Positions 1 to 54,331 of a stretch of 54,331 bases of DNA are shown one piece after another; position 1 is the stretch's first letter, and every line of letters starts with the position of its first letter. Source of the stretch: Nitrosomonadales bacterium (GTDB taxonomy: Bacteria; Pseudomonadota; Gammaproteobacteria; Burkholderiales; Gallionellaceae); the NCBI GenBank assembly GCA_025350915.1, contig JANXWX010000117.1, forward strand, positions 1 through 54,331, written 5' to 3'. Position numbers and translations under genes: made by a program. Below the pieces are notes generated by a model. It was not told the origin of the DNA. It worked only from the letters and a program-made list of their open reading frames with translations, and made no database searches.

Positions 1-291
1 CTCCCCCTGGCACAGCGCAAGGCGCAAATTGAACAATTGCGGAAAATGAGCGAGGAATCGAAGCAAACCAAAGCAATGGAAATTATGGATGTTAATCTAT
101 CCGCCGTTGCCGACCTGTTCCGCGCCAACTATTACCCGCGCCTGATCCACGGCCACACGCACAGGCAGAAACATCATCTGCACGAAGTCGATGGCAAGAT
201 TTGCGATCGCTGGGTAATGGGAGACTGGCATGAAACAGGCAACGCGTTGCGCTGCGATGCAGCTGGCTGCCGCACACTAACCATAGAATAA
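1..291 (+). CDS. lpxH: UDP-2,3-diacylglucosamine hydrolase LpxH, C-terminal part
   Basis: The reading frame is open from the first base of the window, so the 5' end is missing; the stop is TAA at 289-291. The visible 96 residues match the end of LpxH, the peripheral inner-membrane calcineurin-like phosphoesterase that removes UMP from UDP-2,3-diacylglucosamine in lipid A synthesis. Diagnostic features are EIMDVN followed by a helix, the metal-binding signature LIHGHTHR, and the late RWVMGDWHETGN segment. The upstream catalytic metal ligands lie outside the window. It is convergent with the terC gene that follows. Identity is secure for the visible part. Confidence 0.9.
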   Translation, partial: LPLAQRKAQIEQLRKMSEESKQTKAMEIMDVNLSAVADLFRANYYPRLIHGHTHRQKHHLHEVDGKICDRWVMGDWHETGNALRCDAAGCRTLTIE

Positions 292-390
292 GCAAGTGCA
301 GGCAGCAGTACGCACGGCGTTTATGCCCTTCATCGTGCGCCCGCTTCGGCAGTTGCCACCTTGCTTAGCCAGCACAGCATGCTGTCTCCA

Positions 391-420
391 GGCCTGTCCT
401 GAGTCATATCGAAGGGTGAG
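391..420. repeat. degenerate TCCTGAG...TCGAAGGG intergenic repeat
   Basis: Between the convergent lpxH and terC ends, the sequence GTCCTGAGTCATATCGAAGGG resembles a dispersed repeat that I know from many proteobacterial genomes (TCCTGAG followed by TGTCGAAGG). A better copy lies at 32318-32345. A 12-bp palindrome (ACAGCATGCTGT, about 375-386) is just upstream. The rest of 292-451 shows no gene. Confidence 0.4.
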
Positions 421-451
421 CATACTTCCCGTCTGCCGTATTCAGCTTGCT

Positions 452-1408
452 TCATTTTTTGCGCGTTGCAATCAGACTGGCGATCACGCTGGTTCCGATC
501 AGCACCGCAACGATCGCCAGCGAGGCGGCCACTGGCACGTGATACCAGGGCGCAATCAGCATCTTGGCGCCGATAAAGTTGAGCACCATCGCCAGGCCAT
601 ATTTCAGCAGATGGAAGCGATCCGCCACGTCTGCCATAAGAAAGTACAGCGCCCGCAGCCCCATGATGGCAAAGATATTTGAAGTAAAGACGATAAAAGG
701 GTCCGTGGTGATGGCAAAGATGGCCGGAATGGAATCCACCGCGAACACCAGATCCGAGACTTCGATCAGGATCAGCACCAGGAACAGCTGCGTGAAATAG
801 CGCACACCGTTCTTCATCACGCTGAACTTCTCGCCATGCTGACCATCGCTGATGCGCAAATGCCGGCGTGCAAACTTGAGCACAGGATTCTTCTCAAGGT
901 CTGGCTCTTTCTCTGCCATTACCAGCATGCGCATACCGGTGACCACCAGAAAGGCGCCAAAGAAATAAAGCACCCAGCTGAACTCGCGCACCACCCAGGC
1001 CCCGGCCAGGATCATCACCGCGCGCAGGACGATGGCACCCAGCACGCCAAAGATCAGCACTCGACGCTGGTATTCGGCGGCGATATGGAAGGACGAGAAA
1101 ATCAGCAGGAAGATGAACACATTGTCCACTGACAGTGACTTCTCGATCAGATAGCCGGTGAAAAACTCCAGCGCCTTGCGCTCGGCGATGTCCTGCCCGA
1201 CCGTGCCGTTCAGATACCACCAGAGGCCGGCGTTAAACAGCAGCGCCAGACTGAACCAGACCAGCGACCATGCAGCCGCCTCTTTAGCACTCACCTTGTG
1301 CGCCTTGCTGCCGCCGAACACGAACAGATCCAGTACCAGCATCACCACCACGAAAGCGACAAAGGCGGCCCACATCCAGGGTTCGCCGATTGAGATTGTG
1401 TTATTCAT
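452..1408 (-). CDS. TerC/Alx-family membrane protein, probable manganese exporter
   Basis: A 318-residue polytopic membrane protein of the TerC family (close to E. coli Alx). It has about eight to nine hydrophobic segments. The family's acidic intramembrane motifs are visible: EKSLSVDNVFIF in the first half and IEVSDLVFAVDSIPAIFAI in the second. Family members export Mn(II), and some respond to alkaline pH or tellurite; the substrate here is inferred. The ATG at 1408 overlaps the last codons of a small upstream ORF (stop at 1401-1403), which suggests translational coupling. I see no yybP-ykoY-type leader upstream. Confidence 0.88.
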   Translation of the reverse strand: MNNTISIGEPWMWAAFVAFVVVMLVLDLFVFGGSKAHKVSAKEAAAWSLVWFSLALLFNAGLWWYLNGTVGQDIAERKALEFFTGYLIEKSLSVDNVFIFLLIFSSFHIAAEYQRRVLIFGVLGAIVLRAVMILAGAWVVREFSWVLYFFGAFLVVTGMRMLVMAEKEPDLEKNPVLKFARRHLRISDGQHGEKFSVMKNGVRYFTQLFLVLILIEVSDLVFAVDSIPAIFAITTDPFIVFTSNIFAIMGLRALYFLMADVADRFHLLKYGLAMVLNFIGAKMLIAPWYHVPVAASLAIVAVLIGTSVIASLIATRKK

Positions 1409-1505
1409 TTACGCTTCCAATTGTTTTTCGAATTTCCCGTAACAGCTCTTCCACGCCTGACTCTTTCATGATCGCGGTGAAATCTGGCTCAATTAAAATA
1501 ACCAC
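1401..1505 (-). CDS. small ORF overlapping the start of terC (unknown)
   Basis: An open frame after a TGA reads IEFSPKTINQIVV, then ILIEPDFTAIMKESG, then VEELLREIRKTIGSVNE, and stops with a TAA that overlaps the terC start codon by 8 nt. Possible starts are GTG at 1505 (34 aa, used here) or ATG at 1469 (22 aa). Neither has a strong ribosome-binding site. The composition (charged amphipathic helix) looks protein-like rather than random. It could be a small coupled leader gene or the 3' relic of a longer gene. I do not recognise a family. Confidence 0.35.
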   Translation of the reverse strand: MVILIEPDFTAIMKESGVEELLREIRKTIGSVNE

Positions 1506-1588
1506 GATCTGGTTTATCGTCTTCGGGCTAAATTCTATGCCTGATCATGCCGGAAGGGTATCCGATTTCTCTGTGCTTCCCCGCAGCC

Positions 1589-1915
1589 TCATTCCTCGCT
1601 GTGGCACAGGCGACGAAATGTGCCCACCTCCGTGACCCACAGCACTCCATCCCCCATCTGGCCGGTATGCGCGTTTTGGTGAATGATGCGCAGGATATCG
1701 GGCACCATCTCGTCGGGCGCGACAATTTCGATGCGCACTTTTTTTGTGAAGTCAGTAAGCTCCTCCTTCAGTGTGTCGTGGCGTTCTTCCCCCGCATGGG
1801 CGCTACAACCCTCCACATGGGAGGCGCTCATGCCCGGGAAACCGGGCAAACCACGAAAAGCTTCGCGGATTTTATGCAGCCGTGACGGCCGTATGATGGC
1901 TTTAATTTCTTTCAT
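1589..1915 (-). CDS. P-II-like regulator associated with metal efflux
   Basis: A 108-aa protein of the P-II (GlnB/GlnK) superfamily. It begins MKEIKAIIRPSRLHKIREAF and keeps the conserved B-loop region TGQMGDGVLWV. The T-loop differs from classical GlnB: the uridylylated tyrosine region is absent and is replaced by a Cys/His/acid-rich stretch (EGCSAHAGEERHD). Classical nitrogen signalling is therefore unlikely. The ATG at 1915 was chosen over an upstream in-frame start because AGGAG sits 7 nt before it; the gene starts 10 nt after the RND pump stop, so it is in the efflux operon. P-II-like proteins beside CusA/CzcA pumps are known from related bacteria as annotations; function is unproven, and a metal or nucleotide sensor is an inference. 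Confidence 0.8.
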   Translation of the reverse strand: MKEIKAIIRPSRLHKIREAFRGLPGFPGMSASHVEGCSAHAGEERHDTLKEELTDFTKKVRIEIVAPDEMVPDILRIIHQNAHTGQMGDGVLWVTEVGTFRRLCHSEE

Positions 1916-1925
1916 GTGTTTTCTC

Positions 1926-4900
1926 CTATGCCTCGACGGGCTTTTCTTCAAACCATTTATACAGCGTAGGCAGCACCACCAGCGTAAGCAGGGTGGACGT
2001 AATCAAACCGCCTATCACCACGATCGCCAATGGCCGCTGCACCTCCGATCCGGGCCCGTTAGCGAACAGCATCGGAATCAGACCCAGCATCGCCACCGTT
2101 GCGGTCATCAGCACCGGGCGGAAGCGCTGCTTGCAACCCTGCAGCACGGCGTCAGCCTGGCTCATACCCTCATCGCGCAGACTGCGGATATAAGACACCA
2201 GCACCACGCCATTCAATACCGCGATCCCCCACAGGGCGATGAAACCCACCGAGGCCGGTACCGATAGATATTCGCCGGTGACGAACAGCGCCACCACGCC
2301 GCCGATTGAGGCAAAGGGCAGCACCAGGATAATGAGAGCGGCGTAACGCAACGAACTGAACAGCAAAAACAGCAGGAAGAAAATCGCCGCGACAGTCACC
2401 GGTACAATAATCATCAAATGACCCATCGCACGTTCCATGTTCTGGAACTGGCCGCCCCACTCCATATAGTAGCCCTCCGGCAGCTTGATCTTGCTGTCCA
2501 CCGCCAGTTGCAGTTCGGCGACAAAGCTGCCAAGGTCACGATCCTTCACGTTCACCCCCACCACGATGCGGCGCTTGGCCTTTTCGCGGCTGATCTGGGC
2601 CGGTCCGTCCACGACGCGGATGTGAGCCAGGCTTTCAAGCGCTACCAGTGCGCCGTTGGGAGAGCTGACGAGCAGGCTGCGGATGGTCTCCACGTCGCCG
2701 CGGAATTTCTCCGGCAGACGCACCACCGCGCCGAAGCGGCGCTCGCCCTCGTAGATCTCAGTAGCAGTCCGGCCGCCGATGGCGCCCTCGATCACGTCGT
2801 GAATGTCCGACACATTGAGTCCGTGGCGGGCGATGGCCTGGCGGTCTATCTCGATGGACAGATACTGCTGGCCGGTCACACGTTCCACCTTCAGATCCTG
2901 CGCACCGTTGACGCCAGCGGCTACTTTGGCGATGGCGTCCGCGGTCTGCTTGAGCATATCCATATCGTCACCGAACAGCTTGATCGCCACATCGGAGCGC
3001 ACCCCAGTAACCATCTCGTCCACCCGGTCGGAGATTGGCTGTGCCATCACGATCTGTACCCCCGGCAGGGTCATCAGTTTTTCCCTGATGCCGGCGGCAA
3101 TATCGTCCTGGTTCCAGCCCTTGGGCCATTCGCCACGCGGCTTGAGGCTGACGATGGGGGTGGACTCGTTCTGCCCTTGCGAATCGGCAGGGCTTTCGCC
3201 GCGGCCGACGCCGGAAACGGCGGACTTCACCCCTGGCACCTGCATCACCAGGCGCATCGCCTCCATTTCCAGCTTGATGGATTCCTCCAGCGAGATGTTG
3301 GGCACACGGTTGATGCCGGGTACGATCGAGCCTTCCTTCATCTCTGGAATGAAGGCCGTGCCGAGGAACGGCAGCAGCAGGATGGCGGCTACGAACACCG
3401 CAGATGCGGCAATAATGGTCTTTCTGCCGTTAAGCAGCGTCCAGGCTAACAGGCGCAGGTAGGGCTTTTTGGCCAGCGCCACCAGACGGGTATCGTGCTC
3501 GTCCTTACCCACCAGCAAATAGGAACACAGCACAGGGGTAAGGGTGAGCGCCAGCACCAGCGAGACGAACAGCGCGATGGCGATGGTGAAGGCGAGCGGC
3601 GCGAACATCTTGCCCTCCATGCCTTGCAGGGTCATCAGAGGCAGGAACACCAGTATGATGATGGAGACACCGAAGATCACCGGTGTACCCACTTCCGTCG
3701 CCGCATCCAGCACCACACGCACCCGGCTCATTCCCTTGCCCTTGTTCTCGGCCAGGCGCTGGAAGGCGTTCTCCACCACCACCACCGAGCCGTCCACGAT
3801 CAGCCCGGTGGCGATGGCCAGACCGCCCAGGGACATCAGGTTGGCGGACAGGCCGAAATAGTTCATCGCCATGAAGGTGATGAGCGGCGTCAGTACCAGC
3901 GAAGCGACCACCACCAGGGACGAGCGCACGTCGCCGAGGAAAAGGAACAGCACGATGATCACCAGCACCACGCCCTCGATCAGCACCTTCACCACGGTGT
4001 CGAGCGCGGCATCCACCAGTTCGCTGCGGTCATAGTAGGGGGCGATCCTGAGGCCGTCTGGCAGCATGCCCTTGTCGTTAATCTCCGCAACCCGTTCCTT
4101 GATGCGCGACACCACCTCCTTGGCGTTGCCGGCTCGTATCATCATGACGATGCCGCCCACCGATTCGGTGACACCGTTCTTCAGCAGCGCGCCATAACGC
4201 ACCTCGTGACCGATGGTGATTTCAGCCACGTCGCGCACGAACACCGGCACCCCGTCCTGTTCCTTGAGCACGATGCTGCGGATGTCGTCCAGATCCTTGA
4301 TCAGGCCGATGCCGCGGATCAGGTACTGCTCTGCATAGTGGGGCAGCACGCCGCCGCCGGAGTTGGCATTGTTGCGGGCCAGCGCCTGGAACACGTCCTG
4401 CAGCGTGACCTTGTAGTGGCGCATGCGGTCAGGGTTTACCAGCGCCTGGTACTGCTTAACGTAGCCGCCCTGCGAGTTGATCTCCGCCACACCGGGGATG
4501 CCGCGCAACAACGGGCGCACCACCCAGTCCTGGGCGATACGGCGCTTGGTGAGCTCCTCTACCGAGAGCGCTTTATCGCCATCGTCGGGCCGCTCAAGTG
4601 TGTACTGGTAGACCTCGCCCAGGCCGGTGGAGAGCGGCCCCAGCGTCGGCGTCACCCCTTGCGGCATGCGCCCGGCAACCTCGATCAGGCGCTCCATCAC
4701 CAGCTGGCGCGCAAAATAAACATCGGTGGCATCGGTGAACACCAGGGTGATTAGCGACAAGCCCGGCTTGTTCAACGAGCGCATCTCATCCAGCCCAGGC
4801 AGGCCGGTCATGGCCATTTCCAGCGGCACGGTGACAAAGCGTTCGACTTCCTCCGGCGAGCGGCCGCGGGCCTCGGTGGCAATCTGCACCTGGACGTTGG

Positions 4901-5027
4901 TGACATCAGGGAAAGCGTCTACTGAAAGCTTGCGCGTCGCGTCCAGCCCGAACACCACCAGACATACCGCCACCACGGCCAGCACCAGGCGCGACTTGAG
5001 CGACGCACGTATTAGGGATTCCAACAT
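1926..5027 (-). CDS. czcA: heavy-metal efflux RND pump (CzcA/CusA family)
   Basis: A 1033-residue inner-membrane RND proton antiporter of the heavy-metal (HME) class. It has an N-terminal transmembrane helix, two large periplasmic loops and two six-helix bundles. TM4 reads ATGLIVDGSVVVVEN, with D412 and E419 matching the conserved Asp and Glu of the family. The extra Asp that CzcA carries six residues before D412 is Ala406 here, as in CusA. Yet the periplasmic methionines used by CusA for Cu(I)/Ag(I) do not appear at the expected places (NESTP and VDEMVTG are seen instead). The metal is therefore uncertain, with a divalent cation the better guess. It lies in an operon with the adaptor (90 nt upstream) and the outer-membrane channel. 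Confidence 0.9.
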   Translation of the reverse strand: MLESLIRASLKSRLVLAVVAVCLVVFGLDATRKLSVDAFPDVTNVQVQIATEARGRSPEEVERFVTVPLEMAMTGLPGLDEMRSLNKPGLSLITLVFTDATDVYFARQLVMERLIEVAGRMPQGVTPTLGPLSTGLGEVYQYTLERPDDGDKALSVEELTKRRIAQDWVVRPLLRGIPGVAEINSQGGYVKQYQALVNPDRMRHYKVTLQDVFQALARNNANSGGGVLPHYAEQYLIRGIGLIKDLDDIRSIVLKEQDGVPVFVRDVAEITIGHEVRYGALLKNGVTESVGGIVMMIRAGNAKEVVSRIKERVAEINDKGMLPDGLRIAPYYDRSELVDAALDTVVKVLIEGVVLVIIVLFLFLGDVRSSLVVVASLVLTPLITFMAMNYFGLSANLMSLGGLAIATGLIVDGSVVVVENAFQRLAENKGKGMSRVRVVLDAATEVGTPVIFGVSIIILVFLPLMTLQGMEGKMFAPLAFTIAIALFVSLVLALTLTPVLCSYLLVGKDEHDTRLVALAKKPYLRLLAWTLLNGRKTIIAASAVFVAAILLLPFLGTAFIPEMKEGSIVPGINRVPNISLEESIKLEMEAMRLVMQVPGVKSAVSGVGRGESPADSQGQNESTPIVSLKPRGEWPKGWNQDDIAAGIREKLMTLPGVQIVMAQPISDRVDEMVTGVRSDVAIKLFGDDMDMLKQTADAIAKVAAGVNGAQDLKVERVTGQQYLSIEIDRQAIARHGLNVSDIHDVIEGAIGGRTATEIYEGERRFGAVVRLPEKFRGDVETIRSLLVSSPNGALVALESLAHIRVVDGPAQISREKAKRRIVVGVNVKDRDLGSFVAELQLAVDSKIKLPEGYYMEWGGQFQNMERAMGHLMIIVPVTVAAIFFLLFLLFSSLRYAALIILVLPFASIGGVVALFVTGEYLSVPASVGFIALWGIAVLNGVVLVSYIRSLRDEGMSQADAVLQGCKQRFRPVLMTATVAMLGLIPMLFANGPGSEVQRPLAIVVIGGLITSTLLTLVVLPTLYKWFEEKPVEA

Positions 5028-5074
5028 GTTTTAGCCTCTATATGATTCATTCTTCACAGGGTTACGGTGGGTCA

Positions 5075-5108
5075 GCTGATAGCTGCTAATTCATTCGCAG
5101 CTATCAGC
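5075..5108. other. 12-bp perfect hairpin between adaptor and pump genes
   Basis: GCTGATAGCTGC at 5075-5086 is exactly complementary to GCAGCTATCAGC at 5097-5108, with a 10-nt loop. It lies in the 90-nt gap between the adaptor stop and the pump start on the transcribed (minus) strand. No T-run follows, so a processing or stability element that sets protein ratios is more likely than a terminator. Confidence 0.6.
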
Positions 5109-5117
5109 CCATCAAAC

Positions 5118-6266
5118 TCAGCCTTCCAGTTCCTTGCGCTTGCGCTCGTTGTTGAGATGGAACGCGCCCTCGGTGACGATACGCTCACCACTCCTCAGTC
5201 CGCCCTGCACCGGGATGTATCCCTTGCTTTCAGCCCCCAGTACGACGGCGCGCAACTGGAAGTTGCCACCATCCAGCTGGACGAAGACATGATCCTTGTT
5301 GTCCTCACGCACTACCGCAGAGGCCGGCACTACCAGGCGGCGCTGCGGCGCGCCCTGGATCAGCATGGAGGCGAGCATTTCCGGTTTGAGCATGCGCTTA
5401 GGGTTGTCCACGTCCATGCGTACCGTTACCGTGCGCCTGTCCGGACTGACAGTATCGGCAACAAAAATCAGCCGCCCCTCGATAAGTTTTCCGTTTAATG
5501 CCGGTATCTCGGCCTGCGCTGCTTCGCCCTTCGTCACCAGTGCAGCCTGCTGTTCCGGCACTTCGGCCACCAGCCAGACATGCGCCAGGTCGGCCACCGT
5601 AAAGAGTGCATCCGCCGGCTGCACCACTTGTCCTCGCGTCACCTTGCGTTCGATGATTACCCCATTCAGGGTTGAAGTAATTGAGGACAATGAGTGCACG
5701 GTGCGGGTCGCCGCCAGCTTGGCTGTATCGCTTTCTGTCATGCCCAGCACGCCAAGCTGGCCGTGCGATGCCTGCATTTCAGCCTGCGCCTGGGCCAGCT
5801 CGCTTTCGCGCTTTTGCAACTCGGCGGCGCCGATCACGTCAGCGGCAAAGAGCAGCTTGGCGCGCTCCACCGCGCGGCGCTGCAATTCCGCCTGCGACAG
5901 CGCCTTGATGTAGGCTAGCTGGGCGGCGGACAGCTCGGTGCTATGCAGCGTGGCCAGTACCTCGCCGCGCTTTACCTGCTGGCCGAGGGGTGTATAAATA
6001 TCGACCACGCGCCCGGTCACTGCAGATCCGATGCGCGCCACGCGCTGCTCATTCACTTCGATGCGGGCGGGCACGCGCAGCGTCTCCGTCACTTCAACTT
6101 CACTGACAGCGGTCATTTTCAGGCGCTGGAGAAAGTCAGGCTGCACCGCCACCAGTGTAGGGTCGACCACTGCTATCGCAGCAGCAGGAACTTCCTTCTC
6201 ACTGCAACCGCTCAGTGCAGCAGTGACTAAAAATGCAAAAACAACAGGTGGTAAAGCGTATTTCAT
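5118..6266 (-). CDS. czcB: RND periplasmic adaptor (CzcB/CusB family lipoprotein)
   Basis: A 382-aa membrane-fusion protein. The N-terminus has a signal with a lipobox (ALSGC at about residues 18-22), so it is probably anchored to the inner membrane by lipid. After it come the barrel-sandwich half (VTGRVVDIYTPLGQQVKRGEVLATL), a coiled-coil hairpin rich in Ala, Gln and Glu (about 110-165), and the returning lipoyl half and beta-barrel (LNGVIIERKVTRGQVVQPADALFTVADL). It links the inner-membrane pump to the outer-membrane channel. It carries no His- or Met-rich metal-binding N-terminal extension, so the sequence does not reveal the metal. Confidence 0.88.
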   Translation of the reverse strand: MKYALPPVVFAFLVTAALSGCSEKEVPAAAIAVVDPTLVAVQPDFLQRLKMTAVSEVEVTETLRVPARIEVNEQRVARIGSAVTGRVVDIYTPLGQQVKRGEVLATLHSTELSAAQLAYIKALSQAELQRRAVERAKLLFAADVIGAAELQKRESELAQAQAEMQASHGQLGVLGMTESDTAKLAATRTVHSLSSITSTLNGVIIERKVTRGQVVQPADALFTVADLAHVWLVAEVPEQQAALVTKGEAAQAEIPALNGKLIEGRLIFVADTVSPDRRTVTVRMDVDNPKRMLKPEMLASMLIQGAPQRRLVVPASAVVREDNKDHVFVQLDGGNFQLRAVVLGAESKGYIPVQGGLRSGERIVTEGAFHLNNERKRKELEG

Positions 6267-6284
6267 AATATTTCTCCGGTTTCT

Positions 6285-6323
6285 CCCTCCTAACTCTCTC
6301 CCGGAGGGAGAGAGTTAGGAGGG
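6285..6323. repeat. 18-bp perfect inverted repeat, CCCTC...GAGGG family
   Basis: CCCTCCTAACTCTCTCCC (6285-6302) and GGGAGAGAGTTAGGAGGG (6306-6323) pair perfectly around a 3-nt loop. The element sits in the gap between the outer-membrane channel gene and the adaptor gene. It resembles the dispersed CCCTCACCCTAACCC...GGGAGAGGG elements of proteobacteria, and a related pair of hairpins is at 26398-26491. It may act as an mRNA-stabilising or attenuating hairpin in the operon. Confidence 0.7.
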
Positions 6324-6338
6324 CTCGATTTGCGAATT

Positions 6339-7598
6339 TTATTTTGATGTTAAGGGGGTTGCGCGCAGACGCTCGATCACGATCAGTGCGGCCTGTAATT
6401 CATAACGTGCGTTAAGGAAATCCATCCGGGTCGAGCGCAAAACGCGCTGTGCGTCGAGATAATCAAGAATACCGCGCTCTCCAAAACGGTAAGCCGCCTC
6501 GGCCACTTTCAATGCAGTCCCGGCTTCTTTAAGCAAACCGGATTCAAAAGTTGCAAGCTGAAAACCGGCAATCTGATAGCGGCTATATGCCTGATCCAGC
6601 TCTGCCAGCAACTCAAGGCGTATTTGCTGCGCATCTGCTTGCGCCCGCTCCAGACCTGCTCTTGCCTCGCCTATGGGACCCGCGCGGCGACTCCATAAAG
6701 GCAGGGGCAGAACCACACCGATGCGCCACTGGCTCTCATTCTGGTCACGCTCGGTACTTAACTTGATAGTGGGCTGCGGCGTGCGCAAAGCACGCTCAAG
6801 ATCAAGCCGTGCCTGTGCACGGTGCGTCTCTGATTCAGCTACTTTGAGCAAAGGCTGTCTGGCCAGAAGCTCCTCACGCAAGACATTCAAAGCCGGCAGA
6901 TCGGCAATTTGTGCCGGCTCTGCAACCGCCACAAACGTGGCGGCGAGCATTCCACCGGTGACTGCCCGCAGCCGGTCACGCGCCTGCGTTATCCGATGCT
7001 CGGCACTTCTGGCCGCACTTTCAGCCGCCAGCGTTTCTGCCTCGGATTTAACCAGCTCATATCGCGGGGACTCGCCAACGCCAACTTTAACTTTCACGCG
7101 GTTGCGTATTTGCTGCAGCAAGGCGAAGTTTTCTGCAGCCAGGCCTGACTCTTCCTGACGCCGGAGTACGTCATAAAATGCCTGTTTCACCGTAATGTAT
7201 TGGTACAGACGCGCCTCAGCCAGATTTTCGGAACCGGTCACAATGCCCGCCTCCGCGCCTTGTCTACGTGCATTACGCAGTCCAGGCAATTCAAATTGCT
7301 GCGACAGCCCCAGCATTTCTATACGCCCGTTTTCTCCGCCCGGCTGACGCGGGCGCGTCATACCCGAGGCAATCTCCATTTCTGGGTTGGGATAGGCACG
7401 CGCAGAATCAAGCGCCGCTTGCGCACTTCTGTCCTGCGCCGCTGCAGAGGCAAGTGACGGGCTATTCTCGGCCGAAAGTCGCAATGCCTCAGCCAAAGTA
7501 AGCTCTGTTGCATTTGCTTTGGGCGACGCAAACATGGCCACCACCAACAAACTGAGCATGAGTGCGGAATAATTTCTGTTAATAATGGCTGATTTCAT
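6339..7598 (-). CDS. czcC: outer-membrane efflux channel (CzcC/TolC family)
   Basis: A 419-aa TolC-superfamily protein and first gene of the metal efflux operon. A signal peptide covers about residues 1-30 (ending SPKANA). Two outer-membrane-factor repeats follow, each with long Ala/Glu/Gln/Arg-rich helices (for example SAQAALDSARAYPNPE and LERAQADAQQIRLELLAELDQAYSRYQ). It should form a trimeric channel that opens to the outside and docks on the adaptor. It starts with ATG at 7598, and the 224-bp divergent region toward the LysR-type regulator should carry its promoter. Confidence 0.85.
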   Translation of the reverse strand: MKSAIINRNYSALMLSLLVVAMFASPKANATELTLAEALRLSAENSPSLASAAAQDRSAQAALDSARAYPNPEMEIASGMTRPRQPGGENGRIEMLGLSQQFELPGLRNARRQGAEAGIVTGSENLAEARLYQYITVKQAFYDVLRRQEESGLAAENFALLQQIRNRVKVKVGVGESPRYELVKSEAETLAAESAARSAEHRITQARDRLRAVTGGMLAATFVAVAEPAQIADLPALNVLREELLARQPLLKVAESETHRAQARLDLERALRTPQPTIKLSTERDQNESQWRIGVVLPLPLWSRRAGPIGEARAGLERAQADAQQIRLELLAELDQAYSRYQIAGFQLATFESGLLKEAGTALKVAEAAYRFGERGILDYLDAQRVLRSTRMDFLNARYELQAALIVIERLRATPLTSK

Positions 7599-7781
7599 AT
7601 TTAAATTTACTTGGGTTAAACACGGGAATCACATGATCAGCCTTGCTGTTTGAGCATCGCGATGCGCTTTTCCAGATTTGCAATAATCAAAAATAATGCG
7701 CTTCATCATCCACTCAACGCAGTAGCTGCGTATTTCAATTTTCATGAGTATATAACCATTTAATTATTCTTTAAAATCGAA

Positions 7782-7787
7782 TATAAT
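7782..7787 (+). promoter_or_regulatory. TATAAT -10 box before the nhaR-like gene
   Basis: A perfect TATAAT lies 41 nt before the chosen ATG, in an AT-rich stretch (7750-7795). The -35 hexamer is not obvious (TTTAAT is at about the right distance). The inverted repeat at 7796-7814 overlaps the expected transcription start. Confidence 0.45.
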
Positions 7788-7795
7788 TTAGAATG

Positions 7796-7814
7796 ACTTC
7801 GTAAAATACGAAGT
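7796..7814. promoter_or_regulatory. probable operator: 8-bp perfect inverted repeat
   Basis: ACTTCGTA (7796-7803), AAA, TACGAAGT (7807-7814) is an exact dyad just downstream of the TATAAT box and before the regulator start. It also lies in the intergenic region shared with the divergent metal efflux operon. A LysR-type autoregulatory site is a plausible reading; no binding data are available here. Confidence 0.5.
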
Positions 7815-7828
7815 ATTGGGAAATGGGC

Positions 7829-8734
7829 ATGATTAATTACAAGCATCTTCACTATTTTTGGGCGGTGGCCAAAGCAGGCGGAGTGACCCGTGCCAGCGAG
7901 CGTCTGCATCTCACGCCACAAACCATCAGCGGACAGCTAAGCCTGTTCGAGGAAGTGCTGGGGGAAAAGTTGTTCAAGCGTGCAGGTCGCGGCTTCGAGC
8001 TCACCGAGACAGGGCATATGGTGTTGAGTTATGCCGACGAAATTTTTTCGCTCGGTAAAGAGCTGGAAGAAGTTTTGCATCACCGCACTCCCGACCGGCC
8101 CATGCAGTTCAGTGTCGGAATCACCGACTCGGTGCCCAAGACCCTCGCCTATCAGTTACTGGAACCCGCGATGCAGGTGCCACAAGCGCCGCGCATCATT
8201 TGCCGCGAAGGCAAGGTGGCCGATCTGCTGGCGGAACTGGCCGTGCATCGGCTCGACATCGTGATTGCCGACAGCCCCATGCCGCGCAACATCTACGTGC
8301 GTGGCTACAGCCACCTGCTTGGAGAATGCGGAATCACTTTCTTTGCCACAAAGGAACTGGCAAAGCAGCATGCCGAAGCATTCCCGCAGTGCCTGAATAA
8401 TGCTCCCATGCTCTTGCCGGGCGAAGACGTTGCTGTGCGGCCCAGACTGTTACGCTGGTTCAGCGATAAACAGATTCGTCCGCGCATTGCCGGCGAGTTT
8501 GACGATAGCGCGCTGATGCAAGCTTTCGGGCAGGTAGGAGCAGGTATTTTCGCCGCCCCTTCGGCGATTGCAGAACAGGTGATGAGGCAATATGAGGTTG
8601 TCAGAATTGGCACGACCGAAGAAGTGATCGAGCAGTTTTATGCTATTTCAGTAGAGCGCAAACTGACCCATGCTGCGGTGGTCGCGATCAGCCGTGCCGC
8701 ACGCCAGGAATTATTCGTTAAACGTCCGCACTGA
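7829..8734 (+). CDS. nhaR: LysR-family transcriptional regulator, NhaR type
   Basis: A 301-aa LysR-type regulator. The N-terminal winged helix-turn-helix (INYKHLHYFWAVAKAGGVTRASERLHLTPQTIS, written here in two parts of the same helix-turn-helix unit) and the effector domain with ADSPMPRNIYVRGYSHLLGECGITFFA match the NhaR subfamily, which in E. coli activates nhaA on Na+ and also other stress genes. I start at ATG 7829; an in-frame ATG two codons earlier (7823) is also possible. No Na+/H+ antiporter gene is visible nearby. The gene is divergent from the metal efflux operon, so regulation of that operon is worth considering. Confidence 0.85.
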   Translation: MINYKHLHYFWAVAKAGGVTRASERLHLTPQTISGQLSLFEEVLGEKLFKRAGRGFELTETGHMVLSYADEIFSLGKELEEVLHHRTPDRPMQFSVGITDSVPKTLAYQLLEPAMQVPQAPRIICREGKVADLLAELAVHRLDIVIADSPMPRNIYVRGYSHLLGECGITFFATKELAKQHAEAFPQCLNNAPMLLPGEDVAVRPRLLRWFSDKQIRPRIAGEFDDSALMQAFGQVGAGIFAAPSAIAEQVMRQYEVVRIGTTEEVIEQFYAISVERKLTHAAVVAISRAARQELFVKRPH

Positions 8735-8737
8735 ATT

Positions 8738-8773
8738 CCTGCTCTGCATACCCCGGCCCTAGGCTAGAGCAGG
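8738..8773. terminator. possible bidirectional terminator hairpin
   Basis: CCTGCTCT (8738-8745) pairs with AGAGCAGG (8766-8773) in the 66-nt gap between two convergent genes; the loop contains GGCCCTAGGC. An overlapping pair, TGCATAC and GTATGCA, offers an alternative fold. There is no long T-run, so confidence is limited. Confidence 0.35.
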
Positions 8774-8800
8774 TGTATGCACATCATGTAAAAATTGCAC

Positions 8801-9445
8801 TTACCGCTGCGGGCACAAATTCTCGCACGGCACACCGTCACCATTTCCATCCAGTGTTTGCACGCCGCACTGCAGGAAATAAATCTTCGCCTCCTCGCAA
8901 GTTTTCATCTGCCTGCACAGATGCTTTTTGCCGCAGGCCGCATTCATCTGAGTGGATGATACTGCTTTCGCTACATGTGTCTTTTTGAGATGGGTCTTGC
9001 GCCATTGCTCGGGTGAAACAGGCTGCACAGACTGTGCCCACAGACCACGCTTCGCCTGCCGTGCTTGCTGGTTAAGAGACAAATAACGCTTGTTGCGATG
9101 GAAGTGAGAGTACTCCCACGCCATGCCCTTGTTCACCTGTTCCTCATTCACACTCTGTCCATCAAGGCTGAGCTCGGCGATCATGCGCCCATAACTGTCT
9201 ATTGCCTGGCTGTTGATGTGAACCTGCTTTTTCAGCACCATATTCACCAGCGCATCACGTGATTCCTTGCCAAACTCCTGATCAGATTCGGGTGCATCAA
9301 TATTGACCAGGCGCACTTTTATTTTCCTGCCATCGCGCAGCACCAGCACGGTATCGCCATCCATCACCGCAATGACCTTGGCGTCGAATTCTTCCGCATG
9401 CACAATGCCAATGCTGAACAGCAAAAGTAGAAGCAGACGCATCAT
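8801..9445 (-). CDS. exported thermonuclease-like protein with excalibur domain
   Basis: A 214-aa protein. The signal peptide (about residues 1-17) is followed by a staphylococcal-nuclease fold: VIAVMDGDTVLVLRDG, then KVRLVNIDAPES (catalytic Arg/Asp region), YGRMIAEL, and NKGMAWEY. The C-terminus has an excalibur Ca2+-binding domain, with paired cysteines and a DGNGDGVPCE loop. It is predicted to cut nucleic acids outside the cytoplasm. Its ATG overlaps the pgpA stop (ATGA), so it is translationally coupled to a phospholipid gene, an unusual partner. It is the last gene of the minus-strand rib/thiL/pgpA cluster. Confidence 0.85.
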   Translation of the reverse strand: MMRLLLLLLFSIGIVHAEEFDAKVIAVMDGDTVLVLRDGRKIKVRLVNIDAPESDQEFGKESRDALVNMVLKKQVHINSQAIDSYGRMIAELSLDGQSVNEEQVNKGMAWEYSHFHRNKRYLSLNQQARQAKRGLWAQSVQPVSPEQWRKTHLKKTHVAKAVSSTQMNAACGKKHLCRQMKTCEEAKIYFLQCGVQTLDGNGDGVPCENLCPQR

Positions 9446-9948
9446 GGAATCAGGCTTTTAATAAACGCCAGACAGAACAGCGCATAACCCGCCGCCAGCA
9501 GATCATCAAACATGACCCCCAGCCCGCCATGCATATTCTGGTCGAAATATTTTATCGGCTGAGGTTTCACGATGTCGAAAAAACGGAACAGCACAAATGC
9601 CAGTATCTGCCAGTAGATGCCGGCTGGCGTAAAAAACAGTACCAGCATAAAGGCCACGATTTCGTCCCACACAATACCGCCATGATCCGGCACACCCAGC
9701 GCACGGCCGGTTTTGTCGCAAATTGAGATACCCACAATAAATGCCAACACCAGAAACAGCAGGAAAAGGTAATCATTCATCAAAGGCGCGAGCAGCCAGT
9801 AGAGCGGGAAGGCAACCAGGGTGCCGGCGGTACCTGGGCCTTTGGGCATCAGGCCGCTGCCGAAGCCCAAGGAAAAGAAATGCGCGGGGTGGCTGAACAG
9901 CAGGCGCCAGTCAGGTTTTAAATAAAAGCTTTCACGCGAAGTGGTCAT
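9442..9948 (-). CDS. pgpA: phosphatidylglycerophosphatase A
   Basis: A 168-aa membrane protein that dephosphorylates phosphatidylglycerophosphate to phosphatidylglycerol. Family hallmarks are HFFSLGFGSGLMPKGPGTAGT near the N-terminus, DKTGRALGVPDHGGIVWDEIVAF in the middle (acidic catalytic region) and the C-terminal GGLGVMFDDLLAAGYA. About four transmembrane segments are visible. The start codon overlaps the end of thiL by 17 nt, the usual thiL-pgpA arrangement of proteobacteria. Confidence 0.93.
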   Translation of the reverse strand: MTTSRESFYLKPDWRLLFSHPAHFFSLGFGSGLMPKGPGTAGTLVAFPLYWLLAPLMNDYLFLLFLVLAFIVGISICDKTGRALGVPDHGGIVWDEIVAFMLVLFFTPAGIYWQILAFVLFRFFDIVKPQPIKYFDQNMHGGLGVMFDDLLAAGYALFCLAFIKSLIP

Positions 9949-10885
9949 AGCCGGTTTCCTTTATCGTCATCACACTGCCATCTGCTGCAAGCACTTTACA
10001 CCCTGAGCCCGCGACTATATTGCCGATACAGCTTAAGGGCAAATCCAGCCAGGCTGATAAATTTTCAATCTGTGCATGATTCTCAGCGGATGCAGTAAAA
10101 CACAATTCATACACATCGCCGCCCGCCAGTACGCATTGTTTGCCCAAGTCTTGCGCCACATATTGCCGCAAGTAAGTCGACACCGGCAACTTGTCAAACC
10201 GAATTTCGGCAGCCATGCCGGAGCGTTCCAGTATATGCCCCATATCGGCCAGGAAGCCGTCTGAAATATCGATTGCACTATGCGCAATGTCGCGCAACGC
10301 AATGCCCAGCCCTACCCTTGGTAGCGGACTGTGCAAAGCGGGTGCTATTGCGGTAAAGCAGGCCTCATCCAGCTTCAGCCTGCCCTGCATGTGCGCCAGC
10401 GCCAATGCGGCATCGCCCAGCGTGCCCGACACCCAGATTTCATCATCCGCCTGTGCACCATCGCGCCGCAGCGCTTTACCTGGCGGCACTTCGCCCAGGA
10501 TGGTGACGCTCAAATTGAGCGGGCCATGGGTGGTATCGCCGCCGATTAATTCCACCTGATATTCATCGGCCAGCGCAAAAAATCCGGCACTGAATCGCTC
10601 CAGCCAGGCTTCGTCTTCAGCCGGCAGTGCGATTGCCAGCGTGGCCCAGCGCGGCTGTGCACCCATCGCCGCCATGTCGGAAATATTGACTGCCAGCGCC
10701 TTGCGGCCCAGCTTAAAGGGATCTGCATCAGGGAAAAAGTGGGTGCCGCTGACCAGCATGTCGGTAGAGATTGCCAGCTCCATGCCAGCACTGACGCGCA
10801 CCAGTGCGGCATCGTCACCCACGCCTAAAACTGCGCTTGGGGTGGCGCGGGTAAAGTATTTCTGGATCAGGCTGAATTCGGACAA
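9932..10885 (-). CDS. thiL: thiamine-monophosphate kinase
   Basis: ThiL phosphorylates thiamine monophosphate to the cofactor thiamine diphosphate. The 317-aa product shows GVGDDAALV, then STDMLVSGTHF, LAVNISDMAAMGA and the later ISDGFLADMGHI segment, all typical of the family. I chose the TTG start at 10885, which gives LSEFSLIQKYFTR at the N-terminus as in other ThiL proteins and has GAGG 5 nt upstream. The open frame runs on to an ATG at 10966, but that extension comes from a repeat element and lacks homology. A 191-nt gap to nusB, filled by that element, separates it from the upstream genes. Confidence 0.92.
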   Translation of the reverse strand: MSEFSLIQKYFTRATPSAVLGVGDDAALVRVSAGMELAISTDMLVSGTHFFPDADPFKLGRKALAVNISDMAAMGAQPRWATLAIALPAEDEAWLERFSAGFFALADEYQVELIGGDTTHGPLNLSVTILGEVPPGKALRRDGAQADDEIWVSGTLGDAALALAHMQGRLKLDEACFTAIAPALHSPLPRVGLGIALRDIAHSAIDISDGFLADMGHILERSGMAAEIRFDKLPVSTYLRQYVAQDLGKQCVLAGGDVYELCFTASAENHAQIENLSAWLDLPLSCIGNIVAGSGCKVLAADGSVMTIKETGYDHFA

Positions 10886-10960
10886 GATGGCCTCGAACAG
10901 GAAAAAGGAGAATTCAAACGTGCAATGCCTTGGGCTGATCAAGGCGACTGCACTTTCACT

Positions 10961-11054
10961 TCCCACTTTAGCAAAGGGGGACTGAGGGGGGGTTGAAAGT
11001 TGGTAATTTCACAAAACATCAAATCCCCCCTTGCCCCCCTTTACAAAAGTGGGG
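10961..11054. repeat. MITE-like element with 36-bp terminal inverted repeats
   Basis: Two 36-bp ends, 10961-10996 and 11019-11054, are inverted copies that match at 27 of 36 positions. They share the core CCCACTTT, AAAGGGGG and a G-run. The element has no ORF and fills the nusB-thiL gap. The sequence type (CCCACTTTTGTAAAGGGGG) is one I know as a common dispersed element in environmental bacteria; its mobilising enzyme is not here. Confidence 0.65.
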
Positions 11055-11076
11055 TAAAAGCATTTATCCAGTTTGC

Positions 11077-11544
11077 TTACTTCGCGGCAATTTCTATCGC
11101 TCTGACCTGTGCAGCAAGCTTGTCCAGCACGCCATTCACATACTTGTGGCCATCGGTACCTCCAAAGGTTTTGGCGAGCTCAACCGCTTCGTTGATCACC
11201 ACGCGGTAAGGTACTTCGGGGTGGCGCGTCAGTTCAAACGCGCCGAGCAGCAACACCGAAAATTCGATCGGGCTGAGTTCATTCATGTCGCGATCGAGAT
11301 GCGGTGCAAGCGCCGCAACCAGCGCTTGATTATGCTCGACCACGCCGCGCAACAACTGGCTGAAGAGTTCGATATCGTAACGGCCCAGACTTTTTTCTGC
11401 GCGCGTGGTTTTATCAATCTCCAGATGGTCGCCACCGCTCATACGCCACTGGTAAATGGCCTGCAAGGCCAACTCACGCGCACGATGGCGCGCGCTTTTT
11501 GCTGGCGCTTTGGCGGCAGTACCGGCAGAAACTGGTTCTTTCAT
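11077..11544 (-). CDS. nusB: transcription antitermination factor NusB
   Basis: A 155-aa all-helical protein that binds boxA RNA with NusE to stop premature termination, mainly on rRNA operons. Recognisable parts are [21 protein letters not shown] and the conserved C-terminal region [38 protein letters not shown]. It has a somewhat Ala/Pro/Lys-rich N-terminal extension of about 15 residues. The start overlaps the ribH stop (ATGA), the common ribH-nusB coupling. Confidence 0.95.
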
Positions 11545-11993
11545 GCCAGCGCCTTTAGCAGATTCGCCATTTCAATCGCGACCAGTGCGGCTTCTTCGCC
11601 TTTAACGATCATGCGTTCTTCGGCCTGTTCATCGGTATCAGTAGTGAGTATCGCGTTGGCAATCGGTATACCGTTATCCAGTTGCACATCGCTTACACAA
11701 CGGCCTGATTCGTTTGATACCACCTCAAAGTGATAAGTGTCGCCGCGTATGATTGCGCCCAGCGCAATCAGCGCATCAAAATTTCCGCTGCCTGCCATTT
11801 GTTGCAGTACCAGCGGAATTTCCAGCGCGCCCGGCACCGTTGCCAGCGTGATGTCACTGTCATTCACCCCTTGCTGCTTGAGCTGCGAGCGGCAGGCGCC
11901 CAATAAGCCTTCACACACCACGGGATTGAAGCGGCTTTGCACGATGCCGATACGCATGCCCTTGCCGTTTAAATTTTTTTCGATTTCTTTCAT
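11541..11993 (-). CDS. ribH: 6,7-dimethyl-8-ribityllumazine synthase
   Basis: A 150-aa lumazine synthase that condenses 5-amino-6-ribitylaminouracil with 3,4-dihydroxy-2-butanone 4-phosphate in riboflavin synthesis. It shows [30 protein letters not shown], and [16 protein letters not shown] with the catalytic His of the family. It starts 3 nt after the ribBA stop. Length is normal. Confidence 0.95.
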
Positions 11994-11996
11994 TTT

Positions 11997-13094
11997 TTAT
12001 CCTTCGTTATGTACGTAGCCAACTACTTCCAGACCAAAACCCGCCATGCTGGGTAATTTTCTGGGCGTTGCAATAAGCCGCATTTTACCGACATTCAGGT
12101 CACGCAGTATTTGCGCGCCGATGCCATAACTGCGCGGGTCCCAACGTGCCGCATGATGTGTTTCCGGCTTGGCGGCGGCACGTGCCAGCAGGTCTTCGGA
12201 TGTTTCTGTGTGATGCAGCATTACCATCACGCCGGCTGTTGCCTGTTTAATTTTAAGCAGGGCGTCATGCACGCTGGTGGAATTCGGATAGCTGGTCTGC
12301 TCCAGAAAATCCAGTACCGAAAGCGGCTCATGCACCCGCACCAGTGTTTCAACTTGCGGCTGAATTTTTCCTTTAACCAGCGCCAGATGTGTGCGCTGCG
12401 TAGTCTTGTCGAGATAGGTGCGCAGTTCCAGCTCGCCGTAGGCGGTCTGCACATTGCGGGTGGCGACACACTCCACCAGTTTTTCGGTATGGCTGCGGTG
12501 CTCGATCAGATCGGCGATGGTGCCGATCTTGAGATTGTGTGTTTTCGCATACACAATCAGGTCGGGCAGGCGCGCCATTTCGCCGTCTTCCTTCAGTATC
12601 TCGCAGATCACCGAGGCAGGTGTCAGCCCGGCAAGCTGCGCCAGGTCACAGCCCGCTTCGGTGTGCCCGGCGCGCACCAGTACGCCGCCGTTTTTGGCCA
12701 TCAACGGGAAGATATGGCCGGGCTGCACAATGTCGGAGGGCTTGGCATTTTTATCCGCAGCCATCAACACCGTGCGCGCGCGGTCGGCGGCTGAAATGCC
12801 GGTGGTCACTCCCGTCGCCGCTTCAATCGACAGCGTAAAATTGGTCGCCAGCGGCAGGCCGTTTTCGCGCACCATCAAAGGCAGATCAATCTGCTTGCAG
12901 TGCGCCTCGGTCAGCGTGAGGCAGATCAGGCCGCGGCCATGCTTGGCCATGAAGTTGATTTTTTCTGCGGTGGCAAATTCCGCCGCAAACACCAGATCGC
13001 CCTCGTTCTCGCGATCCTCTTCGTCGATCAGCACCACCATGCGCCCCTGGCGCATTTCTTCAATAATTTCCTGTACCGGTGCTATGTCTGTCAT
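11997..13094 (-). CDS. ribBA: 3,4-dihydroxy-2-butanone-4-phosphate synthase with degenerate GCHII domain
   Basis: A 365-aa two-domain protein. Residues 1 to about 200 are a complete RibB domain, with IDEEDRENEGDLV, GRGLICLTL, and AGHTEAGCDLAQLAG; this domain makes the four-carbon precursor from ribulose 5-phosphate. Residues about 210-365 align with RibA (GTP cyclohydrolase II), ending YGIGAQILRDLNVGKMRL. The three zinc cysteines of active RibA are absent, so the second domain is very probably not a GTP cyclohydrolase, as in many betaproteobacteria. An independent ribA must then be elsewhere. Its promoter region was changed by the island at 13095-18249. Confidence 0.93.
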   Translation of the reverse strand: MTDIAPVQEIIEEMRQGRMVVLIDEEDRENEGDLVFAAEFATAEKINFMAKHGRGLICLTLTEAHCKQIDLPLMVRENGLPLATNFTLSIEAATGVTTGISAADRARTVLMAADKNAKPSDIVQPGHIFPLMAKNGGVLVRAGHTEAGCDLAQLAGLTPASVICEILKEDGEMARLPDLIVYAKTHNLKIGTIADLIEHRSHTEKLVECVATRNVQTAYGELELRTYLDKTTQRTHLALVKGKIQPQVETLVRVHEPLSVLDFLEQTSYPNSTSVHDALLKIKQATAGVMVMLHHTETSEDLLARAAAKPETHHAARWDPRSYGIGAQILRDLNVGKMRLIATPRKLPSMAGFGLEVVGYVHNEG

Positions 13095-13254
13095 TTCCTG
13101 CTTACCTTTGATTTTTCAACGCAACCTCGCAGTCGCATGGTTGCATACTCGTTAATATTGTTTTTTGCGGAGTATAGCTCTGCCCAAGTCCGCGATTTTA
13201 CCACTATGGCATCGATACTTCAGCTCAAGATGACATGCTGTGATTCATCTTCAA

Positions 13255-16200
13255 TCAATGGTATTTGCTACGTCGGTTATTGAATGCTGGTTTCGTACCT
13301 TCAAGTACATTGACAACGTGCGCATTGATAATGGGATTTTCGATTGATCCCGACACGTACTCTATCTTCGATGCACCCTTACGATTAAATGTCGAGTAAA
13401 TAACCTGCTCGGCATCACATACCACTGCGAGATTCGGGTTATGAGTGACCATTATGATTTGCCGCTTCTTCTTCGCTTCACTCAATACAGGCACAAGCAG
13501 GCTTACAACAGTCTCATTATCGAGGTTCTCCTCCGGCTGATCTAAGATAATTGGGTTACGACCCTTGTCTACCAATAAGTAAAAGATAAGAAGGAGTGCG
13601 CCGCGTTGACCGGGAGATAGCTGCTCAATTTGGGTATCTTGAAATAGTAGTGAGTAACGCGGCTCCAAATACGACAAACCATAGAGCAAGTCATACACAC
13701 TACTTGCCGTCCTATCTTTTTTCAGTATCGAAGTGATTCCGATGTCATCAGCATTGCCTGCCGCCAGATGAATCTTTGTGTCGAGTTCGTCAACAAATAT
13801 CAACACCTCCTCCCTTTGATTGAGATCGAACTGTTCAGATAAACGTTTCACCACGAAATGACCTTCGTCTTCACCCCTGAACTCACCAGATGTCTGCTTG
13901 ATAAGTGCGAATAGTGCGGACGAAAGTGCTCCTAATGACCCGCCTAACGTTGCCTGAAATTGCAACTTATATTCATCTATTATGAGCTTATTGCCTTGTA
14001 TCAATTCCTGGACTGGTTTGAATAAGTCCTCACGCGCTTTTCTCTGTGCATTCAGAATGTCAAAAATATCACCAGTTAAATTTAGGCGTTGGCTCTGCTT
14101 CATTTCTAGCAATTCAGGCAGTTCATCAAGTTGCGCAATTCTGTTCTCTAAACCTTTCAGTGTCTCAGGAGCATCTGGTGCACCAGTCAGGTCACGCAGC
14201 TTTTCTTCCCAAAGCTCTATAGCTTTCAGGCTGTTCTGATATAAAAGTTGTGGCTCGTTGAGCTTGTTCTTCAGTGCTGATTCCTCGTTATTCAAAGCTT
14301 GCTTAGCCTGTTCGTTCTGGCTGGATTTATCCGCTAAGAACTGCTGTTCTTGCGCAACCTTTGCTGCCATTTCATCGAGTATTTGCTTGTTTACGCTTAG
14401 CAAGGCAAGATCGTGTGGCGTCACTCCCAATACAACTAAATCTTTTGCCGTGTCGTCTTGAAATTGTTTGTACTGTTTTTCCAAAGTACGCAAACGTTCG
14501 CGAATGGCTTGGATGGCTTTTGATTTGGCTGCAAGGCTCTCTTGGATACTCGCGTTTGATATTGCTTCTTCTTCGAAACTCTTGAGCTTGAGTGTAATTC
14601 CTTCAAGAGAGCTTGCAGCTTGCTGTTGCTCGCTAGACAACTGTTCTGACGGTTTAGGAATATTCCCTGGCTTGTTGTTGATGCTGCTGTGCTCTTCAAT
14701 CTGCCTTTTCTTGAGTGCCAAAAGCTCTTTCAGTGACAGCTTTACCTGCGGTTGGCGTTGTGCCTCAATGTTTTCAATCTCCAGATTGAGCCTTGCAAGG
14801 TCTTTTCGATATTCCCCTAACTGATCTCTATAGCCCCCCTCTTGCTGCTCAATCAATTGGTCAAAATCAAGCGCGCCCAAACGAAGCGCACCACCTGCGT
14901 AGTCAAAGATAACGGCTCTAAGCTCTTTCTCAAATGCGCCAGTACGGCCTGCGATGTGATCATTGCAGAGGTCTTCAAAATGTCCTTGTGGGATATAGCG
15001 GACAAGCTGAACTTTATCGTCTGGTGGGTCGTCTGAAAGACTGCGTTCCTGCGAACTCTGCGAACTCTTATCCAACCACTGTATCTTGCCAATGAATTGT
15101 TTAGCAGGATCGCCAGAACCTGATTTGCCACGAAATCTGTCTTTTTTGAGAAATGAGAAATGTTCTTTTTGTCGAGAATTTCCCAGAAGAGCGATTACGT
15201 CCGCTAAGGCACTTTTGCCGCTACCTTTGTTACCGATGATCGCCACCAAATCATGGTTTAATAACACTCGACAACCTGCGAGCCACTCTTCTGGTATTGA
15301 GCTACCCGCCGCTTTACTGACTTCGATACTATCAATAAAAAAAGTTTTGTTTTTTTCGACTTGGCGTAATTTTCCTGGTCGTTCGCCAATGTAGGATCGC
15401 TTCGCAGGTTCCTTGATTGCTTGTAGCAACCCTAGAAAAGTTGGGTCAGCTTTTATCCAAGTAGCCTTGCCTGAAGGATAATCACCATACCCCCGTTTAT
15501 CGTTATCACCTGGAACGCCAGTAAAAACATGAGCATCACTTCCTGATACCGCTAATCTCGGAATTCTGCCAAGTGCGTTTTGGAAGTTATCAATCCATTT
15601 TTCATTTCCAGGGGTTCGCTCACCTACAAAGGCATCTCTCGTATCTAGGTTGCGCGTTTCAAAAATGGGTGAAGACTTAAAAAGCCCCAAGCAATAAGCG
15701 TAGTGCTCCTGCCACTTAACATCAACCAGCCCATCGCTTGTATCAAAGGGCATGAACCCTACAGCATAGCCATTGGGAACCCTTTCAATTGCACTCTTGT
15801 AGCTGTCACAATTGATTTCAGCAATAACTGAACCAGCTCGTAAAGCCTCATTAATGTTTGCATCAACTACCGCTTTCTTGAAACTATGAAGCTTTAGCTT
15901 GTCCTCACCCACCATCCGGGCAAGGGCAACCAAAGAGTCGTCTGATAACGGTCGATTGACTAGCTCAACATTTAAAGCTGCCTTAAAGTCGCGAAGCATT
16001 TGATCCGTAATCTCGTCGGAAAAGAGTACATGAGCATTTAAACGCCCTGTCATCGGAGCCATCAAGCGGAGTTCTATTCCTGGAAACACACGTTTCAATA
16101 ATTTTGGCGCTCCCTCTTGTGCCAGTCGCCGCTTTAAAGCAAACCAGCCGTCAAAAGTCCAATAATCCATCAATGCAAACACTGCCGGCTCTGCTGCGTT

Positions 16201-16359
16201 TAGCGCGGCAATCATTTCATCAACTAAAGCAGTATTCTCGACCGAGTTTGGGTCAGAATCAAAACACTTTCCAAGCCAATGAAATGACGCAGGCGTGTGA
16301 ATATGCAAGTCCCATTGACACCACTCTGCTCCGCGTTCAAATTCGCTACTGGTTGTCAT
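13255..16359 (-). CDS. TrlF-like protein: PHP-type N-terminus with SMC/ABC-like ATPase
   Basis: A 1034-aa protein. The N-terminus resembles a PHP metallo-phosphoesterase: WDLHIHTPAS (LHIHT at 18-22) and VSGSDAHV (271-278). An ABC/SMC-type ATPase follows, with Walker A GNKGSGKS (376-383), a long charged coiled-coil middle (about 480-760), the signature LSPGQRG (914-920), Walker B IILDQPEEN (about 937-945), and an H-loop VTHNP (about 971-975). This architecture matches proteins that databases call TrlF-family AAA-like ATPases (name from memory). A nucleic-acid sensing or cleaving role in defence is inferred from architecture and neighbours. The ATG at 16359 was used. All motifs are intact, so the gene appears functional. 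Confidence 0.8.
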   Translation of the reverse strand: MTTSSEFERGAEWCQWDLHIHTPASFHWLGKCFDSDPNSVENTALVDEMIAALNAAEPAVFALMDYWTFDGWFALKRRLAQEGAPKLLKRVFPGIELRLMAPMTGRLNAHVLFSDEITDQMLRDFKAALNVELVNRPLSDDSLVALARMVGEDKLKLHSFKKAVVDANINEALRAGSVIAEINCDSYKSAIERVPNGYAVGFMPFDTSDGLVDVKWQEHYAYCLGLFKSSPIFETRNLDTRDAFVGERTPGNEKWIDNFQNALGRIPRLAVSGSDAHVFTGVPGDNDKRGYGDYPSGKATWIKADPTFLGLLQAIKEPAKRSYIGERPGKLRQVEKNKTFFIDSIEVSKAAGSSIPEEWLAGCRVLLNHDLVAIIGNKGSGKSALADVIALLGNSRQKEHFSFLKKDRFRGKSGSGDPAKQFIGKIQWLDKSSQSSQERSLSDDPPDDKVQLVRYIPQGHFEDLCNDHIAGRTGAFEKELRAVIFDYAGGALRLGALDFDQLIEQQEGGYRDQLGEYRKDLARLNLEIENIEAQRQPQVKLSLKELLALKKRQIEEHSSINNKPGNIPKPSEQLSSEQQQAASSLEGITLKLKSFEEEAISNASIQESLAAKSKAIQAIRERLRTLEKQYKQFQDDTAKDLVVLGVTPHDLALLSVNKQILDEMAAKVAQEQQFLADKSSQNEQAKQALNNEESALKNKLNEPQLLYQNSLKAIELWEEKLRDLTGAPDAPETLKGLENRIAQLDELPELLEMKQSQRLNLTGDIFDILNAQRKAREDLFKPVQELIQGNKLIIDEYKLQFQATLGGSLGALSSALFALIKQTSGEFRGEDEGHFVVKRLSEQFDLNQREEVLIFVDELDTKIHLAAGNADDIGITSILKKDRTASSVYDLLYGLSYLEPRYSLLFQDTQIEQLSPGQRGALLLIFYLLVDKGRNPIILDQPEENLDNETVVSLLVPVLSEAKKKRQIIMVTHNPNLAVVCDAEQVIYSTFNRKGASKIEYVSGSIENPIINAHVVNVLEGTKPAFNNRRSKYH

Positions 16360-16424
16360 TTGTCAGTCCCTAATCTGAGGTTAATAACTGTAGAGGCAGA
16401 ACCGGTTTCTGAAAGCGCTGGAAA

Positions 16425-16521
16425 CTACAGCCCCGCAATCCCCTGCAAGTCCCCATACATCCCCGCCGTTGCCCCCCATCACACGCTCAATCTGCTCTTC
16501 GCGCTTGGCCCATTACTTCAT
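16425..16521 (-). pseudogene. relic of a DUF2130-type gene (3' end)
   Basis: On the minus strand the sequence reads WAKREEQIERVMGGNGG in one frame and GMYGDLQGIAGL plus stop in another, with a stop just before the first piece. Together these match the C-terminal KREKQIERV...GMYGDLQGI signature that I associate with DUF2130 proteins. The frameshift and stop show it is dead. The rest of 16360-16646 shows nothing else I can name. Confidence 0.5.
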
Positions 16522-16646
16522 AATCGCCTTTGGTTTTACGATCCAGTTAATTTCGAGTTTTTTGATCACGATGTGACAATAACCACCTAATTTTTAACTA
16601 TATTTTAGATAAGTCCATTTTTGGATGTGATAAGAATTTGGCCTGT

Positions 16647-16853
16647 TTATGCCCAATACGGCAGGTATTCGACAAACTTGTTACCGCTATTCTCATCTTT
16701 GCGTTTGATCCTCCCTGCGCGCAAGGTATCAGCAATTAAGTTGGTAATTGAATTTCGTTGTTTATCGGTTAGTTTAAAACGTTTGCGCAATGTGGTGTTG
16801 GTTAACATTTGGCTGGATAAAAATTGCAAAACCCTCGTACTTATGATTTTCGC
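16647..16853 (-). pseudogene. 3' relic of an AlbA_2-type ATP-binding protein gene
   Basis: An open frame without a good start (TTG at 16829 at best, no ribosome-binding site) encodes about 60 residues: QMLTNTTLRKRFKLTDKQR, then NSITNLIADTLRAG, then FVEYLPYWA. This is the kind of winged-helix C-terminus, ending YxPYWA, seen in AlbA_2/Schlafen-like putative transcriptional regulators (from memory). The N-terminal parts are missing. It lies directly after the antitoxin gene. Confidence 0.5.
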
Positions 16854-16858
16854 TCATT

Positions 16859-17182
16859 CTAAAGAACCGCTTCCAGCCCTTTTCGCTCCAGGAGATTGAG
16901 CAACTTTAGTGACGGCCCGCTCGGATGCTTCTCACCGATTTCCCATTTACGCACTGTCGATAGGCTGGTGTTCAACACTGCGGCAAGCACTGATTGACTT
17001 AACTGTAGATGTTTACGCAGCGCGCGGATTTTCTCACTGTCGTAAGCTGGTACCGGGTCGAGACACAGCGCGTCGAACTTGCGCATTTTACGTTTATCGA
17101 TAAAACCCAGACGGTGCAAATCACTGGCCGTCTCATGTACGGCTTCTAAAATTTGGCTTTTAGTTTTGGTTTTTTTGGTCAT
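16859..17182 (-). CDS. antitoxin, HigA-like helix-turn-helix protein
   Basis: A 107-aa protein with a C-terminal Cro/C1-type helix-turn-helix: IRALRKHLQLSQSVLAAVLN, STVRKWEIGEKHPSGPSLKLL. The N-terminal half (Lys-rich, KSQILEAVHETASDLHRLG) should bind the toxin. It overlaps the toxin gene by 23 nt, with the toxin first, as in higBA-type modules. I used the ATG at 17182; longer open frames upstream are in the toxin's shadow. It probably represses its own operon. Confidence 0.85.
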   Translation of the reverse strand: MTKKTKTKSQILEAVHETASDLHRLGFIDKRKMRKFDALCLDPVPAYDSEKIRALRKHLQLSQSVLAAVLNTSLSTVRKWEIGEKHPSGPSLKLLNLLERKGLEAVL

Positions 17183-17549
17183 GGCAAATCTCCTGTAACG
17201 CACCTTCTTCAACTGCCTCATCAAGCTGCTGGGCTGTTCTGACCAGCAACTGTTCAGCGATGTCCCGCAATGCCTCCAGCTCATCATCCGCGATGTTGGC
17301 GCGTTCATTTTTCTCGAAGCCGAAGACGAAAAACCACCTGTTTCCCTTGTTGGTCGCAACCAGTGTTCTGGCGCCGCCACGTTTACCTCGGCCTGCAAGC
17401 CCGATGCGTTTCTTTACAACGCCACCGCCGAGGTCGGCATCGATCAATCCCTGAACCATTTCTTCCACCGCATTTAATAATGCGCTGTCCGTTAACTCTG
17501 TTTTCCGCATCCAGCGACTGAAGTGGCGGGTTTTGAAAATTCGCTTCAT
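17160..17549 (-). CDS. RelE/HigB-type toxin
   Basis: A 129-aa protein of the RelE/ParE/HigB superfamily, in the subgroup beginning MKRIFKTRHFSRWMRK. The core contains KRIGLAGRGKRGGARTLVAT and a hydrophobic strand RWFFVFGFEKNERANI, followed by a helical C-terminus. Members of this fold usually cut mRNA on the ribosome. It is paired with the overlapping antitoxin gene and starts 16 nt after the KilA-N remnant. Both partners look intact, so the module could be active. Confidence 0.83.
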   Translation of the reverse strand: MKRIFKTRHFSRWMRKTELTDSALLNAVEEMVQGLIDADLGGGVVKKRIGLAGRGKRGGARTLVATNKGNRWFFVFGFEKNERANIADDELEALRDIAEQLLVRTAQQLDEAVEEGALQEICHDQKNQN

Positions 17550-17565
17550 TTACTTATTGTGACAC

Positions 17566-18051
17566 CTAGTGGCATAGTTGTCCATCAATTCCTGTGGGCG
17601 CGAACCTTAAGCAAAACATTGGTGCTGATTTACGCGGGTCGCCATTCAAAACGACGGTCTTAATGAGATAGGGCTTGAATTCCGGGCTGAGCCATGATCC
17701 AAACTCAAAAGCGATGTCTTTGTGTGCGAAGGTACCGCCGTATCGACCTGCTTTGGCGTGCAAGCCGACAGCATTGGTGGCATCAACCCATTTCTCGGCG
17801 GGCAGAAAAAAACTGTTTCGACCCGCCTCGTTTTTAATTCCCTCGAATTCGAGGGAATTAAAACTCGGGTTGTTGAGCTGCTCCCACACGCCCAGGAACA
17901 GCACCGTATCCTTGTTCTTAAGCCACTGCTCGATCAAAGCGCTACCACCGTCGAAGTGCTTCACCATGTCGGTCAACAATATGTAGTCCTGCTCGTGTCG
18001 AGTGGAAATGGTGACTGCTACACCTTTGACATTTATGATACGGTTCTTCAT
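17566..18051 (-). pseudogene. KilA-N domain protein, C-terminally truncated
   Basis: From ATG 18051 (AGGAG 8 nt upstream) the frame encodes a typical KilA-N domain: DYILLTDMVKHFDGGSALIE, LGVWEQLNNPSFNSLEFEGI, GRYGGTFAHKDIAFEFGSWL, SPEFKPYLIK. In relatives this is followed by further domains, but here the homology stops at YLIK and an unrelated tail of about 26 residues leads to the stop at 17566. KilA-N proteins bind DNA and come from phages and islands. A 32-bp perfect palindrome lies inside the frame. Whether the shortened protein is still made is unknown. Confidence 0.7.
17832..17863. repeat. 32-bp perfect palindrome within the KilA-N gene
   Basis: The arm TTTTAATTCCCTCGAA is followed directly by its exact reverse complement TTCGAGGGAATTAAAA, with no spacer, centred on GAATTC. 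It encodes the FNSLEFEGIK stretch, a conserved part of the family, so protein constraint and DNA symmetry coincide. It may be chance, an operator or a cruciform. Confidence 0.8.
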
Positions 18052-18249
18052 GCGAAACGCTCCTAAAATTGCCGATACATACAACGGGTTCAGTCGAGCA
18101 ATATACCGTTTTCTTTCACTCTACTACGCGATGAGCCGATTATGATGCAGCGCTTCAAGTAGCACCAGTCCACGATAAATAGTTGTGTTGCAGATAGTCT
18201 ACGACTTCTGGCTCACTCTAATCAACTTGCCTCACATTCCACAGTGAAG
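18052..18249. other. island edge beside ribE, no recognised gene
   Basis: The 198 bp between the KilA-N start and the ribE stop contain the AGGAG for the KilA-N gene and otherwise AT-rich sequence. A 24-codon open stretch on the minus strand (stop at 18124-18126) ends GLVLLEALHHNRLIA and might be a gene fragment, but I cannot name it. No direct repeat matching the other island edge is evident. Confidence 0.4.
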
Positions 18250-18843
18250 CTATTTGTCAGCATTCAGCATCCGCTCCACATAGCGCGCGATCAGGTCAAT
18301 TTCAAGATTCACTCTGGAATCAACATGCAGTTCTTTCAGTGTTGTTTGCTGCAGGGTATGCGGGATCAGGTTCACTTCAAACGCAGTGCCTTCGATCTTG
18401 TTTACCGTCAGGCTCACACCATTGATGGTGACGGATCCCTTTGCGGCAATATATTTGCTCAGATCATGCGGTGTATGCACGACTAGCTTCCAGCTCTCCC
18501 CCAGATTGACGAAATCCATTACTTCGCCCACGCCATCCACATGCCCGCTCACCAGATGGCCGCCCAGCCTGTCGGCCAGCCGCAAGGCTTTTTCCAGATT
18601 CACCTGCGCGCCTTGTTGCTCTAACCCTACCGTGCAATTCAATGTCTCGCGTGATACATCCACGGTAAAACACTTACCTTCAATCTGGACAGCGGTTAGA
18701 CATACACCATTTACCGCGATGCTGTCACCCAACTGCACATCCTCCATTCCCAGCCGGTTGGTCTCTATGCGCAAACGCAAGCCGCCGTCGCGTTCCTGTT
18801 TGTCCGCTATGGTGCCTACGTCGGCAATTATTCCGGTAAACAT
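18250..18843 (-). CDS. ribE: riboflavin synthase alpha chain
   Basis: A 197-aa protein made of two homologous lumazine-binding halves that converts two molecules of 6,7-dimethyl-8-ribityllumazine to riboflavin. The start MFTGIIADVG (ATG 18843, AGGAG 7 nt upstream) and the repeated motifs AVNGVCLTA and TINGVSLTV are diagnostic, as is GGHLVSGHVDG. The longer open frame from 18909 only overlaps ribD and was not used. It starts 2 nt after the ribD stop. The downstream partner ribBA is displaced by the island. Confidence 0.95.
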   Translation of the reverse strand: MFTGIIADVGTIADKQERDGGLRLRIETNRLGMEDVQLGDSIAVNGVCLTAVQIEGKCFTVDVSRETLNCTVGLEQQGAQVNLEKALRLADRLGGHLVSGHVDGVGEVMDFVNLGESWKLVVHTPHDLSKYIAAKGSVTINGVSLTVNKIEGTAFEVNLIPHTLQQTTLKELHVDSRVNLEIDLIARYVERMLNADK

Positions 18844-18845
18844 GC

Positions 18846-19937
18846 TTATCTCCTTTGCACACTGGCCAGGATACGTAAATCCTGGCCGATCTGGCTTACG
18901 TCCAGCCACTTCAGTTCGACACGCTGATCCAGTGATGTCAGCTCGCCCAACTGTGCCATCCCACGCGCCAAGTCACCCAGCAATTGCGGCGCCATATATA
19001 ACACCAGCTCATCCACCAGACCTGCCTGCAGCAAAGCGCCATTCAGCGTACGTCCGGCTTCCACCAGCACCTCGTTGCAACCGCGCGCTGCCAGATCTTT
19101 CAGGCAGGCAGTCAAATCCACCCGGCCATTCGTTGCCGCCATTACCTCTACCTTCGCACCCGCTGTTTCCAGCGCTGCAATTTTCTGCGTGTCGCGCGTG
19201 GCGGTATAAATCAGCACATTGCCGCCTTGCAAAATGCGCGCAGACAGCGGCATCTTTAATGTACTGTCCAGCACCACCCGCATTGGCTGACGCGTTGCTT
19301 GCGCTTCGCGCACGCTTAGCTGTGCGTCGTCGGCCAGCACGGTTCCTATGCCTGTCAGTACCGCACAGGATCGTGCACGCCAGTGGTGGCCGTCGCGTCG
19401 TGCCGCTGCACCGGTGATCCACTGGCTCACTCCGTTATTCAATGCGGTGCGCCCATCCAGGCTCATGGCAATTTTACTGCGCACGAAAGGCAGGCCACGG
19501 CTCATGCGCGAAACAAACCCGGCATTCAATGCACGCGCTGGCGCTTCCATCAAGCCGCAATCAACTTCAATCCCTGCCGCACGCAGTCGCGCAAGTCCCT
19601 GACCGGACACTTGCGGATTGGGGTCTTGCATCGCGACAACCACACGGGCAATACCAGCGGCGATCAGGGCTTCCGCGCAGGGAGGTGTTCTGCCGTGGTG
19701 GCTGCATGGCTCCAGCGTGACATAAGCGGTTGCCCCCTTTGCTGCTATACCCGCCGCGCGCAAGGCATGCACTTCTGCATGGGCTTCTCCCGCGCGTTCG
19801 TGCCAGCCTTCGCCCAGCTGCTCACCACCTTTGGCTATCACACAGCCAACACGCGGATTGGGCGTTGTCGTATAGAGGCCCCGCTCTGCAAGTTGCAGTG
19901 CTTGTGCCATCCAGACGCTGTCTTCAGCTGACAACAT
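18846..19937 (-). CDS. ribD: bifunctional pyrimidine deaminase/reductase
   Basis: A 363-aa two-domain enzyme for the second and third steps of riboflavin synthesis. The N-terminal deaminase shows TTPNPRVGCVIAKGG, the zinc motif HAEVHAL and EPCSHHGRTPPCAEALI. The C-terminal reductase begins near RGLPFVRSKIAMSLDGRTAL and contains VEAGRTLNGALLQAGLVDEL, for NADPH-dependent sugar reduction. It starts 5 nt after the nrdR stop, in the common nrdR-ribD-ribE order. Confidence 0.95.
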   Translation of the reverse strand: MLSAEDSVWMAQALQLAERGLYTTTPNPRVGCVIAKGGEQLGEGWHERAGEAHAEVHALRAAGIAAKGATAYVTLEPCSHHGRTPPCAEALIAAGIARVVVAMQDPNPQVSGQGLARLRAAGIEVDCGLMEAPARALNAGFVSRMSRGLPFVRSKIAMSLDGRTALNNGVSQWITGAAARRDGHHWRARSCAVLTGIGTVLADDAQLSVREAQATRQPMRVVLDSTLKMPLSARILQGGNVLIYTATRDTQKIAALETAGAKVEVMAATNGRVDLTACLKDLAARGCNEVLVEAGRTLNGALLQAGLVDELVLYMAPQLLGDLARGMAQLGELTSLDQRVELKWLDVSQIGQDLRILASVQRR

Positions 19938-19942
19938 GATTT

Positions 19943-20431
19943 TTATTTTTTAGGTTTGAGTGCAGTATTGCGTTTGGCAGGCGAGTGGCGCACCGCATCC
20001 ACCGCGTCGGCAAAATCACCCACATCCTGAAAACTTTTATATACCGATGCAAAACGGATGTAGGCCACCTTGTCCAGCTTGAGCAATTCCTTCATCACCA
20101 GCTCGCCAATTTCGCGCGAGCCGATTTCACGCTCACCCATCGCAAACACCTTTTGCGTGACATGATCCACTGCCGCATCCACCAGCTCGGTCGACACCGG
20201 ACGTTTATGCAGCGCGCGTGAAAAACTGGTGCGCAATTTTTCCGCATCAAACTCGCTGCGCATGCCGTTCTGCTTCACCACTTGTGGCATGCGCAACTCC
20301 ACCGTTTCATAGGTCGTAAAGCGCTTCTCGCACTTGAGGCAGCGGCGGCGGCGGCGAATACTATCGCCCTCATCACTCTCGCGCGAATCGACTACCTGCG
20401 TATCCGGATGCTTGCAGAATGGACATTTCAT
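19943..20431 (-). CDS. nrdR: transcriptional repressor NrdR
   Basis: A 162-aa repressor of ribonucleotide reductase genes that senses ATP/dATP. It has an N-terminal zinc ribbon ([19 protein letters not shown], then [12 protein letters not shown]) followed by an ATP-cone ([19 protein letters not shown] to [11 protein letters not shown]). Length and order are typical. It is between glyA and ribD, 39 nt after the glyA stop, with no nrd gene in the window. Confidence 0.96.
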
Positions 20432-20470
20432 AATTTCACGTGTCCAGAATAAATAAGTTTATTTCTTGAC

Positions 20471-21718
20471 TTAAGCTCCGTACACCGGGAACTTTGTCGT
20501 CAGCTTTTTCACCTCTGCCACGACACGGGCCAGCACCTTGTCATCATTGGGCGCATCCAGCACATCGGCAATCAGGTTGGCCAGTGTCTCGGCTTCAATT
20601 TCCCTAAAGCCGCGTGTGGTCATGGCTGCACTGCCGATACGGATGCCACTGGTGACAAACGGCTTTTGCGGGTCATTGGGAATCGCGTTTTTGTTTACCG
20701 TGATATGCGCACGGCCCAAAGCGGCTTCCGCATCTTTTCCGGTAAGATTTTTAGGTTGCAGATCAACCAGGAACATATGGCAATCGGTACGTCCAGACAC
20801 AATACGAACACCGCGCGCCTGCAATACCTTGGCCATCACGCGCGCGTTTTCAACCACCTGCTTCTGGTATTCCATGAATTCTTTACTGGCCGCTTCCTTG
20901 AAAGCCACGGCTTTGGCGGCGATCACATGCATCAACGGGCCGCCTTGCAGGGCGGGGAAAATCGCCGAATTCAACGCCTTCTCATGCTCGGCCTTGGCCA
21001 TGATGATGCCGCCGCGCGGGCCGCGCAGGGTTTTGTGGGTGGTGCTGGTCACAAAGTCAGCAATACCTACGGGGCTAGGATAAACACCTGCAGCCACCAG
21101 GCCTGCATAGTGCGCCATATCCACAAACAGATACGCACCCACACTGTCGGCGATGGCACGGAAGCGTTTCCAGTCGATCACCAGTGCATACGCCGAAGCG
21201 CCCGCTACGATCATCTTGGGCTTGTGTTCGTTGGCCAATTGCTGCACGGCGTCGTAGTCGATCTCTTCTTTGGCATTAAGGCCATAGGTAATCGCGTTAT
21301 ACAGCTTGCCGCTGATATTGACCGACGCGCCGTGGGTGAGGTGACCTCCGTGGGCCAGCGACATACCGAGTATAGTGTCACCAGGTTTAAGCACCGACAC
21401 ATACACCGCCTGATTGGCCTGTGAACCGGAGTGCGGCTGCACGTTGGCGTATTCCGCGCCAAACAGCGCCTTCAAGCGGTCTATCGCCAACTGCTCAGCC
21501 TGATCCACATACTCGCATCCACCGTAGTAACGCTTGCCGGGGTAGCCTTCTGCATATTTATTGGTCAGCTTGCTGCCCTGCGCTTCCATCACCGCCGGGC
21601 TGGTGTAGTTCTCGGAAGCAATCAGCTCGATGTGATCTTCCTGGCGGCGATTTTCGTTTTGAATCATGGCCCATAAATCGGGATCAGTTTGAGCGATGGT
21701 ATTTTTATTTGAAAACAT
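20471..21718 (-). CDS. glyA: serine hydroxymethyltransferase
   Basis: A 415-aa PLP enzyme that interconverts serine and glycine with tetrahydrofolate, feeding one-carbon metabolism. Diagnostic segments are [30 protein letters not shown], and the PLP-lysine motif [16 protein letters not shown] start at ATG 21718 ([12 protein letters not shown]); the upstream in-frame ATG at 21766 adds 16 residues without homology. It heads the minus-strand nrdR-rib cluster. Confidence 0.97.
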
Positions 21719-21825
21719 GGCTGGCCTTCCGGAACGATAAAAAGAGGAAATCGGGAAAGCGCGCATTTTATCACGGGAAGACCCATCATCAATACGGTCA
21801 CGTGGGATAAACAGGTGTGGGCGGG

Positions 21826-22479
21826 TTACTCCGTTAACTGGCTGGAATCATTGCTGCCAGTAGTCAAACCCATGACAGGCAAGTCTTCGCGGGGGATATT
21901 GAGCGCCTCCAGTACCTTAAGTGCAGCATAGGCATCGTTTGCCGCGTAGAGTATCTGCTGAGACGTGAGTTGAGGCCGCGACCAGTTGGAGGTGGTGACA
22001 TGCCTGGATTTGGCAAAGCGTTGCTTAAATACCAGGCCCACCGCCGCCCGCACACCCATCTCCTTGTGATATCCGTCTGCGCGAAACACCGTATTAAGAT
22101 CAACCACCCCGCCCAGATATATTCCCAGCTTTGCATAGATTTGCCTGCTATCTGATTTAAGCCCAAAGCCCACCTTGATGAGCGCCTTCGATTGTAATAG
22201 CTCGATGAGGTATGGATGCCCAAGTGTTTGATGAAACTGGAAGAGATAGGCCTTATCCTGCAACGCAAACTGAACCACGTGCGGCCCCTCGCTTACATCG
22301 CCGGTGACAAAGGTCGGCTTGGATTCGGTATCGAAACCTACCAGGCCAGCGGCCTTGATCTCGGCCGCCGCTATTTCAAATTCTGTGGTGGTTGTCGGCA
22401 CATGAATGTGCTCAAGAGCAAGACCGGCAAAGGGTTCCAGCAGTGCGATGTCAGCTTTGGTCGGGGCAATTTTGTCCAT
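21826..22479 (-). CDS. DEDDy 3'-5' exonuclease domain protein (RNase D-like)
   Basis: A 217-aa single-domain exonuclease. The three Exo motifs are visible: VGFDTESKP (Exo I), [13 protein letters not shown] (Exo II), and [16 protein letters not shown] (Exo III, Tyr-x3-Asp). There is no HRDC domain, so it is not full RNase D; it resembles the short WRN-exonuclease-like proteins of bacteria. The nucleic-acid substrate is not known. It stands alone downstream of the mrcB group. Confidence 0.85.
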
Positions 22480-22598
22480 ATAGCGATAATGACGATTGAT
22501 GAGGGATAAGTTTTAACGTTACTCGTCACTACGGCTGGGCAAATAGAGCTTCTAATCACCTGGCCTGTCTACACTTCAACACTGGCAACAATATTTAA

Positions 22599-23147
22599 TC
22601 AATCCAAGCCTTTTACAGACAGGCTTTGCTCAAGATCTGTCGCACGCTTAAACGCCTGCTCGGCCCCGTTGGGGTTGCCCTGTGCGATACGCGCATTGCC
22701 TACCAGACGCCAGTTCAAGGCTTGCAAGCTTTTATCTCGACCGGCAAAGCTGATTGATTTATGCGAAAGTGAAACAGCCTGGGCGTACTGTCCCTGGGCA
22801 AGGCGCAGTTGCGCAAGCTCGTACCACAGCCAGGGATTGCGGGGTTCGATGCGCAATGCGCGCTCCAGCGAGGCACCTGCCGCTTCGCGCTGCCCTGCAC
22901 CGAGGTCGAGTTTGGCACGATCCAGCAGCGCGATGACTGCATTATTGGTGGATTCTATTGGTTTGGGTATTGGCTCTGCGATGATGACGTCACCTGGCTG
23001 AGCAGGTGGCGTTGTTTGAGGTGTCTCGCCCTGTGTTACGGTTTCGGGCGTAGTGCCTGCTACTGTTGGCTGTGTCTTCACGCCAGCGCAGCCGGCAACC
23101 AAAAGCGACATTGCCGCCAGGCAACACAAACATTTTTTATTGATCAA
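22599..23147 (-). CDS. TPR lipoprotein coupled to PBP1b
   Basis: A 182-aa predicted lipoprotein: signal INKKCLCCLAAMSLLVAGC with the lipobox Cys, a Thr/Pro-rich linker, then tetratricopeptide repeats (AVIALLDRAKLDLGAG, ASLERALRIEPRNPWLWYEL, AQLRLAQGQYAQAVSLSHKS). The best start is TTG at 23147, which overlaps the mrcB stop as TTGA; a TTG seven codons earlier is possible. Coupling to a bifunctional PBP suggests a role in peptidoglycan synthesis, by analogy with LpoA/LpoB and CpoB. That role is inferred. Confidence 0.72.
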   Translation of the reverse strand: MINKKCLCCLAAMSLLVAGCAGVKTQPTVAGTTPETVTQGETPQTTPPAQPGDVIIAEPIPKPIESTNNAVIALLDRAKLDLGAGQREAAGASLERALRIEPRNPWLWYELAQLRLAQGQYAQAVSLSHKSISFAGRDKSLQALNWRLVGNARIAQGNPNGAEQAFKRATDLEQSLSVKGLD

Positions 23148-25582
23148 TTGAATAGTCTCTGCAACCAATTTTTCTTCCCTTCTTCCTTGACCTCTGGTTT
23201 ACTCTCCGGCTTGCGTTCAGCTTTCACCTCGGTTTTGACGACCGGCTTGTCTTCGACTTTGGGTGGCGTAGCGGTAGCTATTGTACAGGGCGAGATTTCT
23301 GTCGGTACGCTGCCTTTGATAAAAGGCATGAGCATGGCCGATTTACAATCCTCGCTATTGCGCAACCCGGTTAATGGATCAACATTAACCAGTTCGATAT
23401 CTTCAGGCACCACAGGCTGCAATGGTTCCGGCTGGATATTTTTCATCATCTCGCCCCACACCGTCATCGCACCCGACGCACCGGTTAAACCGGTCGATTT
23501 ATTGTCATCCCTTCCCACCCATACCACCGCGACGTGATCGCCGGTGTAGCCGGCAAACCAGGTGTCACGCAGGTCATCTGTAGTACCGGTTTTGCCGGCT
23601 ACATGCAACTCTTCAGGCAACCAGTTGGTCATTGACTGCGCAGTTCCTTCACGTACCACACCCTGCAATGCAGCTGTGAGCAAGTATACGGGGGCTGGTT
23701 GCGCGACTTGTTCGACGTTAAGCGGATAACGCTGCAGTGGCTTGCCCTCGGCCGTCACAATTTCGCGGATGGCGCGCAAGGGTGTGCGGAATCCGCCATC
23801 AGCAATGGTCTGGTACAGCTGAGTGACTTCCATGGGTGATAACTCAAACGCGCCCAGCAATGAGGAGGCAAACGGTGGTGGGCGCCGCTCGATACCAAAT
23901 TTTGGCAGCTTGTCGAGTATGGTATCGATACCGAGATCGATACCCAGCCGCGCAGTAGACACGTTGTAAGAGTGCGCCAACGCAGTGCGTAACTGAACGG
24001 TATCGTGAAACTTATTATCGTAATTTTTTGGTTTCCAGTCAGTGGTGCCACGCTGCTTCCACACCAATGGGCTGTCGTCCAGCTGTGTAACCAAAGTGTA
24101 ACGACCTGGGTTTTCAAGAGCGGTCAGATACACGATAGGCTTGGCTAAGGAACCGATTTGACGCCGGGCATCAATGGCACGGTTAAAGCCCGCGTAACGG
24201 GCTTCACGCCCACCCACCACTGCCTGTATCTCTCCGGTTTGAGTACTGCTGATCACCACCGCGCCTTCCAGCGTGTTCGCCGGAATCTTGCGCGCCTTTT
24301 CTATTTGCCCAAGGCGCAGCGCCAAGGCTTGCTCAGCCAGGTGCTGGATGCGTGTATCGAGCGTGGTGAAGATCCGCAGCCCTTCACTGCGCAGATCCTG
24401 CTCGCGATAATCGCGTTGCAACTGGCGATGCACCAGTTGCAAGAATGCCGGATAGGGTGAGGTGCCGGATGGGGCCCGATAAACCACGCCCAGCGGTTTC
24501 TGCCGCGCCACGACAAATTGTGCCTGTGTGATGACGTTCAGGCGCACCATTTCCTGTAACACGACATTGCGTCGTTGCAGTACCAAATCCGGTTTCTTTC
24601 GAGGATCGTAGACTGCAGGACCTTTTACCATGCCTACCAATGTTGCTATTTCATGCAACTCCAGACGATCGAGCGGACGATCGAAATAAAAATAGCTGGC
24701 CAGACCAAAGCCATGTATGGCTCGCGTGGCATCTTGTCCGAGGAAAATCTCATTGATATAGGTTTCGAGAATTTCGTCTTTGCTGTAATGCAACTCCAGC
24801 AACAGCGACATCAGCACTTCGTTCGCCTTGCGTGTTAAGCTACGTTCAGAAGTAAGGAAAAAATTCTTGACCAATTGCTGGGTGAGCGTGCTGCCGCCTT
24901 CAATGCGTTGCCCGCTAATCGTCTTGAACAAGGCACGTGCAATACCGCGTGGATCTACCCCCCAATGGGAATAGAATTTGTGATCCTCAACCGAGATGAG
25001 TGCATCGATCAACGGCTTGGGCACCTGGTTAAGTTTTAACAGCGCCCGGTCTTCGTTATGCCCCGGATAAATGCCACCGATAATCGGCGGCTCGATGCGC
25101 AACAGGGGAATATCTTTATCGGGTGTGCCCCGCTCCTGCAACAAGGTCACCTTGCCATCCGCAAATTCAACCCGCAGACGCTGTGAAGGCTGTGGGCCAT
25201 CCCAGAACGCAAAATCCCGGGTTGTAAATTCCACGCCATTGGCTGTAAATTTGTAGCTGGCGGCCTCGTTCGGCTCAGGATTTTCGTGATAACTGAGCGC
25301 TTTCAATTCGTCCACGAATTGCGCGGGCGTCAATTTTAGCCCAACATACATTTCCAGCGCACGTCCATAGACACGGGCTGGCAGTGCAAACTTACGGCCA
25401 TCAAATGCTTCACGTATGCTCGAGTCCAAATAAAAAATATAAACGGACAATCCCAACAATAAGCTCAATGCAAGCAAGCGCAAAACCTTGCCACGAGATT
25501 TAAAATTCAGAATCGGGTAAATCTTGTTCCAGATTATGCGAGTCTTGTTCCAGAAAGTTGTCAGGAGAACGGTTATTTTCAT
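23144..25582 (-). CDS. mrcB: penicillin-binding protein 1B
   Basis: An 812-aa bifunctional class A PBP. A short cytoplasmic segment and a transmembrane helix (about 33-52) lead to a UB2H-type region (about 60-150). The GT51 glycosyltransferase domain has the catalytic SVEDHKF (E199) and GGSTLTQQLVKNFFL. The transpeptidase domain has SLAK (S478), SYN (538-540) and KTGT (664-667). A Lys/Glu/Pro-rich tail ends the protein. It polymerises glycan strands and cross-links peptides. The TPR lipoprotein downstream overlaps its stop and may be a partner. Confidence 0.95.
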   Translation of the reverse strand: MKITVLLTTFWNKTRIIWNKIYPILNFKSRGKVLRLLALSLLLGLSVYIFYLDSSIREAFDGRKFALPARVYGRALEMYVGLKLTPAQFVDELKALSYHENPEPNEAASYKFTANGVEFTTRDFAFWDGPQPSQRLRVEFADGKVTLLQERGTPDKDIPLLRIEPPIIGGIYPGHNEDRALLKLNQVPKPLIDALISVEDHKFYSHWGVDPRGIARALFKTISGQRIEGGSTLTQQLVKNFFLTSERSLTRKANEVLMSLLLELHYSKDEILETYINEIFLGQDATRAIHGFGLASYFYFDRPLDRLELHEIATLVGMVKGPAVYDPRKKPDLVLQRRNVVLQEMVRLNVITQAQFVVARQKPLGVVYRAPSGTSPYPAFLQLVHRQLQRDYREQDLRSEGLRIFTTLDTRIQHLAEQALALRLGQIEKARKIPANTLEGAVVISSTQTGEIQAVVGGREARYAGFNRAIDARRQIGSLAKPIVYLTALENPGRYTLVTQLDDSPLVWKQRGTTDWKPKNYDNKFHDTVQLRTALAHSYNVSTARLGIDLGIDTILDKLPKFGIERRPPPFASSLLGAFELSPMEVTQLYQTIADGGFRTPLRAIREIVTAEGKPLQRYPLNVEQVAQPAPVYLLTAALQGVVREGTAQSMTNWLPEELHVAGKTGTTDDLRDTWFAGYTGDHVAVVWVGRDDNKSTGLTGASGAMTVWGEMMKNIQPEPLQPVVPEDIELVNVDPLTGLRNSEDCKSAMLMPFIKGSVPTEISPCTIATATPPKVEDKPVVKTEVKAERKPESKPEVKEEGKKNWLQRLFN

Positions 25583-25646
25583 TATTTTTTTACCTGCTGT
25601 GGAAACAATTAATGTCCAATTTTAGCGTGACCTTAGGCGTTAATAT

Positions 25647-26342
25647 TTAGTCAAACTTGTCACGCAGTTCGTTACGCTCAAACCACCAATTTTTACCCAC
25701 CATGATATCCACCACTTGTCCCAGGCGTGGCAAGAACACCTGCGGGTTACGCAGCTCCAGCCTGTCCAGCCATTTATCCAGGGCTGCCTGGTCGCGTACA
25801 TTGCTATGACGCTCGGCCACCATCGCAATGAGATTATTAGCGAGGAATCCCTGGCTTTCATGGCTGTCGTCTTCGGCACGCAGATCAATCACGTAGCGCG
25901 CGGTGACGGCGGCGAGTGCGGCACCATCGGAGTTATGCGGTGTTTCGTCGACAATATGCAACAGCATGCCCAGTGTCAGCTCTGGATCAACCGGAAAGCT
26001 GACGGCCAGCCATACGCCCATACCCAGGGCGGCAATGGAATCATCCTGCTCGGTTTGATACAGCACATTGCAGGCTTCAACGGCATCCTGCCATGCATCA
26101 TTTTTTAACGCGACTTCAAAGGCTTCACGCGCAAAATCCCAGGCTTCCGGTTTTTGTTCAAGGTTGATCAGTATTTCCGCGATATCCAATTGCATGCGCG
26201 CACGCCCCAGCGGGGTGGCATTTTTCAGGGCATTGAGTTCGTGCATTTTTTCATCGAGGTGTTTCTGCAGGGCTATTCTTTCGCTATCGCTCAGCCCGTC
26301 TTTAATGTCACTTTTTTGAATTTCGCTATTTTGCACATTCAT
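25647..26342 (-). CDS. conserved hypothetical helical protein
   Basis: A 231-aa cytoplasmic protein with no signal or membrane segment. The first third is a charged coiled coil (SDSERIALQKHLDEKMHELN), then TPR-like helical pairs (RARMQLDIAEILINLEQKPE, AWDFAREAFEVALKNDAWQD, AVEACNVLYQTEQDDSIAAL). The C-terminus is less repetitive and has a Trp pair (GKNWWFERNELRDKFD). I start at ATG 26342; an in-frame ATG six codons earlier is possible. I do not recognise a named family. Confidence 0.7.
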   Translation of the reverse strand: MNVQNSEIQKSDIKDGLSDSERIALQKHLDEKMHELNALKNATPLGRARMQLDIAEILINLEQKPEAWDFAREAFEVALKNDAWQDAVEACNVLYQTEQDDSIAALGMGVWLAVSFPVDPELTLGMLLHIVDETPHNSDGAALAAVTARYVIDLRAEDDSHESQGFLANNLIAMVAERHSNVRDQAALDKWLDRLELRNPQVFLPRLGQVVDIMVGKNWWFERNELRDKFD

Positions 26343-26397
26343 GTTTACTATTTCTTTCAAAAATTAATTCATACCGCAAAATTTTATGCTCTCTATT

Positions 26398-26491
26398 CCC
26401 TCGCCCTTGTACGGGGGAGGGTTAAGGTGAGGGTGGAATTGCTCAACAAACCAACTCCCCCATCCTAACCTTCCCCCGTGAAGGGGGAAGG
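26398..26491. repeat. paired hairpin repeat, CCCTC...GAGGG family
   Basis: Two hairpins lie in the gap between pmbA and the next gene: CCCTCGCCC (26398-26406) with GGGGGAGGG (26413-26421), one mismatch, and CCTTCCCCC (26469-26477) with GGGGGAAGG (26483-26491), perfect, loop GTGAA. The two halves are themselves roughly inverted copies of each other. Same family as 6285-6323. It could also end transcription of pmbA. Confidence 0.6.
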
Positions 26492-26520
26492 AATATTGCG
26501 AGCCTGTTAAATTATTGAGG

Positions 26521-27876
26521 CTATTGCCCGGCCACCATCATGTTTTCGATAAGTATCGAGCCGCACTGGTGTGCCCCCGATACCAACACATCATTGCCCA
26601 CCTCAAGAATATGTTTGTACATATCCTTGAGATTGCCAGCGATGGTAATTTCTTCCACCGGATATTGTATTTCACCGTGCTCCACCCAAAAGCCCGCCGC
26701 ACCTCTTGAGTAGTCTCCGGTCACGGCATTCACGCCCGAGCCCAGCAATTCGGTAACCAATAATCCGCGATTCATTTTTTTCAGCAGTCCCTTGAAATCC
26801 AGCTCACCCGGTTTGACGATCAGATTGTGTGTGCCGCCTGCATTGCCGGTGGAGCGCATACCCAGCTTGCACGCCGAGTAAGTCGCCAGAAAATAGCCTT
26901 GCAACACGCCATTCTCCACGATGGTGCGGTGTTGCGTCTTTACGCCTTCGCCATCAAACGCACCACTGGCCAAGCCTTTGCGTATATCCGGCACATCTTC
27001 GATATGAATATTTGCTGAAAACACCGGTTGTCCCAGCTGGTCGAGCAAGAAGGAAGACTTTCGATACAGACTACTGCCGCTCACCGCATTGACGAAAGAG
27101 CCGATCAAGCCGGCTGCAATGGGCGCTTCAAACAATACCGGCACCTGCATGGTGGCAAGTTTGCGGGCCTTAAGGCGGCGCACGGTACGTTCTGCGGTAA
27201 TACGCCCCACTGCTTCTGCCGAGAGCATATCTGCCGCGTCACGCGCTTCGCTATACCAATAATCGCGTTGCATGGCGCCACCCTTGCCGGCAATCACTGA
27301 GCAGCTGATGCTGTGGCGCGTGGTCGGGAAACCGCCGGCAAAGCCCAGGCTGTTGGCATAAATAAAGTTCGACTCGTGCACATTGACGCTCGCACCTTCG
27401 GAATTATTGATGCGCTTGTCGGTCGCAAATGCGCTTTGCTCACAGCGCCGTGCCAGTTCGATGGCGCTATCCACATCCAGCAGCCACGGGTGATACAAAT
27501 CAAGATCGGGAAATTCAGTCGCCAGCATTTCCTGTTGTGGTAACCCGGCACAGGCGTCGCTGGCGGTAAAGCGCGCGATATTAAGGGCCGCATCCACGCT
27601 ATCTCGTATTGCCTGCGGGGAAAAATCCGAGGTGCTGGCGCTGCCGCGCTGCTTGCCGATAAAGACGCTGATACCCAGGCCCTTGTCACGGTTATATTCG
27701 ATGGTCTCGACCTCATCCTGGCGTACCGTGACAGCCTGGCCTATGCCCTCGGAAACTTCGGCGGCACAGGCGCTGGCACCCTGCTTCATGGCATATTGAA
27801 TCAAATCCTGGGCGATCTGGCGCAGGGTCTCCGGTGCGTGTGAGTTTGCGGTTTCGCTGCTTAAATTTGAGGTCAT
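26521..27876 (-). CDS. pmbA: metalloprotease PmbA (TldE)
   Basis: A 451-aa member of the TldD/PmbA family. PmbA pairs with TldD to form a heterodimeric protease that matures modified peptides (microcin B17) and degrades unfolded peptides; in this pair the zinc site is in TldD. Typical segments are DKGLGISVFIGKQRGSAST, STGNAGGTHNLIVKPGE and the C-terminal VEEITIAGNLKDMYKHILEV. tldD is not in the window. It is divergent from darP, a conserved arrangement in proteobacteria. Confidence 0.94.
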   Translation of the reverse strand: MTSNLSSETANSHAPETLRQIAQDLIQYAMKQGASACAAEVSEGIGQAVTVRQDEVETIEYNRDKGLGISVFIGKQRGSASTSDFSPQAIRDSVDAALNIARFTASDACAGLPQQEMLATEFPDLDLYHPWLLDVDSAIELARRCEQSAFATDKRINNSEGASVNVHESNFIYANSLGFAGGFPTTRHSISCSVIAGKGGAMQRDYWYSEARDAADMLSAEAVGRITAERTVRRLKARKLATMQVPVLFEAPIAAGLIGSFVNAVSGSSLYRKSSFLLDQLGQPVFSANIHIEDVPDIRKGLASGAFDGEGVKTQHRTIVENGVLQGYFLATYSACKLGMRSTGNAGGTHNLIVKPGELDFKGLLKKMNRGLLVTELLGSGVNAVTGDYSRGAAGFWVEHGEIQYPVEEITIAGNLKDMYKHILEVGNDVLVSGAHQCGSILIENMMVAGQ

Positions 27877-27950
27877 TGATGTAAATTCTATAAAACGTTA
27901 GGTCGTAAGGCGTTATCATAACAACATATGCAAATTTTTACCGAGCCCCT

Positions 27951-28538
27951 ATGAAACAACAGCAATACGACGACAGCGACGAAATCAACCTCCCCCCCAG
28001 TAAAACCAAGGTAAAGAAGCAAATGCTTGCCCTGCAGGACCTTGGTGAAGAGCTGGTAAAACTCAGCAAGGAACACCTGGCCGAGATCGAGATACCCGAC
28101 AATTTACGTCTGGCCGTGCGTGACGTTAAAAAAATGAAGAGTTTTGGCGCCATCAACAGGCAGATGCAATATATCGGCAAATTGATGCGTGATGTTGACC
28201 CAGAGCCCATCCAGGCTAAATTAGCCGAGTGGAACGGCACCTCGCGTCAGCACATTGCCTGGCTGCATCAGGTTGAACGCTGGCGCGATCGCTTGATCGA
28301 GCAACCGGATTCCCTGACCGAACTGCTGGCAGCCAACCCCGGTGCTGACGTGCAGCATTTGCGCTCGTTGATACGCAATGCACTCAAGGAAAAAGAACTG
28401 AACAAGCCACCCAAGAGTTACCGGGAAATTTTTCAGGTATTGCGTGACATTATCCCGGAAGAAGCTTTGATATCGGCAAAGGAGTCAACCTCCGATATCG
28501 TGTCCAATCCCGGCAAAGATGATGAACTGGAAGATTAA
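27951..28538 (+). CDS. darP: ribosome biogenesis factor DarP (YjgA, DUF615)
   Basis: A 195-aa charged helical protein of the DUF615/YjgA family, associated with late 50S subunit assembly in E. coli. Family signals are SKTKVKKQMLALQDLGEEL, LAEIEIPDNLRLAVRDVKKM, and RQMQYIGKLMRDVD. The C-terminal third carries the helix ADVQHLRSLIRNALKEK and an acidic tail. It begins 74 nt from the pmbA start, with promoters for both presumably in that gap, and the esterase gene follows after 5 nt. Confidence 0.93.
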   Translation: MKQQQYDDSDEINLPPSKTKVKKQMLALQDLGEELVKLSKEHLAEIEIPDNLRLAVRDVKKMKSFGAINRQMQYIGKLMRDVDPEPIQAKLAEWNGTSRQHIAWLHQVERWRDRLIEQPDSLTELLAANPGADVQHLRSLIRNALKEKELNKPPKSYREIFQVLRDIIPEEALISAKESTSDIVSNPGKDDELED

Positions 28539-28543
28539 TTAAG

Positions 28544-29209
28544 ATGACCAGTATTCTCCCTCATATCGTGCTCGATCGCGGCACCGCACCTGCCCACAGC
28601 ATCATCTGGCTGCATGGCCTCGGTGCGGATGGTGAAGATTTTGTCGAGGTGGCTGAAATGATGAATTTGCCGCTGCCCATTCGCTTTATCTTTCCGCATG
28701 CGCCTAAAAATCCGGTTACGATCAATGGCGGATTTGTAATGCGCTCCTGGTATGACATTGCCGAAGTCGATATCGCAGCACGACAAGATGCGGCAGGTAT
28801 CCACGCTTCCCAACTTGAAATTGAAAAATTTATTGCGCATGAAGTTAGTCGCGGCATCCCGACAGAAAATATCTTTCTGGCAGGATTTTCACAAGGCGGT
28901 GCAGTAGCGCTGCATACCGGCTTGAGGCATCCGGGCAAGCTGGCTGGCATTCTGGCGCTTTCCACCTATTTGCCCTTGGCAGAAACCCTGACCCAGGAAG
29001 TGAGTCTCAGCGCCCTCAAGACGCCTATTTTTTTCGGGCATGGCAAACATGATCCGGTGGTGCCTTATGATTTGGGGAAGATGTCAGCCGATAAATTACA
29101 GCAACATGGCTTTCAGGTTGAGTGGCATGAGTACGCAATGCCACACTCGGTGAATATTGATGAAATAAAAGATATTGAAAAGTGGCTTAGCGCGCGTCTT
29201 ATTTTTTAA
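28544..29209 (+). CDS. alpha/beta-hydrolase, carboxylesterase/phospholipase family
   Basis: A 221-aa serine hydrolase of the acyl-protein-thioesterase/YpfH group. It shows the oxyanion-side HGLGADGEDF, the nucleophile elbow AGFSQGGAVAL, the Asp turn GHGKHDPVVPY and the final His in MPHSVN. No signal peptide is seen, so it acts in the cytoplasm. Its substrate is not known. It is probably co-transcribed with darP and ends 3 nt from the convergent PilZ-protein gene. Confidence 0.88.
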   Translation: MTSILPHIVLDRGTAPAHSIIWLHGLGADGEDFVEVAEMMNLPLPIRFIFPHAPKNPVTINGGFVMRSWYDIAEVDIAARQDAAGIHASQLEIEKFIAHEVSRGIPTENIFLAGFSQGGAVALHTGLRHPGKLAGILALSTYLPLAETLTQEVSLSALKTPIFFGHGKHDPVVPYDLGKMSADKLQQHGFQVEWHEYAMPHSVNIDEIKDIEKWLSARLIF

Positions 29210-29212
29210 ATT

Positions 29213-30742
29213 TTACGCAACCACGTCAACATCTGACTCCTGCTCCAGTCTGCGATAGCGCACCAGATCGAAATCCTCACCTTTTTCAACAAGGTCGACT
29301 GGAATAAGCAAATTATTTTTATCTCCCAGCCGCATATTTAAATTAATGTTCGGCAAGTAGGTGTCTGCTGGCACCAAGATCCAGCTTTCTCCGCTCTGTG
29401 CCTCAGCATAATCAAGTAACAACGCCAGGGTTGCGGTATTTCCTGCCGCCTCGCTATACAACAAGACTACTTCTGCCTTGTTCGACAGTATTCTTACACC
29501 CACATGCAGATTATTTTTTTCATCACGCTTTAAGCGGCGCACTATCCCCACGCCAAAATATTTTGAGTTTTCTGGACGCATACCCACGAGTGTTCCGATA
29601 TTTATGCTGCTCAACTGGCTGGTATCCAAAACAAATCGTATTCCATTGAGACTGACATCTTCCAAAGCACAAATTTTGCTGGCCGAACCCTGAATATTAA
29701 GCCCCTCGTCGGCTTGCTCAAGTGCATTTAAATACCCATAGCTCGCATTTACATTCACTTTAATTTTTTTACGTTGCTGGCGCCTTACCGGCAGGGGTAA
29801 CTTGCAATATGACCCCAACCGCCGCACGACATCCGCAACAACTTCCGCACTATAGGGAACCCCAAAATTCAATTCCTCGGGCACCAACCCTTTGCCTAGT
29901 GTCTTAAGCAAATTATCCAGATGTCCCGGAGCCGGGCCGATATTCACAAAACGCATACCGTCGGGATACATCGCATCATCATCCGTCACCCGCACCGGCA
30001 TCGCAGGATTCCCGATATCCAGAGCAAAGAGGCTATCTGCCTGCGCTTGCTCACTCACCGAAAATGCCTTGCACATATAGAGCATGAGCAATTTGGCAAT
30101 ATGCAGATCCTTTGGTTTAAGTGTGCCTTCTCCTACCCCATACCACATGATCGCGCTTGCAAACAAATGCTCAACCGACGTAACCAAGCCCATTGAAACA
30201 TAAATGGCGAGTTGCTTATCCTGGCATTGCCCTTGTTCTGCACAGGCATACATTGCCGCCAGATCACTCCATAGCTGTTGATCTATTTTGTCGTATCGCA
30301 CCCCCGCACACTCAAGTCTCCCGAACACGGCAAAAATGCCGCGTGCACTGATCAACGGTATCTCTGACTTAATCACCGAGCTGCCTTTTTCGCGATTGTC
30401 GATACCCCGTACCAGGTGCGAATAACCCTTAACACAGGCCTGGGAATAACGCTCCATAGAGCTCAACAGACGATTTTCCTGAAATTGAGCGGGCGGGATA
30501 ACGGCGAAATAACTGTTGGTATTTCTGCGCAGATAAGGATGTGCAGCATCATCAAGCATGCGCAGAACGGCAAACTGATGATCCAGCCGAAATTCATTTT
30601 CCGGGTCAAACAATGTATCGATCCATTGGCCAATTTCATCAAGCGCAACTACAACATCTGTCTTGGATTGCGTACTCAACAGTTGCTGTACAGACTTAAT
30701 ACTTGCCAATGGGTGATCGGATTTGTTGCTGAAAATTCCCAA
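29213..30742 (-). CDS. PilZ-domain protein with long helical N-terminus
   Basis: A 509-aa protein without signal peptide. Residues 1 to about 300 are mostly helical and I do not recognise them. Around 315-420 is a PilZ-like domain carrying both halves of the cyclic-di-GMP motif: RRQQR (R320, R324) and DVSLNG (362-367), followed by beta strands GTLVGMRP and FGVGIVRRLKR. The last 90 residues may form another small domain. It is a candidate c-di-GMP effector of unknown output. It is transcribed alone, divergent from aat. Confidence 0.72.
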   Translation of the reverse strand: MGIFSNKSDHPLASIKSVQQLLSTQSKTDVVVALDEIGQWIDTLFDPENEFRLDHQFAVLRMLDDAAHPYLRRNTNSYFAVIPPAQFQENRLLSSMERYSQACVKGYSHLVRGIDNREKGSSVIKSEIPLISARGIFAVFGRLECAGVRYDKIDQQLWSDLAAMYACAEQGQCQDKQLAIYVSMGLVTSVEHLFASAIMWYGVGEGTLKPKDLHIAKLLMLYMCKAFSVSEQAQADSLFALDIGNPAMPVRVTDDDAMYPDGMRFVNIGPAPGHLDNLLKTLGKGLVPEELNFGVPYSAEVVADVVRRLGSYCKLPLPVRRQQRKKIKVNVNASYGYLNALEQADEGLNIQGSASKICALEDVSLNGIRFVLDTSQLSSINIGTLVGMRPENSKYFGVGIVRRLKRDEKNNLHVGVRILSNKAEVVLLYSEAAGNTATLALLLDYAEAQSGESWILVPADTYLPNINLNMRLGDKNNLLIPVDLVEKGEDFDLVRYRRLEQESDVDVVA

Positions 30743-30876
30743 AATAAATACCCTCCCCTGTACCTAAGCTGTTAAATTTCTTACTATATAAACACATTTA
30801 ACACAAACTTGCCACATGACAGAAGTACCATGACAATAACCACAATAGCTAACCACGGACATCCATCACCTTTTAA

Positions 30877-31575
30877 ATGATTTCACTTTTGCATGAAAGC
30901 ACACCATTCCCCCCTGTAGAGCAGGCTCTGCGCCAACCAAACGGACTACTCGCTGCCGGCGCCGATCTTTCACCAACCCGTTTGCTGGAGGCATATCGTC
31001 ACGGCATTTTTCCATGGTTTAGCGAGGGCGACCCCATTTTATGGTGGAGCCCTGACCCCCGCATGGTGCTATTTCCGGGGGAATTTAAAATATCGCGTTC
31101 GCTGCGCAAAACCCTGCTGCGGGGCCAATATCAAATGCGTTGCGATACCGCCTTCGAGCAAGTCATGCGCGCCTGCTCACAACCGCGTGAAGGCCAGAAT
31201 GGCACCTGGATACAGGAGGATATGATTGCAGCCTATGTTCGGCTGCATAAAGCCGGCTATGCGCATTCGATAGAAACCTGGATGGATAATGAACTGGTTG
31301 GCGGGCTCTACGGGGTCAGTATCGGTCGCATGTTCTATGGCGAATCGATGTTCAGCACTAAAGCCGATGCGTCAAAAATTGCGCTGGCTTATCTCACCGC
31401 CCAATTAAAGCGCTGGAACTTCGGCATGATAGACTGTCAAATGAATACGCCACACTTGGCATCACTCGGCGCACGAGAAATAACACGCAGAGAATTTCTC
31501 ATCCGCCTGCAAGAATTGATACACTATCCAAACTTGACCTCACCCTGGTTTTTAGACGATGGCCTTATTGCGTGA
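30877..31575 (+). CDS. aat: leucyl/phenylalanyl-tRNA-protein transferase
   Basis: A 232-aa enzyme that attaches Leu or Phe from aminoacyl-tRNA to N-terminal Lys or Arg of proteins, marking them for ClpS/ClpAP. Family signals are [59 protein letters not shown], and the late [15 protein letters not shown]. The bpt start overlaps its last 17 nt, so two N-degron transferases are coupled. No clpS or clpA is in the window. Confidence 0.96.
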
Positions 31576-32284
31576 CATCCCCCTCTCGGCACTGCAATTT
31601 TATTTGACTGCACCCTACCAGTGCAGCTACCTGGCGGATCATGAGGCGCGCTCGCAAGTGGCGGCACCCAGCTTTCTAATCTCGACTGAAATTTACTCCG
31701 AACTGGTGCGCCAGGGCTTTCGGCGCAGCGGCACATTCACCTACCGGCCCCGCTGTGATATCTGTACGGAATGTGTTCCTGTGCGCGTGGAGGTCAATGC
31801 TTTTTCTCCCAGCCGCACACAACGCCGCGTGTGGAAGAAGCATCAGTCACTCGATGTTTCAGTGCATCCGCTGGCGGATAAACAAGAGTATTTTAAGCTC
31901 TACCAGCGTTACCAGAACGCGCGCCATCTAGACGGTGGCATGAGCAATGACAATCACGACCAGTATCAAAAATTCCTGCTGCAAAGCCATGTTGATTCCA
32001 TGCTGGTTGAATTTCGCGAAAAGGGAACGCTGCGCATGGTGAGCATTATCGATGCACTGGATGACGGGCTCTCCTCGGTCTATACATTTTTTGATCCTGA
32101 AGTACCCCAGGCCAGCTACGGTACTTACAATGTATTGTGGCAGATCGAGCTTTGCCGCCAGCTGCAGCACCCTTATCTCTATCTGGGTTACTGGATTAAA
32201 GAGAGCCGCAAGATGACCTACAAGTCAAATTTCCAACCGTTACAAGGACACATACAAGGCGTCTGGCAATCTCTCTCTGCCTGA
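31559..32284 (+). CDS. bpt: aspartate/glutamate leucyltransferase Bpt
   Basis: A 241-aa ATE1-like aminoacyl-transferase that in bacteria adds Leu to N-terminal Asp or Glu. The N-terminal domain has the family cysteines (PYQCSYL and [12 protein letters not shown]), and the C-terminal half the GNAT-like fold, with [20 protein letters not shown] and [20 protein letters not shown]. The ATG at 31559 overlaps aat. The pair would put both branches of the bacterial N-degron pathway under one transcript. Confidence 0.94.
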
Positions 32285-32317
32285 CGATGCAACACGCAAA
32301 GGAAGCACCGATTAAGA

Positions 32318-32345
32318 CCGTTCGCCCTGAGACTGTCGAAGGGTT
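32318..32345. repeat. GTTCGCCCTGAG...TGTCGAAGGG dispersed repeat
   Basis: CCGTTCGCCCTGAG followed by ACTGTCGAAGGGTT lies in the 153-nt gap between bpt and pyrD. It matches a repeat known from many proteobacterial genomes; a degraded relative is at 391-420. The remaining gap to pyrD is AT-rich and may hold the pyrD promoter. Confidence 0.55.
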
Positions 32346-32437
32346 CACAACGAATGGAGGACTTAATCAACGCTTCCCTATATTATTATTCATATGGTAT
32401 TCACGCTTCTCAATTGACCTTCAAGAAAGATTGTTAG

Positions 32438-33454
32438 ATGTATACATTGCTGCGCCCATTACTTTTCAAACTCGATGCAGAAACCGCCCATCACCTAACA
32501 CTTGATGGGCTTAAAATTACCCACAAAATGGGCCTGCTTCCGCTTGTGGCCAAACAACCAGTTCCCGATCCGCGAACGGTAATGGGTCTCACATTTAAAA
32601 ATCCTGTTGGCCTTGCCGCTGGACTCGATAAAAACGGGGCTTATATCGATGCTCTCGCCGCACTGGGCTTTGGTTTTATTGAGATCGGCACCATCACCCC
32701 CCGCCCCCAGCCCGGCAACCCAAAGCCGCGCCTGTTTCGGCTGCCTGAAGCAAACGCCATCATCAACCGCATGGGCTTCAACAACCTCGGTGTGGATGTA
32801 CTGTTGGAGAATGTCAAAAAAGCCAAGTACAAAGGCATACTCGGCATCAACATCGGCAAAAATTTTGACACGCCCATTGAACGCGCTGCCGAAGATTATT
32901 TGATCGGCTTGCGCAAAGTGTACGCACACGCCAGCTACGTTGCGATCAACATCTCCTCGCCCAACACAAAAAATTTACGACAGTTGCAAAGCGGTGACGA
33001 GCTCGACGCACTGCTGTCTCAACTCAAAGCCGAGCAAGAAAAACTTGCGCAACAACATGGAAAATATGTACCGCTTGCGCTTAAAATCGCACCCGATCTG
33101 GACAAGGAGCAAGTGCAGCAAATCGCCGCCCTGCTCATGCGCCACCGCATTGATGGCGTCATCGCCACCAACACCACCCTGTCGCGTGATCTTGTCAAAC
33201 ACTTGCCTTCGCACCTTGAAGCGGGCGGATTAAGCGGCGCACCCGTGCGTGATCAATCAACATTTGTCATACGTCAGCTCGCGGAAGAACTTAAACGCTC
33301 ATTGCCGATTATCGGTGTGGGTGGAATTTTACAAGGTGAACATGCAGTAGAAAAAATGCAGGCTGGCGCTGCACTGGTACAGATCTACAGCGGACTTATT
33401 TATCGCGGCACAGACTTAATAGCAGAATGTGCAGCGTCGATTAAAGGCCAGTAA
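32438..33454 (+). CDS. pyrD: dihydroorotate dehydrogenase (quinone), class 2
   Basis: A 338-aa membrane-associated flavoprotein that oxidises dihydroorotate to orotate with quinone in pyrimidine synthesis. The class 2 N-terminal helices are present ([20 protein letters not shown]). The core shows [20 protein letters not shown], the catalytic region [24 protein letters not shown], and the FMN-phosphate site [10 protein letters not shown]. It stands alone, and the next gene is a remnant on the other strand. Confidence 0.96.
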
Positions 33455-33619
33455 TACTTTATGATTTTAAGCTCCGAACCGACCTTTCGTTAAGTAGCGC
33501 TTGACATACCTAGCGGAAGTTCAGTTTTAAAATTGTAGGTCTGCGCGGCATTTCGTTGTCATGCTTAAATACAGCGTTAATTCATGCCTGGTTTAGTACC
33601 TCGTTTCGCCGCCTTCTCC

Positions 33620-34312
33620 TCAGTTGGAGTCGTTCCAATTAAGAATAGCCGCTGCTTCAGGCCGGTACTTTTGGAGCAAGTTACGGAAGATGTATCGAGG
33701 TGGGCCACCATAGAGGTCACATACTTTATCTGCTTCATCTGGCGTTGCAGATAGACGAGCAGCGACTTCCTGATAAATATCTTGGCATGAAGCTTCACGA
33801 AGATCTTGAGTCGTGTCGTTGAGCGGAACGAAGTGACGCCACGTGTCGCGTTTAAGTGAGTAACGAGAGATGCCAAGCTCAGTGGCCACCCACAGCTCTC
33901 CATTATGAACAAGAACATCGTTGGCCCACATTCCGCACGGTCCATCCTTATTACCTCTGAATGTATCAAGACGATCTTGAGTCCAGTCGTAACGGGCAAC
34001 ACCTATCCCCGGTCCGTCAGTTCCCTCGGATGCATTCATCGTTGTAATCCACACCGACTTGTCGATTACTAAAAGCTTATGCACCGAGGCAGAGCGCAGT
34101 AGCTGTGGCCGACGAATGTCGAATCTCCCAGTTTGGAGGTTGAGTCTCCCAATTCCCCCCACGCCTCCTGAGCCTTCACCCCCGTAATAGGCGAGGCCAA
34201 AGTAGACCTGCGAGCCAACGCAAGCATCACTAAACTTTGAGGCAAAGTGTGTGAATTCATCTGTAAACCTCCTCTCAACGTGCCGTGGATCATGCTGAAT
34301 AGCAAAAATGAC
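33620..34312 (-). pseudogene. beta-propeller protein gene, 5' end lost
   Basis: The frame is open from a TAA at 34313-34315 to the stop at 33620 and reads like a propeller repeat protein: VGSQVYFGLAYYGGEG, IGRLNLQTGRFDIRRP, KSVWITTMNASEGTDG, VLVHNGELWVATELGISRYS. No ATG or good start precedes the conserved part in this frame; the best is a GTG at 34162, which would cut into it. A strong AGGAGG with ATG at 34260 exists but in another frame. It is therefore probably truncated or frameshifted. No neighbour explains it, and I cannot name a family. Confidence 0.55.
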
Positions 34313-34411
34313 TTACTTTAATCGGCATGCTGCAGAAATCTATAATGATATATTTATTGATGGAAAGTAGACACAACCTTACAGATCAACCCCTATTTCA
34401 CTTTAATTGAC

Positions 34412-34630
34412 TCATCTGCGCAACGGGTCCAGCAACGAAGACAAACCATTGTGGTCCAGCTCATGCATCAGTGCCAATAACAAGCCGATCTCACCCGTTG
34501 GAAATCCTTTAAGCGCAAACCAGTTTAAATAGGGGCCGGGTAAATCAGCAATGATACGGCCCTTGTATTTGCCATAGGGCATTTCACGGGTTAGTAAAAG
34601 CTGCAGGTGTTCTGCATTTAATGCCTTCAT
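34412..34630 (-). CDS. DUF3820 family protein
   Basis: A 72-aa protein that matches DUF3820: MPYGKYKGRIIADLPGPYLN, WFALKGFPTGEIGLLLALMH, ELDHNGLSSLLDPLRR. It is small, soluble and of unknown function; the family has been described as putative quorum-sensing-regulated virulence factors. It starts 15 nt after the ABC ATPase gene and seems to be the last gene of the long operon. Confidence 0.85.
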   Translation of the reverse strand: MKALNAEHLQLLLTREMPYGKYKGRIIADLPGPYLNWFALKGFPTGEIGLLLALMHELDHNGLSSLLDPLRR

Positions 34631-34645
34631 AGCTTAAAACTGCGC

Positions 34646-35668
34646 TTAGTTACCCAACGGGAAATGACACGCCACCTGATGCCCCTCGCCCACATCGCGG
34701 AGTTGTGGCTCATTTTCCGGGTCAGTGCATTCTGCAGGGTGACCGAGACGCTCATACACCGGGCAGCGCGGGGCGAAGCGACAGCCTCTGGTGGGGCGTT
34801 CAAAATCGAACACGCCCCAGTTGGCACGGCGATCCAGTTTCAAAGGATGCAAGGCCTCAAGGCTTAATTTTCCTACCAGGGATGACCACAGGATATAGGT
34901 GTAGGGATGCCGTGCGGCACTGGATACATGTTCAGTTAATCCCATTTCCACAATTTTTCCCAGATACATCACCGCCACTTTGTGGCTCATCAGTTCCACC
35001 ACTTGCAGATCGTGGGAAATAAACAGGTAAGACAAACCCAGTTGGGTTTGCAGCTCACGTAATAGATTTACCACTTGCGCCTGAATAGATACATCCAGCG
35101 CACTGGTGGGCTCATCGGCCACGATTATTTTTGCACCGACTGCCAACACCCGTGCAATGCCCACGCGGCGTTTTTCCCCGCCGGAGAGTTCGGAAGGATA
35201 ACTCGAAAGTTTGCTGTATTTTAGATTGACCTGATCGAGCAGCATGCGGGTTTTAACTTTTATTTCTGCATCACTCAAGCGTTCAAACACAGACACAGCT
35301 TCGCTCAAAATGGATTGCACCCGCATCTTGGGATTGAGCCCGGCATCCAGATCCTGAAAAATAAGCTGCATGTCTTTGCGCAAGGGGCGCAGCTCCTGAT
35401 CGGACAGATGAGTTATATCGCGGTCGTTAAACAGCACCGTGCCGGAGGTAGGTTTGATCAGGCGCAATATGGTGCGCCCTACGGTTGTCTTGCCGCAGCC
35501 GGATTCACCGACCAGTCCCATGGTTTCATTTTCACGCAAATAAAAACTCACGTTATCAACTGCCGGAATAATTTCCGTACGCCTGTTGCGCTGCAACCCG
35601 GATAACACGCTGCGGTTGCGGCTAAAGTGTTTGCTGAGTTGTTTTACTTCTAGTATGGTCTTGGACAT
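34646..35668 (-). CDS. peptide ABC transporter ATPase (OppF/DppF type)
   Basis: A 340-aa ATPase with Walker A GESGCGKTT, a Q-loop QDLDAGLNPKM, signature LSGGEKRRVGIARVL, Walker B IIVADEPTSALD and the H-loop SHDL. The C-terminal oligopeptide-transporter extension has the four-cysteine iron-sulfur-type pattern (CRFAPRCP, CTDP, ACHFP). I start at ATG 35668 (MSKTILEV); the open frame reaches 36034 only inside the preceding gene. It pairs with the other ATPase for import. Confidence 0.9.
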   Translation of the reverse strand: MSKTILEVKQLSKHFSRNRSVLSGLQRNRRTEIIPAVDNVSFYLRENETMGLVGESGCGKTTVGRTILRLIKPTSGTVLFNDRDITHLSDQELRPLRKDMQLIFQDLDAGLNPKMRVQSILSEAVSVFERLSDAEIKVKTRMLLDQVNLKYSKLSSYPSELSGGEKRRVGIARVLAVGAKIIVADEPTSALDVSIQAQVVNLLRELQTQLGLSYLFISHDLQVVELMSHKVAVMYLGKIVEMGLTEHVSSAARHPYTYILWSSLVGKLSLEALHPLKLDRRANWGVFDFERPTRGCRFAPRCPVYERLGHPAECTDPENEPQLRDVGEGHQVACHFPLGN

Positions 35669-35678
35669 ATGGCGCCTG

Positions 35679-36788
35679 TCAGTTACTAAAGCGCCAACAG
35701 CGCACTTGATGACCAGGAGAAATTTCCCTGAGCTCGGGATGGTGGGAGGCGCATTTTTCATTAATCTCCGGTGTAATTTGATTACACCGGGCATAAAAAC
35801 GACAGCCTGCCGGCACGTTGATGGTGTCCAGCACATCTCCTTCGATCGTCTGCAAACTTGCTTTATCGCGAATTTGTTGTTCACTGGGCACCGAAGCCAG
35901 CAAGGCAGCTGTATACGGATGCTTAATGCTTGCATCCTCACCCAACACGAGCTTTGACTGGCCGTATTCCACCACGGCGCCGCCATACATGACAGCCACC
36001 CGATCAGCGAGGCGTGAAATGACACTGATATCATGACTGATCAACAGGGTGGAAATACCTGTTTCGCTCTTTAGCTCTTCGAGCAGGTTGACTATTTTTG
36101 ACTGGATGGTTGCATCAAGTCCTGTGGTCGGTTCGTCTGCGATCAGCAAGGCTGGTTCAGACGAGAGTGCCATCGCGATCATCGCGCGCTGGCACATGCC
36201 GCCCGACAAATCGGCGGGATAGCTGTTGAAGCGCAATCTGGGTGAATCTATCTTGACCTGCTCCAGCCAATACAGGGCACGATCGGAAGCTTCTTTTCTG
36301 GTTTTATATAAGGTATGCAGTTGCACTGCTTCGGTGAGTTGCTCACCCACTGTGATATAGGGATTGAGTGAGGCACGGGGGTTTTGAAATATCATGGCGA
36401 TTTCTTTGCCGCGAAGATTTTTCATTTGTCGTTCACTGGCTTTTTGCCAGCCTGCTTCGTCTTTGTTTACCACCATGACTCGACCATGACGTTCTTTAAC
36501 GTTGACAAATTTATCCAGTCCTTCAAGTAAATCGCGCTGTACTCTGCGGCCCGTGAAACGAATACTGCCACCAATGACGCCGGGGCCGTTGCTAATCAAC
36601 CCCATCACCGACATGGCGGCAATACTTTTACCGCTGCCCGATTCGCCCACGACACCCACAGTCTCGCTATGCCCCACTTCCAGTGATACACCATCCACCG
36701 CACGTATAAAGGAGTGTTTACTGCGCGCATAAAAATAGGTGCGCAGGTTTTCTATTTTCAACAGCGGCTGGGTCGCTAACACGGCCAT
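35679..36788 (-). CDS. peptide ABC transporter ATPase (OppD/DppD type)
   Basis: A 369-aa ATPase with Walker A GESGSGKS, Q-loop FQNPRASLNPY, signature LSGGMCQRAMIAMAL, Walker B LLIADEPTTGLD, and the C-terminal Cys region CRFYARCNQ. An insert of about 30 residues (RRVQRDLLEGLDKFVNVKER and the next dozen) lies before the Q-loop and is longer than in typical OppD. The start overlaps the permease stop (TAATG), and the second ATPase follows after 10 nt. Confidence 0.9.
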   Translation of the reverse strand: MAVLATQPLLKIENLRTYFYARSKHSFIRAVDGVSLEVGHSETVGVVGESGSGKSIAAMSVMGLISNGPGVIGGSIRFTGRRVQRDLLEGLDKFVNVKERHGRVMVVNKDEAGWQKASERQMKNLRGKEIAMIFQNPRASLNPYITVGEQLTEAVQLHTLYKTRKEASDRALYWLEQVKIDSPRLRFNSYPADLSGGMCQRAMIAMALSSEPALLIADEPTTGLDATIQSKIVNLLEELKSETGISTLLISHDISVISRLADRVAVMYGGAVVEYGQSKLVLGEDASIKHPYTAALLASVPSEQQIRDKASLQTIEGDVLDTINVPAGCRFYARCNQITPEINEKCASHHPELREISPGHQVRCWRFSN

Positions 36789-37681
36789 TATCTGCCCCGC
36801 CTGTCTTCAAGAATATTGTTGAGGCCGTCACCGAGCAAATTAAAACCGAGGATGGTAAATAGTATGGCCAGCGCAGGTGCGGTGGATGGCCAGAAATTAC
36901 CCTGTAAAAAATAGTTCGCTCCTGACTGCACCATATTGCCCCACGACGCGACAGGTTCCTGCACACCAAACCCCAGATAGCTCAAGCTGGTTTCAAGCAG
37001 TATAGCCTCGCCCATCCCCAGTGTGGCTTGTATGATCAACAGTGCTCTGCAGTTATACCAGAGTATATGTTTTAAAATAATGGCCCGCGTACGTAAACCC
37101 AATGCGATCGCCGCTTCAATAAAATTTTTCTGCGCCAGAAAGCGAATCTTGTTCGCGATGGCCGTTGCCACGGCAGGTATGCCTGTGATGCCCATGACCA
37201 TCATGATGTAATAAATATCCGGCTTGAACGCCGCCACTACCAGCAGGATGAGTACCAGACGCGGAAACGAGTCAATCAGATTGGTGATATAGGTAATCAC
37301 CGTTTCGATTTTTCCGCCCAGGTAGCCTGACAATATGCCGAGCATGACACCCGCCAGCAACGAGATGGATACCGCCAGCAAGCCGGGAAGAAAATAGGCC
37401 TGTATGCCCATGATCAAGCGCGACTGTATATCGCGGCCCATGAAGTCTGTACCCAGCCAGTAACCTTGGCTGAATGGCGGTGCCATCAGCATATCCATGT
37501 TGATCTGCTGCGGGTCATAAGGTAGCCAGTGCAGCATGCCAAACATGTAGGATACCAGCACCAGTGCCACAATCAGCAAACCGTAACTGACATACAACAG
37601 ATCCACCCAGGCATATTTTTGCCAGATGGGCAGTTGTGAAAAATCGCCAATTTCTCCGCTGGTCTGTGTATATTTTTTCAC
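36788..37681 (-). CDS. peptide ABC transporter permease (DppC/OppC type)
   Basis: A 297-aa inner-membrane permease with about six transmembrane helices. The N-terminal OppC-type helix region is followed by GTDFMGRDIQSRLIMGIQAY, and the EAA loop is seen as EAAIALGLRTRAIILKHIL. The C-terminal part ends with helix FTILGFNLLGDGLNNILEDR. It is the second permease of the importer, 15 nt after the first. Confidence 0.9.
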   Translation of the reverse strand: MKKYTQTSGEIGDFSQLPIWQKYAWVDLLYVSYGLLIVALVLVSYMFGMLHWLPYDPQQINMDMLMAPPFSQGYWLGTDFMGRDIQSRLIMGIQAYFLPGLLAVSISLLAGVMLGILSGYLGGKIETVITYITNLIDSFPRLVLILLVVAAFKPDIYYIMMVMGITGIPAVATAIANKIRFLAQKNFIEAAIALGLRTRAIILKHILWYNCRALLIIQATLGMGEAILLETSLSYLGFGVQEPVASWGNMVQSGANYFLQGNFWPSTAPALAILFTILGFNLLGDGLNNILEDRRGR

Positions 37682-37696
37682 GATAGCTTCGATCTT

Positions 37697-38662
37697 TTAT
37701 TCATTAGCTTGATGCGGATTCACCGCCGTACAAATAATGCGCTGCAGCAGACTGCCGAGCCGAACGAAAGTAGCGGCAACCAAGGTGATACCCATGATCA
37801 CGGAAAAATCGCGATCTTGCGCAGCCTGCCAGGCCATACGCCCCATACCCGGCCAATTAAATATTTGCTCAACGATCACTGCGCCGCCAAGAATAAACGG
37901 AATCTTTGCGGCAATAATTTCTGTCACCGGTATCAGCATGCCCTCCTTAAAAGCATGCCGCCACACCGACGCCCCTTTTGCACGTGCAGTACGCACGTAA
38001 TCTTCGGCCATGACACGGCTCAACTCTTCGCGCAGACTGCGTATTACTTCACTGAGCGTACCACTGCCCAGGCCCAGCACCAGTATAGGCACCAGGGTAG
38101 ACAGCCAGGCATTTGATTGTGACGGGTTACCCATTGATACCAGCGGGAAAATACCGAACACATGTATCGAAATATAGATGGCGATGTAACCCAGCCAAAA
38201 CACCGGCAGTGCAGAAATGATATAACCCAGCATGGTTAACGACCAGCCAACTGCCACGACATGACCGCGAACGCATGAATACAGCGCAACGGGAATCGCA
38301 AACAGCAGCGTTACCACCATGGAGCCGAGTGTCAAATACAGGGTATTCAGGCTTACATTGATCAATTCGCCGGCTACCGGCAAGCCGGTACGAACAGAAG
38401 TCCCGAAATTTCCGCTCAACACCCCCAACAACCAGGAAAAATATTGCCCATACCAGCTCTGTGCAACACCCATGGCATCGCGTATACCAGCCCGTGCAGC
38501 TTCGGTAGGCAGCTGCCCTTCAAGCAGGATATTAAATTGATCACCGGGCGCCGCATACAAAATGGCAAAAATAATGAAACTGACCCCGAGCAAGAGCAGG
38601 AAGGTCAGCATCAATTCTTTTATTAAAGTATATGCGATAGCTCGTAGCGGTATGGATGTCAT
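37697..38662 (-). CDS. peptide ABC transporter permease (DppB/OppB type)
   Basis: A 321-aa inner-membrane permease with six transmembrane segments. The EAA loop lies in EDYVRTARAKGASVWRHAF, and the region ending IVEQIFNWPGMGRMAWQAA is typical of DppB/OppB. It forms the channel with the next permease. It lies 62 nt after the binding-protein gene. Confidence 0.9.
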   Translation of the reverse strand: MTSIPLRAIAYTLIKELMLTFLLLLGVSFIIFAILYAAPGDQFNILLEGQLPTEAARAGIRDAMGVAQSWYGQYFSWLLGVLSGNFGTSVRTGLPVAGELINVSLNTLYLTLGSMVVTLLFAIPVALYSCVRGHVVAVGWSLTMLGYIISALPVFWLGYIAIYISIHVFGIFPLVSMGNPSQSNAWLSTLVPILVLGLGSGTLSEVIRSLREELSRVMAEDYVRTARAKGASVWRHAFKEGMLIPVTEIIAAKIPFILGGAVIVEQIFNWPGMGRMAWQAAQDRDFSVIMGITLVAATFVRLGSLLQRIICTAVNPHQANE

Positions 38663-38724
38663 GTCAACAAATAATCCCGGTTGCGGACGGCAAAGTTTGC
38701 ATTAGCTTCCCGCAACCTGACCGA

Positions 38725-40347
38725 TTATTTTTTTTGCTCACTGACGGGGATATACCATTCATCCGCATACGAGAAAAACTTGTAGGGATGGATGGCGACA
38801 TGCTGGATTTTTTTGTGGTAAGCGCTGTAATTCGTCAGCGTCCATAAAAAGGTATAGGGCGCTTCTTCGGCCAGCATGGCGTGCAGCTTGCGGTTGATAG
38901 TGCGCCGTTTTTCGTGATCAAGCGTCAATTTGCTTTCCACAATCAAAGAATCAACTTCGGGGTTTGAGTATCCACCAAAATTGTTTTTCCATGGGCCAAT
39001 TTCGGCCGAGTGAAACAGCGAAGAAATATCTGCCGAATCATCGAATACCCAGGATGCAAATACGATATCGAAACGATGGTCGGCAAACACGTCTTCTTTC
39101 CATGCCTGCCACTCTTTGAACTCCACCTTTACCGATGCACCAATATTTTTCAGGTAATTTTGAAAGGCAAGCACCACGCGTTTAACGGCTTCACTTTCTT
39201 TTTCAATGGGCACGAGCAGGGTTAACTCCAGCTTGCGCCCGTCCTTTTGCATGATGCCATCGGCACCTTTTTTAAACCCGGCTTCATTCAATAGCGCGAT
39301 GGCTTTTTGCGGACTGTACGGCAACGGTTGCACATCCAGATTATAGGCCCAGCTACCCGGCGCAAACGGTCCCGAAATAATCGTACCCTGATTATTGAAA
39401 AATGAACTCAGCATTTCCTGACGATTCAGCGCATAGCCAAAAGCCTGTCTGACGCGTTTATCTGCCAGCAAAGGATTGCGCAGGTTATAGCCAAAGAACG
39501 AATAAGACAAGGCGTTATACGGTTGCAAAATAAAACGCTTATCGCCTTGCAGTTCGGCAATACTGCGCGGATTGACCAGTACGATCATGTCGATCGCATT
39601 AAAGGTTAATGCCTGGGTCAGAATATTTTGATCTGCAAATGGTTTGGCAATAAATTGATCAATATTTGGGCGTCCCTTGAAATATTTTTCGTTGGCGACC
39701 ATTACAATCTCGCGGTCAGCAGTGATCGTTTTCAACATATAAGGACCTGTCCCTATGGGATGCTGTACGAAGGGATCATCGCGGGTGAGATATAGCGGAT
39801 TTTTTAACGCGTGCCTGGGAATTATCTTGAAGCTAAATTTTGCCAGCGCATTGAGTACCGGCCTTTTTAGCGTAAAGCGTACTGTAAATTCATCCAGCTT
39901 TTCAACTTTTTCTATAAACTCAAAACGCACCTTGAGCGGTGTAATCGTTTTGGGATTCATCATGATATTGTAGGTAAATATCACATCATTCGCCGTAAAA
40001 CGCACAGGCGTTTCCCCGGCCCTTGGATGCCAGGTAACATCCTTGCGTAATTTGAAAGTATAAATTCTGTTATCCGGCGAGACCTCCCAGCTCAACGCCA
40101 GCTCAGGCACTACATCCTGACGTTCATTGATACCAACCAGGCCGTTGAAGATCAATTCGCTGATGCGCATTGAAATCATCTCGTTGCTGGTAATCGGATC
40201 AAGCGTCGCAGGCCGACCATATTCGCCGTAATTTAATACGCCTCCTTTGGGGCGTACGGTTTTACTGGATTCAGCAGCCTGTGCAACACCGGCAACAGTG
40301 CTAAACAAGCTCATTGCCAACAGCAATACGACTGATAGTTGTTTCAT
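38725..40347 (-). CDS. peptide-binding protein of ABC importer (SBP family 5)
   Basis: A 540-aa periplasmic solute-binding protein with a signal peptide (about 1-25, ending VAQAA). The family-5 signature is visible as LNYGEYGRPATLDPITSNEM, LSWEVSPDNRIYTFKLRKDV, and VRQAFGYALNRQEML. The C-terminal lobe contains DIVFASWVFDDSADISSLFH. Specificity (di-, oligopeptide or other) cannot be read from the sequence. It is between the exported TPR protein and the permeases, 76 nt after the former, so one transcript is likely. Confidence 0.9.
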   Translation of the reverse strand: MKQLSVVLLLAMSLFSTVAGVAQAAESSKTVRPKGGVLNYGEYGRPATLDPITSNEMISMRISELIFNGLVGINERQDVVPELALSWEVSPDNRIYTFKLRKDVTWHPRAGETPVRFTANDVIFTYNIMMNPKTITPLKVRFEFIEKVEKLDEFTVRFTLKRPVLNALAKFSFKIIPRHALKNPLYLTRDDPFVQHPIGTGPYMLKTITADREIVMVANEKYFKGRPNIDQFIAKPFADQNILTQALTFNAIDMIVLVNPRSIAELQGDKRFILQPYNALSYSFFGYNLRNPLLADKRVRQAFGYALNRQEMLSSFFNNQGTIISGPFAPGSWAYNLDVQPLPYSPQKAIALLNEAGFKKGADGIMQKDGRKLELTLLVPIEKESEAVKRVVLAFQNYLKNIGASVKVEFKEWQAWKEDVFADHRFDIVFASWVFDDSADISSLFHSAEIGPWKNNFGGYSNPEVDSLIVESKLTLDHEKRRTINRKLHAMLAEEAPYTFLWTLTNYSAYHKKIQHVAIHPYKFFSYADEWYIPVSEQKK

Positions 40348-40423
40348 GCTCTTCTCCTGATTGACGCGAATTATGCGTCTTGCGCTTTAATTATAAATAG
40401 TTAACTTAAAACAATAATAAATG

Positions 40424-41938
40424 TTAATAAATTTTTACCTCACCGGCGCTTTTCTGCTGCATGGAATATATCCCCTGCATCGCTTCCTGAATCTGCCGAA
40501 CCGCTGGAAATTGCTTGCCTAGCTCAAAATAAATCTCAAGATTCTCGGCATAATTTTTTTTGCGGTAATAGGCTTCCGCCAAACCAACCAGCATTAAAGG
40601 CGGGTTTGCTTCAATCTTGTTTTTATTTGCCTTGTCGCGTCCGGCTTCCATATACACAATTGCTTTGGAATAGTCTTTGGTTAACAGGTAATATTTACCC
40701 AGTGCCGCCTGCAATGGATAGAACTTTTTACCCTCTCCTTTTTCTACACTCGCCAATGCAATATTTTCAAGCTTGGCGCAATCTGCACCGGCGTATGCAC
40801 ATGCCAGCATTGCCTCTGCCAGTATCGCGGGGTTATCAGCCGATCTTTCCGCCAACGATACCCAGACGGACATAGCCTCGGCCTGCTTGCCGGATTTATA
40901 TTGCGCGCTTGCCTGGTAAACGCGAGCGATGTCACGATATTGTTCCGGTATCTGTTTTTGCGACAGGAAATCGGCGGCGGCACGCGACGCGGCTTCCAGT
41001 TTGCCTTGCTGTAAATAAGCATCCGCCAAGAAATAACTGGCCTTGCTGCTGGCTGTAGAATCATGATTTGCACGTTCCAGATGCATGACAGCAGCCCCCA
41101 AATGCGCCTGGAACATATCTTCCAGCAAACTGATGTCATAAAAACTTATCGTTTTTGAAGCGCCCAATTTTTCGATACTGGACGCGTCCCTATATTCATT
41201 TGTATTTAACAACGCCACTGCTTTATCGTTTGCTCCGCCGTAGGTATAGGCTCGCAACACATTACGAAGCATGACGCTACCCGGTATGTATTGCTGTTTT
41301 TTTGCCTCACTCAACGCTTCATCTGCCATGGTTGCAGGCTTGAATTTTTGCAGATCCGCATAGGCATACGCACCCGCCAATGCCGCTTTTATTTCAGGTG
41401 TGCTGTTATCCAATTTTGCCCACATAGCAGCAGCCTGCGCTGTTTTCTTTTGCCTGCTATACGCCACACCCAGTTCGATCTCTGCGAGCGACCTGGCGGG
41501 CTGCTTCATTCCTACAAATGCAATATAACGTCGCAGGTGCGCAATGGCCTCGGCAGGTTTGCCTGCCTGTACCAGCACCTTGCCCAAATACAATTCAACT
41601 AAATGACTGGACGTGCCTGTTTTTTGCTTGCCGAGTTGCGTCAAGTAATCCAGCTCGATTATCAGCGCGGTTTGATACAGGTCTCGATACAGCTTTGCGC
41701 TACTGAGATGGATCATCCCCAACGCAAGATTGGCTGCAAACTGGCTACTGCCACTCATGCCTGATAATTCAGGTTGCAGAAGTCTTGACGCTTCCTCGTA
41801 ATGATGCTGTTCGTAAAGTTTTAATGCACGCGCTGTTTCCTCATCTGCCGCCACCGCCGCAGCTGACAATAACAAACCGGCCAGCAATACTGTCCATGTC
41901 ATGTTAAAACCCAGCAGATTTTTAAAAGTACGTTTCAT
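40424..41938 (-). CDS. exported TPR-repeat protein
   Basis: A 504-aa protein with a signal peptide (about 1-30, ending AAAVAA) and then tetratricopeptide-type helical pairs over its whole length: ALKLYEQHHYEEASRLLQPE, LGKVLVQAGKPAEAIAHLRR, ASYFLADAYLQQGKLEAASR, AALGKYYLLTKDYSKAIVYM. I use ATG 41938; the codon just before it is TTG. It starts 3 nt after the PD40 gene stop. It should be periplasmic and mediate protein contacts. No catalytic motif is seen. Confidence 0.8.
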   Translation of the reverse strand: MKRTFKNLLGFNMTWTVLLAGLLLSAAAVAADEETARALKLYEQHHYEEASRLLQPELSGMSGSSQFAANLALGMIHLSSAKLYRDLYQTALIIELDYLTQLGKQKTGTSSHLVELYLGKVLVQAGKPAEAIAHLRRYIAFVGMKQPARSLAEIELGVAYSRQKKTAQAAAMWAKLDNSTPEIKAALAGAYAYADLQKFKPATMADEALSEAKKQQYIPGSVMLRNVLRAYTYGGANDKAVALLNTNEYRDASSIEKLGASKTISFYDISLLEDMFQAHLGAAVMHLERANHDSTASSKASYFLADAYLQQGKLEAASRAAADFLSQKQIPEQYRDIARVYQASAQYKSGKQAEAMSVWVSLAERSADNPAILAEAMLACAYAGADCAKLENIALASVEKGEGKKFYPLQAALGKYYLLTKDYSKAIVYMEAGRDKANKNKIEANPPLMLVGLAEAYYRKKNYAENLEIYFELGKQFPAVRQIQEAMQGIYSMQQKSAGEVKIY

Positions 41939-41941
41939 CAA

Positions 41942-43183
41942 TTATTTATTGGGCAATTTAGCGATAAACATCTGGTCCCATTGCTCCTGCTGGGCACGAA
42001 AGGCAATTAATCCATTGGGACCAGTGGCAATGTCATGGTTCATTTTCGTATTTGTCATTAACTGCTTGCTCTTTTTGGCTGCAATATCCACGATGTAAAT
42101 TGGGTTATATTCAAGCTCGTCATCCTTAACGTAGGCCAGGCCGCCCCCATCCGCAAGCCAGGCCGGGCCTTGCTCGATGTCGGGTACGACATTGGTCGCG
42201 ACAATATGACTTTCAAAATTTTCTATCGTTATACTGTCACTACCGTCGGAAGCAATAACCGCCAATGACCATTTTTTCTGCTCGCCTTGTTCGTTGTAAT
42301 TCGTATAAAACGCAATTTTCTTTCCGTCAGGTGACCAGGCAGGACGCAAATCGTCATATTTCCAGCTGGTTAGTGCGCGGGTGCTTTTCAGTGGTGTTTT
42401 GAGATCATCAATAATGTATATGTCATGATTCTCTGTACTACCGTATATCATTACAATTTTTTTCCCATCCGGAGACCAGCGCGGATAGAGATAAGGTTTG
42501 TCACCCGCGGTAAGTTGCGTTACCGCACGAGTTTCCGTATCCAGTAAATAAATATCACCCTTGCCACTGCGGCCGGATACAAAAGCAATTTGGTTGGCTG
42601 TAGGCGACCAGTCTGCAAGGCCGTCTTTCTCTTTGTGGTCGGTCAAACGCTGGGCAACACCACCCAGTATCTGACTATAAATATCGTAATTACCTTCCCC
42701 GCCGTTGCTCATAAAAGCTAAGCGCTTCGCATCCCGTGCCCAGGTAACGCCACTGTTATAACTGGGATCTTCCGCCAAGCCGGGCAGAAAAAATTGTATT
42801 CCTTTGCTGTTCTTTTCCGAACCCGACAACTGGAAATATATTGTCTGTATCACTTTTCCATCGGCATGCGAAATGACAATTTCGCGCTTATCGCCGTGAC
42901 TGCGCTCAAAGGCAAGCATCTTGCCGGCAGGTGCCCACACTGGATTGGAATCATTTCGTCCGGCTTCAAACGGGGTCAGTGCACCGATAAATAACGGCTC
43001 AACAAGTTCGTGCGGCAATGCTGCCACACTCTGCTTTGGCGACATAACAGTTACGCCTGCAGGCGAAACTGCCGAATCCGGCGCGACCAGCGATATACCA
43101 ATTTCCAGCTCAGCAGCCCCGACGATGCCGACAGCAAAGAACATCAGACCGGCCAACAAGAAACTTTGATGACATTTACTCAC
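41942..43183 (-). CDS. exported PD40/TolB-like beta-propeller protein
   Basis: A 413-aa protein with a signal peptide (about 1-23) and at least five PD40 blades: NPVWAPAGKMLAFERSHGDK, GVTWARDAKRLAFMSNGGEG, LADWSPTANQIAFVSGRSGK, YPRWSPDGKKIVMIYGSTEN, RPAWSPDGKKIAFYTNY. These are the TolB-type propeller repeats, but the TolB N-terminal domain is missing here. The start is GTG 43183 with AGAGGTG upstream; the longer frame to 43324 lies within the previous gene. It probably binds a partner protein in the periplasm, with the neighbouring lipoprotein a candidate. Confidence 0.82.
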   Translation of the reverse strand: MSKCHQSFLLAGLMFFAVGIVGAAELEIGISLVAPDSAVSPAGVTVMSPKQSVAALPHELVEPLFIGALTPFEAGRNDSNPVWAPAGKMLAFERSHGDKREIVISHADGKVIQTIYFQLSGSEKNSKGIQFFLPGLAEDPSYNSGVTWARDAKRLAFMSNGGEGNYDIYSQILGGVAQRLTDHKEKDGLADWSPTANQIAFVSGRSGKGDIYLLDTETRAVTQLTAGDKPYLYPRWSPDGKKIVMIYGSTENHDIYIIDDLKTPLKSTRALTSWKYDDLRPAWSPDGKKIAFYTNYNEQGEQKKWSLAVIASDGSDSITIENFESHIVATNVVPDIEQGPAWLADGGGLAYVKDDELEYNPIYIVDIAAKKSKQLMTNTKMNHDIATGPNGLIAFRAQQEQWDQMFIAKLPNK

Positions 43184-43202
43184 GTCAGTGCACCTCTTTA
43201 GG

Positions 43203-45764
43203 TTATTTTTCCTTGATCTGATCCCAGAATTTCTTGGCAGTATCACGATGTTGCGTGAAAACCGGATCTCCCTCCAGCGACCTTGGGAAAAAATCGAAGT
43301 AGTCACGCCAGGCCAGATTGGCATCGTTTAACATATTGGGACGTTTGCTGATCATGTAGAGCTTCTGGTAAGACAGGGCCATATAGTAGTAAGTGTCATG
43401 CACAGCCTGATCATAAGCGTCATCGGGGAAGAAGCGGCTGTTCTGCTTGGCGATTTTCAGGTTCTGCAATGCCTTGGCATAATATTGTGCGGCTTCATTT
43501 CGATTTGAAGCCATCATGTTATTGCCTTTTTCATAATAAGCATGACCCAGATTGGTGTAGGCCACCGCATACTGTTTGTAGATGAGCTGCTCATTTTCAG
43601 GCAGCGTTAATACGTTTTCAAACTCCCTGATGGCGCCATCAAAATCATCTTTGTCATCCAGATAGAGCTGGGCCAATCTATGGTGCGCATCAGAATAATC
43701 AGGATGGCCTTTAACCGTAGCGGCATAGGCTGCAATCGCGGCATCAACATCGCCTTTGGCTTCGGCGGCCTCGCCTATCTTCATGTAATCCTTGTACAGG
43801 ATTAATTTTTTGCTCCCGGTACGGTCTTCGATCTTTTTATCAAACTCAACCACCTCTTCCCAATCGCGGTAATTTTCACCCACCGTCAAACGGACCGTAT
43901 GGAAGCCCAGCCCCAATTGCTTGCCTTCGAGCATGGGGGTTTTACCGAATACTTCTCCATCAACATATACTGTCGCGGGCGAAGGTGTGGATTCAACTTT
44001 GAACAGAGCATAGTTAGCGCCCATCACAAATTGCTTTGCGTCGCCACTCTTCTCAATTTTAATCTTATCCACTATCTGCTTGTAACCGTGGCGATACAGC
44101 ATCAGGTTAAAGCTGTTGCCTGTATTTATCGCAACATTCGCACGCCCGTCGCTTCCTGTTGAACCGACCCAATCATTATTTAGATAGATATTTACGCCCG
44201 CCAGCGGGACAGATTCTTTAACGCTACCTCCTTTGACAGTCAGCATAAAATACTCGCGTTTTTTGGCTGAAGTACCCTCATGCTCTATGCGCCGCACCAC
44301 TCGATCACCCACTGCTATTTTTACTTTTGAATGCTCGTCGTCGCGTATCGCATAGGAGCGGTCGTCGCTTACTTTTTTAACCGTGAGTATGGTATTGGCC
44401 GCGGCAACCTTGCTGCCTGTTGAAGATAACAGCGCATACTCTGTTCCTCTTGATATTGCATAGGGCTTACCCAGATTAATCTCATATCGGTCATCTTTAA
44501 AGCCAATCACCGTTCCTTCAAACGGGAAGCGTTCAATGACATTCCCGACCATTTCCTTGGCTGCGTTGTTGATATCGCTACGATCATCTGCACGTATCAA
44601 CTGGCTAAATATAAGTTTACCGCCGGAGGAGTGAAATTTAACCTCGATGATAAATCCCTTTTCATCTTTGGCCACGCTACCAACAACAATCATATCAACC
44701 ATGCTTTGTAGTTTGGTGTGTTGCCAGCCTTTGCTGACCATTGAGGACACACTTAAGTTTGCGCTGTTTATATCTTTATCCAGTGACTCCTTGACGACCT
44801 CACGAAACACGCTCTGTTTAAACAATTGGCCTCGGATTGCAGCCTGCAGCTGTGCAGACATTTCCTTTAAATCAACCCCGGGTGTGTTCCCGCCAAAATT
44901 AAACAATGCTACTTTGATGGGTTTTGGCGTAACCGGATAAAAATAGTGTCTGACCGTTGTACCGCCTTCAACCGGCATCATCGTTGCCCATTTCGATGGC
45001 AAGTATCCGGGAGCAACATAAACTACCTTCACCTGCTTTCCTGCCTCACCTTCATACTTATAAGTCATCGACCCCATTGCATTCGTTTTGCCAACCGGCT
45101 TGCCATTTACGGATATCGCTATACCTGGAATACCCACATCACGCCCATACTCTTCTTTCAGCGCTTCAAATGTTACATCCAGTTGACGGAAGATATTGAT
45201 GCCGAATTTGGAGCCAGGCTGAAATTTCGCCAGTTTTTTTCCTGTCGAGTAGCCATTTTTTTTCGCGACAACCATCGCGTTTTGCTTGCCGCCGGTACTA
45301 TATTTGTAAATCAGATTGCCGGCTTCATCCGTTAACCCGACTTCCTGATTGTTGACACTGACCGATGCGCCGGCGACGGGCGCGCCTTTTTCCTGTACTG
45401 AAAATATAACGAAGGGAGTCGCCTTCAATTCGACATCGAACACGTATTTCAAAATCTCGCCATCATTCGGCAGTTTGACTGTAAAGTCACTCTTCCACGG
45501 TTGCACTTCAATGCCGGGCAAATCGACTGTCGCCTCCAGTTTTAACTGCTTGCCGGGCTTTTGCTTGGTGGAGACATTGAATTGACCATCAGCCCCGGTT
45601 TCTCCTATCGGCTTGCCATCCATCAAAATTTTTACCTGCGGCACCACTTTGCCATTCAGGGTGACATTAATTTCCAAGTCCATGCGTGGAGTTTGGTCGC
45701 CACAGGCAAACAAGGTGAGAGTTAGAAGTACAGCGGTTAAGGATCGGATTGCAGTTGTCAGCAT
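43203..45764 (-). CDS. multi-domain lipoprotein: CRD-like, CsgG/TolB-N-like, PEGA, TPR
   Basis: An 853-aa predicted lipoprotein (signal and lipobox TLFACG near residue 21). In order (ATG numbering): three Ig/carboxypeptidase-regulatory-like repeats (about 25-270); an alpha/beta region reminiscent of CsgG/TolB-N (about 283-412; KVALFNFGGNTPG, MIVVGSVAKDEKGFIIEVKF); a beta-rich FlgT-like region (about 415-495); another regulatory-like repeat (about 505-575, GVNIYLNNDWVGSTGSDG); a PEGA domain (about 588-650, STPSPATVYVDGEVFGKTP); and TPRs to the end. I chose ATG 45764 with GAGG upstream over TTG 45779. Domain calls for 283-495 are tentative. Confidence 0.75.
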   Translation of the reverse strand: MLTTAIRSLTAVLLTLTLFACGDQTPRMDLEINVTLNGKVVPQVKILMDGKPIGETGADGQFNVSTKQKPGKQLKLEATVDLPGIEVQPWKSDFTVKLPNDGEILKYVFDVELKATPFVIFSVQEKGAPVAGASVSVNNQEVGLTDEAGNLIYKYSTGGKQNAMVVAKKNGYSTGKKLAKFQPGSKFGINIFRQLDVTFEALKEEYGRDVGIPGIAISVNGKPVGKTNAMGSMTYKYEGEAGKQVKVVYVAPGYLPSKWATMMPVEGGTTVRHYFYPVTPKPIKVALFNFGGNTPGVDLKEMSAQLQAAIRGQLFKQSVFREVVKESLDKDINSANLSVSSMVSKGWQHTKLQSMVDMIVVGSVAKDEKGFIIEVKFHSSGGKLIFSQLIRADDRSDINNAAKEMVGNVIERFPFEGTVIGFKDDRYEINLGKPYAISRGTEYALLSSTGSKVAAANTILTVKKVSDDRSYAIRDDEHSKVKIAVGDRVVRRIEHEGTSAKKREYFMLTVKGGSVKESVPLAGVNIYLNNDWVGSTGSDGRANVAINTGNSFNLMLYRHGYKQIVDKIKIEKSGDAKQFVMGANYALFKVESTPSPATVYVDGEVFGKTPMLEGKQLGLGFHTVRLTVGENYRDWEEVVEFDKKIEDRTGSKKLILYKDYMKIGEAAEAKGDVDAAIAAYAATVKGHPDYSDAHHRLAQLYLDDKDDFDGAIREFENVLTLPENEQLIYKQYAVAYTNLGHAYYEKGNNMMASNRNEAAQYYAKALQNLKIAKQNSRFFPDDAYDQAVHDTYYYMALSYQKLYMISKRPNMLNDANLAWRDYFDFFPRSLEGDPVFTQHRDTAKKFWDQIKEK

Positions 45765-45869
45765 AAATACCCTCGACAATTTTTAAACATTAAAAGGCTA
45801 AAACCAGTTTCTGACAGTACCAGGCCGTTGCTAATTCTTTAAGCAGTAGCAATACCCAAAAAAATTCTA

Positions 45870-46319
45870 TTACATACTGGGCGGTTGTATATTAACCTCC
45901 CCAGGATTGACGATTTTGTCTTCATCCGTACGCGAACCCTTGATCGACTTGCGTCGTCCCTCATATATCTTGCGTAAGCTGACATCGACAGTGGGACTGG
46001 AAAATGTGCCTACTTCAACTGCTCTGCTCTCAGACTGGAAGCCCAAGTGGTTGATTTCGACCTGGTATTTTCCTTTCTTAATCGTGTCCTTGGCGGATTC
46101 AAATTTTCCCTCTGCGTCCGTTGTCACAGAAAAAGATGCGTTCTCAACGGCAGCTGATGTATTGATCATATTAACCACCGTCCCTTCCGGTGAGGCAACG
46201 GCAGCGGGTAGTGGCTTGTTATTTGCGTCCACCAGCTGAATAGTTCCTTGGATGCTTGGTGCGCATGCCGATAGCAAAGAAACGATACCGGCTGTTGCAA
46301 TCAGGGTGTGAAACTTCAT
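45870..46319 (-). CDS. small Ig/CRD-like lipoprotein
   Basis: A 149-aa predicted lipoprotein: signal MKFHTLIATAGIVSLLSAC with the lipobox Cys at 19, then one transthyretin/carboxypeptidase-regulatory-like domain (GTIQLVDANNKPLPAAVASP, FSVTTDAEGKFESAKDTIKK, GKYQVEINHLGFQSESRAVE) and a basic C-terminal tail. GGAGG precedes the ATG at 46319 by 5 nt. It is the first gene of the block that runs to 34412, 105 nt before the large lipoprotein, and shares its type of repeat. Confidence 0.75.
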   Translation of the reverse strand: MKFHTLIATAGIVSLLSACAPSIQGTIQLVDANNKPLPAAVASPEGTVVNMINTSAAVENASFSVTTDAEGKFESAKDTIKKGKYQVEINHLGFQSESRAVEVGTFSSPTVDVSLRKIYEGRRKSIKGSRTDEDKIVNPGEVNIQPPSM

Positions 46320-46395
46320 AACATCCTCCAGTGGATTTAATTCAATTTTTTGCAGAGTAACTCACCACATGCAAGAGCGCAATATGACTCGCCAG

Positions 46396-46860
46396 TTAAA
46401 GGTTGCCGCGATACACCTTTAACAGCAGCGCAACACCCAGTAAACTTTGCGCTAAATACAATATACTCGCCGCACCATGCCAAAACCTGAAACGATCTGC
46501 ATACACGCTATCCATCACATACTGCGGCAACGCCTGAGTCTTGAGGTCAGCCAAGATAGGCTGCAAACCATATTGACCGAGCAAGATAAGCAATAACATA
46601 ACCAGGGTTATCAGGAACAAAGGTTGTCTCATAACCACCATTCCACGTGTTTTGAAGAGATATAACATCAAATAGGTGGCACATACGATCCCGGCATAGG
46701 CCATTGCAGCAAACAGCTTGCCCGCGAGCATGCCGGCAAAAGCCTTGTCTTGCAATGACTGAAACAAAACAGGTGCCACGATATAGCCGACTGTCCACAT
46801 CCCTCCCACCCAGACGGTCATGATCAAGATGGCCAAGCCTTCAAAATATTTTTTCATCAT
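46396..46860 (-). CDS. DUF4149 family membrane protein
   Basis: A 154-aa inner-membrane protein with four predicted transmembrane helices. The pattern LAILIMTVWVGGMWTVGYIV, APVLFQSLQDKAFAGMLAGK, and a final helix after RFRFWHGAASILYLAQSLLG matches DUF4149. The function is unknown. It is 76 nt upstream of the small lipoprotein on the same strand, so it may or may not be in that operon, and divergent from rnfA. Confidence 0.8.
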   Translation of the reverse strand: MMKKYFEGLAILIMTVWVGGMWTVGYIVAPVLFQSLQDKAFAGMLAGKLFAAMAYAGIVCATYLMLYLFKTRGMVVMRQPLFLITLVMLLLILLGQYGLQPILADLKTQALPQYVMDSVYADRFRFWHGAASILYLAQSLLGVALLLKVYRGNL

Positions 46861-46956
46861 TTACTTTCAGTGTCGTTTAACACCTGAACTTTAACCTATT
46901 TAAGCAACCGCAATCATTGCCATTGCTTATCCGCAAAAACATACAACTCACCATGG

Positions 46957-46985
46957 TTGAAGCGGGTTAGAAAACAAGGGATAAT
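46957..46985 (+). promoter_or_regulatory. sigma-70-type promoter for the rnf operon
   Basis: TTGAAG (46957-46962) and GATAAT (46980-46985) are separated by exactly 17 nt, a good match to the consensus. Transcription from about 46992 would give a short leader of about 22 nt before the rnfA ATG at 47014. Confidence 0.55.
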
Positions 46986-47013
46986 CACGTTCTTGCCGAC
47001 TGCATGCAAAAAT

Positions 47014-47592
47014 ATGACTAGTTACCTGCTAATCCTGATCAGTACCGTGTTTGTAAACAATATCGTCATGGTTAAAATTCTTGGACTGTGCCCTTTCATG
47101 GGGGTATCCAAGAAGCTGGAGGCGGCAATCAGCATGGGCGCCGCCACCACTTTTGTGTTGACGCTGGCTAGCGGCAGCAGCTATCTGATCGATCATTTTC
47201 TGCTGGCGCCACTCCATCTGGAGTATATGCGCACCCTGTCTTTCATCGTGATCATTGCGGGCATCGTGCAGTTTACCGAAATGGTCATACAAAAAACCAG
47301 CCCGATTTTGCATCAGGTGCTGGGTATCTATCTGCCCCTGATTACGACCAACTGTGCCGTACTCGGCATTCCGTTGCTCAATGTGCAGGAAAAACACAAC
47401 TTTGTTCAATCTTTGTTCTTTGGGTTGGGCGGCGCGATCGGCTTTACCCTGGTATTGGTATTATTTGCCGGTATCCGCGAACGGCTTGATGGTGCAGATG
47501 TCCCCGGCATATTCAAAGGCTCTGCCATTGCGATGATCACAGCCGGATTGATGAGCCTGTCATTTATGGGCTTTGCCGGGCTGGTTAAATAG
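47014..47592 (+). CDS. rnfA: Rnf electron transport complex subunit A
   Basis: A 192-aa, six-helix membrane subunit. It begins [20 protein letters not shown] with [14 protein letters not shown], a conserved Cys-containing loop shared with RnfE/NqrD/NqrE, and has [17 protein letters not shown] with the second Cys. The complex moves electrons between ferredoxin and NAD(H), coupled to ion gradient. I use ATG 47014; the upstream ATG at 46957 overlaps the predicted promoter. First gene of the rnfABCDGE operon. Confidence 0.95.
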
Positions 47593-47629
47593 TGTCGATG
47601 CCATTTGCGTTGAAACATATTAAATCATT

Positions 47630-48202
47630 ATGCTGATCGCCCTTCTCGTTATGTCGGTACTTGCCCTTATTCTCGGGGCCGTTCTGGGTTTTTCCGCACT
47701 CAAATTCCACGTGGAAGGCAATCCGCTGGTGGACAAGATTGATGCGATCCTGCCCCAGACACAATGTGGTCAGTGCAGTTTTCCCGGCTGCAAACCCTAT
47801 GCCACGGCCATTGCTGCTGGTGAGGCCGACATCAACCGCTGCCCGCCCGGCGGTGAAGAAGGCATCCGCAAACTGGCGGAATTGCTCAATCTGGAATTCA
47901 AGCCCTTTGGCGAAGACACCGCCGCAACCAAGCCCAAATCGGTAGCGGTCATTGACGAATACACCTGTATCGGTTGTACGCTCTGCATCCAGGCTTGCCC
48001 GGTTGATGCCATATCCGGTGCAGCCAAACAGATGCATACGATTATTGAGTCCGAATGCACGGGTTGTGAATTGTGCATCGCACCCTGCCCGGTTGATTGC
48101 ATCATCATGGTCCCTATCCAGGAAAATATTACGACCTGGAAATTTCGGTATCCGTCGGCATCGAACCCGAGTGCCGCCAACAACATGGCCAAATTGAGCT
48201 GA
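47630..48202 (+). CDS. rnfB: Rnf complex subunit B, iron-sulfur protein
   Basis: A 190-aa protein with an N-terminal membrane helix ([20 protein letters not shown]), a four-cysteine [4Fe-4S] domain ([16 protein letters not shown] then NRCPPGG), and two ferredoxin-like [4Fe-4S] motifs ([14 protein letters not shown] and [14 protein letters not shown]). It should take electrons from ferredoxin. All cluster ligands are present. The length matches short proteobacterial RnfB proteins. Confidence 0.95.
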
Positions 48203-48209
48203 TATACCA

Positions 48210-49766
48210 ATGAGAAAGCTCTACCACTTTAATGGCGGGGTACACCCCCCCACACACAAGGAACAATCCACTCAAAGCCCGATTGTGCAGGCGGGACTAC
48301 CGAGCAGATTGGTAGTCCCCTTGCACCAGCATGCCGGCAACTGTGCAAAACCCGCCGTAAAGGTAGGTGATCGCGTACTTAAAGGGCAGTTATTCGGAAT
48401 GCCGGAGGGCAGTGTATCCAGCGCGGTACACTCACCCACATCAGGCACCGTAACCGCTATTGATATGCAGGTGGTTGCCCACCCATCGGGCCTGCCGGAT
48501 TTGTGCATTACACTTACGCCCGACGGACTAGATGAATGGATACCGCGTGTCAAAACCGATTATCTGACCACCACCCCTGAAGAGTTGCGTAAACTGTTGA
48601 AACTTGCCGGCGTGGTGGGTTTGGGTGGCGCCGTATTCCCAAGCGATCTCAAACTTCGCCCTGGCAAGAAAAAAGTAAAAACCCTGGTTTTGAACGGTGC
48701 CGAATGTGAACCTTTTATAACCTGCGACGATATGCTGATGCGTGAACGTGCGGATGAAATCGTACAGGGTGCAGAGATGCTGCGGCACATGCTCGATGCT
48801 GATGAAGTGCTGATAGGCATTGAGGACAACAAGCCAGAAGCGATAGCTGCGATGCAGTTAGCTGTCAGTGCCAGTTCTTACAGGAAACTTGAAGTAGTCG
48901 CAGTTCCAACTATATATCCCGGTGGTGGAGCCAAACAATTAATACGTGTACTTACCGGAATTGAAGTCGCTGCAGGTATGCGTTCCACCGATCTGGGTGT
49001 GCAGTGTTTCAATGTCGCTACCGCCTATAGCGCACATCGCGCCATAGCCCATGGCGAGCCGCTTATTTCACGCATCATTACCGTGGCCGGCAACGTGCAA
49101 CATGCACAAAATTTCGAGGCATTGATCGGCACGCCAGTGCATGAGCTTGTGGCACTCGCGGGAACAAAAACGGGCACTACCGCTTATATTATGGGCGGGC
49201 CAATGATGGGTGTTCAACTACCTTCAGACAAGGTGACAGTAACCAAGGCAACCAATTGCATCATCGCATCTTCTCCCGCCTTGTTTCCGCCGCCTCCCCC
49301 TGAGTTACCCTGCATTCGTTGCACACGCTGTGTGGAAGTATGCCCGGCCGAGTTGCAGCCACAGGATCTTTACTGGTTTTCAAAATCCAGAAATTTCGGC
49401 AAAGCGCAGGAATTCAATCTCTTCGATTGTATTGAGTGCGGCGCATGCAGCTATGTGTGCCCCAGCAATATTCCACTTGTGCAGTATTATCGTTTTGCAA
49501 AAAGTGAAATATGGGCAAATGAACGCGAGAAAGATTCAGCCGATATTGCCCGCGAACGCCATGAATTTCACTTGCTACGCATCGAGCGAGAAAAACAGGA
49601 AAAAGCAGAAAAACTGGCATTGAAGGAAAAAGCGGCCCGGGCCGCCAAGGAAGCCGCAACCAAATCACAAGCAGAGGGCAGTAACAGCGACACAACAACG
49701 ATAGAAGCACTGCGCGCGCAAGTCCGCGAAATTGCGCGCCCTGAAACCGAAGTGCCCAAGGAGTAA
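48210..49766 (+). CDS. rnfC: Rnf complex subunit C, NADH-side flavoprotein
   Basis: A 518-aa peripheral subunit, homologous to the NuoF-type fold. It carries the Gly-rich nucleotide region GVVGLGGAVFPSDLKL and NGAECEPFITCDD, and two [4Fe-4S] motifs, CIRCTRCVEVCPAEL and CIECGACSYVCPSN. The C-terminal tail is a charged Lys/Glu/Ala-rich coil (about 445-518), shorter than in E. coli RsxC. It would exchange electrons with NADH. The rnfD start follows directly. Confidence 0.95.
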   Translation: MRKLYHFNGGVHPPTHKEQSTQSPIVQAGLPSRLVVPLHQHAGNCAKPAVKVGDRVLKGQLFGMPEGSVSSAVHSPTSGTVTAIDMQVVAHPSGLPDLCITLTPDGLDEWIPRVKTDYLTTTPEELRKLLKLAGVVGLGGAVFPSDLKLRPGKKKVKTLVLNGAECEPFITCDDMLMRERADEIVQGAEMLRHMLDADEVLIGIEDNKPEAIAAMQLAVSASSYRKLEVVAVPTIYPGGGAKQLIRVLTGIEVAAGMRSTDLGVQCFNVATAYSAHRAIAHGEPLISRIITVAGNVQHAQNFEALIGTPVHELVALAGTKTGTTAYIMGGPMMGVQLPSDKVTVTKATNCIIASSPALFPPPPPELPCIRCTRCVEVCPAELQPQDLYWFSKSRNFGKAQEFNLFDCIECGACSYVCPSNIPLVQYYRFAKSEIWANEREKDSADIARERHEFHLLRIEREKQEKAEKLALKEKAARAAKEAATKSQAEGSNSDTTTIEALRAQVREIARPETEVPKE

Positions 49767-49767
49767 T

Positions 49768-50790
49768 ATGTTCTCACCATTCATTACCCATGCTGGCAGC
49801 GTCCGTGAAATCATGTTCAAGGTGTTACTTGCCTTGACTCCAGGCATTGCGATCTATGCCTGGTATTTTGGACCTGCTATTTTAATTTCTATTACTCTTG
49901 CCAGCCTGACTGCTCTGGCTACTGAAGCCGTAATGCTGAAACTGCGTCAGCGCCCCGTTTTACCTTTCCTCCGCGACAATAGTGCTTTGCTTACAGCATG
50001 GCTGCTGGCACTCTCTATTCCGCCCTTGGCGCCATGGTGGCTCGTGGTGGTGGGTACGATGTTTGCCATCAGCATATCAAAACATCTGTATGGTGGCTTG
50101 GGAAGCAATCCTTTTAATCCCGCCATGGTGGGATATGCGGTATTGATTATCTCTTTCCCTTCTCACATGACCAGCTGGATTGCACCCCAAGGCATGGGGC
50201 AACTTGAACTGGGTTTTATCGATCAACTGCAATATATATTTGCCGGGTTATTGCCTAACGGGGTATCGCTGGATGCGGTGAGCATGGCCACTCCGCTGGA
50301 TAATTTAAAGACCCATTTGCATTCAGGACATGCCATGGCGGAAATTGTCAAAGAGCCCATCTATAGCTATCTGGGCGGACGCGGCAGTGAAATGGTGGCG
50401 CTTGCTTATGTCGCGGGTGGCGCGTATTTGCTGGCAAACCGCATTATTACCTGGCATCTGCCGGTGACATTTCTGCTTGCGCTGTTTGCCACTGCCGGCT
50501 TATTTCATCTGGCAGATGCCAGCCACTATGCCCCGCCCCTGTTTCACTTGTTCTCTGGTGCAGCAATGTTGGGGGCTTTCTTCATTCTTACCGACCCCGT
50601 GACCAGCCCGACAACAATACGCGGCAAATTCATCTTTGCTGCAGGTGCAGGTTTCCTCACTTATGTTATTCGCGTATTTGGCGGCTTCCCCGATGGCATT
50701 GCTTTTGCTACGCTATTAATGAATATATGCGTGCCGCTGATTGATGCCTACACCCAGCCAAAAGTGTTTGGCAAGAAGGGAAACAAATGA
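49768..50790 (+). CDS. rnfD: Rnf complex subunit D
   Basis: A 340-aa membrane subunit with about nine helices. The FMN attachment site is visible as DPVTSPTT, where the final Thr of D-x2-T-S-P-T fits the ApbE modification rule. Other marks are DNSALLTAWLLALSIPPLAP and GGLGSNPFNPAMVGYAVLI. I use ATG 49768, one base after the rnfC stop, with AAGGAG upstream. No apbE gene is in the window, so the flavin transferase must be elsewhere. Confidence 0.95.
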   Translation: MFSPFITHAGSVREIMFKVLLALTPGIAIYAWYFGPAILISITLASLTALATEAVMLKLRQRPVLPFLRDNSALLTAWLLALSIPPLAPWWLVVVGTMFAISISKHLYGGLGSNPFNPAMVGYAVLIISFPSHMTSWIAPQGMGQLELGFIDQLQYIFAGLLPNGVSLDAVSMATPLDNLKTHLHSGHAMAEIVKEPIYSYLGGRGSEMVALAYVAGGAYLLANRIITWHLPVTFLLALFATAGLFHLADASHYAPPLFHLFSGAAMLGAFFILTDPVTSPTTIRGKFIFAAGAGFLTYVIRVFGGFPDGIAFATLLMNICVPLIDAYTQPKVFGKKGNK

Positions 50791-51434
50791 AACGCCTGGC
50801 CAAAGCCACGCTCAGAACCGCACTCAATCTGCTGTTCTTTACCGTGATAGCCACGGCAATACTGGCCTTTACCTATAGTGTGACACACGAACTGATTGCG
50901 CAGAGCGAAGATGCTGCCAAACTCAAACTGATCAATCAAGTAGTACCTGCAATACTGTATGACAACGACCTGATCAATGACACAATCAACCTGCCTGCAA
51001 GCCCGGAACTCGGAACCACTCAGGGTACAATCGCGTATCGTGGTCTCCTGCATGGGCAACCTTCCGTAGTCGTGCTGGAGTCGATTGCACCAGATGGCTA
51101 CAGTGGTAAAATCGGCATGATTGTGGCAATCAATTACAGTGGCTTCATTACTGGAGTGCGTGTGGTGACGCACAAGGAAACACCGGGTCTGGGCGACTAT
51201 ATTGATATCGCCAAAAACAAATGGATTAATTTGTTTGCTAATACCTCACACGAACGTTTCCAGGAAGAAGATTGGAAAGTTAAGAAGGATGGAGGCCAGT
51301 TCGACTATATGGCGGGTGCTACCATCACACCTCGTGCCGTAGTTAAAGCGATAAATAAAGCGCTGCATTATTTTGAAGAAAATCGTGATAAATTATTCGT
51401 AACAAATCCAAGCAAAAAAGAGGCAACACCATGA
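50787..51434 (+). CDS. rnfG: Rnf complex subunit G
   Basis: A 215-aa protein with one N-terminal membrane helix and a periplasmic FMN-binding domain. The covalent FMN site is DYMAGATITPRAV; the Thr in GAT is the acceptor. It overlaps the rnfD stop and the rnfE start (ATGA each), so the last subunits are tightly coupled. Electrons pass from it through the membrane subunits. Confidence 0.94.
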   Translation: MKRLAKATLRTALNLLFFTVIATAILAFTYSVTHELIAQSEDAAKLKLINQVVPAILYDNDLINDTINLPASPELGTTQGTIAYRGLLHGQPSVVVLESIAPDGYSGKIGMIVAINYSGFITGVRVVTHKETPGLGDYIDIAKNKWINLFANTSHERFQEEDWKVKKDGGQFDYMAGATITPRAVVKAINKALHYFEENRDKLFVTNPSKKEATP

Positions 51435-52120
51435 ACCTTCAGGAAACCAAAGATATTCTGTATAACGGCCTGTGGAAGCAGAACACCGGCGTGGTGCAAC
51501 TGCTCGGTATGTGCCCACTTCTGGCAATGAGTAACTCGGTGGTCAATTCCTTTAGCCTGGGGCTCGCCACAACCCTGGTGATGACACTCAGCGGGGCAAC
51601 TATTTCACCGATACGCAATTACGTACCTAATGAAGTGCGCATTCCGGTTTACATTCTGGTTATCGCATTGCTGGTTACCGTGGTGGAGTATTTGATGCAT
51701 GCCTATATGTATAGCCTGTTCCTCGTGCTCGGTATATTCATTCCGCTGATCGTGACCAACTGCATAGTGCTCGCCCGTATTGAAGCCTTCGCCGGTAAAA
51801 ATCCGGTTTTGCCGGCTGCGCTGGATGGTTTTGCAATGGGTATGGGGCTGACAGCAGTACTGACTCTGTTAGGTGGAATTCGCGAAATATTCGGTCATGG
51901 CACGCTGCTCTCGGGGCTTGATCTGGCAGTGGGCGAGATGGCCAAAGGCTGGGTGATTAACGTTATTCCTGATTACCATGGATTCCTGCTTGCAATCTTG
52001 CCACCCGGCGCCTTCATTGGGCTAGGCATGCTGATTGCAGGTAAAAACTACCTAAACCTGCGCGGCGAGCAAAAGGCAAAAATGATTAAAATACATAGCG
52101 CCAATGTACGTACGGCATAA
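51431..52120 (+). CDS. rnfE: Rnf complex subunit E
   Basis: A 229-aa membrane subunit, the inverted partner of RnfA. It has GVVQLLGMCPLLAMSNSVVN with the conserved Cys and IPLIVTNCIVLARIEAFA with the second Cys, which face each other in the membrane and may bind an iron-sulfur cluster. Last rnf gene; nth follows after 3 nt. Confidence 0.95.
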   Translation: MNLQETKDILYNGLWKQNTGVVQLLGMCPLLAMSNSVVNSFSLGLATTLVMTLSGATISPIRNYVPNEVRIPVYILVIALLVTVVEYLMHAYMYSLFLVLGIFIPLIVTNCIVLARIEAFAGKNPVLPAALDGFAMGMGLTAVLTLLGGIREIFGHGTLLSGLDLAVGEMAKGWVINVIPDYHGFLLAILPPGAFIGLGMLIAGKNYLNLRGEQKAKMIKIHSANVRTA

Positions 52121-52123
52121 CTT

Positions 52124-52756
52124 ATGAATCCAACCAAGCGCCGGGAAATATTCTTGCGCCTGCAACAGCAGAACCCGCATCCCACCACGGAACTGGTATT
52201 CCACTCACCTTTTGAACTGTTGATTGCCGTGCTGCTATCTGCACAGGCAACCGACATCAGCGTAAATGCGGCAACACGCCTGCTCTACCCGGTGGCCAAT
52301 ACACCGCAGGCAATACTTGCTCTTGGCGAAGAAAAGTTACGTGAGTATGTGCAGCGTATTGGCCTGTACAAGACCAAAGCAAAACATATTATGCTGACCT
52401 GCAAAATCTTGCTGGATCAATACAAAGGCGAAGTACCGCAGACGCGCGAGGCGCTGGAAAGTTTACCCGGCGTCGGTCGTAAAACTGCCAATGTGGTGCT
52501 CAACACCGCTTTTGGCCACCCGACAATTGCGGTGGATACACATATTTTCCGCGTCTCCAACCGCACCGGTATCGCAACCGGCAAGGATGTCGTCGAGGTG
52601 GAAAACAAGCTGATTAAATTTGTACCTGACGAATTCAAACAGGATATACATCACTGGCTGATATTGCATGGGCGCTATATTTGCCAGGCACGCAAACCTA
52701 AATGTGGACAGTGCATTATTGAAAATCTGTGCGAGTACAAAAAGAAGGAATCCTGA
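52124..52756 (+). CDS. nth: endonuclease III
   Basis: A 210-aa DNA glycosylase/AP lyase that removes oxidised pyrimidines. It has the helix-hairpin-helix LPGVGRKTANVVL with the catalytic Lys, the catalytic Asp in VDTHIFRVSNR, and the C-terminal cluster C-x6-C-x2-C-x5-C (CQARKPKCGQCIIENLC). Placement after rnfE is typical of proteobacteria. Confidence 0.97.
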   Translation: MNPTKRREIFLRLQQQNPHPTTELVFHSPFELLIAVLLSAQATDISVNAATRLLYPVANTPQAILALGEEKLREYVQRIGLYKTKAKHIMLTCKILLDQYKGEVPQTREALESLPGVGRKTANVVLNTAFGHPTIAVDTHIFRVSNRTGIATGKDVVEVENKLIKFVPDEFKQDIHHWLILHGRYICQARKPKCGQCIIENLCEYKKKES

Positions 52757-53178
52757 TGTTCAACCCAAGCCGGGACGATGCCCGCAATTTTCTTTACGAC
52801 AGCTGGCGCAAACATCGTGATGCTGCAGTGCTAACACCACTGGAAGATATGGTGGCACAGCTGATCATCAAACATCCCGAGTACCATGAACTGCTGAGCA
52901 ATCCTGACCAATTCAAGTCCAAGGACTATGCACCTAAAAATGGCGAACCCAATCCCTTTCTGCACCTGATGATGCACCTGACCATGCAGGAACAGATATC
53001 CATCGACCAGCCACCCGGCATCCGTGCGCACTTCCAGCGACTCACTGCACAATACCGGAATGAACACGATGCATTGCACAAGATGATGGAGTGTCTGAAT
53101 GAAATGCTGTGGCAGGCGCAGCGTAATGGTACCGGGCCGGATGTTGGTATTTACTTCACTTGTCTGGAAAAAATTTAA
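52756..53178 (+). CDS. DUF1841 family protein
   Basis: A 140-aa protein of DUF1841, known mainly from beta- and gammaproteobacteria: MFNPSRDDARNFLYDSWRKH, VAQLIIKHPEYHELL, FLHLMMHLTMQEQISIDQPP and GIRAHFQRLTAQY. The ATG at 52756 shares bases with the nth stop (TGATG) and follows AAGGAA. It has conserved His residues but no known activity. Confidence 0.88.
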   Translation: MFNPSRDDARNFLYDSWRKHRDAAVLTPLEDMVAQLIIKHPEYHELLSNPDQFKSKDYAPKNGEPNPFLHLMMHLTMQEQISIDQPPGIRAHFQRLTAQYRNEHDALHKMMECLNEMLWQAQRNGTGPDVGIYFTCLEKI

Positions 53179-53186
53179 GGAACAAT

Positions 53187-53726
53187 ATGGCAAACAGACT
53201 CAGCAAAATCGTCACACGCACCGGCGATAAAGGCACCACCGGTCTCGCCGACGGCAGCCGTGTTAACAAAGATAGTGCGCGCATACATTGCCTCGGCAGC
53301 GTTGACGAACTGAACAGTCATCTTGGTTTGCTACTATGCGAATCGCTAACGACTGGGGTGCACGAACTCGTGCTGGAAATACAAAACGACCTGTTCGACC
53401 TCGGTGGAACCTTGGCCTATCCTGCCGCCCCCTTCTCCGATGAAAAACTCGCGAAGCTGGATGCGGCCATCGCGAAATACAATGAAGACCTGCCACCGCT
53501 AAAAGAGTTTATCCTGCCAGGTGGGACACGCGCTGCCTCCCAATGCCACGTCGCCCGTACCGTCGCACGCCGCGCCGAACGCGACCTTGTACAACTGATG
53601 CATAGCGAAGAAGCACCCGCTAATTGCCTGCCTTACCTGAATCGTTTGTCGGATTTATTGTTCGTGCTGAGCCGCGTACTCAATCGTGGTGCGGGTCAAG
53701 CAGAAACTTTATGGAAAAGAACGTGA
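53187..53726 (+). CDS. cob(I)alamin adenosyltransferase, PduO type
   Basis: A 179-aa enzyme that makes adenosylcobalamin from ATP and cob(I)alamin. The ATP-binding N-terminal loop TRTGDKGTTGLADGSRVNKD, the helix ARIHCLGSVDELNSHLGLLL, and the later RRAERDLVQL and YLNRLSDLLFVLSRVLNRG are all present. I use ATG 53187 with AAGGA upstream. The start of the next ORF overlaps its end by 16 nt. Confidence 0.94.
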   Translation: MANRLSKIVTRTGDKGTTGLADGSRVNKDSARIHCLGSVDELNSHLGLLLCESLTTGVHELVLEIQNDLFDLGGTLAYPAAPFSDEKLAKLDAAIAKYNEDLPPLKEFILPGGTRAASQCHVARTVARRAERDLVQLMHSEEAPANCLPYLNRLSDLLFVLSRVLNRGAGQAETLWKRT

Positions 53727-54236
53727 CAGAATACGGCTACGCATTTAGTCACCTGCTACAGCAAGAAATCAATTCATTTACCAAGCCAGACATGCCCAAC
53801 CTGCACAATAAAATTTCGCTGCAGCTCACCGATGAAACTGCACATACGCATTGCCTGTATATTTTTCAGCAGGCACGCAACACCAGCCAGGCACTGGTTA
53901 CTGCTTTGCAGTGCCACAAACTGCGCCACTATCACCCAAATACACATCAATAGTTCACACAACTCCTTCTGGCAAGCCTCACAAACGGCTATGCAAGAAC
54001 TGGACGAGAAGGAAATAACACGAGTCAGCCAGTGGGCAACTATCTGGCACAACAATACAAAATCCAGCGGCTACCCGGATGCACTGAATTTTCAAAAGAC
54101 CGGAGTATCAATACAATTTGTCGCCAAGTTCCAGGAATACTTACACGGTCTAGAGAACGGCCCCCGCCAGAAGATACATTCATTTACATCACTACCAGTT
54201 AAAAATCGTGACAAATCTACCATTGTCAATTATTGA
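53711..54236 (+). pseudogene. unknown gene, possibly frameshifted
   Basis: An 80-codon ORF (53711-53953; MEKNVTEYGYAFSHLLQQEI, LQLTDETAHTHCLYIFQQAR) stops at 53953. From about 53945 another frame continues with protein-like sequence (SFWQASQTAMQELDEKEITR, VSQWATIWHNNTKSSGYPDA) to a stop at 54234-54236. One frameshift near 53940-53950 would join them into a protein of about 174 residues, helical and somewhat phasin-like in feel. Alternatively there are two small genes, the second from ATG 53991. I cannot assign a family. After 54236 nothing is recognised. Confidence 0.45.
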
Positions 54237-54331
54237 ATTGGGATAGTACAATCGGGTAGGTCTGACCAATAGAAGGCATTCCTTAATACAGCTTGCAAGC
54301 AAAAAAGTGATTTTACCCCTTGCCAGCCGGC

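Follow-up and report, generated by a model that had tools for sequence, protein, structure and literature searches.

A solitary long-branch TrlF, predicted to fuse a PHP domain to an SMC/Rad50-type ATPase, is a candidate anti-phage gene inserted in a riboflavin operon

An SMC/Rad50-type ATPase is coupled to a nuclease in Mre11-Rad50/SbcCD, Lamassu, Wadjet (JetABC), and PARIS AriA, and in these systems the nucleases are separate subunits. The anti-phage protein Ppl (NF042955, PADLOC Ppl) has a plan of PHP plus ATPase, which we take to be common to the TrlF protein analyzed here. TrlF itself belongs to the Photorhabdus TRL operon (trlR, trlF, trlG), from which the NCBIfam family NF045780 presumably takes its name. 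The only paper on the trlF gene that we found concerns this operon and, in the portion available, reports no defense role; that portion places temperature-tolerant mutants in trlG and none in trlF, so that even Photorhabdus offers no TrlF phenotype there (PMC7554251). We found no published function for TrlF in the openly accessible literature, and a defense test may exist in the subscription literature. Judging by their titles, papers on tropolone biosynthesis use the name TrlF for another gene (PMC11110157, PMC7497051).

The window analyzed here is a stretch of 54,331 nt from a Nitrosomonadales bacterium, in which a trlF gene lies in an island amid the vitamin B2 (rib) operon. The island and its flanks contain the following features:

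11997 to 13094, minus strand: ribBA, right flank of the island, matched in 34 of 36 genomes
13095 to 18249, no strand: the island, 5155 nt between the ribBA start and the ribE stop, a gap of only 147, 76, 74, and 99 nt in four same-genus genomes
13255 to 16359, minus strand: trlF, a 1034-aa PHP plus SMC/Rad50-like ATPase protein by ORF call, profile, and model
16647 to 16853, minus strand: C-terminal remnant (68 codons) of a Schlafen/AlbA_2-HATPase "ATP-binding protein" of the 485-aa type, by homology to plasmid proteins
About 16859 to 17182, minus strand: HTH protein (HTH_3), probable antitoxin, start read from the ORF
17160 to 17549, minus strand: RelE-family toxin, full length (PF06296, 163 bits, positions 1 to 120 of 120)
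17566 to 18051, minus strand: KilA-N gene (PF04383), 3' truncated, 161 aa, matching positions 1 to 134 of 281 in the PDC-S22 profile
18250 to 18843, minus strand: ORF at the left flank, presumably ribE (riboflavin synthase), named from its sequence

The island is missing from all 4 same-genus genomes (L115 to L118), and trlF is a horizontally acquired insertion in this operon. No tRNA or Rfam match marks an integration site in the window, the island borders show no convincing direct repeats, and promoter and terminator scans gave a signal no higher than in shuffled sequences. The original prediction held that trlF was the only large intact gene in an island whose other genes had decayed. Decay is evident in the KilA-N gene, which is 161 aa versus 275 aa in an Aeromonas relative, and in the Schlafen/AlbA_2-type remnant; the RelE-HTH pair, however, looks intact, so the claim for trlF as the sole survivor was overstated. 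A covarying palindrome is embedded within KilA-N genes.

The remnant has no Pfam match of its own. Over 57 residues it is 70% identical to a protein from a Variovorax plasmid; it has matches in 24 plasmid records altogether, and aligns to residues 424 to 485 of two proteins carrying SLFN_AlbA_2 and HATPase_c_4. Since it is of AlbA_2 type, we considered whether it is a decayed trlG and the window a TRL operon, and rejected this reading. The remnant lies upstream of trlF, while TrlG in loci of the class lies downstream; the Variovorax plasmid gene that matches it best has no TrlF nearby; it aligns to a C-terminal extension absent from the roughly 410-aa TrlGs and matches 0 of 7 of them; and TrlG is missing from the long TrlF branch. 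Its score of 75 bits against the HMM of the TrlG search is circular, because that HMM was built from the remnant's own matches.

The trlF gene is a single open frame of 1034 codons from ATG to TGA, as first described, and the TrlF-like identity proposed for its product is borne out by profile search: it matches NF045780 with 659.8 bits over positions 1 to 944 of 944, far beyond chance and above the curated cut-off of 350. The window protein is thus a full-length member of the family. It is not a Ppl, since it scores 77.9 bits against NF042955 versus a cut-off of 1000, with the best stretch at residues 909 to 1030, although the C-terminal ATPase lobes of the two are related. PADLOC matched 18 families, every match falling within the ATPase part and none covering the PHP part; the best was Ppl (66 bits, residues 909 to 1030). 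The predicted domains and motifs are as follows:

15379 to 16326, minus strand: PHP phosphoesterase domain, residues 12 to 327
16294 to 16308, minus strand: LHIHT metal motif, residues 18 to 22 (H19 in 61 and H21 in 62 of 62 aligned relatives)
15529 to 15546, minus strand: SGSDAH metal motif, residues 272 to 277 (D275 and H277, 62 of 62)
15211 to 15234, minus strand: Walker A GNKGSGKS, residues 376 to 383 (K382, 62 of 62)
13993 to 14865, minus strand: coiled-coil arm, about residues 499 to 789, between two ATPase halves (predicted long helices, DSSP of the AF2 model)
13600 to 13617, minus strand: ABC signature SPGQRG, residues 915 to 920 (S915 and G917, 62 of 62)
13531 to 13548, minus strand: Walker B ILDQPE, residues 938 to 943 (E943, 61 of 62)
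13441 to 13443, minus strand: H-loop H973 (62 of 62)

All motifs named in the original prediction are therefore present, the residues checked in them being kept in 61 to 62 of 62 aligned relatives, and its long coiled coil corresponds to the modeled arm. The AF2 model of the full protein (pLDDT 87.0, pTM 0.72) and that of the PHP domain alone (pLDDT 94.0) confidently predict a PHP phosphoesterase domain at the N-terminus, joined in the same chain to an SMC/Rad50-type ATPase from which a coiled-coil arm extends. Foldseek matches in the PDB at E<=0.001 include MukB and, among the leading ones, Rad50, JetABC (Wadjet), Lamassu LmuACB, and AriA, with TM-scores that are low (0.13 to 0.22 by query) because the arm is flexible. 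In contrast to those systems, the presumed nuclease of the window TrlF is a fused PHP domain. Within the full model, VIA-align matched the PHP part to Endonuclease Q 5zb8 (Z 16.0, rmsd 3.1 over 211) and the ATPase part to 5h68, an SMC head (Z 15.8, rmsd 4.0 over 265).

The assignment to PHP stands by fold; Pfam PHP gave no match to the window TrlF at E<=0.1. Aligned alone, the domain matched EndoQ at Z 15.5, RNase AM 7ug9 at 13.9, and Pol III alpha at about 12, versus about 6 for YwqE, YcdX, and HisK; EndoQ and RNase AM are thereby among its nearest solved folds. The EndoQ and RNase AM chains matched are 206 to 398 residues long, lack an SMC-type ATPase, and share 14 to 16% sequence identity with TrlF. 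Fold and motif conservation support the predicted ATP-gated nuclease or phosphoesterase activity. A nuclease role is not settled by these scores, since similar values come from PHP folds whose substrates are different or unknown (3e38, 14.1; 2anu, 13.8; PsfC, 13.7; nucleotide-bound 2yb1, 11.5), and the domain may instead be a small-molecule phosphatase.

Distribution had been set beforehand as the test of a housekeeping role. TrlF was found in 1 of 60 relatives searched (E<=1e-30), namely the genome of the window itself, which argues that it is not a housekeeping gene, and in 17 of 274 genomes of the class, own genome included. It is also found in 15 plasmid records at >=80% coverage and in at least 79 loci kept from a scan of genome contigs, spread over many phyla. 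TrlF is thus patchily distributed and moves horizontally. Selection to keep the gene had also been proposed. This holds along the branch of the window copy, which deviates at 1 of 97 conserved columns and has 0, 1, and 15 specific changes at codon positions 1, 2, and 3, supporting coding-sequence constraint. This constraint is not dated to the time after insertion; the branch is not short (0.26 to 0.30 across the two trees), and we found no close orthologue for such dating. The alignment (A2) holds 61 of the 79 genome-contig loci; the other 18, which were fragmentary, nearly duplicate, or distant, were removed by hand.

The window TrlF belongs to a long TrlF branch, described here for the first time, that lacks the canonical trlG partner. 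Its members are mostly about 1000 to 1040 aa, versus about 880 to 930 aa for most TrlG-linked TrlFs. Some long TrlFs have other neighbors: 11 of 89 long-branch and plasmid loci adjoin genes for a DrmD-like helicase and a type III-like Mod, and 10 of those 11 also Res, counts obtained by simple ORF calling and limited by the flank length examined. L099 (DrmD-like 7.5 kb and Mod-like 3.4 kb off) was left out of the 11 by hand, yet is labeled cluster-linked in the 98-row tree; at L073, L080, and L091 the only such neighbor is a Mod-like gene. In 7 loci the helicase gene and trlF share 16 nt. The 297-nt gap at L021, where TrlF is split, is unsafe. PADLOC models matched the neighbors at L036 with 676 (DrmD), 741 (Mod), and 695 bits (Res). 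The window copy belongs to a clade of 15 rows, 10 of them cluster-linked (support 98 in the 98-row tree, which leaves out rows <850 aa and near copies, and 87 in a second tree; both carry long-branch warnings). Though placed among these, it stands alone, with no DrmD, Mod, or Res gene beside it. Around 69 solitary loci, the PADLOC families matched numbered 246 for 110 of the 267 near proteins and 76 for 110 of the 196 far proteins, a weak contrast since families rather than proteins were counted.

Because close relatives are built into multi-gene clusters resembling bacterial defense systems, the role is probably anti-phage, and the patchy horizontal distribution and the plasmid copies lend this further indirect support. 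In our main reading, to which we give a probability of roughly 55%, the window trlF was gained horizontally, acts against phages or mobile elements, and encodes in one protein the counterpart of a nuclease-plus-SMC machine. A pair of SMC/Rad50-type heads would come together around ATP, and heads and arm would sense an abnormal DNA state of the invader. ATP binding or hydrolysis would then release or position the N-terminal PHP metal site, which would cut nucleic acid, most likely DNA, possibly RNA or a nucleotide, and infection would be stopped by degrading the invader or halting the cell. For TrlF we infer that it dimerizes, senses DNA, is a nuclease acting on such a substrate, counters phage, and works without partners.

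Since its nearest relatives are partly in clusters, the lone copy could instead be a stranded part of a DrmD-TrlF-Mod-Res locus that needs its partners and is inactive alone, or works in trans with remains elsewhere in the genome. It pairs with cluster-linked L057 (support 92 in the 98-row tree and 93 in the second, neither starred), cluster-linked L032 is nearest by tree path, and at a contig edge of its own genome lies a related Res of which the C-terminal half is present (46% identity). The same genome, a 263-contig draft searched without a positive control, gave no Mod match at E<=1e-10, however, and matched the helicase only in part, at 42 bits. Moreover, among 65 loci whose flanks extend >=3.5 kb each way, 49 are free of DrmD, Mod, Res, and TrlG, solitary TrlFs such as L033, L048, and L056 are full-length, and the window copy retains the conserved columns. 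We regard a stranded component as rather unlikely.

A role in growth arrest or stress, on the pattern of the Photorhabdus TRL genes, rather than in phage defense appears improbable. The operon paper names trlF (PMC7554251), and in 10 of 16 genomes of the class the canonical TrlF has a TrlG-type gene as its neighbor. Against this, the window trlF has no trlG directly beside it, only the upstream remnant of the other AlbA_2 type, and of the 89 long-branch and plasmid loci, 88 have no TrlG in the examined flanks, the exception being L064, whose TrlG lies 2.7 kb off on the other strand; the Photorhabdus mutants in trlG rather than trlF point the same way. Still less credible is a fused SbcCD-like housekeeping nuclease for chromosomal DNA repair, even with a Rad50/SMC fold and a PHP domain that most resembles those of nucleic-acid enzymes. 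It was rejected on distribution, with no TrlF match in the 59 other relatives, the plasmid copies, and shortened or split copies at L049, L054, L060, and L104 (possibly assembly errors; L054 lies near a contig end).

Returning to the defense reading, we tentatively suggest, as a doubtful extension, that an unnamed defense locus of four genes (DrmD-like helicase, TrlF, type III-like Mod, Res) may use long TrlF as its ATP-gated nuclease module, that long TrlF left or joined this locus more than once, and that it also serves as a complete single-gene defense, the window copy being one case. If true, TrlF would be an exchangeable cassette, like the accessory effectors of other restriction loci. 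For this widespread family, intact catalytic residues and a PHP domain like those of EndoQ and RNase AM turn a vague annotation into testable predictions. The split into TrlG-linked, restriction-modification-linked, and solitary forms does likewise, and the solitary copy in the window offers a simple one-gene test case.

Between ribBA and ribE, an island of 5155 nt holds trlF, a RelE-HTH pair, a truncated KilA-N gene and an AlbA_2-type remnant, arranged as follows.

11997-13094, reverse strand: ribBA
13095-18249: the island
13255-16359, reverse strand: trlF, 1034 codons without interruption
16647-16853, reverse strand: C-terminal 68 codons of a Schlafen/AlbA_2-HATPase protein of the 485-aa type, directly after the stop of the HTH gene
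16859-17549, reverse strand: RelE-type toxin and HTH antitoxin pair, apparently intact, reading frames overlapping, upstream of trlF
17832-17863: perfect 32-bp palindrome centered on GAATTC, in the KilA-N remnant
18250-18843, reverse strand: ribE

In four genomes of the same genus, the corresponding gap measures 147, 76, 74, and 99 nt. Among 29 relatives' loci examined, ribE is within reach in 15, at 5-162 nt in 14 of them and at 1350 nt in L125, and is not found inside the 1.5-kb flank of ribBA in the other 14 (L119-L123, L128, L131-L134, L136, L137, L141, and L142). This suggests that other lineages of the order may also vary at the ribE-ribBA junction or receive insertions there. G+C is 45% in 2-kb windows across trlF versus 55-57% just outside, and low G+C also occurs elsewhere in the window. 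We found no tRNA marking the insertion, no convincing border repeats, and no integrase among the island proteins scanned. The best match of the AlbA_2-type remnant (70%) is in Variovorax, where there is no linkage to TrlF; on a Desulfosarcina plasmid (L112), an AlbA_2-type ATP-binding protein is flanked on one side by an anti-phage-associated DUF1156 gene and on the other by an anti-phage gene of the phospholipase D-like type.

The palindrome of the KilA-N remnant was compared across 47 further KilA-N loci (L153-L199; 46 from IMG/VR and one Aeromonas plasmid), 31 of them distinct at this stretch. The homologous codons (FNxxEFxxIK in the window type) are mostly near-palindromic, with half-sites that vary but compensate. 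Over 32 distinct rows, 92.9% of cells are paired versus 75.8% in shuffles, and the covariation score is 0.451 versus 0.143 (sd 0.014), a value reached in 0 of 500 shuffles, although related rows inflate such scores; further pair types show no excess (19 versus 18.3). Of the 31 distinct rows, 10 have a perfect arm of at least 8, which is not seen elsewhere in the matched gene parts. The central GAATTC is broken in L162, L173, L181, and L191 and reads GAATTT in five more. Of 160 cells across the five variable pairs, only 4 are G-U, which hints at constraint at the level of DNA. Similar palindromes are also present in six other IMG/VR contigs that have no KilA-N match (L147 13028-13057, L148 2749, L149 1671, L150 34, L151 3993, and L152 5585); that of L147 is read in frame (FNSLEFEGIK) within an unrelated ORF, and four of the six have no open frame of 60 codons over it. 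The palindrome may be a dispersed element, and it merits separate study.

The trlF protein belongs at full length to NCBIfam NF045780 (TrlF family AAA-like ATPase), with 659.8 bits against a cut-off of 350, and is thus of an already named family rather than a new kind. AAA_21 of Pfam is above its cut-off at the C-terminal lobe, SMC_N is slightly below (37.3 bits, cut-off 40), and Pfam PHP has no match at E<=0.1. All 18 PADLOC matches fall within the ATPase part, the best being Ppl (66 bits, residues 909-1030) and the second mad3 (44 bits, residues 367-1002). The PHP metal motifs and ATPase motifs described in the original prediction are present. In an alignment of 62 sequences, candidate PHP ligands D65, E96, D275, H277, and H21 are kept in all 62 and H19 and H110 in 61; of the ATPase residues, K382, S915, D940, D947, and H973 are kept in 62 and E943 in 61. 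Of 97 columns conserved to 95% or more, the window copy differs at 1, which is also the median among the 62 rows; relative to five near relatives, its private codon changes number 0 in first, 1 in second, and 15 in third codon positions. These figures show constraint along the branch of the window copy, not specifically dated to after insertion.

An AlphaFold2 model built with the 62 aligned sequences (mean pLDDT 87.0, pTM 0.72) has a PHP fold at residues 12-327 and an SMC/Rad50-type head at residues 340-1030 (5h68, Z 15.8, rmsd 4.0 over 265); a helical arm about 290 residues long divides this head. Foldseek matches of the model at E<=0.001 include MukB, Rad50, JetABC, Lamassu LmuACB, and AriA, with low whole-chain TM-scores; phmmer against the PDB found no close sequence relative, the best matches covering only the ATPase lobe. 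Within the whole model, VIA-align matches the PHP part to Endonuclease Q (5zb8), with Z 16.0 and an rmsd of 3.1 across 211 residues. Modelled alone (pLDDT 94.0), the PHP domain gives Z 15.5 for EndoQ, 13.9 for RNase AM, and near 12 for Pol III alpha, and RNase AM ranks top in Foldseek; but the domain also resembles the putative phosphoesterases 3e38 and 2anu and PsfC (Z 13.7-14.1) and nucleotide-bound 2yb1 (11.5), with only about 6 for YwqE, YcdX, and HisK. Given this spread of scores, a nucleic-acid phosphoesterase is the favored prediction, and a small-molecule phosphatase is a possible alternative.

Among 60 relatives searched, only the genome of the window has TrlF at E<=1e-30, and 17 of 274 genomes of the class, including this one, pass the family cut-off. 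The nearest relative among the matches listed is in Thiobacillus (70% over full length); others are at 50-66% in alpha-, beta-, and gammaproteobacteria and at 49% in an Acidobacteriaceae bacterium. A wider scan (tblastn, E<=1e-3) gave at least 533 confirmed stretches, not necessarily all TrlF, from which 79 loci were kept. On plasmids, 15 records align across 80% or more of the length, and the ten plasmid loci inspected show no fixed partner. Of seven matching phage records, none exceeds 80% at a single place; a Microcystis phage carries a distant relative that is split into two pieces between residues 9 and 1033 (coverage 49%, identity 29.5%). Copies are shortened or split in L049, L054, L060, and L104. 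Such patchy presence, together with plasmids and broken copies, is typical of a mobile accessory gene.

TrlF occurs in three contexts. In 10 of 16 genomes of the class survey (flanks of about 1.5 kb) a TrlG-type gene adjoins it, with SLFN_AlbA_2 and HATPase_c_4 in the three tested; this agrees with the Photorhabdus TRL operon (PMC7554251). No TrlG was seen in the examined flank of 88 of 89 long-branch and plasmid loci, the exception (L064) having a TrlG-like gene 2.7 kb off on the opposite strand. In 11 of the 89 (L099 excluded), a DrmD-like helicase and a type III-like Mod lie near TrlF in the same direction, 10 with Res as well; three further loci have Mod and Res without helicase. In 7 of the 11, the end of the helicase gene runs 16 nt into the beginning of trlF, and PADLOC scores the L036 neighbors as DrmD (676 bits), MTase_III (741), and REase_III (695). 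DUF2130, AIPR/AbiU-like, and DUF1016 genes differ in presence from cluster to cluster. Finally, DrmD, Mod, Res, and TrlG are all absent from 49 of the 65 loci whose flanks reach 3.5 kb or more on each side. The literature searched, of partial coverage, yielded no description of a function for this TrlF, of the cluster DrmD-TrlF-Mod-Res, or of TrlF standing alone.

The window copy stands alone, and the chief rival to the mechanism proposed below is that it is a stranded part dependent on its partners. In a 98-row FastTree and a 33-row IQ-TREE quick tree, it falls in a clade of 15, 10 of them cluster-linked (support 98 and 87). In both trees it forms a pair with the cluster-linked L057 (92 and 93, not starred). 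The smaller starred clade of 8 around it has 3 cluster-linked and 5 solitary members, itself included. On the 33-row tree, 5 changes of the solitary or cluster-linked label are required, and starred branches force 3 or more of them; these repeated changes indicate that solitary and cluster-linked forms have interchanged. The assembled genome of the window gave no match for Mod and a partial one for the helicase (42 bits), and partners may sit in unassembled sequence. At the edge of another contig of this genome (C157:4-1350, L146), a relative of type III Res is present as its C-terminal half (46% to the Res of the L057 cluster), next to a gene that reads like enolase.

From fold and context, we infer that TrlF probably works by Mre11-Rad50-like or Lamassu-like logic in a single chain. 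The SMC-type heads and arm would sense DNA, ATP would gate the PHP site, and this site would cut nucleic acid, either of the invader or of the cell.
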